DNA of 64,000 nt from an uncultured bacterium (lineage in GTDB: Bacteria > Bacteroidota > Ignavibacteria > UBA10030 > BY39), in assembly GCA_937967455.1 (NCBI GenBank), contig CALCJK010000009.1, positions 124,001 through 188,000 of the forward strand. The letters run 5' to 3'. Shown here in pieces: positions 1 to 64,000 of this stretch. How positions within the stretch are numbered: position 1 is the first letter of the stretch; each line of letters begins with the position of its first letter. The position numbers were made by a program, and so were the translations under genes. Below the pieces are notes generated by a model. It had not been told where the DNA came from, ran no database searches, and saw nothing but the letters and a program-made list of their open reading frames with translations.

Positions 1-747
1 AAGATTAAGGATGGTTCTATTTTTATCTGGTTAGAGAAATATGGAGTTCCTACTAATTTATCCAGAGACGTAATAATGCAGCAATTAACACCGAAATTAG
101 AATTGCTTATAAAAGATTTTCTAAATGCAATTCTGAATTTTATCAGTAGTGTTTCAGCTGTTATAACCCAGATAATCAATATTTTGATAGTGCCATTCCT
201 GACTTTTTATTTATTAAAAGACTTTGTAAAGTTAAAAAATTTAGTTAAATCCTGGATTCCTGAGTTATATCGCAAGATTACAATAGATTACTACAAAGAA
301 GTTGATGATTTAATTGGTCGATATTTAAGAGGAGCTATACTGGTGGCTTTTATACACGGCATTCTCGCCTCTGTGTTGTTGTGGATATTTGGAATAAAAT
401 ATTCACTCGTTCTTGGTATGGTTGCAGGTTTATTGAGCCTTATCCCTTATATTGGCTTACTCATTAGTTTGTCACTTTCTCTTTTTATAGCATTATTTAG
501 TGGTGATCCAGTATGGTTAAAAATTCTTTTTGTTTTAATAACTTATGGTGTTTTACAGATATTGGAGGCTTCGGTTATTTCACCTAATATTTTAGGCAAA
601 CAGGTAGGTTTGCATCCGGTTTTGTTAATACTTTGTTTGTTGGTTTTCGGTTACTTTTTAGGATTTGTTGGTTTGTTGATCGCAGTTCCAACTACTGCAT
701 TAATATTGATGAGTGTAAAATTTTATTTTCAACAAAAAAATACTTAA
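1..747 (+). CDS. AI-2E family transporter / PerM-like permease (C-terminal part)
   Basis: The reading frame is already open at base 1, so the true start lies upstream; an internal ATG at 76 is unlikely to be the real start. The visible part holds five or so hydrophobic segments. It ends with a glycine/proline-rich signature (LGKQVGLHPVLLILCLLVFG, then a GLLIAVPTTA segment) typical of the C-terminal half of the AI-2E_transport family (E. coli PerM, TqsA, YdiK relatives). Family members are inner-membrane exporters of small molecules or ions, and the substrate here cannot be read from sequence. It stops 6 bases before the downstream methyltransferase gene, so the two are probably co-transcribed. 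Confidence 0.85.
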   Translation, partial: KIKDGSIFIWLEKYGVPTNLSRDVIMQQLTPKLELLIKDFLNAILNFISSVSAVITQIINILIVPFLTFYLLKDFVKLKNLVKSWIPELYRKITIDYYKEVDDLIGRYLRGAILVAFIHGILASVLLWIFGIKYSLVLGMVAGLLSLIPYIGLLISLSLSLFIALFSGDPVWLKILFVLITYGVLQILEASVISPNILGKQVGLHPVLLILCLLVFGYFLGFVGLLIAVPTTALILMSVKFYFQQKNT

Positions 748-753
748 GTAATA

Positions 754-1425
754 ATGTCCGGTAAATTGTTTTTGGTAGCAACCCCGATCGGTAATTATAA
801 AGATATAACCTTACGTGCTCTAGAAGTTTTAAAAAGTGTTGATATAATTGTTGTTGAAGAATTTAAAGAAGGGGGTAGATTATTAAAGAGATATTCTATT
901 GAAAAAGAAATGCAGAATTTAAATGAACATAACGAACCAGAGAAATCAGATGAATTGATTAAAATTTTGTTGGATGGTAAAAATATAGCCCTTATTTCTG
1001 ATTCTGGAACACCAGTTTTTTCTGATCCTGGAAAAACACTTGTCCGAAAAGCAATCAATAAAAAAATTAAAGTAATTCCGATACCAGGTCCATCTTCATT
1101 AATGCCCGCTCTAATTGCTTCAGGTTTTGATATTGACAGGTTTTTGTTTTATGGATGGCTTTCACCAAAAGCTCAAAAAAGACGGGAAGAACTAAAAATT
1201 TTGAAAACTCAGAAATGTACTACAGTTATAATGGATACTCCTTACCGTTTGCAAGCCCTTCTTCAGGATATTGGGTTAATAATGAGCAAGAGAAGAATAT
1301 GCCTTGCATATAATATTACTATGGAAGACGAGGAGTTTTTCTATGGTAATGCAGCTGAATTATTAAAAATTGCTAAAGAAAAAAAATTAAAAGGCGAATT
1401 TGTCCTGATCCTTGAGAATTTATAA
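754..1425 (+). CDS. rsmI: RsmI-family 16S rRNA (cytidine-2'-O)-methyltransferase-like protein
   Basis: The tetrapyrrole-methylase fold is recognisable. There is an N-terminal VATPIGNYKDITLRALEVLK, the SAM-binding SDSGTPVFSDPG loop, then the PIPGPSSLMPALIASGF and DRFLFYGWL segments typical of RsmI, which 2'-O-methylates C1402 of 16S rRNA. Two points are unusual. At 223 residues it is shorter than the usual 270-290. The EDTR stretch that normally follows strand 2 reads EEFKEGG here. It could be true RsmI lacking the C-terminal extension or the shorter RsmI paralogue found in Bacteroidetes. It ends 2 bases from the convergent DUF4340 gene. Confidence 0.75.
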   Translation: MSGKLFLVATPIGNYKDITLRALEVLKSVDIIVVEEFKEGGRLLKRYSIEKEMQNLNEHNEPEKSDELIKILLDGKNIALISDSGTPVFSDPGKTLVRKAINKKIKVIPIPGPSSLMPALIASGFDIDRFLFYGWLSPKAQKRREELKILKTQKCTTVIMDTPYRLQALLQDIGLIMSKRRICLAYNITMEDEEFFYGNAAELLKIAKEKKLKGEFVLILENL

Positions 1426-1427
1426 TT

Positions 1428-2324
1428 TTATTTCATGAAATCTTTCTTTGTTTTAATCAATTGATTAGCAATGTAACGACTAACTGTATATACTTGCTGT
1501 GAATTTGAATTTGTTATCCAGTATTTTGAGCTATCAGGAGGTATTGGATATAATGAAATTATGAAAAAATTATTCTCCTGTATAGTCAGCTTTGTTTGTG
1601 CCTTTGGTAAATTTACTGAAGAATCTACAAAATCTTCTGTTCTGAGATTACTAAGAAGATTTATGATACTCTCAATTTTATTTGATTCGACAGAATCATC
1701 TTCAACATACCATTTGTTTTCATTCTTTGTAAGCGCTACGATTTCTTTTCCCGTTTCAATAATTAGTTGTTTTATTGAGTCTTTTTGTAGTTTTAAAATA
1801 TATTTATCTCTCCAATCCTTGACTTCTTTATTAACAGTCCAAGAATTAATTCCTTCAGATAAGTAAACTTCATCTGAATTTATCGGTCTTAGATATGATT
1901 CCATATAAGATGGGCCCATTTTCCCAAGTATGAATGAGATGTTTTTCCCCCGCTTATCGTGGAAATTTAGAATTGTACCATTTGCGGAATCAACCTGAAA
2001 GATCGCCTGTTTTGCAGGATTTGAGGATATTAAACTAAGTATTTTTAATTTGGATGCTGATGAAAGTAATGTAGTTATTGATAATTCATCGGCTGGATAT
2101 TTTAATGGAGATGTAATGTACCATTTATCTGATATATTTTCTAAAATTATTGATTTTTGATTCCGATAGATCTCGATTTTTGATATATACATCGAATCAA
2201 TTTTGAGTCCAAGATCTTTAATATCGTAACTGGCTGTTCGTTCGGGTTCAGGTTTAATTAAAAAGTATACAATAACAAGTAATGCAATGAAAGTTACGAT
2301 CAAGTAAATTGTTGTCTTTTTCAC
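1428..2324 (-). CDS. DUF4340 domain protein, membrane-anchored
   Basis: This 298-residue protein has one N-terminal membrane segment (about residues 5-23) followed by an extracytoplasmic domain. The domain carries DUF4340-like blocks: WYITSPLKYPAD, a FILGKMGPSYMESYLRP region, and a WRDKYI motif preceding a second repeat-like half with KWYVEDD. DUF4340 genes commonly follow the GldG-type gene of Gld-like ABC operons, as here, where it starts 14 bases after the upstream gene ends. It is the last gene of a four-gene minus-strand operon. Its molecular role is unknown; an accessory role to the ABC system at the envelope is inferred from position. Confidence 0.8.
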   Translation of the reverse strand: MKKTTIYLIVTFIALLVIVYFLIKPEPERTASYDIKDLGLKIDSMYISKIEIYRNQKSIILENISDKWYITSPLKYPADELSITTLLSSASKLKILSLISSNPAKQAIFQVDSANGTILNFHDKRGKNISFILGKMGPSYMESYLRPINSDEVYLSEGINSWTVNKEVKDWRDKYILKLQKDSIKQLIIETGKEIVALTKNENKWYVEDDSVESNKIESIINLLSNLRTEDFVDSSVNLPKAQTKLTIQENNFFIISLYPIPPDSSKYWITNSNSQQVYTVSRYIANQLIKTKKDFMK

Positions 2325-2338
2325 ATTAACTCCATTAT

Positions 2339-3922
2339 TTAAATAGACATTTCAATTCTTTTACGTCTGGATACTTTCAATCGCCAGCGTATAATACCTG
2401 TAACGACCATTATTAATGGAGGTATAACTAGATTTACTGATTTTACAAATGTTCTTGTAGCATCAGATACTTCTTCGAGCGGTTTTATAGCAATATCTTT
2501 TGAACGAATTGTGGTTAGCCCAATGTCATCTACTAGCCAATCAACAAGATTATTAGCAAATACTAAATTATCTCTTGTTCCTATGTATTGGTCCTGAATA
2601 AAATCTCCATCACCGACGACTATAATTTTTGTCTTAGGGCTATTTAATAATTTATTGGCTGTTGTTATTTGAGTTGTTGAATCTAATTGTGGATCTTTAT
2701 CGGAAAAATAACTTTTGAATGCTCCCTCAACAGATACTGCAAAAGGGAGATATGATTCTTTAAACATATCCTGTGTGAATGGTAGCGTGGGATTAATGAT
2801 GAAAAATCCTTCCATTCTTCCGCTCTTATTTGAACTTGTTAACAAAACTTCGATGTTTAAGCCTTTAGCTTTTGCTAAGCTTGTATCAATTGAGCTAACA
2901 AAATGAAATAATACAGGACCTAAATTTTTAACAACAATATTATTTGGATTAAATTCGCTTGCTATTGGTAAATAAGGATAAGGTATTTGACTCTGAAACG
3001 TCATAAATCCTGCTTGCTGGCTAATTGTAACATTGGCGCAGCGAGTATCTCTTACTAAATCAGCTCGAACCTTAAAACCGTAATTTTCAAAGAGATCATC
3101 TAAATTTAAGTTTAATGTTTGTCCCATTTGTGATTGTAGGGTTGCGTCGATCTGATTTATAAAAAACGCAATCTTACCGCCTTTCATTAAATATTGATCT
3201 ATAGAATATTTATCTGCTTCAGTGAACTTGTCTCGAGGAGCAATAACTAATAGTGCTGAAATATCATCTGGTATAGGATTACCATTGGATATATTTACAC
3301 TTGTTATATTATATTGTTCAGAAAGTAATTCTCTAAATTGTTTTATTTTTTCAAAATCAGGTTCACCGTGCCCACTTGAAATACCTATTTTGATCTGATT
3401 ATGTGAAGTTAGCTTCTTGATTTTTGAACTGATATCGTATTCAAGTTTATCTAAATTTTTTACTACTGGAATGTTTTCCTGTTTATCGCCATATAAAAAA
3501 ACCAATCCCATATATGCTTTTTCGATTTGTAATTTATCGTCCTTTATCACCTGTACTTGAACTGGTGGTATGTTGTAGCGCTGGGCTTCCTGTTCAAGTT
3601 CTTGATTTTTTGATGGATCTATGAATTCATACTGGAAATTACCTTTTGAATATGCTTTGTAGTCGTCTAGTTGATCCTGTAGAAATCTACGATGATTATT
3701 GTAAGGTGCTGGTAAATCTGCTGTGAAATATGCTTTTACCAGAAATTTATCATCTAGTGAACGTACTAAATCCTTACTAGCTTCAGATAATGAATAAGCT
3801 TTTGAACTTGTCAAATCAAGCCTTGTGAATATCCTCACGGAAATTATATTTATAAATACAACAATACCAATTATTAAAATTGTTTGAATCCAGATTTGTT
3901 GTTTAATTTTTTTCATATTCAC
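2339..3922 (-). CDS. GldG-like ABC transport auxiliary protein
   Basis: The 527-residue protein has an N-terminal membrane anchor (about residues 10-28), a long extracytoplasmic region and a C-terminal membrane helix (about 490-510). It matches the GldG / ABC-type uncharacterized transport system family, with DLTSSKAYSLSEASKDLVRSL near the N-terminus, KIGISSGHGEPDF in the middle, and a final membrane anchor with basic tail. GldG works with the GldA ATPase and GldF permease; in Flavobacterium all three are needed for gliding motility. It sits 7 bases downstream of the permease. Many non-gliding Ignavibacteria carry this module, so motility should not be assumed. Confidence 0.85.
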   Translation of the reverse strand: MNMKKIKQQIWIQTILIIGIVVFINIISVRIFTRLDLTSSKAYSLSEASKDLVRSLDDKFLVKAYFTADLPAPYNNHRRFLQDQLDDYKAYSKGNFQYEFIDPSKNQELEQEAQRYNIPPVQVQVIKDDKLQIEKAYMGLVFLYGDKQENIPVVKNLDKLEYDISSKIKKLTSHNQIKIGISSGHGEPDFEKIKQFRELLSEQYNITSVNISNGNPIPDDISALLVIAPRDKFTEADKYSIDQYLMKGGKIAFFINQIDATLQSQMGQTLNLNLDDLFENYGFKVRADLVRDTRCANVTISQQAGFMTFQSQIPYPYLPIASEFNPNNIVVKNLGPVLFHFVSSIDTSLAKAKGLNIEVLLTSSNKSGRMEGFFIINPTLPFTQDMFKESYLPFAVSVEGAFKSYFSDKDPQLDSTTQITTANKLLNSPKTKIIVVGDGDFIQDQYIGTRDNLVFANNLVDWLVDDIGLTTIRSKDIAIKPLEEVSDATRTFVKSVNLVIPPLIMVVTGIIRWRLKVSRRKRIEMSI

Positions 3923-3929
3923 CTCTTAA

Positions 3930-4640
3930 TTATGCCCACCTTCTTTTGCTTATAACTATAGTGCTTAGATAAAGCATTAAGACAATTGCCGATATGTAAT
4001 AAATCAAGTCGCGAGTGTCGATAACCCCTCGTGCGATATTTGAAAAATGGTAATCGATACTTATAAATTCTAAAATTGAGGCTAAAAAACCAGGCGCAAA
4101 AATTAAGATTTTATCGAGTATGAATAGAATAAAAACAAATAAAAAGCTTATGATAAAGGCAACTACTTGATTTTCTGTTAGAGTTGAACCAAAAATACCA
4201 ATTGCTATAAATACACCACCGACTAGAATTAAACCTAAATATCCACCAATAACTGGTCCAAGTTCTATATCACCTAAAATTGTTATTGTGAAATAGTAAA
4301 TCAAAGTTGGTAATAAAGCTATCACAAAAAGTATCCAGGCTGAGAGAAACTTTCCAATTATTATTTCATAATCTTGAATTGGTTTTGTAGCAAGTAGTTC
4401 AATAGTGCCTGATTTTTTTTCTTCTGAAATTAATCTCATTGTTATTGCTGGTCCAAAGAATAAAAGCAAGAATGGTGCTGTCTCAAAAAATGACCTGAGT
4501 GTAGCAAGATTAACTAGAAATAAACTGCTTGTGAAAAACCAACCTAACAATCCAACAAAGACTACAATAATTATATAAGCCATTGCAGAATCAAAATAAG
4601 ATTTGAGCTCTTTTTTGAAAATTGTGATTATATTTTCCAT
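3930..4640 (-). CDS. GldF-like ABC transporter permease
   Basis: This 236-residue integral membrane protein has about six helices. A cytoplasmic loop after the second helix (RLISEEKKSGTIELLATKPI, about residues 68-87) is the hallmark of ABC-2 / GldF permeases. It lies 1 base downstream of the ATPase and 7 bases upstream of the GldG-like gene, completing an ATPase-permease-auxiliary transporter. The family is associated with gliding motility in Flavobacterium but is widespread in non-motile relatives. The transported substrate is unknown. Confidence 0.87.
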   Translation of the reverse strand: MENIITIFKKELKSYFDSAMAYIIIVVFVGLLGWFFTSSLFLVNLATLRSFFETAPFLLLFFGPAITMRLISEEKKSGTIELLATKPIQDYEIIIGKFLSAWILFVIALLPTLIYYFTITILGDIELGPVIGGYLGLILVGGVFIAIGIFGSTLTENQVVAFIISFLFVFILFILDKILIFAPGFLASILEFISIDYHFSNIARGVIDTRDLIYYISAIVLMLYLSTIVISKRRWA

Positions 4641-4641
4641 A

Positions 4642-5592
4642 TTATGCTGCCTCTAATGTAAGTTGATGAAATACATCCTCTAAGCTAGTTTGTTCTCTAT
4701 GTAATTCAATTAAATTAAAATTATTATCTCTACATATTTGATAGATTTGTTTTCTGATATCTGCTCCTTTTTCAGATTCGAATTTAATTCTGAGAATACC
4801 ATCTTTCTCATACAACAAAGTAATCTGTTTGATTGATGGCAAAGTGTTAAATTTTACCTGAAGCATTTCAAAATCGTAACCATCGGGTTTTTCAATTTCT
4901 ACAAAAATTCTCTCGTATCCATGGAAACCACTTTGTAGTTCTGAAGGTGTACCATCAGCAACGATTTTTCCTTTGTTTATGATTAAAACTCTGTTGCAAG
5001 TTGCTTGCACTTCTGGTAAAATATGTGTTGATAAAATTACAGTCTTTTCTCTACCTAATTGTCGGATTAAATTTCTGATTTCTACGATTTGATTAGGATC
5101 TAAACCACTTGTTGGTTCGTCCATTATTAAAATTTTTGGGTCATGAATCATCGCTTGAGCTAGACCAACTCTCTGACGATAACCTTTAGATAGCTGACCA
5201 ATGTCCATATGTTTGACTTCATTAATTCCACAAACACCAATCATTTCACGAACTCTTTTACTTATTTTTGTTTTTTCAACCCCCTGAAGTTTTGCTACAA
5301 ATTCCAGGTAGTCCAGAACATTCATATCTGAATAAAGTGGATTTGATTCTGGCAAATATCCAATCAATCTCCTTGTCTGAAGTGAATTGTCTTTGATATT
5401 TTTCCCTTCAATTATAACATCACCAGAAGTTGGTGCTAAATAAGAAGTCAGTATGCGCATTGTAGTTGTTTTACCAGCGCCATTTGGTCCAAGAAATCCT
5501 ACTATTTCACCATGGTGAATCTCAAAGGAAATGTTGTCAACTGCTCTTAAATTGCCATAATGTTTCGATAAGTTTTCTACAATTATTGACAT
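4642..5592 (-). CDS. GldA-like ABC transporter ATP-binding protein
   Basis: All ABC ATPase motifs are present in order: Walker A GPNGAGKTT (about residues 35-43), Q-loop region YLPESNPLY, signature LSKGYRQRVGLAQA (about 134-147), Walker B ILIMDEPTSGLDP, and the H-loop STHIL. At 316 residues it has the roughly 80-residue C-terminal extension common to GldA-type and drug-efflux ATPases. It is the first gene of the minus-strand ABC operon. The 110-base gap upstream (5593-5702) should hold the operon promoter, but no clear box was seen there. Confidence 0.9.
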   Translation of the reverse strand: MSIIVENLSKHYGNLRAVDNISFEIHHGEIVGFLGPNGAGKTTTMRILTSYLAPTSGDVIIEGKNIKDNSLQTRRLIGYLPESNPLYSDMNVLDYLEFVAKLQGVEKTKISKRVREMIGVCGINEVKHMDIGQLSKGYRQRVGLAQAMIHDPKILIMDEPTSGLDPNQIVEIRNLIRQLGREKTVILSTHILPEVQATCNRVLIINKGKIVADGTPSELQSGFHGYERIFVEIEKPDGYDFEMLQVKFNTLPSIKQITLLYEKDGILRIKFESEKGADIRKQIYQICRDNNFNLIELHREQTSLEDVFHQLTLEAA

Positions 5593-5702
5593 ATAATTCC
5601 TTAGAAATTGTTTATTATTTTTGAAAAATTATAGAAATGCAGGTAAAATTTATTAAAATTTTTTAAATTTTGCAAGAAAGTTTATCCATATCAAAGTCTC
5701 TA

Positions 5703-6209
5703 TTATTCTCCTATCCAAAATTCCCAGATACAATATGAATCCTTGACATCATCTGGGGGACAAGAAATACACCTAACTTGAATTCTTTTATCAATTGTTT
5801 TTGCAAAGTTTGTGAATTCCACTAATCCAACGGGTTTGCAAGGGAATAAAGGTAATTTTTTTTCTGAACGGGTTTTCTGAACACGACAATCAATCATCTT
5901 GAATGTTAATTTATCTTTAGTTCTCAAAATTTCCTGTTTATTAATATGAGCGTATAATCTATAATTGAAAGCCTTTTCAAGTGCATCCAGACCTGAATTT
6001 TCAGGAATCTCGAACTCTTTCATGATTCTCCTTGCTTCGCTTACTGCGAACCTTTCCCACGACTTTTTATCAAGTTCTATTGCGGTTTCGATTCCAAATT
6101 TTTCTTCAGCAGCTAAAAACCAACAACCATCATGTGCAAGCCAGTTTTTTGAATAAACTTTTAAAAGTTTTATTAACTCGCTCTTGGTGTAATTTTCTAA
6201 ATCTTTCAT
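5703..6209 (-). CDS. DUF6125 family protein
   Basis: This 168-residue soluble protein resembles the DUF6125 family: an N-terminal helical part with KNWLAHDGCWFLAAEEKFG, the AIELDKKSWERFAVSEARRIMK helix, and a C-terminal part with conserved cysteines (DCRVQKTR, FPCKPVG, RCISCPPD). The spaced cysteines suggest metal or thiol chemistry. It begins 2 bases after the metal-transporter permease ends, so it belongs to that operon, and a metal-related role is an inference from that. The function of the family is not established to my knowledge. Confidence 0.75.
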   Translation of the reverse strand: MKDLENYTKSELIKLLKVYSKNWLAHDGCWFLAAEEKFGIETAIELDKKSWERFAVSEARRIMKEFEIPENSGLDALEKAFNYRLYAHINKQEILRTKDKLTFKMIDCRVQKTRSEKKLPLFPCKPVGLVEFTNFAKTIDKRIQVRCISCPPDDVKDSYCIWEFWIGE

Positions 6210-6211
6210 TC

Positions 6212-6982
6212 TTACTCTCTATTTTTTATTTTACTAAATATAAATTTGAATCTTTCAGTTGATATTATAACAGCTATTGCGACAAATGCATTTAAAGCAA
6301 CAATCGAATATCCAGTTGGAAGATCTAACTCATATGAAGAAATTATAGCAACCAGATTTATAATTGTACCTATTATCCACGCAAAAAAAAGAAAATGCTT
6401 TTTCACAAGATGTAATGATATCAATGCAGGTGATACAAGTATTGAAAATACAATAAGAACACCAGCGAGTTTAACAGAACTTGTAACTGTTACTGCAAAA
6501 GTCAGAAAAAATAATATGTCTCTGATAAATCCAGAAGTACGTTTATTAAAGTACCAAATAATGATTCCAATAAAACTGTATATTACTGCAGTTTTTAAAA
6601 TTTCATCCAATGGTGTGAAGAGTATATCAGATGCCATTAGATTTTGAAATTCTTCCATACCATGAGATGTATGTGATAAGACAATAAAAACTGCAGAAAA
6701 ACCAAAAGCATAAAGTAATCCAATAAATGCTTCAACATATTTTGTCCTTTGTGATGCATATGCTATTAATATACCACCCAAAAGGGCAAACGATAGGGAG
6801 ATTGGATACAGATATTTGCTTTCTGTAAATAACAAAGATATTGCTGCACCAAAAGCTGCCATTTGTCCTACAGCCAAATCTGTAAAAATTATACCTCTTT
6901 TGATAATTTCTAATCCAAAGTATGCATGAATGCCAACAAGTACAATGGATAATAAGAATGCTGATATTAAAATATCAATCAT
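6212..6982 (-). CDS. znuB: Metal ABC transporter permease, ZnuB/MntB type
   Basis: The 256-residue membrane protein has about seven to eight helices and the ABC-3 permease family pattern. The first loop motif (GLEIIKRGIIFTDLAVGQMA, about residues 23-42) couples to the ATPase and is diagnostic of zinc/manganese/iron importers. A later segment, KLAGVLIVFSILVSPALI, is the second family signature. Its start overlaps the end of the binding-protein gene by 8 bases, showing translational coupling. No cognate ATP-binding gene (znuC/mntA type) lies beside it, which is unusual for this three-part system. Confidence 0.88.
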   Translation of the reverse strand: MIDILISAFLLSIVLVGIHAYFGLEIIKRGIIFTDLAVGQMAAFGAAISLLFTESKYLYPISLSFALLGGILIAYASQRTKYVEAFIGLLYAFGFSAVFIVLSHTSHGMEEFQNLMASDILFTPLDEILKTAVIYSFIGIIIWYFNKRTSGFIRDILFFLTFAVTVTSSVKLAGVLIVFSILVSPALISLHLVKKHFLFFAWIIGTIINLVAIISSYELDLPTGYSIVALNAFVAIAVIISTERFKFIFSKIKNRE

Positions 6983-7868
6983 TGGTTAGTCTATCAATTA
7001 TTGAATCGAATAAAGAAAATATATCATATGCGTCGTTTGTGGCTCCAACATCATGTGGTAATATAAGTAATTTAATATTATATTTCTTCGAAAGATATTT
7101 TGCAGCATCATCCGGATTGTAAACATCCTGCAAAATAAATTTTATATTTTCTTGATTAATTAATTTTTCAACTTCTTTTATATGTCGTGAGGAAGGTGGA
7201 ATCCCTGGTAATGGTTCTAATGTTCCAGCAAGACTCATCTCACAACGCTTAATAAAGTAATCAAAAATTTTATGATATTCAATTACTTTTGTACCTTTAA
7301 GTTTGATAAGGTTCGTTTCCCAGATTTTAATTTTTTCATTTAGTTTATTTTTAAACCTGTTAAAGTTATCAAGAAAATATTCTTGATTTTCTGGGTATAA
7401 TTCAATTAACTTGTTTTTTATTGCTTCAGCAATTGGGAAAATGTTCATATAGTCTAAGTAGTAGTGTGGATTGCCCTCCGGGTGAACATCCCCTAAAGCG
7501 CGGGAAACTTCTTTTGGGATTTCAATTAAACTCACAAATTTTGATAAATCTAAAAATCCCACCGATTCGAATTGGATTTTTGGATTATTTGCCTGTCGTA
7601 TTAATTGTGGTAACCACCCAATTTCAAGTTGAGCTCCGTTTATTATAAGCAAATCAGCAGTTCTCATTTTTGCAATAAACGACGGCTTAGGCACTATTGT
7701 GTGTGGATTCCATTTACTGTTTGCAAGAGCTGTAACTTTTACCCTATCTCCGCCAATATTTTCTACAATATTTGCCATATATTGGTATGTGGTAATAATA
7801 TTTATCTCTTTAGAGTTCGCATTAAATAGTAAAATAATATATATAAAAATCCAGTTTAAGTATTTCAT
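6975..7868 (-). CDS. znuA: Metal-binding periplasmic protein of a zinc/manganese ABC importer, ZnuA-like
   Basis: The 297-residue protein has a signal peptide (about residues 1-19) and the cluster A-1 fold. Likely metal ligands are the histidine in KWNPHTIVPKP (about residue 56), one in GNPHYYLD (about 134), one in VIEYHKIFDYF, and the aspartate or histidine in LPHDVGATND. Zinc-type ZnuA usually has a long His-rich loop; here it is short (DVHPEGNPH), so zinc and manganese are both possible. The flanking His-rich barrel and His/Cys-rich small protein favour zinc. It is 15 bases downstream of the barrel gene. Confidence 0.88.
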   Translation of the reverse strand: MKYLNWIFIYIILLFNANSKEINIITTYQYMANIVENIGGDRVKVTALANSKWNPHTIVPKPSFIAKMRTADLLIINGAQLEIGWLPQLIRQANNPKIQFESVGFLDLSKFVSLIEIPKEVSRALGDVHPEGNPHYYLDYMNIFPIAEAIKNKLIELYPENQEYFLDNFNRFKNKLNEKIKIWETNLIKLKGTKVIEYHKIFDYFIKRCEMSLAGTLEPLPGIPPSSRHIKEVEKLINQENIKFILQDVYNPDDAAKYLSKKYNIKLLILPHDVGATNDAYDIFSLFDSIIDRLTND

Positions 7869-7883
7869 GATTTTCTCCTTTCA

Positions 7884-9140
7884 TTAAAATGGATGTGCAC
7901 CATGTGCACCAATTGATAAATTAATTTGTAACATAATTTGGTGTATATCTTTAACTGCAAAAATGTCTTCCTCAAATGAATATCTTGATCTATCATAAGA
8001 ATATTGTAATCTAATTCTTGAAAATTCTGTAGGATTAAAATCAATCATTGTAGAATAACGAGGTAAGAATGATGGTTGCTCTTTTTCTATCCCATCTAGC
8101 TTGATTGAGTTGTTGTTTAAGAACTCATATCTTATTCCAAATCTCCAGCGTTGTGCAAATTTATAAATTATTTGTGCATAAATACCAGATTGGTATTTTT
8201 TTAAATCATATAATTGAATACCTGTACTGTCGCGTGTATATTTATTGCCCTGTGTTATTCTATATAGATATTCAGTTTGAAGTGTAAGACTCCTTATCGG
8301 ATCAACAAGATATTTTCCTGTCAAACTTATACCAAATATCTTTGTGTTGGCTGAAATTGCGTCAGCATCAATTGTTGATTCTATGCCGTGGTTTAATCTG
8401 CTTTTTCCGGATGCTCCTGAGAGTTGTAATAACCCAGTAAAGTTATCTATGTCAAGTGAGGACTTTAAATAACCTATATATAAGTTTGGTAGTTCAATTG
8501 GTTCGACAGTAATAGTTTCAGTATTAAATCCGGTTTTCCCAAAACTCGACTCATTCTCACCTTCTAAGATTTCAAACCCGAAATTAAGAAAAAAATTTGT
8601 TGGAGCAATCCAGTTTAACTGTAAGCCAACCTCATTTAATCCTTCTGGACCAAAAAAAGATTTGTAAACAAGTGGTTGATCAACAAAATCCCATATATGT
8701 TGATGTTGCTCATTTATTTTTCCAAAACCACTGTAAAATTTTCCTCCTTTTAATTGAAATCCAAGTGGTAACTTTCTGGTGATGAAATATCCCTCTTCAA
8801 TTTCAAAACCCGAGCGACTTAGATGGAATACTCCGGTCAAATCAAAAAATGGATCTACAATTGATGAAATATATAGTTCTCCATAATTAAAATTGAATCC
8901 CTTTTGAACTGTGGCGTGATTATGGGATTCATCCTCATTAAAATGTTTATGAGATATTCCAGGAATAATTAATTCTTCATATTCGTGATTTTTTAAGTTG
9001 TGATGAAAATAAGAGGCGTCTATTATTAAAGAGATGTCTGGAACAAATTTGGATTGTGAAAAAGGATTGTTCTGTGCAAACGCAAGGTTAATGAATAGTA
9101 AAATAAATGGAAATGATTTCAAAAATATATAGTTTTTCAT
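7884..9140 (-). CDS. Outer-membrane beta-barrel porin with histidine-rich segment, probably metal-linked
   Basis: The 418-residue protein has a signal peptide ending LAFAQ. The rest is a run of amphipathic strands ending with a terminal phenylalanine (GAHGAHPF), as in outer-membrane barrels. Histidines cluster near the N-terminus (SYFHHNLKNHEYEE, then GISHKHFNEDESHNHA), in the middle (NEQHQHIWDF) and at the C-terminus, suggesting divalent-metal binding. Its place just upstream of znuA suggests passage of zinc or a similar ion across the outer membrane. It is not a TonB-dependent receptor: no plug domain is visible. Confidence 0.75.
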   Translation of the reverse strand: MKNYIFLKSFPFILLFINLAFAQNNPFSQSKFVPDISLIIDASYFHHNLKNHEYEELIIPGISHKHFNEDESHNHATVQKGFNFNYGELYISSIVDPFFDLTGVFHLSRSGFEIEEGYFITRKLPLGFQLKGGKFYSGFGKINEQHQHIWDFVDQPLVYKSFFGPEGLNEVGLQLNWIAPTNFFLNFGFEILEGENESSFGKTGFNTETITVEPIELPNLYIGYLKSSLDIDNFTGLLQLSGASGKSRLNHGIESTIDADAISANTKIFGISLTGKYLVDPIRSLTLQTEYLYRITQGNKYTRDSTGIQLYDLKKYQSGIYAQIIYKFAQRWRFGIRYEFLNNNSIKLDGIEKEQPSFLPRYSTMIDFNPTEFSRIRLQYSYDRSRYSFEEDIFAVKDIHQIMLQINLSIGAHGAHPF

Positions 9141-9199
9141 TGGTTTTCTCCTGTTTTGTTTTGAGACTTAAAAATAGGTTATTTATTTTTTATCACAAA

Positions 9200-9499
9200 T
9201 CAGGATATTGGAGGTGCTCGGGAGGGGTTCTGATTATGGACGGGTTCTGATCTTAATTGCTCTGTATTAGTTATTGTGATTTTTTCATATTCGGTAAAAA
9301 CGTTTATTTTAAGCAAATCAAGCAATAATATGTTAGAGAGCAAATTTAAAAACAAACAAGCGGGGCAGTTTTGGGAATTTTTGAGATTATCAGTATGAGT
9401 ATGAGTAAAATTTGAAACAGCTACTGATAAGCTTAATATAATTATCGTAGAAAGGATTAAAAATTTGTACCAACTATTTTTTCGATTTATAAATTTCAC
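9200..9499 (-). CDS. Small membrane protein with HTHTD and CPAC motifs, DUF2946-like
   Basis: This 99-residue protein has an N-terminal membrane helix (about residues 13-29). After it come FTHTHTD and CPACLFLN, a His-then-Cys arrangement seen in small exported proteins placed beside metal transporters and TonB receptors (DUF2946-like). The C-terminus ends SRAPPIS, and an RAPP tail also fits that family. It is first in the minus-strand metal-uptake operon, 59 bases before the porin gene, and diverges from the lipoprotein/receptor pair. The function is unknown; metal binding at the envelope is inferred. Confidence 0.6.
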   Translation of the reverse strand: MKFINRKNSWYKFLILSTIIILSLSVAVSNFTHTHTDNLKNSQNCPACLFLNLLSNILLLDLLKINVFTEYEKITITNTEQLRSEPVHNQNPSRAPPIS

Positions 9500-9573
9500 A
9501 AGTACAATTTTTATAATTACACATTAAAAACCAATATTGCAAATTTTAAGTTCCTTTTATATATTAAAGTGTT

Positions 9574-10086
9574 ATGAGAAAGGTATTATGTTTAATATTT
9601 GCTTTATTAATTTTTTCCGGTTGTGACAAAGGTTTATCACCCCCACTTCCTGAAAAGGTTGATCAAGGTATTAATGGGATAATATATTATCAAGGAAATT
9701 ATCCTGATTCATTAAGAGAGCATCGACTAATAGCAGCTAAGATGTATCGGAAATATAGGAGTATAAATGAAATATTAAATTTAATTTTGTCAGGATCTGA
9801 TTCAATCCAAGTCTATCCACCAATTACAAGTCCTCCACTACCTTTAGCTAAAATTGATTCTTTGGAGTATAAATTTTCGCTTCCACCTGCAACTTATAAA
9901 TATATTGCTGTTGTACAATCAACAGGCGATTTGATTGATTCCACTAAATGGAAAGTTGTTGGAGTTTATGGCACATACAATGAAATTTTTCAACCATATG
10001 AGGTGACAGTAAAATTGGGTGAGTATATCGAGAATATAAATATTATTGTAAACTATGATAATTTACCACCTCAACCTTTTTACTAA
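9574..10086 (+). CDS. Hypothetical lipoprotein
   Basis: The 170-residue product begins with a lipoprotein signal peptide and lipobox (LIFSGC, Cys about residue 17). The mature part is beta-rich with many prolines and two or three predicted strands of the immunoglobulin-like kind, including a KFSLPPATYKYIAVVQ stretch. I do not recognise a family. It overlaps the start of the TonB-dependent receptor by about 32 bases, so the two are almost certainly co-translated. A surface or periplasmic partner of the receptor is the simplest guess. Confidence 0.65.
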   Translation: MRKVLCLIFALLIFSGCDKGLSPPLPEKVDQGINGIIYYQGNYPDSLREHRLIAAKMYRKYRSINEILNLILSGSDSIQVYPPITSPPLPLAKIDSLEYKFSLPPATYKYIAVVQSTGDLIDSTKWKVVGVYGTYNEIFQPYEVTVKLGEYIENINIIVNYDNLPPQPFY

Positions 10087-12292
10087 AATTACTTTGAAAA
10101 TAAGTTTAATTTTTTATGTGCTTGTTTTATTAAACTTCGCACATGCACAGCAATACGGGCTTATAAGGGGAACGGTTATGAATAAGGAAAATGGACAACC
10201 ACTTCCAGCTGTAAATATTATGATAAAGGGTACATTGATTGGAGCGTCAACAGACAACAAAGGTAGATTTTTAATTAGTAAAATAAAACCTGGAAATTAT
10301 ACACTTATAGCCTCAATTGTGGGATTCAAAAAAGAGGAGCTCAAAAATGTATTGGTTGAATCGGGGAAGGAAACATATTTAGAGGTTAGACTCGAACCAG
10401 GTGCTGTCCAAATAGGTCAGATAATTGTTACAGCTGGAAAACATGAACAAACCTTTAGTGATGTTCCTGCTTCAATTAGTGTAGTTCAGGCTCGTGAAAT
10501 TTATAGTAGAAACATTGTAAATGTAGATGATGCTTTGCGATATATTGGGGGGGTAAATTTGATAGAATCTCAGATAAGTATTCGTGGCTCAAGCGGATAT
10601 AGTAAAGGAGTTGGTAGCCGTGCTCTGGTTTTAGTTGATGGCATCCCTTTAATTACAGGTGACACAGGTGAACCGATTTATGAATCAATGCCAGTTAATT
10701 TTATTGAAAGAATTGAAGTACTTAAGGGTGCAAGTTCTGCACTTTACGGTTCAGGTGCACTGGGCGGAGTAATTAATATTATAACAAAGGATCTACCAGA
10801 TTTCTCGTCATCTTGGTTAAAACTTTATGGTGGGTTTTATGATAAACCAACTTACAAGCAATGGCAATGGACAAATTCAACACAATTTTTAAATGGCTTT
10901 GCTTTAACTCATTCCCGGAAATTTGGTTTTTTTAAAACACTTATTTCACTCAGTCGCATTGAAGATACTGGGTATCGTAAAAATAGCAGAATTCAAAGAT
11001 GGAATATATTTTCTAAATCACTTGTAGAATTTAATCCCTCCCAAAAACTGTCTATTTCACTAAATTACCTCGACCAAAGAAGAAATAATTTTTTATACTG
11101 GAAAAGTCTTGATAGTGCACTTGTTCCAACTGATGATCAGCTTGGGGATATGGTTATTTCAAAAAGATTTTCTACAAATGCAATGTTTAAAAATATTGTG
11201 ACTGATAAATTTATCTATTTAATTAAGGGAATATGGTATCATACTAATTGGCGTAACAATGTGGAGTTCAGTTACGATCATTCAATTTCTAATTATGTAG
11301 ATCTGGAGTTTCAATTTAATTATCAACCATCATTAAAGCATATTCTGACGTCAGGAATTGAATTAAGTGCAAATAGTGTAAAATCTAATATATTTGGTAA
11401 TCGTTCTGGATTTAATTCGGCAATTTATTTTCAGGATGAGTATAAATTTTATGATAATTTCAAATCTACTATTGGTATGAGAATAGACATTGCTAGGATG
11501 CAACTAATGAAAACCCTAGCACAATTTAATCCAAAATTAGGAATTTCCTATAGCATTTGGGAAGATTTAAATTTTAGATTTTCAGCTGGAAGAGCTTTTA
11601 GAGCCCCAACTGTTAGCGAAGCTTTTACATCTACAACAGCAAGTGGTATAAGTGTAATTCCTAATCCAAATTTAAAATCAGAAAAAAGTTGGTGCTATGA
11701 AATTGGTTCTAATTATAAAATCTCAGATAATATTCTTTTTGATGCAGCAATTTTCCAAAGTGATTATGAGAATTTGATAGAACCCAAATTTGTATCGACT
11801 TTTACTGGACAATTTCAAAATATTACAAAAGCTCGTATAAGAGGATTGGAAATTAGTTTGAATTCTACATGGTTCAAAGATTTAGCCAATTTTAATCTCT
11901 CCTATACATATCTCAATCCTAAAGATCTTACAGAAAATCAATCTCTGAAATTTCGTTCAAAACATCTCCTTTACACTAATCTTTTGCTAAGATTTATACC
12001 GTTTACGAGAACTTCTGGCTCGACAAGACAATATCAATTAGGAATTGATTTCAGATATTTAAGTAAGATTGATAGAATTGATGAGCAATTTAAATTATAT
12101 ATAAAAGATAGTGAAGAAAGAGTCCCAATCTATCTTTTGGATATGAACTTTTCATATGAAGACAAGTATTTTGATGTACCGATTAAATTTTCTTTTCATA
12201 TAAACAATCTCTTGAATTATTATTATGTTGAATTGGTTGGCAATTTAGCTCCCTTACGTCATTTTGTTTTTAGGGTAGAAACTGCATTTTAA
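10055..12292 (+). CDS. TonB-dependent receptor with N-terminal carboxypeptidase-regulatory-like domain
   Basis: The order of domains is: signal peptide (about residues 13-32, ending AHAQ), a carboxypeptidase-regulatory-like beta-sandwich (about 36-115, with NGQPLPAVNIMIKGT and TDNKGRFLISKIKPGNYTL), the plug (about 125-235, with VLVDGIPL, IERIEVLKGASSALYGSGAL and GGVINIITK), and a 22-strand-type barrel to the C-terminal aromatic residue. This is an outer-membrane active transporter energised by TonB. The ATG at 10055 lies inside the upstream lipoprotein gene; a TTG at 10094 is an alternative start. The divergent metal-uptake operon suggests a metal or metal-complex substrate, which is inference only. 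Confidence 0.92.
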   Translation: MIIYHLNLFTKITLKISLIFYVLVLLNFAHAQQYGLIRGTVMNKENGQPLPAVNIMIKGTLIGASTDNKGRFLISKIKPGNYTLIASIVGFKKEELKNVLVESGKETYLEVRLEPGAVQIGQIIVTAGKHEQTFSDVPASISVVQAREIYSRNIVNVDDALRYIGGVNLIESQISIRGSSGYSKGVGSRALVLVDGIPLITGDTGEPIYESMPVNFIERIEVLKGASSALYGSGALGGVINIITKDLPDFSSSWLKLYGGFYDKPTYKQWQWTNSTQFLNGFALTHSRKFGFFKTLISLSRIEDTGYRKNSRIQRWNIFSKSLVEFNPSQKLSISLNYLDQRRNNFLYWKSLDSALVPTDDQLGDMVISKRFSTNAMFKNIVTDKFIYLIKGIWYHTNWRNNVEFSYDHSISNYVDLEFQFNYQPSLKHILTSGIELSANSVKSNIFGNRSGFNSAIYFQDEYKFYDNFKSTIGMRIDIARMQLMKTLAQFNPKLGISYSIWEDLNFRFSAGRAFRAPTVSEAFTSTTASGISVIPNPNLKSEKSWCYEIGSNYKISDNILFDAAIFQSDYENLIEPKFVSTFTGQFQNITKARIRGLEISLNSTWFKDLANFNLSYTYLNPKDLTENQSLKFRSKHLLYTNLLLRFIPFTRTSGSTRQYQLGIDFRYLSKIDRIDEQFKLYIKDSEERVPIYLLDMNFSYEDKYFDVPIKFSFHINNLLNYYYVELVGNLAPLRHFVFRVETAF

Positions 12293-12344
12293 TTTTTAAA
12301 GTTCCACTTAATTTAAGTATATTTTAATAATAAATAATTAATTT

Positions 12345-13763
12345 ATGTTCATAGATACACACGCACATTTAAATTCAAAAGAATATAACAATGACTTAGA
12401 CGATACTATAAAGCGGGCTGTTGATTCAGGCGTAGAATTCATTATTGTCCCGGGTACTGATATTGAATCAAGTAGAAGAGCAATTGAACTTGCTGAAAAT
12501 TATGAAATTATATATGCTGCCGTGGGGTTCCATCCCCATGATGCACATAAAGCTGATCCTGAGGCACTCAACATTATAGAAAAATTAAGTCGGCATCCAA
12601 AGGTCGTTGCAATTGGTGAGGTTGGTTTGGACTATCACTATAATTTTTCACCACAGGATGTACAAAAATATGTTTTCAAAAGACAAATTGAAATTGCTCA
12701 AAGATTAAACTTACCGGTTATAATTCATCAAAGAGAAGCTGAGAAAGATACATTGCAAATTGTAAGAGATAAAGTTCTCGAAAATCCGTTATGGCGTCAG
12801 GATGGTTCTAACGCTATGAATCGATTTCCTTCTCCAAGAGGTGTTTTTCATTCATTTTCCGGAGATTCCGCTACTGCTTGGGAAGTTATTAAACTTGGAT
12901 TTTATATTTCTTTCCCTGGTATGGTTACATTTAAGCCCAGAAAAGATTCTATTAACAATTCACACAAAATATTGGAGAAAGTTTCTATAGAGCATATATT
13001 GCTTGAAACGGATAGTCCATATCTAACACCTGAACCATTTCGTGGTAAACGAAATGAACCAGCTTATTTAAAATATATAGCTGAAAAGATTGCAGAAGTG
13101 CAGGACTTATCAGTTGAAGATATAGGCAGGACTTCTAATCTTGGTGCATATAAGTTGTTTGGAATAGGAAAATATCCTGAACCAACATATGTATATAAAA
13201 TTAGAAATTCATTATATCTTAACATTACAATTCGTTGTAATGCTGATTGTTGGTTCTGTGACCGGAAAGGTGAAGCGCTTGTTAAAGGTTATAATCTAAA
13301 AATTAAAGAAGAACCTACACCAGAAGAAATTATCAAAGCAATTGAAGATCCCAAAAAGTATGACGAAATAGTTTTTTGTGGTTACGGAGAACCTACCATT
13401 CGTCTAGATGTTATTAAGCAAGTAGGTAACTGGATAAAACAAAATGGTGGTAAGGTCAGATTAAATACAGATGGACATGGAAGTTTGATTAATCATCGTA
13501 ATATCGTTCCTGAACTTGTTGGTATTGTAGATTCCGTTTCCATAAGTTTGAATTCAATCGATCCTGAACAATATGGAAAAATGATGCACCTCGATCCAGA
13601 AAAATATTTTAATGCTATGATTGAATTCGCAAAAGAATCTGTCAAATATATAGGTGATGTTACCATGACAATAGTAGATTTAACAGGCGCTGACGAGATT
13701 AAAGCGAAGAAATTTGTAGAAAATGAAATTGGAGCAAAATTTAAGAATAGACCGTATTTTTAA
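12345..13763 (+). CDS. TatD-family metal-dependent hydrolase fused to a TatD-associated radical SAM domain
   Basis: Residues 1 to about 270 are a TatD-type metallohydrolase (DNase/quality-control family): metal-binding DTHAHL, GFHPHDAH, AIGEVGLDYHY, VIIHQREA, HSFSGD and LLETDSPYL are all present. From about residue 285 a radical SAM domain follows, with the [4Fe-4S]-binding CNADCWFC (CxxxCxxC), the GYGEPT motif and RLNTDGHG. In many bacteria the 'TatD-linked radical SAM' protein is a separate neighbouring gene. Here both are one 472-residue polypeptide, with both active sites apparently intact. Its substrate is unknown. Confidence 0.88.
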   Translation: MFIDTHAHLNSKEYNNDLDDTIKRAVDSGVEFIIVPGTDIESSRRAIELAENYEIIYAAVGFHPHDAHKADPEALNIIEKLSRHPKVVAIGEVGLDYHYNFSPQDVQKYVFKRQIEIAQRLNLPVIIHQREAEKDTLQIVRDKVLENPLWRQDGSNAMNRFPSPRGVFHSFSGDSATAWEVIKLGFYISFPGMVTFKPRKDSINNSHKILEKVSIEHILLETDSPYLTPEPFRGKRNEPAYLKYIAEKIAEVQDLSVEDIGRTSNLGAYKLFGIGKYPEPTYVYKIRNSLYLNITIRCNADCWFCDRKGEALVKGYNLKIKEEPTPEEIIKAIEDPKKYDEIVFCGYGEPTIRLDVIKQVGNWIKQNGGKVRLNTDGHGSLINHRNIVPELVGIVDSVSISLNSIDPEQYGKMMHLDPEKYFNAMIEFAKESVKYIGDVTMTIVDLTGADEIKAKKFVENEIGAKFKNRPYF

Positions 13764-13772
13764 GAGTATTTT

Positions 13773-15860
13773 ATGCTTAACATATTCGTCTTTATCATAA
13801 TATTTTTAATTAACTCTTCTTATGCTCAGGATAGTACAGTAACTGAAAAAATTCGCAGGGATAAAATTGAAACAATCCTCAGACTTCAAGATTTGAGAAA
13901 TTTAAGTGATAGTAAGTTAGTAAATCTGTTATTCGATCAAGATTCCATTGTTAGAGAGAAAGCAACTCTGGCATATGGGTCGATTCAGGATACATCTGTA
14001 TTACATTTACTTGTCAAAAATTTGAATGATCCTGCAATAAGTGTCAGAAAAGCAGCTTCATTTTCGATAAGTCAAACAGCTTTAATATTAAGTTTGGAAG
14101 GGAGAAAAAAACTTGAAGATGAAATAATATGGAAAAAACTGGGATACACTGGAGTTGATGAACAACTTATTGAGGATATTGGAAAATTTGGAACAGAAGA
14201 AGCTCTAAATCAATTAATGATTCGTTTCGGCAAACTTTATCCTGGAATTTTCATAAGAGGATTAAGCAGATCGATTGCAAGATTTGCAATAAGGGGGATT
14301 TATAATCAAGAAGCGCTAAATTATATTATCTCATTTTTTAAACCAAATTCTGTGATTGATTGGAACCTGATATATGCGTTAATGAGAATTAGTGCGATTC
14401 AAGAAAGTCATGATAAAATTCATAGTGAATTACATAACATAGTAATATTTTATAATCATAGTGATCCACTTGTAAGAATGCATCTTGCTACAGTTCTTGG
14501 TAGAATTATAGATGAAACTCACAGCCTGGATCCACTTTTGAATATGGCTGAATTTGATAAAGATTGGCGTGTGAAAGTAAATGCTCTCAAAGCACTATCG
14601 AATTATGACTTTAGAAAAAATCATAAAATCTTAGATGTCTTCAAAAGAGCATTATATGATGAAAATATGCATATAGCTTTAACTGCAATTAGTGAACTCG
14701 GAAAAACTAATCTGATTGAAGATAATAATAATAAAAGTGCCAAAGATTTATTTGAAAATTTATGGAGAATATTGGATAATAAAGATAAAACTTTTTTGTG
14801 GCAGTATCAAGCTAATGCAGCAATTGCACTTTCAAAATTGACAAAAGGGAAAGTATTAAATTCAATATATAAAAATTTCGATGCTGATTATCGCTTAAAA
14901 AGTGCTTTCATAGAAGCAATGGCAAATACAGGTGAAAAAAAAGTTATTGAAATCCTTATGGATAATGCTCAAAGTGAAAATTCTATGATTGCTGCAACTT
15001 CGCTTGAAGGTATGCATAAACTTAGCAATATTTATAAAGATGATGCAAAATTAATTCAATCTATTTATCAAGTAATCATAAAATCGTTAGATCATAATCA
15101 TCAGGCAGTAATTGCAACCGCTGGGATGATATTAAGAGATTCTATTTTTTTAAGAAAAGAATCAGTAACACCACTTATGAAAGCACTTGATAAACTTGTG
15201 ATACCTCACGACACTGATGCAATAGTAGAAATTATCAGAACACTCGGAGCTTTGAAAGATGAAAGTGCAATAGATATACTAAAAAGCAAAATTTCAATGC
15301 CTGAACGTACTGTGGCTATAGCGGCTGTTGATGCTTTAAAAGAAATTACCGGTAAAGATTTTTCAAAAGAGGTAAATTTTCAGATGCAGCCCATTTATGT
15401 GGATTTCGATTTTAGATATCTAGAAACAATTTCTAGAAATCCATTTATCAAGATTGAAACAATAAAGGGTGATATTAAGATTCAACTATTTCCGGAAATT
15501 GCACCTTTTACCGTTATGAGTTTTATAAGGTTGGCAGAAAAAGGTTTTTTTAAGGGGACATATTTTCATCGTATAGTTCCTAACTTTGTTATTCAAGGTG
15601 GAGACCCTGAAGGTACAGGTTGGGGTGGTCCAGGTTATTCCTTGAGGTCAGAGTTTTCTCCAGTTACATTTGAAACTGGATATGTGGGTATGGCAAGTTC
15701 TGGTAAAGATACCGAAGGCTCACAATTTTTTATTACTCAATCACCTCAACCTCATTTAGATGGTAAATATACTCTATTTGGTAAAGTTATTTCAGGTATG
15801 GAAGTAGTTAATAGGATTCAAGTTGATGATAAGGTATTTGATATCAAGTTAGAAAACTAA
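13773..15860 (+). CDS. Secreted HEAT-repeat protein with C-terminal cyclophilin-type peptidyl-prolyl isomerase
   Basis: The 695-residue protein begins with a signal peptide ending SYAQ. About 500 residues of HEAT-like helical repeats follow, for example SIVREKATLAYGSIQDTSVL and ISVRKAASFSISQ. The last 150 residues are a cyclophilin: FHRIVPNFVIQGGDPEGTGWG, GMASSGKDTEGSQFFI and HLDGKYTLFGKV. These hold the catalytic Arg and the Phe-Gln and Gln-Phe-Phe substrate-binding residues of active PPIases. The signal peptide places it in the periplasm or outer envelope. The helical scaffold may present client proteins to the isomerase. It starts 9 bases after the TatD fusion gene. Confidence 0.9.
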   Translation: MLNIFVFIIIFLINSSYAQDSTVTEKIRRDKIETILRLQDLRNLSDSKLVNLLFDQDSIVREKATLAYGSIQDTSVLHLLVKNLNDPAISVRKAASFSISQTALILSLEGRKKLEDEIIWKKLGYTGVDEQLIEDIGKFGTEEALNQLMIRFGKLYPGIFIRGLSRSIARFAIRGIYNQEALNYIISFFKPNSVIDWNLIYALMRISAIQESHDKIHSELHNIVIFYNHSDPLVRMHLATVLGRIIDETHSLDPLLNMAEFDKDWRVKVNALKALSNYDFRKNHKILDVFKRALYDENMHIALTAISELGKTNLIEDNNNKSAKDLFENLWRILDNKDKTFLWQYQANAAIALSKLTKGKVLNSIYKNFDADYRLKSAFIEAMANTGEKKVIEILMDNAQSENSMIAATSLEGMHKLSNIYKDDAKLIQSIYQVIIKSLDHNHQAVIATAGMILRDSIFLRKESVTPLMKALDKLVIPHDTDAIVEIIRTLGALKDESAIDILKSKISMPERTVAIAAVDALKEITGKDFSKEVNFQMQPIYVDFDFRYLETISRNPFIKIETIKGDIKIQLFPEIAPFTVMSFIRLAEKGFFKGTYFHRIVPNFVIQGGDPEGTGWGGPGYSLRSEFSPVTFETGYVGMASSGKDTEGSQFFITQSPQPHLDGKYTLFGKVISGMEVVNRIQVDDKVFDIKLEN

Positions 15861-15865
15861 ATTTT

Positions 15866-16762
15866 CTATTTTAATCTAGAACTACACTCTTCATAATTTT
15901 TTTGATGGTTTGGATCGTAAACCATCAATTTTTTAAAAATTTCAACATCCTTTAATTCTTGAAATAAATCGCAAAATTCTAAATATTTAGTATCAAAAAA
16001 AGTTTTGATGAAAATACTTCGCTCATTGATTTTTTTTTGAAAATTTCCTATAATATCAATAGCTTTTAAAACATTTTCGAGAGCTTTAGATTTATTTCTA
16101 GAGAGTAAATCTAAGCCTTTATAATGATATGTATATATCGCTTCCCGAACGGGTTTAAATTTTGGATTCATAATTTCTTCTATAAATTGAACTCTGTTAT
16201 ATAAGCCGGAAAGTTTTGCTTCCCATTCTGAAGAACCGCCTCCCGAACGAGCCTTACTAGCAATTTCAAATGCTTTTTGAAAAAAATCGGATCCGTCGTA
16301 AAGCTTGTATGAATCGTAATCAAAACCCAGTATAACATAAATGTAAAAGTCCAAAAAACTTGTTACTGCATCAAATTGTGGATTGTTATGATACATTGGT
16401 TGACTTCGGACATAACTGAATTCCCATTTGTCGTCAAATATTCTAATCATTCCAGTACTTTTATCCGAACGATATATTTTTCTCTGACTTCCAATGAAAA
16501 CCTGTGCTATATAGTTGTTATCTCTTGGAGATCCTTTAAAAAATATATCAAAACTACAAACAATTTTTTCATCTCCGAAGTCATCTTTTGTCCATCTGTA
16601 ATTGTTAATGTAGTCCTGTATAACTTTATCAAACCCAAGAATGTTATCGCGTGCTTCAGCGGTGAGATTATCTGTGTTCATTGTAACTTTGCAGATAAAT
16701 TCCTGAGCGTTTGTAATGTTAGCTAATATTATTATTGATGTTAAGATTGCTAATAGTTTCAT
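15866..16762 (-). CDS. DUF4835 protein, T9SS-associated
   Basis: The 298-residue exported protein (signal peptide ending NITNAQ) has the DUF4835 pattern: EFICKVTMNTDNL, a DKVIQDYINNYRWTKDDF block, and FLDFYIYVILGFDYDSYKLYDG followed by a helical C-terminal half. The family is largely restricted to the Bacteroidetes/Ignavibacteria group and has been linked to type IX secretion (PorD in some nomenclatures). A T9SS substrate is encoded in this window (53948-56767) and a PorV-type gene lies next door, which fits. It converges with the HEAT-cyclophilin gene, 5 bases apart. Confidence 0.8.
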   Translation of the reverse strand: MKLLAILTSIIILANITNAQEFICKVTMNTDNLTAEARDNILGFDKVIQDYINNYRWTKDDFGDEKIVCSFDIFFKGSPRDNNYIAQVFIGSQRKIYRSDKSTGMIRIFDDKWEFSYVRSQPMYHNNPQFDAVTSFLDFYIYVILGFDYDSYKLYDGSDFFQKAFEIASKARSGGGSSEWEAKLSGLYNRVQFIEEIMNPKFKPVREAIYTYHYKGLDLLSRNKSKALENVLKAIDIIGNFQKKINERSIFIKTFFDTKYLEFCDLFQELKDVEIFKKLMVYDPNHQKNYEECSSRLK

Positions 16763-16825
16763 ATAATTTTTTCAATTGTTTATTTAAATATAAATATTTT
16801 TTACTATAACATCAAGGAGGTCAAT

Positions 16826-17644
16826 ATGAGAAGATTTATTATTTTGATTTTAATTTTTAATACCACAGTTTGGGGGAGTTTTGAGGGATTTGAATATGGT
16901 TCCAGATCGATTGCCATGGGTTCAGCATTTACTGGCTTGTCGAACGACTGCTTTAGTATTTTTTATAATCCAGCAGGTTTAAATAATATAAAATTTAATG
17001 AAGCTTCATTTTTTGTATTCCCTTATCAATATGGTCTTAAAGAATTATCAACCACAATTTTACTTTTTAACATTTTTACAAAATATGGGACATTTGGTTT
17101 TGCTGCGAAGAAATTTGGATTTGAACTGTATAAAGAATTGACAGGTTCCATAGCTTATGCTAACAATTATAATCAAATAAATTTCGGTGTAACTATAAAT
17201 ATAAATTCTTTATCAATAAGAAATTATGGTAATGATATAACAGTAGGTTTGGATGTGGGTGTGTTGTTCCCACTATCTCAGAATTTTGATATAGGATTTA
17301 CGGTCAAGAATATTAATGCACCTACAATTGGTAAAAAAAGGGAGAAACTTCCGCAAGCATTATTAACAGGTATTGCATACAATCCTGTAGATAATTTTGT
17401 GCTTACATTTGATATGCAAAAGGAATACAAATCAGATTTATGTTTTGCTTCTGGTTTAGAATATAAAATATTTGATCTGGTTTATTTGAGGTTGGGTTTG
17501 CGAAATTTGCCTTCAACATATTCAGCAGGAATAGGAGTTGAGTTTAATCTGTTGCGTCTTGATTATGCCTTTGTGAATCATCAAGAACTCGGACTATCTC
17601 ATTCAATGACAGTGAGTATATTAATTGGAGGGAAAGATGATTAA
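16826..17644 (+). CDS. PorV/PorQ-type outer-membrane barrel
   Basis: The 272-residue barrel opens with a short signal peptide. It has the PorV/PorQ-like N-terminal signature FEYGSRSIAMGSAFTGLSND followed by FYNPAGLNNIK, the motif shared by PorV/PorQ and UPF0164 proteins. PorV is the T9SS shuttle protein that carries substrates to the attachment complex; this copy is short and could instead be a generic family member. A clear ribosome-binding site (AAGGAGG at 16814-16820) precedes the ATG. The next gene starts inside its last codons. Confidence 0.75.
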   Translation: MRRFIILILIFNTTVWGSFEGFEYGSRSIAMGSAFTGLSNDCFSIFYNPAGLNNIKFNEASFFVFPYQYGLKELSTTILLFNIFTKYGTFGFAAKKFGFELYKELTGSIAYANNYNQINFGVTININSLSIRNYGNDITVGLDVGVLFPLSQNFDIGFTVKNINAPTIGKKREKLPQALLTGIAYNPVDNFVLTFDMQKEYKSDLCFASGLEYKIFDLVYLRLGLRNLPSTYSAGIGVEFNLLRLDYAFVNHQELGLSHSMTVSILIGGKDD

Positions 17645-19376
17645 GAAGATTTTGGTTTTATTAATATTGAGTTTTTTAAATACAAATGCTCAGATTGAAG
17701 AACTTGATACATTACATTTTAACAAAGAAGACCTTCTTGAAAATAATTTTGAGGAAGAATCTTCAATAGAGGAACTTTTTATTAGAACCGGTGAAAAACT
17801 TTTTAGTAAACCAAATATAGAAATTCGTTCCAGATTTAAAAAACAATTACAAAGAAGTCGGGGTTATGATGAAAATGTTTATTTAGGTAGTCCTTTGTAT
17901 TCTTATCAAAGAATCAGAATAGGGAATAAAGCAATTGAATCTGGAATTCTATTTAAAAAAGATGCAGGTGAAAAATCTTATAATGATTTTTTCAATTATT
18001 ATATTAGATTTGATGACTTATTAGGTGTGAAAAAAATTATATTTGGAGATTATATAATTGAATCTGGTCAAGGATTAATGTTTTGGAGAAGTTACTATTA
18101 TGCTAAAGGTGTTAGTTTTAGTCAAACCACCATTAGAAAAGGGAAAGAATTACAATCATACAACTCGTCTGATGAGTTAGGGTTTATGAGGGGGATTGCA
18201 ACAGAGTTAGATCTAAAGTTTTTGCAAATCATTGGTTTTTATTCAAAAAGAAAATTATCAGCTACTATTGATACCAGCGGGGCTATAAAAAATTTTTATT
18301 TCACATACTTCCGTACACAATCTGATTTAGTAAAGAGAAATAATACTAATGAAAATATATATGGACTCAGGATACTCAAGTGTTCAGGTAACGCAAATTA
18401 TGGAGTAACTTTTTCAAGATACATTTACTCAAGACCAGTAAAGAAATTTCAAAAAAATAGTTTTCCCAACTTGGGTATTGATTTTTTATTGAGATACGAT
18501 TTAATAAATCTCACATCCGAGTCTTATTTAAATGATATGAAATATTTAAATTCAGTTATTGCAGTTAAGTTTTTGCCCCTTAAAAGTATATCATGCGTAT
18601 TTTCATACAGAAATTATGCTCCTTCCACATTTAATAGATTTTCAAATCCGTTTGGCGAATATAGTGGGGGTAATAATGAAAAAGGTTTTTTCATTGGATT
18701 AAATTGGAAAATATTAAAAAACCTATTATTGATTGCTTACAAAGATACTTATGAAATACCTTTCTCCGAAGCATATTCCTTCAAAAAAGTTGGGAGTGAA
18801 TACTTTCTTCAACTCGGTAGTTCTATATTTAAGAAAATTGATATTTACTTTAGATATCATAACAAGAATTTTGAAGATAAAATAAAGTCCCTTGATGAAT
18901 TTAATCGTTTGATTAAAATGAATGAGATATTTTCAAAAGAGAATTTTCGGTTTAATTTAGATTATGAAATCTCTACAAGTATTCATTACAGATTTAGATT
19001 TGAATATCTGATGCTGAATGTGAAATACACGCAAATGAAAGAGTGTGGCAGGATATTCTATCATGATGTTGCATTAAATATTTTACCTAAAACACTTTTA
19101 AATTTTAGAGTTACATTTTTTTCTACAGCCTCTTATCAATCTGGGATTAGCGTTTATGAAAATGATTTTGATGGGGTGTTTTCAAATCCAGTTTTATATG
19201 GGAAGGGATTAAAATGGTATTTTATGTTTAAATATATAATAAAAGAATTACTTTCTATTTCTTTAAAATACTCATATTTAATTAGGGAGGATGTTAAGAA
19301 AATAGGAACAGGATGGGATCAGTTACCTACAAATTTTGATAATAGGATTGGAATTCAACTGGATATTAATTTGTAA
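17637..19376 (+). CDS. Outer-membrane beta-barrel protein, coupled to the PorV-like gene
   Basis: I chose the ATG at 17637 over the one at 17625 because GGAGG (17627-17631) lies just upstream of it and a signal peptide (IKKILVLLILSFLNTNAQ) then starts at residue 2. The remaining 560 residues are mostly alternating amphipathic strands rich in Tyr/Phe, as in a large outer-membrane barrel. In Ignavibacteria this position next to a PorV-like gene is often filled by a protein with a helix-hairpin-helix segment before the barrel. I see no such segment here, only a short acidic helix. Function is unknown; the start codon overlaps the end of the preceding gene. Confidence 0.65.
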   Translation: MIKKILVLLILSFLNTNAQIEELDTLHFNKEDLLENNFEEESSIEELFIRTGEKLFSKPNIEIRSRFKKQLQRSRGYDENVYLGSPLYSYQRIRIGNKAIESGILFKKDAGEKSYNDFFNYYIRFDDLLGVKKIIFGDYIIESGQGLMFWRSYYYAKGVSFSQTTIRKGKELQSYNSSDELGFMRGIATELDLKFLQIIGFYSKRKLSATIDTSGAIKNFYFTYFRTQSDLVKRNNTNENIYGLRILKCSGNANYGVTFSRYIYSRPVKKFQKNSFPNLGIDFLLRYDLINLTSESYLNDMKYLNSVIAVKFLPLKSISCVFSYRNYAPSTFNRFSNPFGEYSGGNNEKGFFIGLNWKILKNLLLIAYKDTYEIPFSEAYSFKKVGSEYFLQLGSSIFKKIDIYFRYHNKNFEDKIKSLDEFNRLIKMNEIFSKENFRFNLDYEISTSIHYRFRFEYLMLNVKYTQMKECGRIFYHDVALNILPKTLLNFRVTFFSTASYQSGISVYENDFDGVFSNPVLYGKGLKWYFMFKYIIKELLSISLKYSYLIREDVKKIGTGWDQLPTNFDNRIGIQLDINL

Positions 19377-19430
19377 GTTTATTAATAAATTGATAAATTC
19401 GAATTAATTTTTTAAAAAGGATAAATTTCA

Positions 19431-20810
19431 ATGCGATACAATAAATTTTTAACTATATTATTTTTTTTACTGATCAACTTTAATTTATATTCACAAAGTA
19501 GTGATAGTATTGATCTTAAATACTATCAACAAATTGTGGATAATATTATAAAATATGGTTTAGAACGTGGTAAAGCTTATGAGATGTTACAGGGATTGAC
19601 CTCGATTGGCCCGCGGTTGAGCGGATCAACTCAATGCGCACAAGCAATAGCATGGGTAAAGGAACAAATGATATCTCTTGGGTTTGACAATGTTTATACT
19701 CAATCAGTTATGGTTCCGCGATGGGAAAGGGGTACAGTCGAAGAAGCACATATATTAGATGGAGGAGAAAAATTGAGTATTTGTGCGTTAGGTGGAAGCA
19801 TTGCCACTCCGGAGGAGGGTATCACAGGAGATATTATTGAAGTTCATTCTGTAGATGAATTACATGTGCTAAAAAATCAGGTAAAGGGTAAAATTGTATT
19901 CTGGAACAAACTAATGGATAAAAGCAAATTTAATCAGGGTTCAGCTTATGGTGAAGCTGCGTTTCAAAGAACACAAGGTGCAATTGAAGCCGCAAGATTT
20001 GGGGGAATTGCTTCAATATCCAGATCATTAACAATCGCTGAAGATGACATACCTCACACAGGTGTAATGTATTACAACGATTCTATACCAAAAATTCCAG
20101 CAGCTGCAATAAGTACTAAAAGTGCTGATTATTTGAGTAAAAAATTGAAAGAAAATTCACACCTAAAAGTTAATATTAAACTTTCATGTCGAATACTTCC
20201 TGATACAGTATCGGCTAATGTAATTGGTGAGCTAAGGGGAATCGAAAAACCTAATGAAATAATAATTGTAGGGGGCCATATTGACAGTTGGGATAAAGGA
20301 ACTGGTGCACACGACGATGCTTCTGGTTGTATCCACGCCATTGAAGCATTAAGAATTATAAAAGAATTAAATCTGAAGCCTAAACGTACGCTCAGGGCGG
20401 TAATGTTTGTCAATGAAGAAAATGGATTAAGAGGTGGTAAACAATATGCAGAAAATATATTAGCGAAAGAGAAGCACATTCTCGCTTTGGAATCAGATGC
20501 TGGAGGTTTTACACCACGTGGTTTTGGTGTAACCGCGGATTCAGCCACTTTGGAAAAAATAAAAAAGTTAGAACGTTTCCTAAAACCAATTGATGTTGAT
20601 AGAATTACGCAAGGAGGGGGTGGTGTGGATATATCACCGTTGGGTAAACTTGGAGTACCAACAGCTGGACTAAGAGTAGATGGTCACAAATATTTTGATT
20701 ATCACCATTCTGATAATGATACGATCGATAAAGTTCATCCAAGAGAGCTTGAACTAGGTGCTATTGCTATCGCAATTTTTGTGTATCTCATAGCTGAATT
20801 TGGATTGTAA
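19431..20810 (+). CDS. Secreted M28-family metallopeptidase
   Basis: The 459-residue protein has a signal peptide (about residues 1-21). The early SIGPRLSGSTQ block and a protease-associated-like insertion resemble carboxypeptidase Q. The zinc site is complete: the His and Asp of GGHIDSWD, the bridging Asp of GAHDDASG, the catalytic Glu pair of NEENGLRGG, an Asp in ALESDAGG, and the His of DYHHSDND near the C-terminus. Two co-catalytic zinc ions are expected. It probably trims extracellular or periplasmic peptides. It has its own 54-base upstream gap and reads as a single-gene unit. Confidence 0.92.
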   Translation: MRYNKFLTILFFLLINFNLYSQSSDSIDLKYYQQIVDNIIKYGLERGKAYEMLQGLTSIGPRLSGSTQCAQAIAWVKEQMISLGFDNVYTQSVMVPRWERGTVEEAHILDGGEKLSICALGGSIATPEEGITGDIIEVHSVDELHVLKNQVKGKIVFWNKLMDKSKFNQGSAYGEAAFQRTQGAIEAARFGGIASISRSLTIAEDDIPHTGVMYYNDSIPKIPAAAISTKSADYLSKKLKENSHLKVNIKLSCRILPDTVSANVIGELRGIEKPNEIIIVGGHIDSWDKGTGAHDDASGCIHAIEALRIIKELNLKPKRTLRAVMFVNEENGLRGGKQYAENILAKEKHILALESDAGGFTPRGFGVTADSATLEKIKKLERFLKPIDVDRITQGGGGVDISPLGKLGVPTAGLRVDGHKYFDYHHSDNDTIDKVHPRELELGAIAIAIFVYLIAEFGL

Positions 20811-20893
20811 AATTATGACCTTCCAGATTTAATTTGTAATATTGGTTTGTATTTCTTAAAATAAGTTAAAAATATTCTTATATTTTAAGAGGA

Positions 20894-21733
20894 ATGGACC
20901 ATCTAATACTATATAATGAAATTTCTATACAGATTTCTCGCTTGATAACAAAGTATTATAGTACATCTTTTTCAAGTGCTACTAGTTTGCTGGATAAAGA
21001 AATGAGAAATGCTATATTCAGTATATATGGATTTGTTAGATTGGCAGATGAAATTGTTGATACATTTCATGATCAAGATAAAAAGAGTTTATTGGAAAAG
21101 TTTGAGTTAGATTTTTATGATGCACTTCAAAAAGGTATCAGTTTGAATCCTGTGCTTCATTCATTTCAAAGAACTGTAAGAAAATATTCAATTCCTGATG
21201 ATCATATACAGGCTTTTCTTAAAAGTATGAAGAATGATATTTTCAGAAATCAGTACAAAACTAAATCTAGTTTGAATGAATATATTTATGGATCTGCAGA
21301 CGTAGTTGGACTGATGTGTTTAAGAGTATTTTGTAGGGGTGATTCAAAACTTTACAATGATCTGGAAAAATTCGCAATGAAATTGGGTTCGGCGTTCCAG
21401 AAGATTAATTTTTTAAGAGATTTGAAAAATGATATTGAGAATTTAGATCGTAGTTACTTCCCGGAAATTAAAAACGGCAATTTTGATGAAATTACTAAAT
21501 TGACTATTGTCAATGATATTGAGAACGATTTCAAAATTGCTTATCAAGGAATAAAACGGCTTCCTGGTAGAGCAAAATTAGCAGTGCTTTTAGCATATTA
21601 CTATTATCGAAGCTTATTAAAGAAGCTTAAGAAAATAGAAGCTAGAGAAATCATAAAAACAAGAATTAGAATTTCAAATTTTAGAAAAATACTTCTGTTA
21701 TTAAAATCTTTAATTGTTTATAAATTCATTTAG
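20894..21733 (+). CDS. crtB: Phytoene synthase
   Basis: The 279-residue protein has both aspartate-rich motifs of head-to-head prenyl synthases: ADEIVD (about residue 50) and NFLRDLKNDIENLDRSYFP (about 174-192), which bind Mg-diphosphate. The YYSTSFSSAT and YGFVRLADE segments are typical of phytoene rather than squalene synthase. It condenses two geranylgeranyl diphosphates to phytoene, the first committed carotenoid step. AGAGGA precedes the ATG. It opens an eight-gene carotenoid cluster ending with crtI, which contains the only desaturase gene seen. Confidence 0.92.
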   Translation: MDHLILYNEISIQISRLITKYYSTSFSSATSLLDKEMRNAIFSIYGFVRLADEIVDTFHDQDKKSLLEKFELDFYDALQKGISLNPVLHSFQRTVRKYSIPDDHIQAFLKSMKNDIFRNQYKTKSSLNEYIYGSADVVGLMCLRVFCRGDSKLYNDLEKFAMKLGSAFQKINFLRDLKNDIENLDRSYFPEIKNGNFDEITKLTIVNDIENDFKIAYQGIKRLPGRAKLAVLLAYYYYRSLLKKLKKIEAREIIKTRIRISNFRKILLLLKSLIVYKFI

Positions 21734-21779
21734 AGAAAATTATGATCTTCGCCTAATTATTTATTGAATTGAGAAAAGA

Positions 21780-22250
21780 ATGAATATTATTTTACTTATT
21801 ATTTCATTTCTGTTTATGGAATTTATCGCCTGGTCTAATCATAAATATGTGATGCATGGGTTTTTATGGAAATGGCATAAGGACCATCATATTAATGATA
21901 AAAATAGTTTTACAGTGGATGATTTGGAATTTTCCGGCTTTGAGAAGAATGATTTATTTTTTCTTATTTATGCACTACCAGCAATTATTCTTTTATTAAT
22001 TGGATTTAAATACAACTTTTATTCATTTATATTTATAGGTTCTGGGATTACTTTATATGGCTTTACATATTTCTTTGTACATGACATTATCATTCATAAA
22101 CGCATCAAAATACGTTATTTTATGAATATTAGGAATAGATATTTAAATGCGTTAATTAATGCCCATTTGGCTCATCATCGACCTAAGTCGAGTGAGGATT
22201 TTAAAAATTTTGGCTTGTTATTATTTCCCAAACGTTTCTTCAGTGAGTAA
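21780..22250 (+). CDS. crtZ: Beta-carotene hydroxylase (CrtZ type)
   Basis: This 156-residue membrane di-iron hydroxylase has four histidine clusters in the CrtZ order: HKYVMHG, HKDHH, HDIIIHKR and HLAHHR. Its length fits bacterial CrtZ, which adds the 3-hydroxyl group to a beta-ionone ring. A ring hydroxylase needs a cyclised substrate, and the next gene encodes a lycopene cyclase. The cyclase start lies at or within a few bases of this gene's stop, indicating co-translation. Confidence 0.9.
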   Translation: MNIILLIISFLFMEFIAWSNHKYVMHGFLWKWHKDHHINDKNSFTVDDLEFSGFEKNDLFFLIYALPAIILLLIGFKYNFYSFIFIGSGITLYGFTYFFVHDIIIHKRIKIRYFMNIRNRYLNALINAHLAHHRPKSSEDFKNFGLLLFPKRFFSE

Positions 22251-22254
22251 AAGA

Positions 22255-22959
22255 ATGTTTCTCTATTCAACTTTACTGCTGATCTCGATTTTAGTGCCTA
22301 TTGTATTAAGTTTTGATAAGAAATTACAATTTTATAAGAAATGGAAGTTTCTGTTACCATCAATTTTTATAGTGGCTTTGTTCTTTATATTTTTTGATAT
22401 TTATTTTACTAAAATTGGCGTCTGGGGTTTTAATCCAAATTATGTTTTGAACATTTCTTTCTATGGATTACCTTTGGAAGAGTTACTATTTTTTTTTGTT
22501 ATACCTTATGCAAGCATTTTTTTACATGAATCGATAATTTTGTATTATCCTAATGTGAGACTTGCTAAAAGCGTAAGCAATTATATATCTGGATCTTTTA
22601 TTTTATTATCAACAATTATTATCATATTGAATTACAATAAGGTATATACTGTTTTTGCATTTAGTATATTTATATTTTCATTAATACTTTCTTTTTTTGA
22701 TAAGGGCTCAATAATCCGAAGTTTTTATTTTACTTTTCTGGTAATTCTTATTCCTTTTGTTTTATTGAATGGGATATTAACAGGAAGTTTAATCGATGGA
22801 GAAGTGGTATGGTATAATGATAATGAAAATCTTGGAGTGCGATTATTAACAATTCCCGTAGAGGATTTTGCATATGGGTTTAGTTTAATTTTCCTAAACA
22901 TTTTCCTAACCTACAAGCTAAATGGAGATAAAACTGATACGGAACCAAAAAATGTTTGA
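22255..22959 (+). CDS. crtYcd: Fused lycopene cyclase of the CrtYc-CrtYd type
   Basis: The ATG at 22255 starts 4 bases after crtZ stops; a GTG at 22243 is the alternative. The 234-residue product has about seven membrane helices and two copies of the lycopene cyclase domain signature. The first is FYGLPLEELLFFFVIPYA (about residues 70-87) and the second is LLTIPVEDFAYGFSLIFLN near the C-terminus. In actinobacteria these halves are separate subunits (CrtYc, CrtYd); here they are one chain, as in archaea and some Bacteroidetes. It makes beta-rings, unlike the CruA/CruP cyclases of green sulfur bacteria. Confidence 0.88.
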   Translation: MFLYSTLLLISILVPIVLSFDKKLQFYKKWKFLLPSIFIVALFFIFFDIYFTKIGVWGFNPNYVLNISFYGLPLEELLFFFVIPYASIFLHESIILYYPNVRLAKSVSNYISGSFILLSTIIIILNYNKVYTVFAFSIFIFSLILSFFDKGSIIRSFYFTFLVILIPFVLLNGILTGSLIDGEVVWYNDNENLGVRLLTIPVEDFAYGFSLIFLNIFLTYKLNGDKTDTEPKNV

Positions 22960-23602
22960 GTGGATGATAAAAAGGGAAAGAATGATAAAAATTCTTATTG
23001 TATTTTTTTACGTGGTAGGAGGAATTGGTATGGTTTTTAGCTTTCTTTCCCCAATTATTATTAAATTAACCCCGATTGTTCTAATTTTCTCTTTTATTCT
23101 TTTAATGATGTTTCATAATGGAAAGCTAAATCAATTATATTTAATACTCTTTATTTTAATTTATTTTATAAGTTTTGTAATAGAAGTCACTGGTGTGAAT
23201 ACAGGTATGATTTTTGGTGAATATACATACGGTGACACTTTAGGTTTTAAAATATTTAACACACCTGTTATCATCGGATTAAATTGGCTATTATTAACTT
23301 ATCTCACTTCCTCTATTGTAGAAAATTACGATATAGGAAATTTATCGAAAATTTTTATAGCATCGATTTTAATGGTTCTTTATGATTTTTTATTGGAGAA
23401 AGTTGCCCCTATTCTTGACATGTGGAGGTTTAATGACTCTACAATTCCCATAAATAATTATGTTTCGTGGCTCCTAATTGCTATAATCTTCAATACATTA
23501 ATTAAAATATTTCGAGTAGAAATCTCTAATAGATTATCTGCAACAATCTTTATTTCACAACTAATATTTTTCATATGTATTATTGTCCTATTGGGATTAT
23601 AG
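22952..23602 (+). CDS. cruF: Carotenoid 1,2-hydratase-like membrane protein (CruF family)
   Basis: This roughly 216-residue protein has seven or so membrane helices and the CruF / DUF422 family signature EVTGVNTGMIFGEYTYGDTLG followed by TPVIIGLNWL and the DFLLEKVAPILDMWRF block. CruF adds water to the psi-end of gamma-carotene type molecules. The start is uncertain: ATG 22952 overlaps the cyclase stop by 8 bases, and 22964 and 22982 are also possible. With a beta-ring cyclase and CrtZ this predicts a pigment with one hydroxylated ring and one hydrated linear end (saproxanthin- or myxol-like). Confidence 0.85.
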   Translation: MFEWMIKRERMIKILIVFFYVVGGIGMVFSFLSPIIIKLTPIVLIFSFILLMMFHNGKLNQLYLILFILIYFISFVIEVTGVNTGMIFGEYTYGDTLGFKIFNTPVIIGLNWLLLTYLTSSIVENYDIGNLSKIFIASILMVLYDFLLEKVAPILDMWRFNDSTIPINNYVSWLLIAIIFNTLIKIFRVEISNRLSATIFISQLIFFICIIVLLGL

Positions 23603-23606
23603 TGTG

Positions 23607-24227
23607 ATGATAAGAGCTAAACACAATAAATTGATTTATCTCTTTTTTAAGATATATACAAAAATATTATTGAGAAAATATTTTCATAAAATAAATTTGA
23701 TTGGAAATTTTGTTGATAATAAATTGCCAGTTATTCTTATTTGTAATCATATAAGTTGGTGGGATGGATTTTGGATTATGTATTTGAATATGAACCTTCT
23801 GCATAGAGAATTTTATTTCATGATGCTTGAAGATCAATTAGTTAAATATAAGTATTTTAAATATGTTGGAGCTTTCTCGGTGAAAAGAAAATCTAGAAGT
23901 GTTTTCGAAACGTTAAAATATACAACCGAGTTATTAAAAAATTCAAAAAATATGGTGCTCATTTTCCCACAAGGAAAGATTCAATCGATGCATAAGGAAG
24001 AATTCCATTTTGAAAAAGGAATTGAATATATTTTAAAGGAAACTATAGGAAAGGTTCAAATTCTATTTGTAGCAAATTTTGTTGATTATTTTTCTGAAAA
24101 GAAACCTATTGTAAATATATATCTTAAAGAATTTGAAGTAGGTGATTCTCAGATGAAAGAAATAGAAAATGGTTACAATGAGTTTTACAGGTCTTGTATT
24201 AAAAATCAGATATTATTAGAACACTAA
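23607..24227 (+). CDS. 1-acylglycerol-phosphate-type acyltransferase, probable carotenoid glycoside acyltransferase
   Basis: This roughly 206-residue protein is of the PlsC family. The catalytic box NHISWWDG (NHxxxxD, about residues 42-49) and the FPQGKIQ block (FPEG variant) are visible. The ATG at 23607 follows the cruF stop by 4 bases; a GTG sits directly before it. In green sulfur bacteria an acyltransferase (CruD) esterifies the sugar of carotenoid glycosides. Position between a hydratase and a glycosyltransferase supports an analogous role, but ordinary phospholipid acylation cannot be excluded from sequence. Confidence 0.82.
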   Translation: MIRAKHNKLIYLFFKIYTKILLRKYFHKINLIGNFVDNKLPVILICNHISWWDGFWIMYLNMNLLHREFYFMMLEDQLVKYKYFKYVGAFSVKRKSRSVFETLKYTTELLKNSKNMVLIFPQGKIQSMHKEEFHFEKGIEYILKETIGKVQILFVANFVDYFSEKKPIVNIYLKEFEVGDSQMKEIENGYNEFYRSCIKNQILLEH

Positions 24228-24230
24228 ACT

Positions 24231-25322
24231 ATGATTTATTTGGCGTATTTTATATTGGCATTTTCAATTTTACAGTTAATCATTGCTATAGTCAATTTAA
24301 TATTTAAAGAAAATGTAAATAGTTTAAGCTCAATTAATGATACTGTATCGATATTAATACCTGCAAGGAACGAAGAAAAAAGATTACCTAATTTATTAAA
24401 AAATTTATCAAATATTTCGTATACAAATATCGAAATTTTGGTATTTAACGACCAATCAACAGACGGTACAGAGGGAATTGTAATGGAATTTATGAGGAGT
24501 GATAACAGAATAAAATTAATAAATTCTGATGGACTTCCACCTGGATGGGTGGGGAAAAATTATGCGTGTTACAGTTTAGCGAAAAATGCTAATGGTGATT
24601 ATTTATTATTTTTGGATGCTGATGTTAATGTATCTGTTAATATTATTGGACGTGCAGTAAGTTACCTTCGTAAATATAATCTCAGCTTGCTTTCAATGTT
24701 CCCAAAACAAATTATGGTTACCATTGGTGAAAAAGTAACAGTGCCTATAATGAATTATATTTTGTTATCTTTATTGCCATTAATTTTGGTCAGGAAGTCT
24801 TCTTTTGCTAGCATATCTGCTGCAAATGGACAATTTATGTTGTTTGATGCTAATGTGTATCGAAAATACAATCCACACTTGTATTTTAAAGATAATAAAG
24901 TTGAAGATATTGCAATAGCCAGACAATTTAAAAGTAATAAGCATAAAATATCTTGTTTAGTTGGAGATGATGAAATTAGTTGTAGGATGTACGAAAAATT
25001 TTTAGATGCTGTAGATGGTTTTGCTAAAAATGTTTTCTCCTTCTTTGGGAATTCTGTTACTTTGACTATTTTTTTCTGGATGGTCGTAACGTTGGGTTTC
25101 ATACCGGTATTAATGAGTTTTGATATTTTTGTATTTACGTTCTATGTTTTTATTATTCTACTGACTAGGATTATAGTTTCTATAATTAGTAAGCAATCGG
25201 TATTAATGAACTTATTGTATCTGATACCACAAAATTTTACATTAGGATTTATAATTTATAGAGCTTTTATGTATAAAATAAATAAGCGTATATACAGATG
25301 GAAAGAGCGAGAAGTATTATAA
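24231..25322 (+). CDS. Glycosyltransferase family 2, probable carotenoid glycosyltransferase (CruC-like)
   Basis: The 363-residue protein has an N-terminal membrane helix and a GT2 domain: SILIPARNEEKRLPNLLKNL, the nucleotide-sugar DxD region LLFLDADV, and a VEDIAIARQFKSN acceptor-side block. Three or four C-terminal membrane helices follow. A glycosyltransferase of this type beside CruF fits CruC, which glucosylates the tertiary hydroxyl made by CruF. It starts 3 bases after the acyltransferase and overlaps the next gene by 25 bases. Confidence 0.85.
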   Translation: MIYLAYFILAFSILQLIIAIVNLIFKENVNSLSSINDTVSILIPARNEEKRLPNLLKNLSNISYTNIEILVFNDQSTDGTEGIVMEFMRSDNRIKLINSDGLPPGWVGKNYACYSLAKNANGDYLLFLDADVNVSVNIIGRAVSYLRKYNLSLLSMFPKQIMVTIGEKVTVPIMNYILLSLLPLILVRKSSFASISAANGQFMLFDANVYRKYNPHLYFKDNKVEDIAIARQFKSNKHKISCLVGDDEISCRMYEKFLDAVDGFAKNVFSFFGNSVTLTIFFWMVVTLGFIPVLMSFDIFVFTFYVFIILLTRIIVSIISKQSVLMNLLYLIPQNFTLGFIIYRAFMYKINKRIYRWKEREVL

Positions 25323-26032
25323 TTCTTTTATTTCTCATATTTTATTTAGAAGCTGAAGCTAATTATAAAGAAGAAATATATATTGCTTATATAAATGGAG
25401 ATATGAATAAGTGGCGTTATGTAATTGAATTGCTTTTGAAGTCCAATGATCAATCCAATGAAGTTCAGTTAGAGTTAGTTAATTATTCGTATGGTTATAT
25501 TGCATGGTGTTTGGGTAATAATAAATTCAACGAGGCTGAAAAATATTTAGCATTTCTCAAAGAAAAATTAGAAAATTTAGAGAAAAATGAATATGAATTA
25601 TCTATGATTTATTCATACTGGTCGGCTTTTTACGGTTTTAAAATTGGATTAAATAAAATTAAAGCACCATTTCTTGGTCCAAAGAGCATTAAATATGCTG
25701 AAATGGCGATCCAAAAAGAAAAAGGTAATCCATTTGGATATATTCAGATGGGAAATTCTGAATTTTACAGACCAGAAATTTTTGGTGGTTCAAAAAAGAA
25801 AGCAATAAAAAATTATCTTATAGCTGAAAAATTAATGGAATGTGATTCTGATTATACGAGTAATGATTGGAATTATTTGAATTTGTTAATTGCTATAGCA
25901 CAAGCATATATTGAGACTAAAGACTACACATCTGCAAAAAGATACTTTGAGAAAATATTGGTGATCGAACCCGAATTTTTATGGGTTAAAAATGAGTTAT
26001 ATCCTAATTTTTTGAAAATGATTAATAGATAA
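25298..26032 (+). CDS. TPR-like secreted protein in the carotenoid cluster
   Basis: The 244-residue protein starts with a hydrophobic signal peptide (about residues 5-20). It then contains pairs of helices resembling tetratricopeptide repeats, for example around LIAIAQAYIETKDYTSAKRYFEKILVIEPE near the C-terminus (about 198-227), plus a GYIQMGNSEFYRPEIFGG block. The signal points to the periplasm. Its start overlaps the glycosyltransferase by 25 bases, so it is translated with the cluster. No catalytic motif is visible; a scaffolding role for pigment or glycolipid handling is only a guess. Confidence 0.7.
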   Translation: MERARSIIILLFLIFYLEAEANYKEEIYIAYINGDMNKWRYVIELLLKSNDQSNEVQLELVNYSYGYIAWCLGNNKFNEAEKYLAFLKEKLENLEKNEYELSMIYSYWSAFYGFKIGLNKIKAPFLGPKSIKYAEMAIQKEKGNPFGYIQMGNSEFYRPEIFGGSKKKAIKNYLIAEKLMECDSDYTSNDWNYLNLLIAIAQAYIETKDYTSAKRYFEKILVIEPEFLWVKNELYPNFLKMINR

Positions 26033-26054
26033 ATTTATAAATAGTGAGGATTAT

Positions 26055-27539
26055 ATGAATAAAAATGTGCTAATTGTGGGGGCAGGTATTGGTGGTTTAG
26101 CTACTGCTTTGCGTTTGGTAAAAAATGGATACAATGTTAAAATATTGGAAAAGAATTTTCAAGCTGGTGGTCGACTGAATCGTATATCACAGGATGGATT
26201 TGTATTTGACACTGGCCCAAGTTTTTTCAGCATGTCTTATGAATTTGAAGAATTTGCTAGAGATTGTGGTATCAAAATTCCCTTTAAATATACACCCTTA
26301 GAGCCTTTATACACAGTAAACTTTTCTGATAATCCAAATACATTTTTTATCTATAAAGATGCAAAGCGCCTTTCAGAACAATTTGTTAAAATAGAACCAG
26401 AATTTGAAAAAAAATTCATAAAATATTTAGAAAAAAGAAAAAAAATTTTTAATGATACGATTGATGTAGTAATAAAACGAAACTTTGATTCATTTTTATC
26501 TTATGTAGTATCCTTAATGCAAGTAAATCCAATACATTTGCCTTTGTTATTTAAAAGTTTTTGGAGAGAGGTGGTTAAGAATTTTTCATCGAAGGAAGCA
26601 AGGCAAATAATCTCGTTAGTTGCATTTTTTTTGGGCAGGACTCCATTTGATACAAATTCAGTTTATACCTTACTTTCATATGTAGAGTTTGAACATGATG
26701 GCTATTACAACGTCGAAGGTGGTATGTATCAAATTGTTGAGGGTTTAGTCAAAGAGTTAGAAAAGGGAAAAACCCAGTTTTTTTACAATACTGAAATAGT
26801 AGATTATATAGGCAATCAAAATGCAGTTGAAAGTTTAATAGATCAGAATGGAAACAAATGGGGTTCAGATATCTTTGTGATTAATTCTGATGCAGCTTAT
26901 TTTAGAAATAAGGTATTTAAAAGTAAATCATATTCAAATGAAAAATTAAGCAAAATGACTTGGACAATGGGATATTTAACTTTTTATATTGGTCTGAAAT
27001 GTAAAATTCCTCAGATATATCACCATAATTATTTTCTCGGTTCTAATTATGAGGAATATGCAAATGGTATTTTACACAATCCTAATTCGTTACAAAAACC
27101 ATATTACTATGTTAACGTATTATCAAAGCATAATAAAGAATGTGCTCCAGATGGCTGTGAGAGTTTATTTTTCGTTTGTCCTGTTCCGAATTTGCAATAC
27201 AAAAATAATTGGGATGATAAAGAAGAAATTGTGGATAATATAATAAAGGATTTTTGTAAGAGAATAAATCAGAATATTTTTCCTGATATAGTTTCAAAGA
27301 CTATATTCACACCGGTAGATTGGCAAAATAAATTCAACCTGTACTTGGGTAGTGGCTTAGGTTTAGCGCATTATATGAATCAAATAGGGGCATTTCGTCC
27401 ACCAAATTATGATGAAAGATTTAAAAACGTGTTTTATGTTGGTGCTTCAACAATTCCTGGTTCCGGACTTCCTATGGCAATTATTAGTTCAAAATTGGTG
27501 TGTGAAAGAATAAATAAATATATCGCAAAACTGCAATAA
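26055..27539 (+). CDS. crtI: Phytoene desaturase
   Basis: The 494-residue flavoprotein has the N-terminal dinucleotide-binding VGAGIGGLATALRLV (about residues 7-21), the GGRLNRISQDGFVFDTGPS segment, and the C-terminal family signature NVFYVGASTIPGSGLPMAI. These mark the CrtI/CrtN group of FAD-dependent desaturases. As the only desaturase in the cluster it probably carries out the multistep conversion of phytoene to lycopene; a 3,4-desaturase (CrtD) role is a less likely alternative. It is the last gene of the cluster, facing hypB across a 56-base gap. Confidence 0.9.
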   Translation: MNKNVLIVGAGIGGLATALRLVKNGYNVKILEKNFQAGGRLNRISQDGFVFDTGPSFFSMSYEFEEFARDCGIKIPFKYTPLEPLYTVNFSDNPNTFFIYKDAKRLSEQFVKIEPEFEKKFIKYLEKRKKIFNDTIDVVIKRNFDSFLSYVVSLMQVNPIHLPLLFKSFWREVVKNFSSKEARQIISLVAFFLGRTPFDTNSVYTLLSYVEFEHDGYYNVEGGMYQIVEGLVKELEKGKTQFFYNTEIVDYIGNQNAVESLIDQNGNKWGSDIFVINSDAAYFRNKVFKSKSYSNEKLSKMTWTMGYLTFYIGLKCKIPQIYHHNYFLGSNYEEYANGILHNPNSLQKPYYYVNVLSKHNKECAPDGCESLFFVCPVPNLQYKNNWDDKEEIVDNIIKDFCKRINQNIFPDIVSKTIFTPVDWQNKFNLYLGSGLGLAHYMNQIGAFRPPNYDERFKNVFYVGASTIPGSGLPMAIISSKLVCERINKYIAKLQ

Positions 27540-27595
27540 GCGAATTTGTTTTTGTAGATCTTAAAATTTTTCAGGAACTTCTTTAGGAAGTTTGA

Positions 27596-28270
27596 TTATC
27601 CAATAGTAGATTTACATCGTTTTAATTTTAATTCGTTAGTAATCCAATCGCACCACTGCATAATTCCTGTATTATCATAGCAGGACGTCTCATAAATCTT
27701 TAAGTCTGGATTAATTTTTAGAGCGAATTTTTTTGCTTTTGTTATATCAAAAATAATATGTGGCAGTAAATCAGTTTTGTTCATTAGAAGGACACAACTT
27801 TTTGAAAACATTGCTGGATATTTTAGCGGTTTATCTTCTCCCTCAGTTACGCTCATAATTACAACCTTGGCATGTTCTCCAAGATAATAACTTGATGGAC
27901 AAACTAAATTTCCCACATTTTCTATAAAAAGTACGTCCAAATCTTTCAATGGTAATTGGTTTATTGCTTGTTCTATCATTCTGGCTTCTAAGTGGCAAGT
28001 ACCATTGGTAATTATCTGAGCTACTGGAATATTGAATTGTGCTATTCGCTCAGCATCAATGCTGGTTTGTATATCTCCTTCTATTACTCCCACAGATAAA
28101 GCTGGGGATATGATTTTTAAGGTTCTTTCGATTATTGATGTTTTACCTGAACCAGGTGAACTGACCATGTTTATCACAAATACGTTAGCTTCATCAAATT
28201 TTTTTCTTAAATCAGCTGCAATTTCGTCATTTTTCTTTAATATTTTTTGTTCAACGGTTATTATTTCCAT
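27596..28270 (-). CDS. hypB: Hydrogenase/urease nickel incorporation GTPase HypB
   Basis: The 224-residue SIMIBI-class GTPase has a P-loop SSPGSGKTSIIERTL (about residues 37-51), the metal-binding CH pair in NGTCHLEA, ENVGNLVCP, and guanine-specificity NKTD. It lacks the N-terminal His-rich tail found in some HypB proteins, so it probably inserts but does not store nickel. It delivers Ni to the large subunit together with HypA. Its start overlaps hypA's stop codon, and it closes the minus-strand hydrogenase operon. Confidence 0.93.
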   Translation of the reverse strand: MEIITVEQKILKKNDEIAADLRKKFDEANVFVINMVSSPGSGKTSIIERTLKIISPALSVGVIEGDIQTSIDAERIAQFNIPVAQIITNGTCHLEARMIEQAINQLPLKDLDVLFIENVGNLVCPSSYYLGEHAKVVIMSVTEGEDKPLKYPAMFSKSCVLLMNKTDLLPHIIFDITKAKKFALKINPDLKIYETSCYDNTGIMQWCDWITNELKLKRCKSTIG

Positions 28271-28611
28271 TATTCAACCTCCATATTTATTATTTCGAGT
28301 TCATCACCACCTATTATATTAAATTGACTGTTTTTACAATTTGGGCAATCGTAATCCATATTTATTATTTCGAATATTGTACTACAAACTGCACAAATTA
28401 CTTTAATCGGAGCTTTTTCAAAAGAAAGTTTTGTGTTTTCCAAAATTGTATTCTTGCTTAATTCCTGAAAATAATACTCTAAAGATTCAGGATATATTCC
28501 TGAAAGTTCACCAATTCGCAATTTTACAGAATAAATTCTTTTACAATTTAATTCTGGGAATTCTGTCTGTATTAACTCAATTATATTTTTGGCAATCGTA
28601 GCTTCGTGCAT
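28270..28611 (-). CDS. hypA: Hydrogenase nickel incorporation protein HypA
   Basis: The 113-residue protein begins MHEATIAKNI, where His-2 binds nickel in the family. It has two CxxC pairs (CAVC and CPNC, about residues 72-95) forming the structural zinc site. The length is standard. Its start lies 35 bases inside the preceding protease gene, showing tight translational coupling. HypA hands nickel to the hydrogenase large subunit precursor with HypB. Confidence 0.93.
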   Translation of the reverse strand: MHEATIAKNIIELIQTEFPELNCKRIYSVKLRIGELSGIYPESLEYYFQELSKNTILENTKLSFEKAPIKVICAVCSTIFEIINMDYDCPNCKNSQFNIIGGDELEIINMEVE

Positions 28612-29071
28612 CTGCTAATTCCATAGAAACTAAATCAACAAGATATTTAATACTCTTTTGAACAACTGCTGTTACACCTTCACCTAATGAGATGTCAGCC
28701 GGTTCTATTCCATAAAAAATGATTTCAGCTTTTAGGAAATTGTTTTGAATTATTTTTAATAATTTTAATGCTTCTGTAATTTTAATTTGATGGACGGATT
28801 TGCTTGTGTTGATGTTATCGATCTCATTTAGATTCAGCCGATAAATAGTACCGGGTTCGTTTCCTGCTTGTATTGCATCCAGTATAATTATTTTTTCATA
28901 TTCATCTTGAATCGTCATCAGCTTGAAAATATCTGTTCCTGAATCAAAAAAATGTATATTTTCGCAATTTATCATTTTTTGTAATTTATGTAATGCTATC
29001 AGACCTAATCCATCATCTTTCATTAAGGTGTTACCAGCACCGACTATAAGTATTTTTGGAAATACATTCAT
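28577..29071 (-). CDS. Hydrogenase maturation endopeptidase (HyaD/HycI family)
   Basis: The 164-residue protease has the N-terminal GAGNTLMKDDGLGLIAL motif with the nickel-sensing acidic residue. Later come FDSGTDIFKLM and a HQIKITEALKLL segment whose His is a second metal ligand. The family removes the C-terminal tail of the [NiFe] large subunit after metal insertion. The target here is the HydA encoded immediately upstream, with which it overlaps by 4 bases (ATGA). The cluster order hydBGDA-protease-hypAB makes the assignment secure. Confidence 0.9.
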   Translation of the reverse strand: MNVFPKILIVGAGNTLMKDDGLGLIALHKLQKMINCENIHFFDSGTDIFKLMTIQDEYEKIIILDAIQAGNEPGTIYRLNLNEIDNINTSKSVHQIKITEALKLLKIIQNNFLKAEIIFYGIEPADISLGEGVTAVVQKSIKYLVDLVSMELADARSYDCQKYN

Positions 29072-30366
29072 TTGATTTTAATTCTTACTAAGTGAGTAGC
29101 GCAGGAAATACAAGGATCGTATGCTCTTGCAATGTTCTCAAGTGAGCTCTGGAGTATATTCATTGGTCCTTGCGTTAATGTTTTGATTGCTTCTCTCATA
29201 TTCTTTTCAACATTTGCTAAATTCTGGGCTGTTGGAGTTATAATGTCTGCATCGACTACTTCACCTTTATCGTTGAATTCATAATAGTGATAAAGAGTTC
29301 CTCTTGGAACTTCTATTGCTCCAACGCCATTACTTGCAAATACTTCAAATTCTATTGGATCCTCTGGTTCGAAACCACTTTCAAATAAAAATTTTATAAG
29401 TTGCATAGACCTTTCGATTGAATGAACCAGTTCCACTGCCTGTGCATAATTGTTGTGAAGTGGATTGTGCGATGGCAGGGTTGGGAATAATTTATTTAAT
29501 GCTTCTTTTGCCTTTCCAGTAAGATATTTATGGTTAATATTAATTCTGGCAAGTGCACCAACCATAAAAGGTTGGTTGTTGTATAAGCTTTGTTTAGCTG
29601 TTGAATGCGCGACTACTTTCTCATGGCATACTTGCCTAAATTCTGAGATCGGTCTTGTAACACCATCAGATGTATAGATATAATCACCCAGATAACTGTA
29701 TCGATCTTCTTTTGGTAAAAGTGCTGAATATATCCCCTCTTTAAAGTTGAAATCAGGAAGTTTTATCTTTGAAAACAAATCGATGATTGCGTCGGATAAT
29801 TCCAATCCTTTTTCCAATTCTGAATTTAATTGTTCCAGCTGCATTTTTGAAGGGCATTTTCCAAAACCACCCACTATAGCATTTATTGGATGAATTGCTC
29901 TTCCTCCAATAAGTTCTTGAATTTTGTTTCCGAGTTTTTTAAGATTAAGTGCAATTGTTACTTCTTTTGGATAATCTTTAGCCATTGATAGCGGACCATC
30001 GTAGCCAAGTAAATCAGGTAATACCAGACAACCAAGATGAAGTGCATGGCTTTCAATGTTTTCGCCATGTAACAACAAACCTCGCAGGAATTCCGTGCGT
30101 CGAGTTACTTTTATGTTAAAAGCATTTTCAGTTGCCATTTGTGAAGTTAGTGTGTGTCCTGCTGAACAAATCCCACAAACACGAGAAACAATAGATGATA
30201 TTTCAGAATATTTCTTTCCAATAATTAATACTTCATAGAATCGTGAGCCTTCGAATATATCCATATTTACTTTTGTAATTTCACCTTTTTCTATTTCAAC
30301 ATCTATTCCACCATGACCCTCGACTCTGCCAAGATGTGGAACGACTATTTTTTTATTTTTATCCAT
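29068..30366 (-). CDS. hydA: [NiFe] hydrogenase large (alpha) subunit, group 3b
   Basis: The 432-residue subunit carries both Ni-ligating signatures: SRVCGICSAGH (L1, about residues 62-72) and DPCISCATH near the C-terminus (L2). After the histidine of L2 comes a seven-residue tail, LVRIKIK, the expected substrate of the adjacent maturation protease. The overall pattern (GRVEGHGGIDVEIEKGEI start) is that of soluble NAD(P)-coupled 'sulfhydrogenase' enzymes. It binds the Ni-Fe(CN)2CO centre and interconverts H2 and protons/electrons. It starts 11 bases after hydD ends. Confidence 0.94.
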   Translation of the reverse strand: MDKNKKIVVPHLGRVEGHGGIDVEIEKGEITKVNMDIFEGSRFYEVLIIGKKYSEISSIVSRVCGICSAGHTLTSQMATENAFNIKVTRRTEFLRGLLLHGENIESHALHLGCLVLPDLLGYDGPLSMAKDYPKEVTIALNLKKLGNKIQELIGGRAIHPINAIVGGFGKCPSKMQLEQLNSELEKGLELSDAIIDLFSKIKLPDFNFKEGIYSALLPKEDRYSYLGDYIYTSDGVTRPISEFRQVCHEKVVAHSTAKQSLYNNQPFMVGALARININHKYLTGKAKEALNKLFPTLPSHNPLHNNYAQAVELVHSIERSMQLIKFLFESGFEPEDPIEFEVFASNGVGAIEVPRGTLYHYYEFNDKGEVVDADIITPTAQNLANVEKNMREAIKTLTQGPMNILQSSLENIARAYDPCISCATHLVRIKIK

Positions 30367-30377
30367 TTATACTCCAA

Positions 30378-31151
30378 TTATTTAATTTCAGATATAAGTT
30401 TTTGTCCCATCCATGCTGGTGTTGCAAAATTTGCCATTTTGTTTTGAATTTCTTCTTTTGTAATTCCTCTTTGCTCAAACATGGTGTAATTGGCATCATA
30501 GTGAACTTCTTCGATAGGACCATGGCAACCACCACATGGAATGTTATGGCTTGGGCATCTGGCATTGCAACCAGAAACAGTTAATGCACCACAGCAGACT
30601 TCACCTTTTTCGACTACCAAACAGGGGTTTTCCCGCATTTTACATTCACTGCACACCGAAAAATTAAGTAATTCAGGTAAATCACCATGAAGTAAAGATG
30701 CAGCAATTTGCAGGAATTGTTCCTTTTCTATCGGACATCCCGGTAATAGAATATCAGTTTTAACGAATGAACGTACCGGTAAGGCTTCAACTGCATCTAC
30801 AACATTAATTTCTTCACCATAGACTTCTTTTTTTAGTATTTCTCTGGGAATTTGATTTTTCATTGCTGCAACACCACCCCATACTGCACACGTTCCAATT
30901 GCTACCAGAAGCTTTGATCTTTTTCTTATTGCTTGAAGTGCTTCCAAATCGCGTGTTTGTGCTACAACACCTTCAACAAATGCAATATCTAATTCTGTTA
31001 CTTTATCGTTATTTGTTTTAGCCATTTCCCAATCTAAAATATCAAAAGCATCTGCAATTGTAATTAATTCGTCTTCACAATTTAAAATTGCAAGTTGATC
31101 TCCTGCACAGGAGGTCAGACCAAATATCCCTATCTTAGGTTTCTTATTCAT
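30378..31151 (-). CDS. hydD: [NiFe] hydrogenase small (delta) subunit, group 3b
   Basis: This 257-residue subunit relays electrons through Fe-S clusters. Ligands of the proximal cluster are visible as FGLTSCAGDQ, GTCAVWGG and LLPGCPIEKEQ. The C-terminal half is Cys-rich (CSECKMRENPC, CCGALTVSGC, ARCPSHNIPCGGCHGP), which accounts for the medial and distal clusters. It has no Tat signal peptide or membrane anchor, so the enzyme is cytoplasmic as expected for group 3. It is flanked by hydG (9 bases) and hydA (11 bases). Confidence 0.93.
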   Translation of the reverse strand: MNKKPKIGIFGLTSCAGDQLAILNCEDELITIADAFDILDWEMAKTNNDKVTELDIAFVEGVVAQTRDLEALQAIRKRSKLLVAIGTCAVWGGVAAMKNQIPREILKKEVYGEEINVVDAVEALPVRSFVKTDILLPGCPIEKEQFLQIAASLLHGDLPELLNFSVCSECKMRENPCLVVEKGEVCCGALTVSGCNARCPSHNIPCGGCHGPIEEVHYDANYTMFEQRGITKEEIQNKMANFATPAWMGQKLISEIK

Positions 31152-31160
31152 ATTTGCTCC

Positions 31161-32060
31161 TTAAAATTCAATTAGTTCGGGCATATTGATTACATCCCAA
31201 TAAGTAAATATTGGGCCGTCGATGCAGGTATATTTATATCCGATTGCACAATGTCCACATTTGCCAACACCACACTCCATTCTCCTTTCAAGCGACATTA
31301 GTATATGGTCTTTTGAAAAATTCATTTTTAACAACTTTTCAAGAACAAATTTATAAAAGATTGGTGGACCACAAATTGCAGCAATTGTATTTGGAACATT
31401 AATATTCTTTACATATTGAAACAGATCTGTAACTAAACCAATTTTTCCGCGCCATGGATGTGCTCCAGGATATTGATATGCCTGCTCAACTGCTAATAAA
31501 CATTCAAGGTCGCCCCTGCGTGTTAGGGATTCTAACTCATCTCTGAACAAAACATCATCTGGAGTTTTAGTACCATACATAAGAATCAATCTACCAAACT
31601 GGTTTCTGTTGTCGAGAATGTAATTTAAAAGCGAACGAAGTGGAGCCATCCCGAGTCCACCAGCTATTATTAGTACATCATGGCCTTTCATATCGTCAAC
31701 AGGATATCCATTCCCATAAGGTCCTCTCAGTCCAACAAAAGAATTTTCAGGTAAATTGTATAAAGCATTTGTTACACGTCCCATTCTTCTGACGCACATT
31801 TCAAGTACACCTTTTCTTGTAGGTGTGGAACTTATAGATATTGGTGCTTCACCGGTTCCAATTACCGTGAGTTCAACAAATTGACCCGGTTTGTATATGA
31901 AAGTTTCATTTAGATGTGGATCTTCGAAGCGAAATAAAAATAAATAGTTATCCTGTACCATTGGAATAACTCTTACTAATCGTGCAATATGTGGAATCAT
32001 AACATTTTCCACTCTTGCTTTAGATGAATAGTCTAACAATGTGTGTTGCGGTGTCATCAA
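31161..32060 (-). CDS. hydG: FAD/NAD(P)-binding gamma subunit of group 3b hydrogenase
   Basis: The 299-residue ferredoxin-NADP-reductase-like protein has an FAD-binding beta-barrel (PISISSTPTRKG), the NAD(P)-binding GGLGMAPLRSLLNYIL, and a C-terminal 2Fe-2S-type cysteine cluster (MECGVGKCGHCAIG, then YTCIDGP). It passes electrons between NAD(P)H and the iron-sulfur chain of the hydrogenase. Its start overlaps the beta subunit gene by 4 bases. Hyd-type gamma subunits and dihydroorotate dehydrogenase PyrK share this fold, but the operon resolves the identity. Confidence 0.92.
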   Translation of the reverse strand: MMTPQHTLLDYSSKARVENVMIPHIARLVRVIPMVQDNYLFLFRFEDPHLNETFIYKPGQFVELTVIGTGEAPISISSTPTRKGVLEMCVRRMGRVTNALYNLPENSFVGLRGPYGNGYPVDDMKGHDVLIIAGGLGMAPLRSLLNYILDNRNQFGRLILMYGTKTPDDVLFRDELESLTRRGDLECLLAVEQAYQYPGAHPWRGKIGLVTDLFQYVKNINVPNTIAAICGPPIFYKFVLEKLLKMNFSKDHILMSLERRMECGVGKCGHCAIGYKYTCIDGPIFTYWDVINMPELIEF

Positions 32061-33079
32061 TCTTCTCCTCTGACTTTGTTAAATACTTCGACTACATGAA
32101 TTTGAGTTGGGCAATATTGTATGCATCTGCCACAACCAGTGCAACTGGGTTTCCCAAATTGGGTAACAAAACCATGTTGTTTATGATAATATCGATTACG
32201 CACTCTATCAGCTCTGTTCGCTCTGAAATTATGCCCTCCTGCTACAACTGCATAGTCCTTAAATAAGCAGGAATCCCATTGTCGGACCCTTTCTGTTTGT
32301 TTTGTATCCAGACTTAATTTATCATATATATTGAAACATGAACAGGTTGGACATACCATTGAGCAGCTACCACAGCAGAGACATTTTTTACCTAAATCTT
32401 CCCAAACTTCGCTCTCTCGTTGTAGTTCAAGAATGTAAGGTAAATCTGAAATATCAAGTTGTAATGTAAATCTTTTTTTCCTTTCATTTCTTATTTTCAA
32501 ATACTCATTTGTATCTTTCCTCGTTATTTCAGTTAGGAGATCTTTCATGTCATTCGTGATATCATCACCTTGGCTTGAACCAACTGTCACAAGGTATGAG
32601 TTTTTTAGTTCTGATAAGAATAAATCAAAACCATCTTCAGTTGCATCTGTTCCCATAGAGCGACAAAAACACTTCTCATCTGGCATGCAACTTAATCCTA
32701 TTATTAAAGTATTTTTCCTTCTGGCGAAATAGTATTTGTCTATATATCCCGTTCCAAATACTATGTCGAGTATTTTTAAACCATGGATATCGCAAGGGTG
32801 AAGTCCAAAAAGGATTAATTTTTTATTCACATCTTCAATATGTTCAATAAAGTTTTTGCCATCACTGTGTTTGAACAATGCTTCTTTTGGTTTAAAAAAA
32901 TATTTTTTTGGTGGAATAACTGTACGTAAATATTCTAAAGCAACTTCGGATGGATCTTCCATAGGAGCAAAAACGTATGTTTCCTCGCTTTTCTTTTTGG
33001 GTATATGAACTTCACCGTAATTGTTCAGACCTAAAAGAAATTTGTTAAAATTTGCCTTTGGTAATTTCAATATTTTCAT
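32057..33079 (-). CDS. hydB: Iron-sulfur beta subunit of group 3b hydrogenase
   Basis: The 340-residue protein has a central domain with GLHPCDIHGLKILD and a C-terminal pair of ferredoxin-type clusters (CLCCGSCSMVCPTCSC about residues 225-240, and CTGCGRCIQYCP about 315-326). This is the 4Fe-4S dicluster beta subunit (HydB / AsrA-like) that links the gamma subunit to external donors in sulfhydrogenases, consistent with NADP/ferredoxin or polysulfide chemistry. It is the first gene of the seven-gene minus-strand operon and has a candidate sigma-54 promoter about 45 bases upstream. Confidence 0.9.
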   Translation of the reverse strand: MKILKLPKANFNKFLLGLNNYGEVHIPKKKSEETYVFAPMEDPSEVALEYLRTVIPPKKYFFKPKEALFKHSDGKNFIEHIEDVNKKLILFGLHPCDIHGLKILDIVFGTGYIDKYYFARRKNTLIIGLSCMPDEKCFCRSMGTDATEDGFDLFLSELKNSYLVTVGSSQGDDITNDMKDLLTEITRKDTNEYLKIRNERKKRFTLQLDISDLPYILELQRESEVWEDLGKKCLCCGSCSMVCPTCSCFNIYDKLSLDTKQTERVRQWDSCLFKDYAVVAGGHNFRANRADRVRNRYYHKQHGFVTQFGKPSCTGCGRCIQYCPTQIHVVEVFNKVRGED

Positions 33080-33124
33080 TTAAATTAATCCAGATATTAT
33101 TTTGAATTTTTCTAAATAAAAATT

Positions 33125-33141
33125 ATCAATATTTATGCCAT
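33125..33141 (-). promoter_or_regulatory. Candidate sigma-54 (-24/-12) promoter of the hydrogenase operon
   Basis: Read on the minus strand this is ATGGCATAAATATTGAT. The -24 element TGGCA and a -12 TTG stand with the GG and G ten bases apart, as in sigma-54 promoters (consensus TGGCACG-N4-TTGC); the final C is replaced by A. Transcription would begin near 33115, leaving a leader of about 36 bases before the hydB ATG. Similar motifs lie upstream of ccmF and the 56938 gene. Similarity is by eye only. Confidence 0.4.
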
Positions 33142-33242
33142 TTAAAATTTACTTTTTTTCTTTCAAATATAGGTGATTTTCCTTATAATTGTTCAGAATT
33201 ATGAAAATAATATTTTTATTATTCTCAAAAATGAAAAGGGCG

Positions 33243-33271
33243 TTGACCTTTTAAACAATCCTAGTTATTTT
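33243..33271 (+). promoter_or_regulatory. Candidate sigma-70-type promoter of the redox cluster
   Basis: TTGACC (33243-33248) and TATTTT (33266-33271) are separated by 17 bases, close to a -35/-10 pair. It lies just before the first gene of the plus-strand cluster (ATG 33296), with AAAGGAAA as ribosome-binding site. The rest of the 216-base divergent gap (33080-33295) holds the hydrogenase promoter candidate and nothing else recognisable. Confidence 0.4.
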
Positions 33272-33295
33272 ATACAAAAGAAAGGAAATTGATTT

Positions 33296-33922
33296 ATGAA
33301 TATCTTGGACCCTCAGATTGAAGCATATTTAAACGATGTTATTCCCGACCGGGATGCAGTGCTTACAGAAATGGAAAAATACGCAGAGGAGAATAATTTC
33401 CCTATTGTAGGTCCATTGGTTGGAAGGTTTTTATATGTAATTACTCTTGCATCCAAAGCAAAAAGAATTTTGGAGTTGGGCTCTGGTTTTGGTTACTCAG
33501 CCTATTGGTTTGCAAAAGCTGCTGGTAAAGATGGAATAGTACTCTGTACTGATTCTAATCCTGAAAATGCGGAAAGAGCCAGAGAGTTTTTTAAAAAAGG
33601 GAGAATATCCAATAGAATGCAATTTCATGTTGCAGATGCACTTTCAGTATTTAATATACTTGAAGGTGAATTTGATATTATTTTTAATGATGTTAATAAA
33701 GAAATTTATCCTAAAATATTGCGTAGAGCTATTCCTCGATTAAAAAAAGGCGGGCTACTGATAAGTGATAATGCTTTCTGGAAAGGTAAAATTCTCAATA
33801 AAGATCCTGATGCATCTGCTGCTGGCGTATTAACTTACACACGTATGGTATACGCTTCTCGTGAGCTATTTAATACAATCGTACCTATTCGGGATGGCTT
33901 AATTGTTAGCGTAAAATTATAA
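33296..33922 (+). CDS. Class I SAM-dependent O-methyltransferase
   Basis: The 208-residue protein has the O-methyltransferase family 3 (COMT/caffeoyl-CoA-type) fold: SAM-binding ILELGSGFGYSAYWFAKA (about residues 59-76), an acidic loop VLCTDSNPENAERA, metal-binding DIIFNDVNKE, and the late NAFWKGKI region. Bacterial members methylate catechol-like or unknown small substrates with Mg2+. It stands 127 bases ahead of the next gene and may be its own unit at the head of the thiol-redox cluster. The substrate is not predictable. Confidence 0.85.
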   Translation: MNILDPQIEAYLNDVIPDRDAVLTEMEKYAEENNFPIVGPLVGRFLYVITLASKAKRILELGSGFGYSAYWFAKAAGKDGIVLCTDSNPENAERAREFFKKGRISNRMQFHVADALSVFNILEGEFDIIFNDVNKEIYPKILRRAIPRLKKGGLLISDNAFWKGKILNKDPDASAAGVLTYTRMVYASRELFNTIVPIRDGLIVSVKL

Positions 33923-34048
33923 AATTCAGATATAATAAGAGTATTTTAAAAATTTAGGCTCTCCAGTCAATCTTATAATGAATCCTTTCGCTTTTTAATG
34001 CATCATATAGGTGAAATAATTATAAAAATTTAAAAAGGAAATAATAAA

Positions 34049-34249
34049 ATGAATAAAAATATAGGTTCAACAGACAAGGTTATTCGCATAATTATTGGTA
34101 TATTATTATTGAGTTTATACTTTTTTGGCCCTCAAACTCCATGGGGGTTATTAGGTATTATTCCAATTTTAACAGCAATTGTAGGTGTATGTCCTGCGTA
34201 TATACCTTTTAAAATATCAACACTCAAAAAGGAAAAGAAAAATGGGTAA
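34049..34249 (+). CDS. DUF2892 (YgaP-like) inner-membrane protein
   Basis: The 66-residue protein has two membrane helices and the DUF2892 signature: an N-terminal [18 protein letters not shown] and the [12 protein letters not shown] block with a conserved Cys-Pro. In E. coli YgaP the same domain is fused to rhodanese, linking it to sulfane-sulfur handling. It overlaps the start of the thioredoxin gene by 8 bases, so the two are translated together. Confidence 0.85.
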
Positions 34250-34592
34250 AAACATAATAAATGTCACTGATCAAAATTTTAATAATGAAGTTTTAGAATC
34301 TGAATTACCAGTATTAGTAGACTTCTGGGCACCATGGTGTGCTCCATGTAGAATGATTGCTCCTATTGTTGAAGAGTTAGCAAACGAATTTTCAGGAAAA
34401 CTTAAAGTTGCAAAATTAAACACAGATGAGAATTTTGAAACAGCTACAAAATATGGAATCATGAGCATACCAACTCTAGCAATTTTTGTTGGTGGTGAAG
34501 TTCTAGATGGCGTTGTTGGTGCAGTTCCAAAACAGATATTGAAAGATAAAATAAATTCCATATTATTAAAAGCTGCAACGAAAATTAATTAA
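34242..34592 (+). CDS. trxA: Thioredoxin
   Basis: I place the start at ATG 34242, which overlaps the upstream stop and follows AAAGGAAAAG; longer in-frame starts lie inside the upstream gene. The 116-residue protein has the full thioredoxin fold with active site WAPWCAPC (Cys pair about residues 31 and 34) and the cis-proline SIPTLAIF. The usual Gly of CGPC is Ala here. It is a cytoplasmic disulfide reductase, probably feeding the CcdA relay encoded downstream. Confidence 0.92.
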
Positions 34593-34603
34593 AAAGGGTT
34601 GAT

Positions 34604-35077
34604 ATGAGTTCAATATTTGAAGTTAAAGGTGAGTTTAGTAAAATTCCATTTCGAAGAAAATGGCAATTTTCCCCTGCTCAAGAATTACTGCATCGGCTTT
34701 ATCCAGATTTGCCAGAGTACAATGAACCTGATCAATTTAAAGATTATTATTATGCTGATTGGATTCCGCTGGTCGATTTAATAGATAGCTCTGATTCGTT
34801 CATAATCAAAGTTGAACTTCCTGGTATAAATAAAAATGATGTTTCTTTGAGTATTCACAATAATGAACTCTGGATTCAGGGTGATAGGAGATTAGAAAAA
34901 GAGGTCTCTTTAAATTACTATTTTTGTGAAGGAAATTATGGAACTTTTTTACGAAGAATAAAATTACCAGAATATGATTCATTAAGTGATATTAAAAGTG
35001 AATTGAGAAACGGAATTCTCACTATTACTATTTCAAAAAATAAAAAAATGAAAATTAAAAACATAGAGATAAAGTAA
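34604..35077 (+). CDS. Hsp20 / alpha-crystallin-type small heat-shock protein
   Basis: The 157-residue protein has the alpha-crystallin domain from about residue 52 to the end: WIPLVDLIDSSDSFIIKVEL, then PGINKNDVSLSIHNNELWI, and the terminal LRNGILTITISK. It binds unfolding proteins without ATP. It begins 11 bases after the thioredoxin stop and sits among redox genes, which suggests a stress-related operon. The short C-terminal tail lacks an obvious I-x-I motif, although a IKNIEI stretch could serve. Confidence 0.9.
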   Translation: MSSIFEVKGEFSKIPFRRKWQFSPAQELLHRLYPDLPEYNEPDQFKDYYYADWIPLVDLIDSSDSFIIKVELPGINKNDVSLSIHNNELWIQGDRRLEKEVSLNYYFCEGNYGTFLRRIKLPEYDSLSDIKSELRNGILTITISKNKKMKIKNIEIK

Positions 35078-35123
35078 CTTTTGACCATAATAATAAAAAT
35101 TGTTAAATTAAAAAAGGATAAAA

Positions 35124-35786
35124 ATGAATTTCTTAAAAGAAAAAGATAAACAAGAAATCATAAAAAGATTTGAGAATTTAAAAGATAAAGTTAAAATTTT
35201 ATTTTTTACTCAAGAGTTGGAGTGTCAGTATTGTCGTGAAACAGGACAACTACTTAAAGAATTGTCTGAATTGTCAGATAAAATAAAATTAGAAACCTAT
35301 AATTTTATAAATGATAAAGAAATAGCAGATAAATTTGGAATTGATAAAGTACCAGGAATTGTAGTGATGAGTGAAGATATTGATTATGGTATACGCTATT
35401 ATGGCATACCTGCAGGATATGAATTTTCCTCACTTCTTGAATCGATTGAGATGATTTCGACAGGTGATACTCAATTAAGTCAGGATGTAATTGAAAAGGT
35501 AAAAACAATCGATAAACCTGTACATATACAGGTTTTTGTAACGCCGACTTGCCCATATTGTCCATCAGCAGTTTTAATGGGGCATGCACTTGCAATATTG
35601 AATCGAAATATTCGAGCAGATATGGTTGAAGCAACCGAGTTTCCTCAACTGGCTTACAAATATAATGTTCGAGGTGTGCCGAGAGTAGTTATCAATGAAA
35701 ATCACTTTTTTGAAGGAGCACTACCAGAGAATTTATATGTTGATGAAGTTTTACATGCAATAGACAGTTCAATAAATAATAATTAA
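35124..35786 (+). CDS. Protein disulfide oxidoreductase with two thioredoxin folds (PDO / glutaredoxin-like)
   Basis: The 220-residue protein contains two thioredoxin-like halves, each with a CxxC: ECQYC in the first (about residue 35) and TCPYCPSA in the second (about 148). The second half has the VRGVPRVVI cis-proline loop. This matches the archaeal-type PDO / NrdH-like family (TIGR02187). Such proteins act as disulfide reductases or isomerases with an NADPH-dependent reductase. It lies 6 bases before the TlpA-like gene. Confidence 0.88.
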   Translation: MNFLKEKDKQEIIKRFENLKDKVKILFFTQELECQYCRETGQLLKELSELSDKIKLETYNFINDKEIADKFGIDKVPGIVVMSEDIDYGIRYYGIPAGYEFSSLLESIEMISTGDTQLSQDVIEKVKTIDKPVHIQVFVTPTCPYCPSAVLMGHALAILNRNIRADMVEATEFPQLAYKYNVRGVPRVVINENHFFEGALPENLYVDEVLHAIDSSINNN

Positions 35787-35792
35787 AAAAAT

Positions 35793-36251
35793 ATGAAAAA
35801 AGTAATTTTTGTTATTCTTATTATATTTAGTGTTAGTGCATTTAGTAACGATATGCCACATTTCGAATTAAAAGATTTAAGTGGCAAAATTGTGAAATCC
35901 TCAGATTACAAAGGTAAGGTAATTCTAATTAACTTTTGGGCAACATGGTGCCCTCCCTGTAAACGCGAAATCCCCGATTTTATCGAACTCTATAAAAAAT
36001 ATCAAAAAGAAGATTTTGTAATTTTAGGTATTGCATTGGATGATTTAAAGAGTGTAACTGATTTTAAAAATTCATATAAGATTAATTATCCGGTATTGAT
36101 AGGAGATCAAGATGTGGTTAGAAAGTATGGTAATATCCGAGGTATTCCAACTTCTTTTTTAGTAGGCAGGGATGGAAAAATTAAGAAGAGATATGATGGA
36201 TTTCGTACCAGAGATATCTTCGAAAACGATATTAAAAGAGAATTAAAATAA
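35793..36251 (+). CDS. TlpA/ResA-type periplasmic thioredoxin
   Basis: The 152-residue protein has a signal peptide (about residues 1-17) and a TlpA-like thioredoxin domain with the active site NFWATWCPPCKRE (about residues 47-59) and GIPTSFLV cis-proline. Such exported thioredoxins receive electrons from CcdA and reduce periplasmic disulfides, for example in cytochrome c maturation. CcdA is encoded 10 bases downstream, strongly supporting the pair. Multiheme cytochromes encoded at 53948-59477 would need such a reductant. Confidence 0.92.
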   Translation: MKKVIFVILIIFSVSAFSNDMPHFELKDLSGKIVKSSDYKGKVILINFWATWCPPCKREIPDFIELYKKYQKEDFVILGIALDDLKSVTDFKNSYKINYPVLIGDQDVVRKYGNIRGIPTSFLVGRDGKIKKRYDGFRTRDIFENDIKRELK

Positions 36252-36261
36252 TTGTATATAT

Positions 36262-36993
36262 ATGGAATCTATCAGCATTTTTACTGCATTTTTATTCGGA
36301 GTATTATCGTTTATTTCGCCGTGCGTTTTGCCAATAATTCCTGGTTATCTCTCTTTTATATCAGGTTTATCACTGGAGCAAATGCAAGCTGGTAATAAAA
36401 AAGAAAATTTTAAAAAAGTTTTTTACAATTCTATCTTTTTTGTTCTTGGATTTTCAGTGATATTCACATTATTAGGGGCATCTGCTACTTTAATAGGACA
36501 GTTCTTGTTAACAAATCTATCCATAGCTGGTAAGATTGCAGGAATTTTTATAATACTATTGGGAATACATTTGACTGGTTTAATTAAACTGAATTTCTTG
36601 AATTATGAAAAGAGGATCCACACACAGAAAAAATCTTTTGGAATTCTGGGTTCATTTTTTGTAGGTTTAGCTTTTGCATTTGGTTGGACTCCATGTATTG
36701 GTCCAATACTAGCCGGTATTCTTGCAATCGCAAGCCAACAAGAAACTGTTTACCAGGGAATTTTACTCCTTAGTGTCTATTCGCTTGGTCTTGGTGTCCC
36801 GTTTTTAATAACTGCAGTTTCTTTGAATGCATTTTTTACTTTGTTCGATAAAGTAAAAAAATATTTTAGAATAGTAGAAATATTTAGTGGGATTTTGTTA
36901 ATTATCATTGGTATTTTGATGGTTACTGATTCTTTGACTATAATTGCAAATTATTTAATTAGATTATTCCCATTTTTGGGAGAAATCGGATGA
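36262..36993 (+). CDS. ccdA: Thiol-disulfide transmembrane electron carrier CcdA
   Basis: The 243-residue protein has six to seven membrane helices and the two conserved cysteine sites of CcdA/DsbD-beta: FISPCVLPIIPGY (about residues 17-29) and FGWTPCIGPIL (about 135-145). It carries reducing equivalents from cytoplasmic thioredoxin to the exported TlpA-like protein. Its stop codon overlaps the ATG of a 53-residue small protein, so the two are translationally coupled. Confidence 0.93.
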   Translation: MESISIFTAFLFGVLSFISPCVLPIIPGYLSFISGLSLEQMQAGNKKENFKKVFYNSIFFVLGFSVIFTLLGASATLIGQFLLTNLSIAGKIAGIFIILLGIHLTGLIKLNFLNYEKRIHTQKKSFGILGSFFVGLAFAFGWTPCIGPILAGILAIASQQETVYQGILLLSVYSLGLGVPFLITAVSLNAFFTLFDKVKKYFRIVEIFSGILLIIIGILMVTDSLTIIANYLIRLFPFLGEIG

Positions 36994-37151
36994 TCATATC
37001 TGGTATTTTAGGAACACTCCTGGGTGCATTTAGTGGTTTTTTTATTGGAAAGTTTTTCCACAAGTTTGGTAATTCTTGTCCAATATTATGCAATCCTAAA
37101 ATCAGTACTATTTATTTTGGAATATTAGGATTTTTTATTGGAATTAATTAA
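36990..37151 (+). CDS. Small membrane protein with a CPILCNP motif (53 aa)
   Basis: The start codon ATG overlaps the ccdA stop (ATGA) and the frame stays open for 53 codons. The protein has two hydrophobic, glycine-rich segments (SGILGTLLGAFSGFFIG at the N-terminus, and STIYFGILGFFIG at the C-terminus). Between them lies GNSCPILCNPK. The Cys-Pro-Ile, Asn-Pro spacing resembles the TCPITSNP motif of the 65-residue DUF6132 protein at 38075. Such short genes are easily missed by gene callers. A metal or sulfur ligand role for the cysteines is inference. Confidence 0.65.
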   Translation: MIISGILGTLLGAFSGFFIGKFFHKFGNSCPILCNPKISTIYFGILGFFIGIN

Positions 37152-37163
37152 AAGGGAAAGTAA

Positions 37164-37592
37164 ATGGCAACTAAAAAAGCAATAGTTCAAAATATAAAAG
37201 GTGTAACATTTGTAGGTAAGGCGGATTCAAATCATTGGGTTGTAATGGACGGCCCTGAAGAATTTGGTGGCAGTAATGCTGGTACGAGACCTAAGGAACT
37301 TGTTTTAATTGCACTGGGTGGTTGTACAGGTAGTGATGTTGCTTCAATACTTCGTAAGAAAAAGGTAAATTTTAAAAACTTTTATATCAATATTGAAGCC
37401 GAAGTCGCTGAAGAACATCCACAGGTATATACAAAGATAAATTTAGAATATGTATTGGAAGGCAAATCTATCAATCCAGAAGATGTTGAAAGAGCAATTG
37501 AATTATCTAAAACAAAATATTGCTCAGTTTCCTTTATGCTTAAAAATTCAGTGGTAATAACTCACACTTATAAAATCATAGAAATTGATTAG
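37164..37592 (+). CDS. OsmC-family protein
   Basis: The 142-residue protein has the OsmC/Ohr-like fold: GTRPKELVLIALGGCTGSDVASIL (Cys about residue 53, in the typical GC-x-x-D position) and a second Cys in KTKYCSVS (about 119). These are the paired cysteines of OsmC/YhfA-like thiol peroxidases or alkyl-hydroperoxide-reducing relatives. It belongs to a compact redox cluster, with a downstream gene starting 3 bases after the stop. The exact substrate (organic hydroperoxide or sulfur species) is open. Confidence 0.88.
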   Translation: MATKKAIVQNIKGVTFVGKADSNHWVVMDGPEEFGGSNAGTRPKELVLIALGGCTGSDVASILRKKKVNFKNFYINIEAEVAEEHPQVYTKINLEYVLEGKSINPEDVERAIELSKTKYCSVSFMLKNSVVITHTYKIIEID

Positions 37593-37595
37593 TTT

Positions 37596-37829
37596 ATGAA
37601 ACAAATTGAAAAGAATATCTCAATTGAAGAATTGGTAACTATCTTACCAGAATCCGTTGCTTATCTTATGAAAAGCGGTATTAAATGTCTTGCCTGTGGT
37701 GAACCAATATGGGGTACTTTGGAATCAGCTTCAAGAGAAAAAGGTTTTAATGATGAACAAATTGAAAATTTTGTAAAAGATTTGAATTTAATTCTTTTAG
37801 AAAGACATCAAAAAATGGAGACCATGTAA
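37596..37829 (+). CDS. DUF1858 domain protein
   Basis: This 77-residue protein resembles the DUF1858 family, with N-terminal IEKNISIEELVTILPESVAYL and KCLACGEPIWGTLES around the cysteine pair (CxxC). Such proteins are common in anaerobes beside hydroxylamine reductase, Fe-S or sulfur-metabolism genes. It lies between OsmC and an FmdB zinc ribbon with gaps of 3 and 1 bases. Cys-based binding of Fe, Zn or persulfide is possible; no function is known. Confidence 0.82.
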   Translation: MKQIEKNISIEELVTILPESVAYLMKSGIKCLACGEPIWGTLESASREKGFNDEQIENFVKDLNLILLERHQKMETM

Positions 37830-37830
37830 A

Positions 37831-38070
37831 ATGCCAATCTTTGAATATCTTTGTAAAGAATGCAATAAAAGATATGAAATATTTCATAAAAGTAAGGAAA
37901 TTAAAGACGAAATAATTTGTCCGTGGTGTGGCTCTAAAAATTCAGTTAAATTATTTTCTACACCGATGTTTAATATTGGGAAAACTGAATTTAATAGCTC
38001 TTGTGATAGTTGTTCTGATAATTCTTCATCATATGGAGGGTGTTCAAGTGGCATTTGTGGAATTGATTAA
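37831..38070 (+). CDS. FmdB-type zinc-ribbon protein
   Basis: The 79-residue protein starts MPIFEYLCKECNKRYEIF and has a second pair in CPWCGSKN: the two CxxC knuckles of a FmdB-like zinc ribbon. The tail is Cys/Ser-rich (SSCDSC, GGCSSGICG), which may bind further metal. FmdB-type proteins are often called regulatory, but their role is uncertain. It ends 4 bases before the start assigned to the next gene. Confidence 0.85.
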   Translation: MPIFEYLCKECNKRYEIFHKSKEIKDEIICPWCGSKNSVKLFSTPMFNIGKTEFNSSCDSCSDNSSSYGGCSSGICGID

Positions 38071-38074
38071 AAAA

Positions 38075-38269
38075 ATGTATTCAAAAAAACTTTTTCGTGT
38101 TACATTGTTTTTGATAATGGGTGCGTCTTTTGGTTATGCTTATTACTATTTGGTTGGATGCTATTCTGGCACTTGCCCAATTACTAGTAATCCAGTTACA
38201 AGTATCTTATATGGAGCATTAATAGGTATTCTTATGACTCCTTCTTTAAGAAAGAAAGATTCATTATGA
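38075..38269 (+). CDS. DUF6132-like small membrane protein
   Basis: The start at ATG 38075 is preferred because upstream in-frame codons lie within the FmdB gene. The 65-residue protein has two membrane segments and the sequence GCYSGTCPITSNPVTSILYG typical of DUF6132. Its cysteines and Asn-Pro motif resemble the 53-residue protein at 36990. It overlaps the next gene's start by 4 bases (ATGA). Association with thioredoxin genes suggests a role in membrane thiol or sulfur chemistry, which is inference. Confidence 0.78.
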   Translation: MYSKKLFRVTLFLIMGASFGYAYYYLVGCYSGTCPITSNPVTSILYGALIGILMTPSLRKKDSL

Positions 38270-38670
38270 AATGGATTATACTAATATTATTGTTGATTTT
38301 TTTTAGCTATGTTCTGGTACAATATTTTGCTATCAGAAGATTAAAGTCCAAGAAAGGTGAGTTAATCGATCACGTAGATGGTGAATTGGGAAAGATTATA
38401 TCTGAAAACAAAAAATTAATGTTATATTTCTGGACTGAGGAGTGCGGTGTTTGTAAACAGCTAACTCCATTCATTAAAGAATTAAGTGAAGAGTTTAAAA
38501 ATGTTTTTCTTATTAATCTATCAAATAACTTTTCATTAGCAAGAAAATTAAGTATAATGGCTGTCCCAACAATTATGTTCGTAGAGGAATTTAAAATAAT
38601 AGAGATATTAATTGGAGCTCAAAAGAAAGAAAGTATCAAACAAAAGTTAATAAAATTTTATTCGGATTGA
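38266..38670 (+). CDS. Membrane-anchored thioredoxin-fold protein
   Basis: The 134-residue protein has one N-terminal membrane helix (about residues 2-21). Its thioredoxin fold has the active site EECGVCKQLTPF (CGVC, about residues 62-65) and the cis-proline AVPTIMF. The topology (basic residues RRLKSKK after the helix) suggests the domain may face the cytoplasm, which would make it a membrane-tethered partner for CcdA. The DUF302 gene follows with almost no gap. Confidence 0.85.
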   Translation: MKWIILILLLIFFSYVLVQYFAIRRLKSKKGELIDHVDGELGKIISENKKLMLYFWTEECGVCKQLTPFIKELSEEFKNVFLINLSNNFSLARKLSIMAVPTIMFVEEFKIIEILIGAQKKESIKQKLIKFYSD

Positions 38671-38672
38671 AT

Positions 38673-39056
38673 ATGAAAATAAGTCTTAAAAAAAATCTAA
38701 ATTTAAATTTCGAAGAGGCTGTCCAGAAGGTGACAGAAGAACTGAATAAGCATGGCTTCGGAATCATAAGTTCAATAGATGTTCAGGATATAATTAAGAA
38801 AAAGCTTAATAAAGATTTTAGAAAATTTCTAATTTTAGGGGCATGTAACCCAGAATTTGCTCATAAGGCGATTGAAATAAATGATGAAGTGAGTACACTT
38901 TTACCCTGTAATGTTGTTATTCAACAAAAAGGTTCAGAAGTGGAGGTAATGATTTTTAATCCAGAGGTGATAAATATTTTATTCAATACTGAAGATTTCA
39001 AATTTTTATCAGATACACTGAAAAAAAAGATGGAAGAGATAATTAAGAACCTGTAG
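38673..39056 (+). CDS. DUF302 family protein
   Basis: The ATG at 38673 lies 2 bases after the preceding stop; a TTG at 38667 is in frame but less likely. The roughly 127-residue protein has the DUF302 pattern: FEEAVQKVTEELNKHGFGI, the FLILGACNPEFAHKAI block with a conserved Cys, and LLPCNVVIQ. DUF302 genes are often near sulfur or copper redox genes. It ends the cluster and overlaps convergently by 14 bases with aroK. Confidence 0.88.
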   Translation: MKISLKKNLNLNFEEAVQKVTEELNKHGFGIISSIDVQDIIKKKLNKDFRKFLILGACNPEFAHKAIEINDEVSTLLPCNVVIQQKGSEVEVMIFNPEVINILFNTEDFKFLSDTLKKKMEEIIKNL

Positions 39057-39609
39057 ATAACTTTAGGTATTGTTTAAGTGCTTTTATAATTTCTTCTATT
39101 GTAAGAGAAATTTTCTTATCACCTGTATTGACTACAATCTGTGCATTCTTATAAATTTTCTCCCTCTTGTTCAAAATTTCTCTTATCTTGCGCTTTAATT
39201 CATCTTCACCGAGATGTTCACCTGTTTTTGTTAAAAGTAATGGGCGGTCACTTTTAAAACGTAATCTTCTATAAAGATTATCTAGATCAGCCCTTAAATA
39301 AATTAAGATACCATTCGATAAAACCAACTTTAAATTATTCGGATTTAGTAACGTTCCACCTCCAAGTGATACGATATAATTATTTAAGTTAATAATATTT
39401 TTTAAAATTTCATTTTCCAGTTGTCTAAAATATTTTTCTTGATTGTTTAGGAAAATTTCTACTATTTTTTTTTGTGTTATTGATTCTATCTCTTTATCAA
39501 TATCAATGAAATCAAATCCCAGAGTATTAGCGAGAATAGGTCCTATGGTGCTCTTACCACTTCCCATAAATCCAGTCAAGAAAATTAGGTTTTTTCTTAT
39601 TTCAATCAT
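39043..39609 (-). CDS. aroK: Shikimate kinase
   Basis: The 188-residue kinase has the P-loop TGFMGSGKSTIGPI (about residues 12-25), DIDKEIE, the shikimate-binding Arg in YFRQLENEIL, GGGTL, and the lid segment SDRPLLL. It phosphorylates shikimate on the route to aromatic amino acids. It is 4 bases downstream of the barrel-protein gene on the same strand. Its stop overlaps the end of the DUF302 gene by 14 bases. Confidence 0.93.
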   Translation of the reverse strand: MIEIRKNLIFLTGFMGSGKSTIGPILANTLGFDFIDIDKEIESITQKKIVEIFLNNQEKYFRQLENEILKNIINLNNYIVSLGGGTLLNPNNLKLVLSNGILIYLRADLDNLYRRLRFKSDRPLLLTKTGEHLGEDELKRKIREILNKREKIYKNAQIVVNTGDKKISLTIEEIIKALKQYLKLSTGS

Positions 39610-39613
39610 AGGA

Positions 39614-40288
39614 TTAAAATGAATATAATAAACCGAGTTCTACTATCATTCCATCAATACTAACTCTGGATTTATAATCGCTTGATAAATTATTATTTAT
39701 CCCATTTTGGTAGGAATAATATTTGTTATTTGTTTTAAAATATAGATCTCTGAATTTCATTTTTGTTTGGATTGCAAAATTATTGAAAAATAAATATTCG
39801 ATTCCTCCGAGTATGTGTATTCCAAATCCTGGTGTAAATTCTGAACTAATTTGATTAGTATTTTCTTGTGTAAGTAATCTACCACCGAGATAAGTTCCAG
39901 CGCCACCGCCCATAAAAATTTTCCAGTTTTCAATACCAAGGGGAATAAAGAAGTATGCAGTAATTTCGATTGGCAAAGCCCAAAAACCATCCTTTGTATT
40001 GAAAGTATTTGGTCCTATAGTTTTTCTGATATAATCAACATTCATTCCTATGCCAAACTTCGCTTCGTTGAAGGACCTTCTATATTCAAAGCTAACGCCC
40101 CAGATGTTTTCTATTGGAAGATGTTTCTTTCTCAGAATTAAATCTGATGATTCTGGGAAAAGATAAATTTTTGATGAACTAACATAAATTAATTTTAAAC
40201 CAAAAGAATTGTTCTGTGCAGTGCATAATGATTGTAATAGAAATAAAATAACAAAAAATAAGTGGATTTTTTTAATAAAGTAAAACAT
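39614..40288 (-). CDS. Outer-membrane beta-barrel protein
   Basis: The 224-residue protein has a signal peptide ending SLCTAQ and about eight amphipathic strands with the characteristic Gly-rich turns (GIGMNVDYIRK, WKIFMGGGAGTYLGG, GIHILGGIEYLF). It ends ELGLLYSF with a terminal aromatic residue, as in small OmpA/OmpX-like barrels. No specific family member was recognised. The adjacent aroK may be co-transcribed without a functional link. Confidence 0.75.
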   Translation of the reverse strand: MFYFIKKIHLFFVILFLLQSLCTAQNNSFGLKLIYVSSSKIYLFPESSDLILRKKHLPIENIWGVSFEYRRSFNEAKFGIGMNVDYIRKTIGPNTFNTKDGFWALPIEITAYFFIPLGIENWKIFMGGGAGTYLGGRLLTQENTNQISSEFTPGFGIHILGGIEYLFFNNFAIQTKMKFRDLYFKTNNKYYSYQNGINNNLSSDYKSRVSIDGMIVELGLLYSF

Positions 40289-40317
40289 AAAGTTTTAATG
40301 GTAATCCCAAAATTATA

Positions 40318-40353
40318 GGCCGACTCATTAACTTGAGTGTTTAAGAGTCGGTC
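40318..40353 (-). terminator. Putative intrinsic terminator after ppiD
   Basis: On the minus strand, GACCGACTC and GAGTCGGCC form a stem with one mismatch, extended by TTAA/TTAA inside. It lies just beyond the ppiD stop codon (40362) and is followed by a moderately T-rich stretch. The T tract is weak, so efficiency is uncertain. Confidence 0.55.
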
Positions 40354-40361
40354 TTAAAAAA

Positions 40362-42455
40362 TTATCTAAAGAACATATCTCTATTATCTTCTATATCAGC
40401 ATTTTTCTTTAGTTGTTCGAGCCACTCGCTAATGAATTGAGATTTCTTAGTTTGTAGTATTTGTTTTTTGAACATATCCTTTTGAGAGTTATATGCGGTT
40501 GTGTCAATTTCAGTCTTTTCCAGAATTTTTATTATATAATATCCTCGTGTACCTTCAATTGGTTTGGATACTATATTGGATTGGAGGTTATATAAAGCCC
40601 CATTTAGTTTTATATCACGTCCAATTCCAGGAATACTTGTAATCATGGAAAATTGTCCAGTAGTTTGTATTGTAATATCTGGATATTTCTCTGTGATTTT
40701 TTGTAATGGGTCAGTATCTGATAATTCTTTCCTGATTTCTAATACTTTTTTAGCAAGAATTTTCATTTTCTTTTCTCTTAAAACACGTGGTTTTAGTGAT
40801 TCTTTTACTTCATTAAGTGGTCTTATACCGCCTTTTTTAATTTCAGAAATCATAAATACACCATATCCCTCAGGTATTGGAAATACTTCACTAATATCAC
40901 CCAGATCTTTTGTAAATGCAAAGCGGTTTAATGCTGGGTGTTTCCCAATTCCAGGAATTACTCCATCCTTTGTAAATGCAGGTGTTTCAAGGATTTGATA
41001 TTTGGCTACTTCTGCTTCTTTAATAAAACCGTTTTCCTGTGCCAGATATCTAAAATCTTGTGCATTTTGATAAATTAAACTTCTTGTTTCTGAACTAATT
41101 TTTACAGGTATAGCAATATCTGCAATTTTGATTTCTCTTTTGCTCTTATCAATAACTTGAATGATATGATATCCGAATTGAGTTCTAACAGGACCGACAA
41201 TCTGATTTTTTTGAGCTTTATAACATGCATCTTCAAACGGTTTGACCATACGTCCTTTACCGAACCATCCTAAGTCTCCTCCTTTTTCAGCCGAAGAAGG
41301 ATCTTTTGAGTATTGTTTTGCAAGTGTTGCGAAGCTTTCACCCCTTTTTAGTTTTGAAAGGATTTCTTTTGCTTCATTAATGGCTGATGTTGAATCGTTT
41401 CCTTGAATGTTAATAAGAATATGTCTGGCTCGTATGTATTCATCATTACCGTTACGCTCTTCAAGAATTTTGACAAGATGATATCCATCAAAATCACTGA
41501 AAGGCCCAACTATTTCTCCAACTTTTGCAGAGAATAATTTTTCTTCTTTTGTTGGACTTAATTCGCCGTGTTTGTAAAAGATTTCTGTTGTTGGCGTTTC
41601 AGAGTATGTATTTAATAGATCTAAGAAGTCGGCACCCGAGTGGACTTTTTTTAGTACATCTTCAAGTTCAGCTATTACTGATTGAGTATCTTTTGATGAA
41701 GGTACCTCAATAAATTTTACATATTTAAGTTTACGTGTAGGTTCAATTTTAAACTCTGATGAATGTTCATTATAGTATTTTTCAATATCAGTATCTGTTA
41801 TATTTGCTTCTTCATCTGTTACATATTTGTTTGGGTCAAAGAATACATATTCCATATTAATTTTGAGATTCTGTTCGAGATATTTTTCGAACAATTCTGA
41901 TTCAGAAACTCTAACACTTGCTAAAATTAAACTTTGTAGTTTTTCCTGCATCCTTTGTTTTTTCAAGCCCTGTTCGATTTGAATCCATATTTCTCTATTT
42001 CTCGGATCAGCGATGGCTGCTTCGTAAGCAGCTCTATTAAAAACACCGTTTGAATCAAGAAATTGTCTGTATAAAAACTCAGGTGGATTATCACCCTTTA
42101 CCCACTCAACTATTTCCTGATCTGGTACGTCAATTCTAAGTCGTTTAATTTCTTCTTCAATAAGTGTTTGTGTAACAAGTGAATTCCATACCTCATCTCT
42201 AATGCGGTTAAGTGCATTTTCATCTGGTTCTTTTCCTGTTTGTTGTTTTTCTTGTTCTGAGCGCTGTCTTACAAGTTCAATAAATTCTTGATATGATATT
42301 TTTCGGCCATTAATTACACCTACATAATCGTGACTGCGAGATTTAAGTTCAAGATAATCCATACCCCACTCAAAAACTATAGTTAGAATAAATGCAACGA
42401 CGAGCAAAATTAAAATCGTCGGCATATTGTCTCGCATTTTTGTCATTATTGGCAT
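40362..42455 (-). CDS. ppiD: PpiD/SurA-type periplasmic peptidyl-prolyl isomerase
   Basis: The 697-residue protein has an N-terminal membrane anchor (about residues 14-30) and a SurA_N-like chaperone part with GVINGRKISYQEF. There are two parvulin domains: a divergent one (about 230-335) and a canonical one (about 340-445, with ARHILINIQGN, DLGWFGKGRM and GPVRTQFGYHII). The C-terminal third resembles a further chaperone region. It helps fold outer-membrane proteins crossing the periplasm, which fits the many barrels encoded here. The divergent gap to the ligase pseudogene is 166 bases and AT-rich. Confidence 0.9.
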   Translation of the reverse strand: MPIMTKMRDNMPTILILLVVAFILTIVFEWGMDYLELKSRSHDYVGVINGRKISYQEFIELVRQRSEQEKQQTGKEPDENALNRIRDEVWNSLVTQTLIEEEIKRLRIDVPDQEIVEWVKGDNPPEFLYRQFLDSNGVFNRAAYEAAIADPRNREIWIQIEQGLKKQRMQEKLQSLILASVRVSESELFEKYLEQNLKINMEYVFFDPNKYVTDEEANITDTDIEKYYNEHSSEFKIEPTRKLKYVKFIEVPSSKDTQSVIAELEDVLKKVHSGADFLDLLNTYSETPTTEIFYKHGELSPTKEEKLFSAKVGEIVGPFSDFDGYHLVKILEERNGNDEYIRARHILINIQGNDSTSAINEAKEILSKLKRGESFATLAKQYSKDPSSAEKGGDLGWFGKGRMVKPFEDACYKAQKNQIVGPVRTQFGYHIIQVIDKSKREIKIADIAIPVKISSETRSLIYQNAQDFRYLAQENGFIKEAEVAKYQILETPAFTKDGVIPGIGKHPALNRFAFTKDLGDISEVFPIPEGYGVFMISEIKKGGIRPLNEVKESLKPRVLREKKMKILAKKVLEIRKELSDTDPLQKITEKYPDITIQTTGQFSMITSIPGIGRDIKLNGALYNLQSNIVSKPIEGTRGYYIIKILEKTEIDTTAYNSQKDMFKKQILQTKKSQFISEWLEQLKKNADIEDNRDMFFR

Positions 42456-42621
42456 ATTTCCGTGTTACTCCTTTTAATAATGATTAAAATTTATATTCTA
42501 AAATTATCTTAATATATATTAAATTTTTGATATAAGCAATAAATGAAATGAAAATTTTTTATTTTTAATATATTCCAAAAATTATTAAATTGGAACAAAA
42601 AAAAGAAGAAAGATATTTAAA

Positions 42622-44018
42622 ATGGCAAAAGTCGATTTGTACGATGTTCCTCACATTAGTTCACTTCAAGATATGCTCATCAAATCAGCACAAAAATATT
42701 CCGATAAACTTGCTCTTGAAGATTTAAATGATACGCCAATTCCTAAGGTCACATATAACCAACTTTTAAGTAATGTGCTGAAATTTGGAACAGCTTTAAG
42801 AAACCTTGGTGTCAAAGAAAGAGGGAAAGTAGCAATTATTGGTGAAAATCGTGTTCAATGGGGAATAGCGTACCTTACTTGTGTGTCATTTAATTATGTT
42901 GTTGTGCCGATTGATAGAAAACTTTCTGAAAATGAAATTATGAATATAATACATGAATCTGAAGCTGAAGTAGTTGTATACTCGAGTGAATTTCATCCCC
43001 TGTTTTTAGAAAAATCAAAGATATTGAAACGAATAAAATTTTATATTTGTATGGATTATATAAAACCTGAAAAGAATTATTATTCAATGGTTGATTTATT
43101 ATTTTCTTTAGAAAGGTGTAGTGTGGATGATTTACCGAAGATTAAACCTGATGAGCTTTCAGTAATATTATTTACATCTGGAACACTTGGTAAATCAAAG
43201 GGAGTTATGCTAAGCCAAAAAAATTTGACATCTAATTTGATAGCTATAGTAAGTGCGTTTTTTATTTATTCTGAAGATGGATTTTTATGTGTTTTATTAA
43301 TTAGAGCATTTATAACAGGTGACGCTAAACAAGATCCGCTCGTGGCAAGAGGTTTGCGCGAATTTGGTTTTACATTCATTAGAGGTTATGGCTTAACAGA
43401 AAAATCTCCAATATTAACTCTAAATAGATTGAATAATTTTAAAGATAATTCAGCAGGATTACCTTTACCAAGTTTCGAGAATAAAATTGCAAATCCGGAC
43501 TTAGAAGGTAACGGAGAAATTTGGGCAAAGGGTCCTAACATTATGCTTGGTTATTATAAAAACGAAAATGCTACTAATGAAGTAATGAAAATGGCTGGTT
43601 TAAAACAGGTGATGTTGGGTATATTGATGACGATGATTTTTTACATATAAATGGAAGGAAAAAAAATGTAATAATTTCGAAAAGTGGTAAAAATGTTTAC
43701 CCTAAAGAAATAGAAGATGCATTAAATAGAGGTCCCTTTATCTTTGAATCTATGGTATATGCTGAACAAAATATTAAACATGGAGAAATAATCAAAGTAC
43801 AAATTAATGTAGATGCTGAGGCATTTATAGAATTATCAGAAAAAGAAAATATTGAGATAAATGAAAAAGTCATATCTGATATAATTAGTAAAGAAATTCA
43901 AAAAGTTAATAAAGGTTTTGCTTCTTTTAAACGCGTACAGGATTTTATAATAAGGGATAAGGAATTTGAAAAAACTACCTCCCAGAAAATTAAAAGATGT
44001 GCAAATGTACCTGAGTAG
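42622..44018 (+). pseudogene. Long-chain acyl-CoA ligase (AMP-binding) pseudogene with an internal deletion and a frameshift
   Basis: The N-terminus (42622-43250) has normal acyl-CoA ligase sequence, including the P-loop LFTSGTLGKSKGVMLSQ. The frame then jumps from FLCVLLI to RAFITGDAKQDPLVARGLRE, skipping roughly 100 residues that normally hold the core HHTYE-like and gate region. Near 43602-43606 one A seems missing from an A run. Adding it restores TGDVGYIDDDDFLHINGRKK and leads into the lower frame (43752-44018) with KNVYPKEIEDAL and KTTSQKIKR. Both lesions argue against function. Confidence 0.8.
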
Positions 44019-45224
44019 TCACTTGATAGTTATGTTGTTAGTGATAGGTTCTTCAAGATTTTTAAATATATATATCGATGTAAGGGACAAGATTATTCCT
44101 GATACATAAAAGACCTTATTAAATCCAAAACTAGAAGCCATTAGTCCGCCTAAAATTGGTCCAATCATATTAGCTAAAACAAATAAGCTTGAAGCAATTC
44201 CCATTATACCAGCTTTACGAATAGAGATGCAATTTTTTGAAATGTAAGAATATAATGGAGGAATAATTCCACCCATAAACATACCCTGGATAGCACGTAA
44301 TAAAATCAGTTGGATAATTGAATCCGTAGCTCCTTGCAACATATATGCGATAGCAGCACCGGTTATAGCAATTGGTAAGTTTTTTCGATAACCGCTCTTG
44401 TCTATTTTTCTTCCCCATATTGGTGAAGAGATTAACATAAATATTCCAAGAATTGAGAATGCTAATCCTGTAAAAGTTGAAAGAAAATTTGGTTTGATAT
44501 TAAATGTCTCAATATAAAGTGCAAATATGGGTTGTATTAACATTACTGCAAACTGACTTATGAATATTAAAATAACTCCCAATCTGAGACCTGGTACTGA
44601 AAAAGTAAATTTGTAATTTTGTCTGACTGTGAAAGATTGAGATTCAGATTTTTTAAAATTTTCATCTTTCACAATTTTTATAATTAAGATCCCAGCGGAA
44701 AAGCAAATAAAAGCAGTTATTAAAAAAATTACTCTGTATGGTAAGGCATCTCCAAGTAGTCCTCCTATCATCGGACCTAAGATAGTACCGGCTGCAGTTG
44801 AGCTTTGTAAAATACCTATTGCATAACCGATTTTTTCCTCTGGAGTGTTTGATGATACAAGTGCCAGAGCCGAAGGAATGAATCCACTGATTGCACCCTG
44901 TATCATTCTGGCGATAAGAAGAAACTGTACATTAGGCGATAATGCTATTAGAATTTGTGAAATTCCTAATCCAAATATAGCTCTTATGACCATCAGTTTT
45001 CTGCCATATTTATCTCCCAGTGTACCCCAGTAGGGAGTCATAAAAAACGAAAGAAAAAAAGGTCCAGCAAATACTAATCCGCTCCAGCGTGCAACGGCTG
45101 TTTGGTTGGTAATTCCCAATTCTCTCACAAAAAATGGCAAGAATGGTACAACCAAATTCATTCCAGCCATTGTTAGAAATTGTGCGATCCAGAGTGAGTA
45201 AAGATTTTTTTTCCAGATTTCCAT
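44019..45224 (-). CDS. Major facilitator superfamily (drug-efflux-like) transporter
   Basis: The 401-residue protein has 12 predicted membrane helices. Motif A appears as GTLGDKYGRKLM (about residues 66-77), motif C as GTILGPMIGGLLGD (about 143-156), typical of 12-helix drug:proton antiporters of the DHA1 group (TetA/Bcr-like). It exports small molecules using the proton gradient; the substrate cannot be read. It faces the ligase pseudogene directly, with stop codons adjacent, and its start is 79 bases from the tRNA gene. Confidence 0.88.
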   Translation of the reverse strand: MEIWKKNLYSLWIAQFLTMAGMNLVVPFLPFFVRELGITNQTAVARWSGLVFAGPFFLSFFMTPYWGTLGDKYGRKLMVIRAIFGLGISQILIALSPNVQFLLIARMIQGAISGFIPSALALVSSNTPEEKIGYAIGILQSSTAAGTILGPMIGGLLGDALPYRVIFLITAFICFSAGILIIKIVKDENFKKSESQSFTVRQNYKFTFSVPGLRLGVILIFISQFAVMLIQPIFALYIETFNIKPNFLSTFTGLAFSILGIFMLISSPIWGRKIDKSGYRKNLPIAITGAAIAYMLQGATDSIIQLILLRAIQGMFMGGIIPPLYSYISKNCISIRKAGIMGIASSLFVLANMIGPILGGLMASSFGFNKVFYVSGIILSLTSIYIFKNLEEPITNNITIK

Positions 45225-45260
45225 TTCAAAAAGATAAAAATATTGTTTAATAAATAAAAA

Positions 45261-45289
45261 TTGTTTCCTTTGTATATTTTTTATATATT
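45261..45289 (+). promoter_or_regulatory. Candidate sigma-70-type promoter of tRNA-Ser
   Basis: TTGTTT (45261-45266) and TATATT (45284-45289) are 17 bases apart, with the mature tRNA starting 14 bases downstream. It has the same -35/-17/-10 arrangement as the candidate before 33296. The surrounding 270-base gap holds only this, the tRNA and the leader of the next gene. Confidence 0.4.
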
Positions 45290-45303
45290 TAATTTGATAA
45301 TTA

Positions 45304-45385
45304 GGAGAGCTAGGCTAATGGTAAGTCACCGGTCTTGAAAACCGGCGTCCGCAAGGACTTGGGGGTTCGAGTCCCTCGCTCTCCG
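45304..45385 (+). tRNA. tRNA-Ser (anticodon UGA)
   Basis: The acceptor stem GGAGAGC/GCTCTCC pairs fully. The anticodon stem CCGGT/ACCGG holds the loop CTTGAAA, giving anticodon TGA (45336-45338), which reads UCA-type serine codons. A variable arm (GTCC-GCAA-GGAC) marks a class II tRNA such as serine. The T-arm has the GTTCGAGT loop. The discriminator is G (45385); no CCA is encoded, so the tail must be added after transcription. Confidence 0.95.
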
Positions 45386-45494
45386 CAATTAGTTGATCTA
45401 TCAACAGTTGGTTGGTAGTTATTAAATATTGAGATCTTGTAAGTTGGATTATAAGATTAGCTTTAGTTCTTAATTTTAGATTGGATATAAATTT

Positions 45495-46856
45495 ATGAAA
45501 TCAAGTTTTCAAGAAAAATTGGCTCAACTGATATTAGATGAGATATCGGAGAGGTTAAAAAATAGAGCATATCTGAATGAAGTACTAAGAGATTTTTTGG
45601 AATTTCCCCCAGAAAAAGTGGCTGAAGAATTTTTGAATGAGTTCGAAAAATTTTTGGGGGGAAATATAAAAGAAGAAATTCTAGATCGCTTAAAATCAAT
45701 TTATTTAAAAGAGATTCTACCACCAATTCAAGAAGGTGCAATCGAGGAGGAAAATATTCCCGGCACGATAAATCAGGAAATTGAACCTACTTCGCCACCT
45801 GCTGAATCTGCAACAATAGATGTAAGCGAAACCGTTGAGAAAAAATTAGTTAAGAAAGAGGATAAAATAATTGAAAGACCTGAAATTGAAGAACCCCAAA
45901 TTGAAGATAAAGGCACAGCCGGGGTAACTAACATTACGGAAGAAACAATTAAGTCGGATCATGGTGTAACTCAGAAATTAATTCCCTCTGAACTTGAGAT
46001 GGAAGAGTTGAAAGAAAAACCCTCAGTTTATTTTAAGAAAGAGAAAAAAACTAATATTGTCATATCAGCAAACGATTGGGTTTATTTATATGGATTCAGT
46101 TATGCACCTAATAGTGAAGGGAAAGGATATCCATCTATTGAATTGCCAATTAAAGGTGTTGACGAAAAAAATGTCGTATTTGGTTTGGACTATGGTGATG
46201 TGAGGTTATATTTAAGCAAATTACAATTTGAAAAATTTGTTATTGCTAAAACTGGTGAACATATATTAAATCCGAAAGAAGCAATTCCTTTAAAATATAA
46301 TCATTCCTGCATTATAAATCAGATTCGTACAAATGAAATTATGGTTCCTCTGGAATTCTGGACGATTAAGATGGGCAGAGAGAAAATTGTAAGGACAATA
46401 GAAGAGCGATACTTAAATTTTTTACATAGTTTGATAGACATTCACGATGCAATCGATTGGGATGTAGAAGCGTCTGTTCTTGATAATGAATTGATGAAAA
46501 TTTTAAGTGAACCTGCTGTTACAAGAACATCTGATTCGCGTTATGAAACGCGACATCCAAAAATACAGAAGATGGAAGTAAAACAATTTGAGAAGGTGCT
46601 TTTTAAAGAAAAAGAAATCGCCCAGAAAATCAATTTAACTCTGACTAAAGTAGCAAATAAAATTAAAGTTGATTATATTGTGACCCTCGAAAGTTCATTT
46701 TTGGATGGTTGGAAACCAATTTTAAGTGCAAGATATGTGGTCGGCAAAGAAAAACGCAAAGCGTTCTACCAATCAATACTTGATTTACAATCTGAATTTA
46801 TGAATTACAAAGTGATGCTTACTGTAAATAGTCCTAAGGTACATTTTAAGTTTTAA
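45495..46856 (+). CDS. GvpL/GvpF-like protein with long N-terminal extension (orphan)
   Basis: Residues 1-75 are charged helices and 76-190 a Glu/Lys/Pro-rich linker. The rest resembles gas-vesicle proteins GvpL/GvpF. It begins with VYLYGFSYAP (about 197-206). Then comes NEIMVPLEFWTIKMGREKIVRTIEERY (about 281-306), matching the family's 'LPVRFGTVF...LLEERY' stretch, and the AIDWDVEASVLD segment (family 'VEWGVKVY'). The C-terminal SARYVVGKEKRKAF and LTVNSPKVHFKF match 'AYLVDRE' and 'LTGPWPPYSF'. No gvpA or other gas-vesicle gene is in the window. The match is by eye and divergent. Confidence 0.6.
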   Translation: MKSSFQEKLAQLILDEISERLKNRAYLNEVLRDFLEFPPEKVAEEFLNEFEKFLGGNIKEEILDRLKSIYLKEILPPIQEGAIEEENIPGTINQEIEPTSPPAESATIDVSETVEKKLVKKEDKIIERPEIEEPQIEDKGTAGVTNITEETIKSDHGVTQKLIPSELEMEELKEKPSVYFKKEKKTNIVISANDWVYLYGFSYAPNSEGKGYPSIELPIKGVDEKNVVFGLDYGDVRLYLSKLQFEKFVIAKTGEHILNPKEAIPLKYNHSCIINQIRTNEIMVPLEFWTIKMGREKIVRTIEERYLNFLHSLIDIHDAIDWDVEASVLDNELMKILSEPAVTRTSDSRYETRHPKIQKMEVKQFEKVLFKEKEIAQKINLTLTKVANKIKVDYIVTLESSFLDGWKPILSARYVVGKEKRKAFYQSILDLQSEFMNYKVMLTVNSPKVHFKF

Positions 46857-46937
46857 TTTTTTAATAATTATTTAATGTAATTATTAAAAAGATATTACTT
46901 AAATTTTTATATATACATCATAAATTTGAAATAATAA

Positions 46938-48737
46938 GTGAATAAATTATATCTAAAAGGCGATGAGTTATTTGAAAAAGCTACGGATTACTGTTTTATT
47001 GTAAATCAGGATGGGTTGATTTTGGATGTTAATCCCTCTGCTCAAGAAAAATTAAAGATATCTCTTGAGGATCTGACAAATAGACCAATTACGGAATTAC
47101 TGTCATTGGAAACAAGGGAGAGTTTTAAAAAAGTTTTTAATAATACAATAAATGGAAACAATTCATCTATAATTGAGGCTGAATTACTTAGCTCATCCTT
47201 AGAAATTATTAATGTTTCGATTTCAATATTTAAATTAAATGGTAAAGAAGATAAAGCCGTTTATTTTGTTAGTGCTCGCGATATAAGTGAGCAACGAAGA
47301 GCACAATTGCAACTTTTGCGTTTTGCAAACGCTATTCATTATACAATTAATCCAATTGAGATAACAGATGTTGATGGAAAAATTATTTATGTTAATCCAG
47401 CATTCGAGAGGGTAACAGGTTATGCGAAACATGAATTAATAGGAAAGAATCCCAATATTTTGAACAGTGGTCGGCAACCAAAAGAGTTTTGGCAAAATAT
47501 GTGGGAAACCATTTTAAAAGGAAAAGTGTGGACAGGTGAAATAGAAAATAAAACTAAAGATGGTAAACTAGTGAATGAGAGACTTTTGGTTTCTCCTATC
47601 ATAGATCCGTCAGGTAAACTCATTGGTTTTTTAGGTATACATAATGATTTGACTGAACAGAAGAAGTTAGAAAATGAACTTGCTAAAGTCAGCGCATATA
47701 TGGCTGCAATACTAGACGACTCCACTGATGCAATTATTGGTTTGGATTGCAATTTCAATATAAGGTCCTGGAACAAAGGTGCAGAAAAAATTTATGGTTA
47801 TAAGGCAGAAGAAATACTCGGTAAAAACTTTTCAGTACTTGTTCCACCTGATTTAATTAAGAGTGGTGAACTGGAATACCTCAATGAAGAATTTAAGAAA
47901 AAAGGATATATAAGGAACTATGAAACAGAAAGACTGACAAAAGATGGAAAAAGAATATCAATCGAGTTGACTAGAACATTGGTTAAAGATTCAAATGGAA
48001 ATGTTATCGGCAGTTCAGCCATTGTTCGCGATGTTACTGAGCTGAAAAAATTAAAAAGACAGATAAGTCACGCTGAAAAATTATCTGTAGTTGGTCAATT
48101 AGCCGCCGGGATTGCACATGAAGTTGGGAATCCACTTACTTCAATTTCATCAATAGTTCAGGTTATTCAGCGAACTACGAATGATACATTTGCAATTGAG
48201 AAACTGGAGCTTGTTAAAAATCAAATTAATAGAATTGCAAAAACAATTCGTGAGCTTGTTGATTTTTCAAGACCATCTAATTATGAGATTAGGCAAACAG
48301 ATGTGAATAAATTATTACAAGATGCAGTCAATATTATACGATATGGAAAAAAATCTAAGGATATTAATTTTGTACTTGAGTTAAGCAATAAAATTCCTAG
48401 AATAACCCTTGTTCAGGATCAAATTATTCAGGTTTTTATAAACCTTTTATTGAATGCGGTTGATGCAATGGAAGGTAAACCTGGTGAAATCAAAGTAAAA
48501 TCAGAGCTATTTGGTAATCATATTAAAATTCATTTTATCGATAAAGGAAAAGGTATTCCAGATGAAATTAAGAATAAAATATTTGAGCCATTTTTTACAA
48601 CAAAGAAAGTTGGCGAAGGTACAGGTCTGGGTTTATGGGTAAGTTATGGAATCGTAAAAAATTTTGGTGGCGATATTGATTTTGAAAGCAGAATAGGTGA
48701 AGGAAGTATATTTACAATTAGTTTACCAATATCTTAA
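46938..48737 (+). CDS. PAS-domain sensor histidine kinase (NtrB-like)
   Basis: The 599-residue kinase starts with GTG at 46938. It has three PAS domains (about residues 5-118, 120-240 and 250-370), then a HisKA domain with phospho-accepting His in [15 protein letters not shown]. The catalytic domain follows: [11 protein letters not shown] (N box), [26 protein letters not shown] and SIFTISLPI. No membrane helix is visible, so it probably senses a soluble cue such as redox state. A sigma-54-type response regulator follows 15 bases later, forming a cognate pair. Confidence 0.92.
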
Positions 48738-48752
48738 CAAATTTTTAATAGT

Positions 48753-50105
48753 ATGAAAAAGAAAATATTAGTGGTTGATGACGAATCCATAATACGAGAA
48801 TCCTTGGTATTCGTCCTCAGTAAGGAAAATTATGAAGTTGATGAAGCTTCTAATGGATTGCAGGCACTGGAAAAAATAAAATCTGACAATTTTGATTTGT
48901 TGATCACAGATATTGAAATGCCTGAGTTAAAGGGAATTGAATTATTGGAGAAAGTCAGACAATACTCACCAGATACATTTGTTATTTTAATTACTGCTTA
49001 CGCATCAATTGAAACAGCAATATCTGCGTTTCGAAAGGGTGCGTCAGATTATATATTGAAACCACTTGAATTTGAGGATTTGTTACACAGGGTGAAAAAA
49101 ATATTTGAATATAAAGAACTTCTTCAGGAAAATATAAATTTACGAGCAGAATTAAATAGGGAATATGACTTCTCAAATATTGTTGGGAACAGTCCTGCCA
49201 TGAAACAAGTTTTTGAACTTGTAAAAAAAGTATCGAAAACAGATGGGACTGTGTTAATCACAGGTAAAAGCGGGACAGGGAAAGAATTAATTGCAAGAGC
49301 TATTCATTACAATAGTAAGCGAGCAAGCCAAAAATTTGTTGCAATAAATTGTGGTGCAATTGTGGAAACTCTTTTTGAGAGTGAATTATTTGGTCATAAA
49401 AAAGGGTCCTTTACAGGTGCTACTTCGGATAAAGAAGGACTTTTTAAAATCGCCGACGGTGGTACAATCTTTCTTGATGAGGTAAGTGAAATACCAATTC
49501 ATTTACAGGTCAAACTTTTACGTGTAATAGAGGAAAGGGAAGTTTTACCTGTCGGGAGTACTACTCCTATCAAAGTAGATGTCCGAATTATCACCGCCTC
49601 AAATAAATCGCTTAGCGAATTGGTTGAAGAAGGTAAATTTCGGGAGGATTTGTTTTATCGTTTAAATATTGTAGAAATACATTTACCTGCTCTTGAGGAG
49701 AGAAAGGAAGATATTGCCCTATTGATCCAGCATTTCATAAAAAAACATGGTAAGAGAATGGGTAAAGTTGTACACGGGGCAACAAATGAGGTTGTAAGGG
49801 TTCTAATGAACCATACATGGAGAGGTCAAGTGCGTGAGCTTGAAAATATTATTGAACGGGCACTGATATTTGCTGAAAGTGATTATCTAACTCTTAAAGA
49901 TTTACCAGAAGAATTCAGGGTTAAGGCAACAAAAAATTTTTTACAGACATCTTCGAAACTTAAAGATAAGATCAGAGAGTTTGAACGAGATTATATTAAA
50001 AGCAGGCTTGAGTTTCATCAATACGATAAAAATCTGGTTGCAAGCGAGCTTGGAATTAGTGTATCATCCCTTTATCGTAAAATAGACGAGTTAGGTATTA
50101 GTTGA
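48753..50105 (+). CDS. Sigma-54-dependent response regulator (NtrC family), copy 1
   Basis: The 450-residue protein has a receiver domain (acidic pocket Asp9-10, phospho-acceptor Asp53, Lys in LKPLEF). An AAA+ domain follows, with Walker A GKSGTGKE and the sigma-54-contact loop GSFTGA at residues 218-223, and a Fis-type helix-turn-helix (about 410-450). GSFTGA is a functional variant of GAFTGA in known activators. It should activate sigma-54 promoters upon phosphorylation by the adjacent kinase. Copy 2 lies beyond ccmF. Confidence 0.93.
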   Translation: MKKKILVVDDESIIRESLVFVLSKENYEVDEASNGLQALEKIKSDNFDLLITDIEMPELKGIELLEKVRQYSPDTFVILITAYASIETAISAFRKGASDYILKPLEFEDLLHRVKKIFEYKELLQENINLRAELNREYDFSNIVGNSPAMKQVFELVKKVSKTDGTVLITGKSGTGKELIARAIHYNSKRASQKFVAINCGAIVETLFESELFGHKKGSFTGATSDKEGLFKIADGGTIFLDEVSEIPIHLQVKLLRVIEEREVLPVGSTTPIKVDVRIITASNKSLSELVEEGKFREDLFYRLNIVEIHLPALEERKEDIALLIQHFIKKHGKRMGKVVHGATNEVVRVLMNHTWRGQVRELENIIERALIFAESDYLTLKDLPEEFRVKATKNFLQTSSKLKDKIREFERDYIKSRLEFHQYDKNLVASELGISVSSLYRKIDELGIS

Positions 50106-50195
50106 AGTATTATCAAAATTGAAAAAACTAAGGATACATATTTTTAAAATTAGGAATCCCGTAACTCAATTTTTTAAAAAATAAGGATATTATTA

Positions 50196-50212
50196 TGGCA
50201 TATTTATTGAAT
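50196..50212 (+). promoter_or_regulatory. Candidate sigma-54 (-24/-12) promoter of ccmF
   Basis: ATGGCATATTTATTGAA has TGGCA and TTG at the correct -24/-12 spacing, with the last C of the consensus replaced by A. Transcription would begin near 50221, ahead of AAAGG and the ccmF ATG at 50239. It follows a gene for a sigma-54 activator. Confidence 0.4.
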
Positions 50213-50238
50213 TTTACTAATATAAAGGTAATTAGTAT

Positions 50239-52464
50239 ATGGATATAGGTTTAATATTATTAATTTTTGCATTTGCTATTTCACTTATTACAGCTTATTT
50301 CTATTTTCAAGCTGCAAGAGGTGATATACAATCTCTGAAAATAGCCAGAATTATATATAAATTAAACACAGTCATTCTACTTGTTGTAAGTGGTTATCTA
50401 TTATATCTTTTGTTGTCGCATCAATTTAACTACGATTATGTATATAGATATAGTTCCCGTTCATTACCAACTGGATATCTAATTTCTGCTTTCTGGGCTG
50501 GTCAGGAGGGTTCATATTTGCTGTGGGTTTTATACTTGGGATTGTTAGGTATTCTTTTTATGAGAGGTGTTGGTAAATACGAATCTTATTCAATGATTGT
50601 AGTATCGTTAGCAAAATCCTTCTTAATTTTGTTAATGATAGATAAAAGTCCTTTCGAATTATTACCAGTTACTCCACCCGATGGTGCTGGATTGAATCCA
50701 TTACTGCAGGATCCATGGATGGTGGTGCACCCACCTATATTATTTATTGGTTATGCTTCAAGTACTTTTCCTTTTGCATTATCTATTGCTGCAATTCAAA
50801 AAAACGACTATGTAAATTGGATCAAACATGCTTTAAGATGGAGTCTAATAGTCTCCATAACACTTGGTGCAGGTATAATCATCGGTGGATTCTGGGCATA
50901 TGAAGTGCTGGGATGGGGTGGATACTGGGGCTGGGACCCTGTAGAAAACTCATCTCTGGTTCCGTGGTTAGTGACATTAGCTTTATTTCATGGAATTTTA
51001 ATTCAAAAGATGAAAAACTCACTTGTACGTTTTAACCTTTTTCTTTCAATCTTAGCTTTTGTTTTGGTTATTTATGCAACATTCTTAACACGTAGTGGTG
51101 TATTAGCAAATTTTTCAGTTCATTCTTTTGCTGGCGAAGGGCAAAACCATTTATTAATTGGTTTTATGTTGATAACATTAGTTGTGAGTTTATTTTTATT
51201 TTTTAAGAACTTTGAAAAAGTTCAAACTAATAGTTTTGATCCTTTTAAGTTGAATCGTGAAAGTGGGCTTTTCTGGAGCATGGTAGTTTTATTATTAAGT
51301 GGATTGTTTACATTCATCGGCACATCTTCTCCCATAATCACTGGAATTTTTTCTTCCTCACCGACTCCAGTAGAAACTACATTTTATAATCGAGTGAATT
51401 TCCCGTTGGGAATATTAATATTGTTGCTATTGGGTATTACACCACTCCTTTTATGGGGAAATTCAAAAATGGAGTCTTTCGTTAAATATTTTAGTATTTC
51501 TGTAGCTTTTGCTCTTGGAAGTACAGCTTTTGCCTATGTTCTTGGTGTAAGAGAAATTAAAATCTTGATATATATAACTGCATCAACATTTGCGATTGTT
51601 TCAAATTTTTTAATGTTACTTTTACATTTAAAAGTGAACATTATTAATATTGGTGGCCCTTTAGCACATTTTGGAGTTGCGTTAATGTTTTTGGGAATAA
51701 TAGTATCAGGTAATTTTGATAGAACTGAAAGGGCTTTACTAGAATTGCATAAACCTTCAAAGATTGGTGAATATCAATTAATTTATCATGGCATTTCAAA
51801 TAATCCATCTGGTAAGACTGAAATAAATATTGAAATGCAAAAGGACGGGAAGAGTATAAATAAGAAACCTAAGCTTTATTTTAGCACTTATAATAATGCA
51901 TGGATGCGCGAACCGGATATTACAATATTTCCTCTTTATGACTTATATATTTCGGTAATGGATAGACAACAATCTTTAGATGAAAATTCAAACAGACTTA
52001 TTTTAAAGAAAGGTGATACTCAAGAATTTGAAAACTATGAGCTAACCTTCCAGAATTTTGAATTTGAAAATCATGGAATGGATGAGGACATTAAGATTGC
52101 TGCAAATATAAATGTTAAATATAACGGTAAGAATTTTGTAATAAAACCTGCAATGTTATATCAAAAAAATCAAAAAATATCTGATCCTGTGGATTTGCCA
52201 TCCGATTCAGCAAAAAAGTCGGTTGCATTATCTGATATTAATGCTGATGAAAAAATGATAGCTCTATTATTCTATGGATTCAGTAATTCAGGATCGAAGG
52301 TGATCGACTATGTTCTTGTTGAGTTTACGGTGAAACCATTTATGAATTTTGTCTGGTTTGGTGCCATTATTTTAATACTTGGTTCTGTTATTGCATATGT
52401 TCGAAGGGTAAAAGAAAATAAAACAAATAACGAAAATTATGGCAGAACGAATCTTAATAGTTGA
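50239..52464 (+). CDS. ccmF: CcmF-like cytochrome c haem lyase subunit
   Basis: The 741-residue protein has about 13 to 15 membrane helices and the WWD-type haem-handling region GYWGWDPVENSSLVPWL (about residues 229-245, family form WWFWDPVEN). Earlier come GLNPLLQDPWMVVHPPILFIGY and STFPFALSI. It attaches haem covalently to CxxCH motifs in the System I route. Genes for cytochromes with 9 and 13 such motifs lie downstream, explaining its presence. It overlaps the second response regulator's start by 26 bases. Confidence 0.9.
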   Translation: MDIGLILLIFAFAISLITAYFYFQAARGDIQSLKIARIIYKLNTVILLVVSGYLLYLLLSHQFNYDYVYRYSSRSLPTGYLISAFWAGQEGSYLLWVLYLGLLGILFMRGVGKYESYSMIVVSLAKSFLILLMIDKSPFELLPVTPPDGAGLNPLLQDPWMVVHPPILFIGYASSTFPFALSIAAIQKNDYVNWIKHALRWSLIVSITLGAGIIIGGFWAYEVLGWGGYWGWDPVENSSLVPWLVTLALFHGILIQKMKNSLVRFNLFLSILAFVLVIYATFLTRSGVLANFSVHSFAGEGQNHLLIGFMLITLVVSLFLFFKNFEKVQTNSFDPFKLNRESGLFWSMVVLLLSGLFTFIGTSSPIITGIFSSSPTPVETTFYNRVNFPLGILILLLLGITPLLLWGNSKMESFVKYFSISVAFALGSTAFAYVLGVREIKILIYITASTFAIVSNFLMLLLHLKVNIINIGGPLAHFGVALMFLGIIVSGNFDRTERALLELHKPSKIGEYQLIYHGISNNPSGKTEINIEMQKDGKSINKKPKLYFSTYNNAWMREPDITIFPLYDLYISVMDRQQSLDENSNRLILKKGDTQEFENYELTFQNFEFENHGMDEDIKIAANINVKYNGKNFVIKPAMLYQKNQKISDPVDLPSDSAKKSVALSDINADEKMIALLFYGFSNSGSKVIDYVLVEFTVKPFMNFVWFGAIILILGSVIAYVRRVKENKTNNENYGRTNLNS

Positions 52465-53824
52465 TGATGAAGAGATCATCCGTGATTCGATATCCTTTAT
52501 ACTTCAGAAGGAAAATTATGATGTAGAAACGGCAGAAAATGGTATGGAGGCACTTACAAGACACTTGAATACTCCGTTTGATATAGTCATTACTGATTTG
52601 GAAATGCCAGAAATGAAAGGTATTGAATTGTTGGAAAGAATTCATCAAGCGACACCGGAAACATTCGTGATTATAATTACTGCTTTTGCCTCTGTGGAAA
52701 GTGCAATATCTGCATTAAGAAGTGGGGCATTTGATTATTTAATAAAACCAATTGATTTTGATGATTTATTATTTAGGATTAATAGAATAAAAGCGCATAA
52801 AAATTTAATTCTTGAAAATAATCGATTAAAAAAAGAAATAAATCAAGATTTTGACTCAGACAATATCATCGGTAAGAGTCAGGCAATGAAAAAAGTTTTT
52901 GAAATTGTTCAATATGTATCTAATTCTTGTGGTAATGTGATTATTTATGGTAAAAGTGGTACAGGCAAAGAATTAATTGCTCGAGCTATACACCGAAATA
53001 GTCCTAGGAAAGACTATCTATTCGTTCCAGTTAATTGTGGAGCCATAGTTGAAACATTATTTGAGAGCGAATTATTTGGTCATAAAAAAGGTGCCTTTAC
53101 TGATGCTATTTGCGATAAAGAAGGATTTTTCAAATTGGCAGATAAAGGGACTCTATTCTTAGATGAAATTAGTGAAATTCCTTTGAGCTTGCAAGTAAAA
53201 TTACTTAGAGCTATTGAAATGATGGAAATATATCCAGTAGGTGATTCAAATCCGCTTAAAGTTGATGTCAGAATAATTGCCTCCACAAATAAAGATTTAA
53301 ATAAGCTAGTGGAAGAAGGAAAATTCAGGGAAGATTTATATTATCGACTGAATGTTGTACAAATAAACCTTCCATCATTGTCTGAAAGAAAAGAAGATAT
53401 ACCACTGCTAATCAATTACTTTATTCAAAAATATAACAGGCAAATGAACAAAAATATCAGAGGCGTAGAGAATGATGCACTAAAGGCATTGATAAATCAT
53501 ACTTGGAAAGGTGAAGTTAGAGAACTTGAAAATGCTATTGAACGATCAATGATATTTGCTTCAGGCGAAAAAATTTCCTTAACTGATTTGCCAGAAAATA
53601 TAATTAACGAACACAGAGAAAATTTTAAAGGAGATGTCCGGTCTCTGGACCAAGCAATTAAGGAATTCGAAAAAAATTATATTGAAAAAGTATTAAAATA
53701 TTTTAATAATGATAAAGAGAAAACAGCTCGAGCTTTAAACATTAGTGTATCAACATTGTATAGGAGATTACAAGAATTAGGTATTGTTCATAAGGAAATT
53801 ATGAAAAGTTATTACGATACATGA
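52439..53824 (+). CDS. Sigma-54-type response regulator (NtrC family), copy 2 with altered GAFTGA loop
   Basis: The 461-residue protein aligns closely with copy 1 through the receiver (Asp53, Lys in IKPIDF), AAA+ domain (Walker A GKSGTGKE, residues 171-178) and Fis-type helix-turn-helix, plus a short C-terminal tail. At residues 218-223 the loop reads GAFTDA (Asp encoded by GAT at 53102-53104), not GAFTGA. The Gly-to-Asp change may weaken sigma-54 contact or alter specificity. No own kinase is adjacent, so it may share the copy-1 kinase. Start lies inside ccmF. Confidence 0.9.
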   Translation: MAERILIVDDEEIIRDSISFILQKENYDVETAENGMEALTRHLNTPFDIVITDLEMPEMKGIELLERIHQATPETFVIIITAFASVESAISALRSGAFDYLIKPIDFDDLLFRINRIKAHKNLILENNRLKKEINQDFDSDNIIGKSQAMKKVFEIVQYVSNSCGNVIIYGKSGTGKELIARAIHRNSPRKDYLFVPVNCGAIVETLFESELFGHKKGAFTDAICDKEGFFKLADKGTLFLDEISEIPLSLQVKLLRAIEMMEIYPVGDSNPLKVDVRIIASTNKDLNKLVEEGKFREDLYYRLNVVQINLPSLSERKEDIPLLINYFIQKYNRQMNKNIRGVENDALKALINHTWKGEVRELENAIERSMIFASGEKISLTDLPENIINEHRENFKGDVRSLDQAIKEFEKNYIEKVLKYFNNDKEKTARALNISVSTLYRRLQELGIVHKEIMKSYYDT

Positions 53825-53947
53825 TTTATGATCTATTGAAGTTTTTCAGGAAATCAAATAAACAGCTGTTTTTAAAATAAAATCATTTTTCGCGTTCTTT
53901 AATTAAATAATTTAATCAGTCATAACAAAAACTAAAGTGAGGTCTAT

Positions 53948-56767
53948 ATGAAAAACTTCAAAATAATTTTGTTTTTGATAGTTCTTTTGATTTGTTTTAA
54001 TCAATCTTTTCCACAGAAAGCAGCTATCAAGATCGAAGCTATGTCGATCCATAAGCTGCATGAATTAGGATTACCGAATCCTAATAATTGGGATTATGTT
54101 TCTACTGGCTTGAGTACAGTTGGTGTTGGTACAATGGTGTGGTTAACTGGTTGGGATACAACGGGTAATACGGCATTTAAACCAGCAAATTCATATTTGT
54201 GGGAATTTGAATCAAAACCATCCGGGTCTTTAACCGACTTTACCTCAGCTAATACGCAATTGACTTCGTTCCAACCTGATCTGGTCGGTGACTATATTGT
54301 TCGATTGACAATTACAACCGATTTGGGTACAAATTCTACCACACAAAAAATTACTGCATCTAATTATACAGGAACTAATTGGAAAAACGTGGCTGGAGCT
54401 GGTTTTAATTGCGCTTCTTGTCATGCTACTGCGACCCCCACCGTATATACTACTTGGAAGACTTCTGATCATGCAACAATGTTTGAACGTGGTATGAATG
54501 GTCAGCTTTCTCCCTACTGGGGCGAAAGTTGCTTCAAATGCCACACAACAGGTTACAATTTAAACTCAATGGCGGTTAATGGTGGATTTGATGATGTAGC
54601 ACAAAATGTTGGATTTATTTGGGATGAATGGAAACCCGGTCGCGCAGGTTTGTTTGATTCACTTCTAACTACTGATAAGAAAACTCTAAGCCTTGTAGCA
54701 GGAATTACATGTGAGAGTTGCCATGGTCCAAAAGATCCTTTACATTTTGGAGCTGGTACACAGCCAAAAACAATGGATGCTGGCGTTTGTGCGCAGTGTC
54801 ATGATGAACCATGGCGGTATAATCGTTATGTGCAATGGGAAAATTCCGGACATAGCGAAGCAATATGGTCAAATTCATTCAGAACTACAGGAGCTCCTGT
54901 AGGTACAAACTATAATTTGAATGCTTGTGTGCGTTGCCACGATGGACAAGCATTTGTTAATTTCACAAAAGGTAAACCTTTTGATAATAGTGTTGCTGCT
55001 GGTTATGGTCCACTTGCACACACAAAGATTACCTGTCAAACCTGTCATGAACCTCATTCAATGGGACTTCGAACTGCACCAGCTTCCTCAGATACTCTTG
55101 GAAATGGCTATGATTATTCAAGTTTCAATTTTGGTGATGGGAAAATTTGCGTAAATTGCCATAAATATCGTAGAAATAACCAAAGCTATGTTCTGACCCC
55201 AATGAGTCCATTCTGGGGTCCACATTATAGAGGTGCTACTGATATATTCCTTGGACAGAATGGTTATACATTTGGTGCAAATCTACCTTCAAGTATTGCA
55301 CATCAAAATGTAGAAAATACATGTGTAGGATGCCATATGTCCGCTACTCCTGATACAGGGACACCAGCTCGCGACAAAATTGGTATGCATACTTGGAATA
55401 TGCGCTATGTATCCGACACTCAAGTGGAATATCATAATGTGACTGGATGTATTTCCTGCCATTCTGGAATTAACAAGTTTGAAGATATTTTTGCTTCATA
55501 TGACTATGATAAAGATGGAAATACTGAACCTTTTATTGTTGAAGTAAATGGTTTACTTAAAAAGTTAGCAAAATTATTACCACCATTTGGAAGCGAAACT
55601 ATAAATCGGAATTTAATTAGTGCAAGTCCAGACTCAGCATTATTCAAGAAAGCCTTCTGGAATTATTTGTATGTTAATTACGATGGTAGCAATGGTGTGC
55701 ATAATCCAAAATATGTGGTTTCTTTATTGCAAAATACTATAGAAAATGTTTATTATGCGGTATTTGCAGGTCAAATTGGTGCCATCCAGGATGTGCCAAA
55801 CGACCAGGGTAAACAAGTTCAGATTATCTGGTATAAATTCCCTGGTGAAACCGATACACTAAATCCAATTAAGACATATGCAATTTGGAGAATGGACGAT
55901 AGCCCGATTGGTAAGGCAAAGGAAATTAATGATTTTAAGGATATTGACTATAAATATCTAAATTCCGGTCAACAATATAATGTAGCTGGAATTGTTTGGA
56001 CATTTGTAGGCTGGACTCCAGTGGCAGGTTTTGACCTTTACTCTGTTAATGTTCCAACGTTATATGACTCAACTGTTGAGAATGGTATTTACTGGACTAA
56101 ATTTAAGATTTCTGGACATGCTGCTGACTATACACCACTTGTTTGGTCTAAAGTAGATTCGGGATATTCAGTGGACAATTTGGTCCCCAATCCACCGCTT
56201 GGTTTGACAGCAAAGATGGTAGTTGATGCGGTAAAACTTGAATGGCAGGAAACATCAGATCCGGACATTAAATACTTTGCCATATACAAAGGTTTAACAC
56301 CTGATTTTGATTATGAAAATACTCCACCAATTGGTACAACCACGCAGACTTATTTTGTTGATTCTGATGTACAGCAAGGTGTAAAATATTACTATGTTGT
56401 TAGAGGTGTGGATTTCTCCGGAAACAAAGGTAAGGTCTCATTAGTCTCGATAACGGTCTTAGATGTTAATAATAATATTGAATTGCCAACAAGTTTTGCT
56501 TTAGGCCAAAATTATCCAAATCCATTCAATCCAAGTACAAGTATTAAATATCAAGTTCCTGTTGCTGGTAATGTAAAGATTACTGTTTACAATGCTATTG
56601 GACAGGAAATTGTTACTTTAGTAAATCGCAATCACGAAGCTGGTTATTATACAATTTCTTGGAATGGAATAGATAAGTCTGGAAATCTAGTCCATAGTGG
56701 TATTTATCTTTATAAGATGGTTGCTGGTAATTATACTGCTGTTAAGAAAATGTTATTCCTGAAGTGA
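53948..56767 (+). CDS. Nine-haem cytochrome c with T9SS C-terminal sorting domain
   Basis: The 939-residue protein has a signal peptide and an N-terminal Ig-like domain. Nine CxxCH haem sites follow, from CASCH (about residue 157) to CISCH (about 502). A middle region of unknown fold, a fibronectin-III-like domain (about 760-840) and a type A T9SS sorting domain (about 842-939, with LGQNYPNPFNPST and a terminal KKMLFLK) complete it. It should be exported by the Sec route and then passed to the cell surface. Such a cytochrome would suit electron transfer to extracellular acceptors. Confidence 0.88.
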   Translation: MKNFKIILFLIVLLICFNQSFPQKAAIKIEAMSIHKLHELGLPNPNNWDYVSTGLSTVGVGTMVWLTGWDTTGNTAFKPANSYLWEFESKPSGSLTDFTSANTQLTSFQPDLVGDYIVRLTITTDLGTNSTTQKITASNYTGTNWKNVAGAGFNCASCHATATPTVYTTWKTSDHATMFERGMNGQLSPYWGESCFKCHTTGYNLNSMAVNGGFDDVAQNVGFIWDEWKPGRAGLFDSLLTTDKKTLSLVAGITCESCHGPKDPLHFGAGTQPKTMDAGVCAQCHDEPWRYNRYVQWENSGHSEAIWSNSFRTTGAPVGTNYNLNACVRCHDGQAFVNFTKGKPFDNSVAAGYGPLAHTKITCQTCHEPHSMGLRTAPASSDTLGNGYDYSSFNFGDGKICVNCHKYRRNNQSYVLTPMSPFWGPHYRGATDIFLGQNGYTFGANLPSSIAHQNVENTCVGCHMSATPDTGTPARDKIGMHTWNMRYVSDTQVEYHNVTGCISCHSGINKFEDIFASYDYDKDGNTEPFIVEVNGLLKKLAKLLPPFGSETINRNLISASPDSALFKKAFWNYLYVNYDGSNGVHNPKYVVSLLQNTIENVYYAVFAGQIGAIQDVPNDQGKQVQIIWYKFPGETDTLNPIKTYAIWRMDDSPIGKAKEINDFKDIDYKYLNSGQQYNVAGIVWTFVGWTPVAGFDLYSVNVPTLYDSTVENGIYWTKFKISGHAADYTPLVWSKVDSGYSVDNLVPNPPLGLTAKMVVDAVKLEWQETSDPDIKYFAIYKGLTPDFDYENTPPIGTTTQTYFVDSDVQQGVKYYYVVRGVDFSGNKGKVSLVSITVLDVNNNIELPTSFALGQNYPNPFNPSTSIKYQVPVAGNVKITVYNAIGQEIVTLVNRNHEAGYYTISWNGIDKSGNLVHSGIYLYKMVAGNYTAVKKMLFLK

Positions 56768-56787
56768 TATCCTTTTAACGAGAATTT

Positions 56788-56821
56788 AAAGTCGGAATCT
56801 TTTAAGATTCCGACTTTTTTT
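56788..56821 (+). terminator. Intrinsic terminator after the nine-haem cytochrome gene
   Basis: A perfect 13-bp inverted repeat (AAAGTCGGAATCT / AGATTCCGACTTT) with a TTTA loop is followed by a seven-base T tract. It lies about 20 bases after the stop codon at 56767. This separates the cytochrome gene from the receiver/CbcL-like pair, which therefore need their own promoter. Confidence 0.85.
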
Positions 56822-56905
56822 ATTTCTAAAAATAGAAATTTTCATTTTAAAATTCTTAATTTTAGTAAATGTTTGCTGAAATTTATTTATTTTTTGAATG
56901 ATAGG

Positions 56906-56922
56906 TTGGCATAATAATTGGA
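56906..56922 (+). promoter_or_regulatory. Candidate sigma-54 (-24/-12) promoter of the receiver/CbcL-like pair
   Basis: TTGGCATAATAATTGGA has TGGCA and TTGG with GG ten bases apart, as in sigma-54 promoters, except that the last C is G. Transcription would begin about 5 bases before the ATG at 56938, giving an almost leaderless message. It lies 85 bases after the intrinsic terminator. Confidence 0.45.
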
Positions 56923-56937
56923 AATTATTTTAATTAA

Positions 56938-57336
56938 ATGAGAAACCAGAATCCCAAAATATTCATATATAGTACAGATTTAGATTTTTGTAATAGCATT
57001 TCGTTATTACTTCAATCAAAGTATCAAATAAGTTATTCCACGAATGCGATAAAGTTTGCAGAATATGATGTTGATCTCATAATTATTGATATTCCTTTTT
57101 CAGATGTCAAAATATTAAACACATTGAAAGATATTAAAAATACAAAACCTGAAATAAAGATTTTATTATTATATATATATAGGATTAATGAAGTTGAGAT
57201 TGAGAATGGTTATAGGAAATATTCTGATCTACTATTATATAAACCGATCGATATTATGCAATTAACACTTGCTGTAGAAAATTTAATTTTTGAAAAAACA
57301 AAAGGGTCTCTATCAAAAATAAGAAAAATTTTATGA
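56938..57336 (+). CDS. Receiver-like single-domain protein
   Basis: This 132-residue protein fits a response-regulator receiver fold. The acidic N-terminal strand (STDLD, Asp14/16), the probable phospho-acceptor Asp51 in LIIIDIP and Lys102 in YKPID are at the right spacing. The conserved Thr/Ser of the switch is a Tyr (about residue 79), so classical phosphorylation may be altered. It has no output domain. Its stop overlaps the start of the 13-haem cytochrome gene by 4 bases. Confidence 0.7.
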   Translation: MRNQNPKIFIYSTDLDFCNSISLLLQSKYQISYSTNAIKFAEYDVDLIIIDIPFSDVKILNTLKDIKNTKPEIKILLLYIYRINEVEIENGYRKYSDLLLYKPIDIMQLTLAVENLIFEKTKGSLSKIRKIL

Positions 57337-59477
57337 AAATTTACATCTCACAAATATTCGTATTGACTGTGTTAATTATACTCCAAACAACAGTATCTCG
57401 GTCTCAAAATAATGATGACTGTTTATCATGCCATAGTGATAAGTCTTTAACAATGTTAAAAGCTGGAAAGACGATATCTTTATGGATCAACGAAGAAGAA
57501 TTTTCGAAATCTGTGCATTCAGTACTTGAATGTATTGATTGTCATAGTGGTTTTAATCCCAATGAGATTCCGCATGCAAAAAAAATTAAAACAGTTAAAT
57601 GTTTGAACTGTCATGATGGGGATAGGATTAATTTATATACTCAAAGCGTTCATGCCAGAGTTAAGGGTGGTGCACAATGCAAAGATTGTCATGGTAGTCA
57701 CGATATAATTTCTTTAGAGGATTTGAGAAAGTCAGAAAATAGACAGAGAGAAGCTCAATTATGTGGTAGATGTCATAGCGAAGTTGTGACGCATTACTTG
57801 GATAGTGATCATGGGAAAGCTTTAATTGCTGGTGTAAAAGGTGCTCCATTTTGTACTGATTGCCATGGTGAACATACAATCCAAACAGTGACATCAGAAG
57901 AATCACAAGTGAGTCGACAAAATGAAGCATTAATGTGTTTGAAGTGCCACCTTGATAATCCAGATGTACGAGCATCTGTTAGCCCAACTGCAAGTTTTAT
58001 AAAAGGATACACAGAAAGTGTGCATGGGATTGCTTTAAAAGCTGGAAAGTTAAATTCCGCTACCTGTAGTGATTGTCATAGTGCCCATGATGTGAAAAAA
58101 GGTAGTAACTCAGCTTCCATGGTTTATAAAAATAATATTGCAATGACCTGTGGAAAATGTCATCAGGAACAAAGCAAGTTATATTTAGAAAGTGAACATG
58201 GGAAAGCGTTAGATAAAGGTGTATTTTCATCTGCTACATGTACTGATTGTCATGGGGAACACAAAATTTTACCTCACGACGACCCCAATTCGCCGATTGC
58301 TGCTATGAATGTTTCGGGGCAGGTTTGTAAACCATGTCACGAATCTGTGAAATTAACAGAGAAATATGGAGTTGCTGGTAATCGCTTTGCAACTTTTTCA
58401 GATAGTTATCATGGCTTAGCTGTAAAAGCCGGAGATGTATCAGTGGCGAATTGTGCATCATGCCATGGGTACCATGATATCAAAGGTTCAACAGACCCTA
58501 CATCTCGAATTCATAAATCAAATTTGGCAAAAACTTGTGGGAGTTGTCATCCAGGAGCAAATGAAAATTTCACTAAAGGTGCAGTACATCTAAATGTTAA
58601 ATCAAAAGAAGAACCATTACTCTATTTTGTTTCCACGACTTACATTATTTTGATTATTACGATAATTAGTGGGATGTTCTTTCATAATTTGTTAGATTTC
58701 ATTAAAAAAGCCAAAAGACAATTGATGATACGAAGGGGACTTATTCCTCAACATCGAGTTAGTCGCAGATTGTATTTGCGCATGACGGTTTCTGAACGTA
58801 TACAGCATTTATCCTTGATGCTGAGTTTCTTTACACTAGTTATTACTGGTTTTATGCTAAAATATCCAGATGCCTGGTGGGTTGTGTCAATAAGAAACAT
58901 AAGTTCACATATTTTCGAGATTCGTGGAATATTACATCGTGTGGCTGCGGTAGTGATGATTTTAGCAAGTCTTTATCATGTTTATTATATAAGTTTTACT
59001 GAAAGAGGACGGCAGCTCATTAAGGATTTGCTTCCAGTCCGAAAAGATATAATAGATGCAATTGCTGTTCTTAGGTACAATTTAGGATTAAATAATACAA
59101 AACCAAAATTTGATCGTTTTAGTTATATAGAAAAAGCTGAGTACTGGGCTTTAGTATGGGGCACGATTGTTATGGTAATCACTGGTTTCATATTATGGTT
59201 TGATAATACATTTATTGGTTTATTAACAAAATTGGGTTGGGATGTTGCAAGAACAATTCATTATTATGAAGCTTGGTTGGCAACACTTTCAATTTTTGTT
59301 TGGCACATTTATTTTGTAATTTTTAATCCTGATGTATATCCTATGAATTTGGCATGGATTAAAGGAACTCTAACAGAAACAGAAATGGAAGAAGAACACG
59401 CGCTTGAATTAGAAAGAATAAAGCGAGAAGAAAGAAAAATTCTGGAAGCTGAAAAAGCACAAATTACGGAAGATTAA
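57333..59477 (+). CDS. 13-haem cytochrome c fused to a membrane cytochrome b, CbcL-like
   Basis: The 714-residue protein has a signal peptide and 13 CxxCH haem-binding motifs over about residues 30-410. A membrane anchor (about 432-450) follows, then a domain of about four helices with paired histidines (QHLSLMLSF, LHRVAAVVM, YHVYYI, VWHIYF), as in HydC/FdnI-type cytochrome b. The same order of domains is found in Geobacter CbcL, an inner-membrane quinol oxidoreductase for low-potential metal reduction, which has nine haems c. It would take electrons from quinol to periplasmic haems. Confidence 0.85.
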   Translation: MKIYISQIFVLTVLIILQTTVSRSQNNDDCLSCHSDKSLTMLKAGKTISLWINEEEFSKSVHSVLECIDCHSGFNPNEIPHAKKIKTVKCLNCHDGDRINLYTQSVHARVKGGAQCKDCHGSHDIISLEDLRKSENRQREAQLCGRCHSEVVTHYLDSDHGKALIAGVKGAPFCTDCHGEHTIQTVTSEESQVSRQNEALMCLKCHLDNPDVRASVSPTASFIKGYTESVHGIALKAGKLNSATCSDCHSAHDVKKGSNSASMVYKNNIAMTCGKCHQEQSKLYLESEHGKALDKGVFSSATCTDCHGEHKILPHDDPNSPIAAMNVSGQVCKPCHESVKLTEKYGVAGNRFATFSDSYHGLAVKAGDVSVANCASCHGYHDIKGSTDPTSRIHKSNLAKTCGSCHPGANENFTKGAVHLNVKSKEEPLLYFVSTTYIILIITIISGMFFHNLLDFIKKAKRQLMIRRGLIPQHRVSRRLYLRMTVSERIQHLSLMLSFFTLVITGFMLKYPDAWWVVSIRNISSHIFEIRGILHRVAAVVMILASLYHVYYISFTERGRQLIKDLLPVRKDIIDAIAVLRYNLGLNNTKPKFDRFSYIEKAEYWALVWGTIVMVITGFILWFDNTFIGLLTKLGWDVARTIHYYEAWLATLSIFVWHIYFVIFNPDVYPMNLAWIKGTLTETEMEEEHALELERIKREERKILEAEKAQITED

Positions 59478-59569
59478 ATCATTAAAATGTAATTACTTAC
59501 TTTAGAGATTTTTTAAATAAAGTAGTAATTTTTGCTTATAAGTAATATTTTCTGTAATTTATAATCGTA

Positions 59570-59752
59570 ATATTTAACTAAAAAAATATGCCCTTTTAAG
59601 CATCATTTCACAGGGTAAAATTTTAAAGTTCTCATCTACATTATAATCTTAGAAAACAAATTCATGCGGAAGTTTAGTGATCAAAAATTCCGCAACGGTA
59701 AGAAATCTTACTTCGTTCTTAAGGTTAATAATAAAATTAAAGGATAATATAA
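59570..59752 (+). promoter_or_regulatory. Structured leader ahead of maeB, with weak likeness to a cobalamin-riboswitch core
   Basis: Between the CbcL-like gene and maeB lie 275 bases. A TTGCTT box (59532-59537) with TAATTT/TATAAT (59555-59565) could be a promoter. The leader has paired CCCT/AGGG (59591-59615), hairpin GCGGAA/TTCCGC (59666-59693), and AACGGTAAG-AAAT-CTTACTTCGTT (59694-59717). The order GGAA, GTG, AAAA, CCGCAACGGTAA recalls part of the cobalamin riboswitch core, but the flanking stems and 3' box are missing. Confidence 0.3.
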
Positions 59753-62005
59753 ATGATTCGTAAACAAGATGCTTTAGATTATCATTCACTCGGTCGTCGC
59801 GGTAAAATTGAAGTGATCCCGACTAAACCTTGTGCTACACAAAGAGACCTCTCATTAGCTTATTCTCCTGGGGTTGCAGAACCATGCATGGAAATTTATC
59901 GAAATCCAGAAGATGCTTATATCTATACTGCAAAAGGAAACCTGGTAGCTGTAGTCAGTAATGGCACAGCAGTATTAGGATTGGGAGATATTGGTGCTCT
60001 TGCCGGTAAACCTGTAATGGAAGGGAAAGGAGTATTATTCAAAAGATTTGCTGATATTGATGTTTTTGACATTGAAATTGACTCCCATGATACTCAGGAA
60101 ATCATTCGAACAGTAAAATTACTTGAACCCACTTTTGGTGGGATAAATCTGGAAGATATTAAAGCTCCTGAATGTTTTGAGATTGAGGAGGAATTAAAAA
60201 GAATTATGAGTATTCCAGTTTTTCATGATGATCAGCATGGAACTGCTATAATTAGTGGTGCAGCATTGTTAAATGCTTTAGAATTGGTTGGCAAAAAAAT
60301 AGAAAAAATCAAAGTTGTTTTTAGTGGTGCAGGTGCTTCTGGAATCGCATGCGCGAAGTTTTACGAAACCCTAGGAGTAAAACACGATAATATAAGGCTG
60401 GTTGACACAAAAGGAGTTATATACAAAGGCAGGAAAGAAGGAATGAATAAATATAAAGAGTACTTCGCTGTCGACACTGATGAAAGAACACTTGCAGATG
60501 CAATGAAAGGTGCAGATGTTTTTTGTGGTGTTTCCGTTAAAGATTTGGTAACGAAAGAAATGGTCCGTTCAATGGCTGACAATCCAATTGTATTTGCGAT
60601 GGCAAATCCAGATCCAGAGATTACATATCCCGATGCTCTTGCTGCAAGAGATGATGTAATTATGGGAACTGGCCGTTCGGACTACCCCAACCAAGTAAAC
60701 AATGTACTGGGTTTCCCATTCATTTTTAGAGGCGCTCTTGATGTTAGAGCTCGACAGATTAACGATCACATGAAAGTTGCTGCTGCTATTGCATTGGCAA
60801 AATTAGCAAAAGAAGATGTACCTGATTCGGTGATACGTGCTTATGGTGGAAAAAGAATTGAATTTGGAAAGGAATATATTATTCCAAAACCGCTTGATCC
60901 TCGAGTCCTGCTTTGGGAAGCACCTGCAGTTGCAAAAGCTGCAATGGAAACTGGAGTAGCACGACTTGAAATAAAAGATTTTGAAGCTTATCGAGATTCA
61001 CTTGAAGCTAGACTTGGAAAATCACGCGAGGTTATGAGAATATTCATTCATAAAGCTAAAAAGTCACCTAAGAAAATTGTATTTCCAGAGGGTGAAGAAC
61101 CCAAGATCCTTAGAGCAGCACAAATTGTTCTTGACGAAAATATAGCTCAACCTATTCTACTTGGTGATCCAGAAATTGTTCAATCGAAAGCTCAAGAATT
61201 AGGTGTAAATTTAGAAGGCTTAGAAATAGTGAATCCAACGACAGCTAAAAGTTATAATACTTATGTAGAAAACTTTTATGAATTAAGAAAGAGAAAAGGT
61301 ATTACACATTTTGATGCACTGCGTTTAATGAAAGTTCCAAATTATTATGGTATGATGATGGTCCGGCAGGGTGATGCGGACGGATTAATTTCCGGTTTAA
61401 CTCAACATTATCCAGACACTGTAAGACCAGCTTTACAGATAATTGGTCGGCGTGAAGATACGGATGTAGTAGCCGGACTATATATGTTGATATTTAAAAA
61501 TCAGATTATATTCATTGCTGATGCCACAATTAATATAGAACCAAATGCAGAGGAATTAGCTCAGATAGCAATTCTTACAGCACAAAAAGTTCGTCAATAT
61601 GACGTAGAACCTAGAATTGCAATGCTATCATTCAGTAATTTTGGAAGTGTGCATCATCCACTTGCAGAAAAAGTAAGAAATGCTGTTGAAATTGTAAAAA
61701 AGAAGATGCCAAATTTAATTATTGATGGAGAAATGCAGGCTGATACTGCAGTTACACCTGAAATTATTAATGAAATTTATCCTTTCAGTAATTTAAAAGG
61801 CGGTGCAAATGTTTTAATTTGTCCTGATCTGACATCAGCTAATATTGCATATAAATTGCTCGCACATCTTGGAGAAGCTACCGCTGTTGGTCCGATACTT
61901 ATGGGTATAAAGAAACCTGTATATCTCTTGATACCAGGAAACGATGTTCAGGACATAGTCAATATTACTGCAATGGCTGTTCAGGATGCGCAACTTATTG
62001 ATTAA
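59753..62005 (+). CDS. maeB: NADP-dependent malic enzyme fused to phosphotransacetylase domain
   Basis: The 750-residue protein has a malic enzyme region (residues 1 to about 430): [24 protein letters not shown](P)-binding [13 protein letters not shown]. The C-terminal part (about 440-750) resembles phosphate acetyltransferase: [28 protein letters not shown] and [20 protein letters not shown]. In related enzymes the C-terminal part is a regulatory domain responding to acetyl-CoA. It decarboxylates malate to pyruvate with NAD(P)H formation and sits 27 bases before the korDAB operon. Confidence 0.94.
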
Positions 62006-62032
62006 TTTTAAAATATCATAAGGAGTATTAAA

Positions 62033-62356
62033 ATGGCAGTAAAAGGAACTGTTAAGATAGATATAGAAACTTGTAAAGGTTGTGAACTTTGTGTTGAAGC
62101 CTGTCCACAAGAAAGTCTCGCAATGTCCAAGGAAATTAATGCAAAAGGGTATCATTATGCGGTTTTGGTAAAAGATAATTGCACAGGTTGCATAAACTGT
62201 GCATTAGTATGCCCTGATGCTGTAATAACTGTATATCGGACAACTAAGAAAAAAGAAAAAGTCACCATAGCAACTATTAAAGATGTTAAAGAGAATATCA
62301 GAATCACTATAGATAATCCTGATGTGCCAAATGGTGAAGGGAGACTGGATTTATGA
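62033..62356 (+). CDS. korD: 2-oxoacid:ferredoxin oxidoreductase delta (ferredoxin) subunit
   Basis: The 107-residue protein has two [4Fe-4S] motifs: CKGCELCVEACP (about residues 14-25) and CTGCINCALVCP (about 47-58). It is the electron-acceptor subunit, with a short C-terminal tail. It stands 27 bases after maeB and overlaps korA by 4 bases (ATGA). The order delta-alpha-beta is standard for four-subunit 2-oxoglutarate or 2-oxoisovalerate ferredoxin oxidoreductases. Confidence 0.92.
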   Translation: MAVKGTVKIDIETCKGCELCVEACPQESLAMSKEINAKGYHYAVLVKDNCTGCINCALVCPDAVITVYRTTKKKEKVTIATIKDVKENIRITIDNPDVPNGEGRLDL

Positions 62357-63423
62357 GTGAAGTACGATTAATGAAGGGTAATGAAGCTGCAGCTGAAGCG
62401 GCAATACGCGCAGGTTGTGATTGTTACTTTGGTTATCCTATAACACCCCAATCTGAAATTATCGAATACCTGTCTGATCAAGGTCGAAAACGTGGTATGA
62501 TTGTAATGCAAGTAGAAAGTGAGGTAGCTGCTATTAATATGATTTATGGTGCTGCTGGTGCTGGAGCAAGGGCAATGTCATCATCTTCCAGTCCTGGTAT
62601 CAGTCTTATGCAAGAAGGTATTTCTTATATCGCTTGTGCAGAATTACCTTGCTTGCTCATTAATATCAACCGTGGTGGTCCTGGATTGGGTACAATTCAA
62701 CCTTCTCAGGGGGATTATTTTCAAGCAGTAAAAGGTGGTGGACATGGAGATTATCATCTTATCGTACTCGCGCCTGCAAGTGTTCAGGAAATGGCTGATT
62801 TCGTTTATCTTGGTTTTGATTTAGCCGATAAATATCGTAATCCTGTTATGATACTTGCTGATGGCGCCTTAGGGCAAATGATGGAACGTGTAGAGTTCAA
62901 AGATTATAATATTTCAGAACATAAATTACCTAAACAATGGGCAACCACAGGAAAAACTCCAGATCGTGAACCAAACATAATAACTTCACTTCATATACAA
63001 TCAGAAGAGATGGAGAAGATAAATCTACGATTACAACAAAAGTATAGAACAATTGAACAAAATGAAGTAAGATATGAACTATTAAATACTAATGATGCTG
63101 AGTATCTATTTGTAGCTTTTGGGTTGAGTGCTAGAATTTGTCAGAAAGCTATGGATATAGCAAGAACTGAAAATATTAAAGTCGGGTTGTTAAGACCAAT
63201 AACTCTTTATCCCTACCCGTACAAAATTTTAAATCAATTGGCTTCTAAAATTAAAGGTGTATTAGTTGTGGAAATGAACGCTGGACAAATGGTTGAAGAT
63301 GTAAAGTTAGGCATTGAAGGTAAAGTACCAGTTGATTTTTATGGTCGTATGGGTGGTATTGTTCCAACACCTGAAGAAATAGTCTTAAAATTAAAAGAAT
63401 TAATACAAAAAACTTCAAAATAA
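62353..63423 (+). CDS. korA: 2-oxoacid:ferredoxin oxidoreductase alpha subunit (KorA/VorB)
   Basis: The 356-residue subunit has the pyrimidine-binding domain of 2-oxoacid:ferredoxin oxidoreductases: [49 protein letters not shown] and [17 protein letters not shown]. Alpha subunits of KorA and VorB are hard to tell apart, so the substrate may be 2-oxoglutarate or branched-chain 2-oxoacids. Its product would be an acyl-CoA and reduced ferredoxin. It is followed by korB after 17 bases. Confidence 0.9.
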
Positions 63424-63440
63424 AACTTAGGAGATTCCTT

Positions 63441-64000
63441 ATGTTAAATAGAGATGATTTAATGCTTGAAGAGATGGAAGTCGTTTGGGAAAAACCGGAA
63501 ACCCTGACTGATGTTAAAATGCATTATTGTCCTGGTTGTGGTCATGGTGTAATTCATAAAATTTTAATGGAAGTTGTGCAGGAATTGAATATTCAGGATA
63601 AGACAATAGGTGTAGCACCAGTTGGCTGTTCTGTTTTAGCATACCATTATATGAATATCGATATGCAAGAAGCTGCACATGGAAGAGCAACTGCAGTGGC
63701 AACAGGAATCAAGAGATTTTTACCTGATAAGTTGGTGTTTACTTATCAAGGTGATGGTGATCTTGCTGCTATTGGTACTGCTGAAACTATTCATGCCTGT
63801 AACAGAGGTGAAAACTTTTTAATTATATTCATTAATAATGCAATTTACGGAATGACTGGCGGGCAAATGGCACCCACATCTTTACTTGGTATGGTTACCA
63901 GCACTACACCTGAAGGAAGAGAAGTAAAGACACAGGGTTTTCCTTTCAAAATTACTGAAGTAGTTGCACAGCTGCCTGGAACATACTATGTTACGAGACA
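63441..64000 (+). CDS. korB: 2-oxoacid:ferredoxin oxidoreductase beta subunit (TPP-binding), partial
   Basis: The ATG at 63441 follows AGGAGA (63429-63434), and the frame runs off the window end. About 186 residues are visible. They show [13 protein letters not shown] near residue 30, [12 protein letters not shown], and the thiamine diphosphate-binding GDGDLAAIG followed by [16 protein letters not shown]. These match the beta subunit of KorAB/VorAB-type enzymes. It binds TPP and Mg2+ and carries part of the active site. A gamma subunit probably lies beyond the window. Confidence 0.93.

What the first reader, a model, noticed from the sequence alone, without database searches (positions are those of the whole stretch)
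53948..56767. Nine-haem cytochrome c with a T9SS sorting domain
The protein combines nine CxxCH motifs, an FN3-like domain and a C-terminal YPNPFNPST-type sorting domain. This implies a multiheme cytochrome shipped through the type IX secretion system and fixed on or released from the surface. It could link CbcL-like electrons to external acceptors without a porin-cytochrome conduit.
Basis: partly seen in the sequence, partly recalled or inferred. Interest (0 to 1): 0.68.

Follow-up and report, generated by a model that had tools for sequence, protein, structure and literature searches.

The report
Exported nine-haem cytochrome, type IX tagged
This gene encodes a nine-haem, electron-carrying protein that carries the C-terminal tag of the type IX secretion system; it belongs to a family whose 55 sampled full-length members all carry that tag and nearly always co-occur with a known kind of outer-membrane electron conduit, so it is probably the outermost step by which these bacteria pass electrons to material outside the cell.

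Summary
In detail: window 53948-56767 encodes 939 aa with nine CxxCH motifs and a type-A T9SS sorting domain (TIGR04183, 37 bits; AF2 pLDDT 92; fold like the PorU CTD). The FN3-like stretch is not supported by Pfam. The genome encodes SprA, PorU, PorV, PorZ and PorX above curated cut-offs, so T9SS export is credible. 'Without a porin-cytochrome conduit' is not supported: on the same contig, 18-26 kb beyond the window, lies a pcc-type cluster (430-aa putative barrel, 14-haem cytochrome, haem lipoprotein) matching the published Ignavibacterium album cluster. Among 60 relatives the conduit's 14-haem gene occurs in 32 of 33 genomes with this cytochrome and 13 of 27 without; in one relative the two are adjacent. 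The haem domain is homologous to OcwA, the nonahaem surface terminal reductase of Thermincola (profile E=1e-30, nine haems collinear). All 55 sampled full-length members carry the tag; related cytochromes inside pcc clusters are lipoproteins. Best reading: an OcwA-like terminal cytochrome placed outside the cell by T9SS, fed by CbcL-like/NapC-like quinol oxidation through the conduit. No paper found describes T9SS-delivered multihaem cytochromes. Export, electron flow and function are untested.

The parts
53948..56767 (+). T9SS-tagged nonahaem cytochrome c, 939 aa (P0001)
53948..54016 (+). Predicted Sec signal peptide, residues 1-23 (by eye; conserved ...AQ/PQ end in relatives, no lipobox)
   Evidence: reading of the alignment; no predictor run
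54017..54382 (+). N-terminal region, weak PKD/Ig-like match
   Evidence: PF22352 E=0.011; PDB profile match 6nz0 at profile positions 77-133 E=1.8e-4; 3 of 27 members
54383..55747 (+). Nonahaem domain (residues ~146-600), OcwA/NrfA superfamily; nine CxxCH, 8 invariant further His plus residue 291 (Tyr here, His in 25 of 27)
55760..56482 (+). Beta-rich linker region, FN3-like by eye; absent from the ~700-aa members of the family
56495..56764 (+). T9SS type-A C-terminal sorting domain (residues 850-939)
56788..56817 (+). Intrinsic terminator-like hairpin (13 bp stem, T tail) directly after the gene
   Evidence: longest stem in the scanned region; 5 sites found against 4.1 expected, so the scan alone is weak
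50196..50211 (+). Sigma-54-like -24/-12 site upstream of the CcmF gene; probably the start of CcmF-NtrC-cytochrome transcription
   Evidence: similar site upstream of ccmF in G001, G003, G004
50239..52464 (+). CcmF/NrfE-type haem lyase, 741 aa
   Evidence: PF01578, PF16327; TIGR00353 E=1.5e-81, below cut-off
52439..53824 (+). NtrC-type sigma-54 activator with receiver domain
48753..50105 (+). Second NtrC-type regulator, conserved in the same place in G001, G003 and others
   Evidence: hits to w48753
46938..48737 (+). PAS histidine kinase, likely partner of the NtrC-type regulators
56907..56922 (+). Sigma-54-like site upstream of the receiver/CbcL-like pair; conserved in G001, G003, G004 and G035
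56938..57336 (+). Small receiver-like protein, 132 aa, between the cytochrome and CbcL-like genes in several families
   Evidence: PF00072 E=4e-4, below cut-off; synteny
57333..59477 (+). CbcL-like quinol-oxidising module: 13 CxxCH + cytochrome b561, 714 aa (P0002)
   Evidence: homologues inside the pcc cluster in G046 and G044 and at its edge in G313

Best explanation
The gene encodes an OcwA-like nonahaem cytochrome. It crosses the inner membrane by Sec, receives its haems in the periplasm (a CcmF-type lyase is encoded two genes upstream), and is then carried across the outer membrane by the type IX system, whose sortase removes the C-terminal tag and attaches the protein to the surface or releases it. 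Outside the cell it is the last or next-to-last carrier of an extracellular electron transfer chain: CbcL-like and NapC-like/Rieske-cytochrome b modules oxidise quinol, a porin-cytochrome conduit (P0003/P0004/P0005) brings electrons through the outer membrane, and this cytochrome takes them on to minerals, humics, electrodes or partner cells. Shown here: sequence homology, the tag, the presence of T9SS core genes and conduit candidates, gene neighbourhood and co-occurrence. Inferred: haem loading, export, location, direction of electron flow, acceptor.
For: Haem part: best PDB profile match is OcwA 6I5B (E=1.2e-30), then OmhA 6QVM (2.5e-22), NrfA and octahaem reductases; nine motifs collinear with OcwA. 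OcwA is a cell-surface terminal reductase (PMC6703420). Tag: 54 of 55 full-length members carry the CTD and the 55th is frameshift-split with its CTD in the next frame, L083:93-998. T9SS: SprA, PorU, PorV, PorZ, PorX; SprA in 60 of 60 relatives. Conduit. Link: 32/33 versus 13/27 co-occurrence, genus level 25/25 versus 5/16; in G055 two T9SS cytochromes lie directly upstream of the porin/14-haem/lipoprotein genes (L057); CbcL-like homologues sit next to the T9SS cytochrome in G001, G003, G004, G017, G023 and G035, and inside the pcc cluster in G044 and G046. Regulation: conserved sigma-54-like sites with two NtrC-type regulators encoded alongside.
Against: No experiment shows export, haem content or electron transfer. 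PorL/M motor genes were not found with TIGR03517, though that control was uninformative, and PorK/N were not searched. The putative porin has no NCBIfam, Pfam or PDB profile match, so its barrel nature rests on synteny, length and the published I. album case. Co-occurrence is not corrected for phylogeny, and G010 has the cytochrome without a detected 14-haem homologue. T9SS is universal in the order, so its presence alone discriminates nothing.
Confidence: 0.6

Rival explanations
1. It is a surface or secreted enzyme, such as a nitrite, hydroxylamine or other small-molecule reductase, rather than an electron-transfer end point. The OcwA/NrfA superfamily contains such enzymes and OcwA itself has two open haems.
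For: Profile matches to NrfA (4.7e-14) and octahaem nitrite reductase (1e-12); OcwA reduces nitrite and hydroxylamine slowly (PMC6703420); residues aligned with OcwA's two open haem pockets (291 and 426) are retained in most members.
Against: In this protein residue 291 is Tyr. OcwA's nitrite turnover is about 1 per minute. Neighbours are CbcL-like and conduit genes, not nitrogen genes.
Confidence: 0.15
2. One reading: the T9SS cytochrome links CbcL electrons to external acceptors with no porin-cytochrome conduit.
For: CbcL-like gene is adjacent; the gene lies apart from the pcc cluster in this genome; G010 has the cytochrome but no 14-haem homologue.
Against: A pcc-type cluster is on the same contig and its 14-haem gene accompanies the family in 32 of 33 genomes. 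A cytochrome outside the membrane still needs a conductor through it.
Confidence: 0.05
3. The electron flow is inward or buffered: the protein takes up electrons (Fe(II), electrodes, partner cells) or stores charge at the surface.
For: Multihaem chains are reversible; the sequence does not fix direction (general knowledge).
Against: CbcL-like modules are proposed quinol oxidases (PMC6295460); a cultured relative, Melioribacter roseus, is reported to use Fe(III) as acceptor (PMC3534657).
Confidence: 0.1
4. The C-terminal domain is a plain Ig/FlgD-like fold and the protein stays periplasmic.
For: The fold also matches FlgD (3osv, E=4e-4), and FlgD_ig scores above its cut-off.
Against: TIGR04183 above cut-off; the same tail occurs at more than 80 places in this genome; the PorU CTD is among the best full-length fold matches; the other multihaem proteins of the CbcL/pcc loci lack it.
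Confidence: 0.06

Closest known systems
OcwA of Thermincola potens (PDB 6I5B), nonahaem cell-surface terminal reductase
   Same: Nine collinear haem motifs; the six distal His of bis-His haems have counterparts (H175, H266, H302, H370, H481, H585); C-terminal NrfA-like part
   Different: Gram-negative diderm instead of monoderm; T9SS tag; N-terminal PKD/Ig-like region and extra beta region; extra invariant H452; Tyr at one pocket position
Pcc outer-surface cytochromes of Ignavibacterium album / Geobacter OmcB type (PMC4245776)
   Same: Multihaem cytochromes meant for the outer face, same gene neighbourhood network; lipoproteins in the pcc clusters of relatives are homologous to its haem domain (125-183 bits)
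   Different: Those are lipoproteins without CTD and form a separate clade; this one has no lipobox and a T9SS tag
MtrC/OmcA of Shewanella
   Same: Pfam PF22113 MtrC/MtrF domain II/IV match, 49.6 bits over cut-off 30; surface role proposed
   Different: Nine not ten haems, NrfA/OcwA-type haem order, no lipobox, T9SS delivery
T9SS type-A cargo of Bacteroidota (gingipains, RemA, glycoside hydrolases)
   Same: TIGR04183 tail, same sorting machinery
   Different: Cargo is a nine-haem cytochrome; no T9SS cytochrome found in the literature searched

Membership tests
T9SS type-A cargo | C-terminal sorting domain above the curated cut-off | tested here: met
   TIGR04183 37.4 vs 23 bits; fold matches the PorU CTD
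T9SS type-A cargo | T9SS outer-membrane machinery in the genome | tested here: met
   SprA, PorU, PorV, PorZ, PorX over cut-offs
T9SS type-A cargo | T9SS motor/ring (PorL, PorM, PorK, PorN) | tested here: inconclusive
   TIGR03517 found nothing but its control rang nowhere; PorK/N/L not searched
T9SS type-A cargo | N-terminal Sec signal peptide | tested here: inconclusive
   MKNFKIILFLIVLLICFNQSFPQ read by eye; relatives share the pattern; no predictor available
T9SS type-A cargo | Shown export to the surface or medium | not testable with these tools
   Needs fractionation or shaving
OcwA-like nonahaem cytochromes | Significant similarity over the haem domain with nine collinear haems | tested here: met
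   E=1.2e-30, 109.8 bits; printed alignments cover all nine motifs, the first two weakly
OcwA-like nonahaem cytochromes | Distal His for haems 1, 3, 4, 6, 7, 8 | tested here: met
   H175, H266, H302, H370, H481, H585 invariant in 27 and aligned with OcwA His; pairing of each His with a haem is inferred
OcwA-like nonahaem cytochromes | Open haems 2 and 5 with His-His pockets; haem 9 His/Met | tested here: inconclusive
   Position 291 is Tyr here, H426 kept, M464 kept, extra invariant H452; no structure
Porin-cytochrome (Pcc) cluster at C9:206329-214480 | Adjacent genes for a porin-like barrel, periplasmic multihaem and outer-membrane multihaem cytochrome | tested here: inconclusive
   14-haem and 7-CxxCH lipoprotein met, composition as in I. 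album; barrel not verified: no family or PDB match
CbcL-like quinol oxidase | N-terminal multihaem part fused to a cytochrome b561-type membrane domain | tested here: met
   13 CxxCH + PF01292 E=3e-16; orthology with Geobacter CbcL not tested
MtrC/OmcA | Ten haems and lipoprotein signal | tested here: not met
   Nine CxxCH, no lipobox

The most novel reading that the evidence does not exclude
The type IX secretion system exports folded, haem-loaded cytochromes as a regular third stage of extracellular respiration in this bacterial class: an OcwA-type terminal cytochrome is placed outside a porin-cytochrome conduit by T9SS, in place of, or beside, homologous lipoproteins, and the whole chain is under common sigma-54/NtrC control.
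Probability: 0.5. Interest if true: 0.75.

Novelty: new variant of a known kind. Interest (0 to 1): 0.58.

Why it matters
Ignavibacteria are reported from anode biofilms, aquifers and iron-dosed sludge (PMC7399161, PMC11708057, PMC11495043), but the outermost step of their extracellular electron transfer is not described. If right, T9SS is a delivery route for electron-transfer cytochromes, which means it moves a protein with nine covalently bound haems across the outer membrane. It would also say where electrons go after the Pcc conduit in these bacteria, and give a searchable signature (CxxCH array + CTD) for extracellular respiration in the wider Bacteroidota/FCB group, where searches based on lipoproteins and porins would miss it.

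Tried and rejected
The single-motif list stops at C9:206949, so the haem inventory of C10-C39 rests on two paired-motif patterns. Scanning genome contigs with the full alignment picked the CTD as its pattern, so only one true homologue (L086) came from it; the other loci served for the CTD model. A viral-contig scan found no relative. The GldM search gave no match with an uninformative control. The porin alignment found nothing in the PDB. Considered and rejected: plain MtrC-type decahaem lipoprotein (nine haems, no lipobox); conduit-free pathway (a pcc-type cluster is present); bis-His ligation of all nine haems (tempting from nine conserved extra His in the family, but the alignment with OcwA puts two of them in haem pockets and one is Tyr here).

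Full report
1. The observation. The ORF is at 53948-56767, 939 aa. It has nine CxxCH motifs (shuffle mean 0.01) and a C-terminal domain that passes the T9SS type-A model (TIGR04183 37.4 bits, cut-off 23). An AlphaFold2 model of the last 100 residues, built on an alignment with CTDs from other phyla, has pLDDT 91.9, and its PDB matches include the PorU CTD (6za2, TM 0.66) as well as FlgD. The FN3-like domain is not supported by Pfam in this protein. There is a Sec-type signal by eye and no lipobox.

2. What the haem domain is. A profile of 27 relatives (residues 1-596) against the PDB gives OcwA of Thermincola potens first (6I5B, E=1.2e-30), OmhA of Carboxydothermus second (6QVM, 2.5e-22; the entry is titled 'Multiheme cytochrome cf', the identification as OmhA is mine), then NrfA and octahaem nitrite reductases. 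OcwA is also a nonahaem; the printed alignments pair all nine haem motifs in order, the first two weakly. The six His that correspond to OcwA's bis-His haems (1, 3, 4, 6, 7, 8; PMC6703420) are invariant in all 27 relatives (H175, H266, H302, H370, H481, H585). H426 aligns with OcwA's haem-5 pocket. Residue 291 aligns with the haem-2 pocket and is His in 25 of 27 but Tyr in this protein and in L069. One further His (452) is invariant here and absent from OcwA. Haem pairing is inferred, not modelled.

3. The tag is a family trait. Among 55 full-length members from this order, its class and one other class of the phylum, 54 carry the CTD and the 55th is split by a frameshift with its CTD in the next frame. 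The family is nearly confined to one class. A shorter T9SS-tagged group (~515-534 aa, 4 members) exists. Twelve more distant homologues of ~355-432 aa have no CTD; most have a CEGPxGP/CKGPxGP-type lipoprotein start and most sit in pcc clusters; they form their own clade (support 0.86). So related haem domains appear to reach the outside by two different routes.

4. Machinery. SprA, PorU, PorV, PorZ and PorX are present above curated cut-offs, porZ-porU-porV together on C10 and porX beside sprA on C12. The motor was not found with one model whose control was silent, so it is unresolved. SprA is present in all 60 relatives. More than 80 places in this genome match the tail.

5. The conduit. On the same contig, C9:206329-214480 (18-26 kb past the window), lie a 6-haem NapC-like protein, a Rieske protein, a cytochrome b, an 11-haem cytochrome, a 430-aa protein without any family match, a 14-haem cytochrome (403 aa) and a lipoprotein with seven CxxCH plus atypical motifs. 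This is the published make-up of the I. album pcc cluster: porin IALB_1839, 14-haem 400-aa IALB_1838, outer cytochrome IALB_1837 with atypical motifs (PMC4245776). The 430-aa protein is conserved in the same position in 15 genomes, but its barrel was not verified.

6. How they connect. The 14-haem gene is found in 32 of 33 genomes with the T9SS cytochrome and 13 of 27 without (strong hits only, phylogeny not corrected). In G055 two T9SS cytochrome genes lie directly upstream of porin, 14-haem and lipoprotein genes (L057). The CbcL-like gene is next to the T9SS cytochrome in G001, G003, G004, G017, G023 and G035, and inside the pcc cluster in G044 and G046; the NapC-like 6-haem gene is shared between the two settings. 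This ties the window's genes to the conduit by neighbourhood.

7. Expression. TGGCAY-N5-TTG(A/G) sites lie upstream of the CcmF gene (50196) and of the receiver/CbcL-like pair (56907); equivalent sites occur at the same places in G001, G003 and G004, at the CbcL side in G035, and similar ones lie upstream of the T9SS cytochrome itself in G023, G035 and G058. There are three exact matches in the window against 0.66 expected, so the conservation carries the weight. Two NtrC-type activators are encoded here. No terminator-like site lies between 50239 and 53948 other than weak ones inside ccmF, and a 13-bp hairpin follows the cytochrome. I infer a CcmF-NtrC-cytochrome transcript, linking haem attachment with its product.

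8. Judgement. Literature searches for T9SS with multihaem cytochromes or extracellular electron transfer found no description, but subscription journals and preprints are largely not in the library, so priority cannot be claimed. All statements on location and electron flow are inference.

Noticed in passing
window 54818-54820 (residue 291): Tyr replaces a His that 25 of 27 relatives keep, at the position aligned with OcwA's haem-2 pocket; the same-genus homologue has His.
   Followed up: partly
window 59478-59752; L054:2788-5650; L055:15641-18509: The same-genus and same-family genomes carry a 19-haem cytochrome and a cytochrome b gene between the CbcL-like gene and the malic enzyme gene; both are missing here.
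   Followed up: partly
L004:301-1848 (G000:C18:85364-86911): A second T9SS-tagged multihaem protein in the same genome: 515 aa, 8 CxxCH, CTD, weakly similar to 6QVM and OcwA.
   Followed up: partly
L063:7934-10111, L066:11169-14078, L077:6521-8719, L079:8423-11377, L082:4104-6227: In several relatives the first haem site reads CX1CH (e.g. CFCH, CGCH, CACH) with the distal His kept, an unusual spacing; others have CX3CH or CX5CH there.
   Followed up: no
L057:2834-12309 (G055): Two T9SS cytochromes directly upstream of a complete porin, 14-haem and lipoprotein cluster.
   Followed up: yes
L222:3190-4443 (G000:C9:83190-84443): Octahaem protein (PF13447 multi-haem cytochrome) without CTD.
   Followed up: no
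window 45495-46856: GvpL/GvpF-like domain (gas vesicle protein family) in the C-terminal half of a 453-aa protein next to the sensor kinase.
   Followed up: no
window 33126-33140, minus strand: A third sigma-54-like site (TGGCATAAATATTGA); its target gene was not examined.
   Followed up: no
G000:C3:154325-158992: A second, PorU-like 1817-aa open frame with its own CTD, below the PorU cut-off.
   Followed up: no
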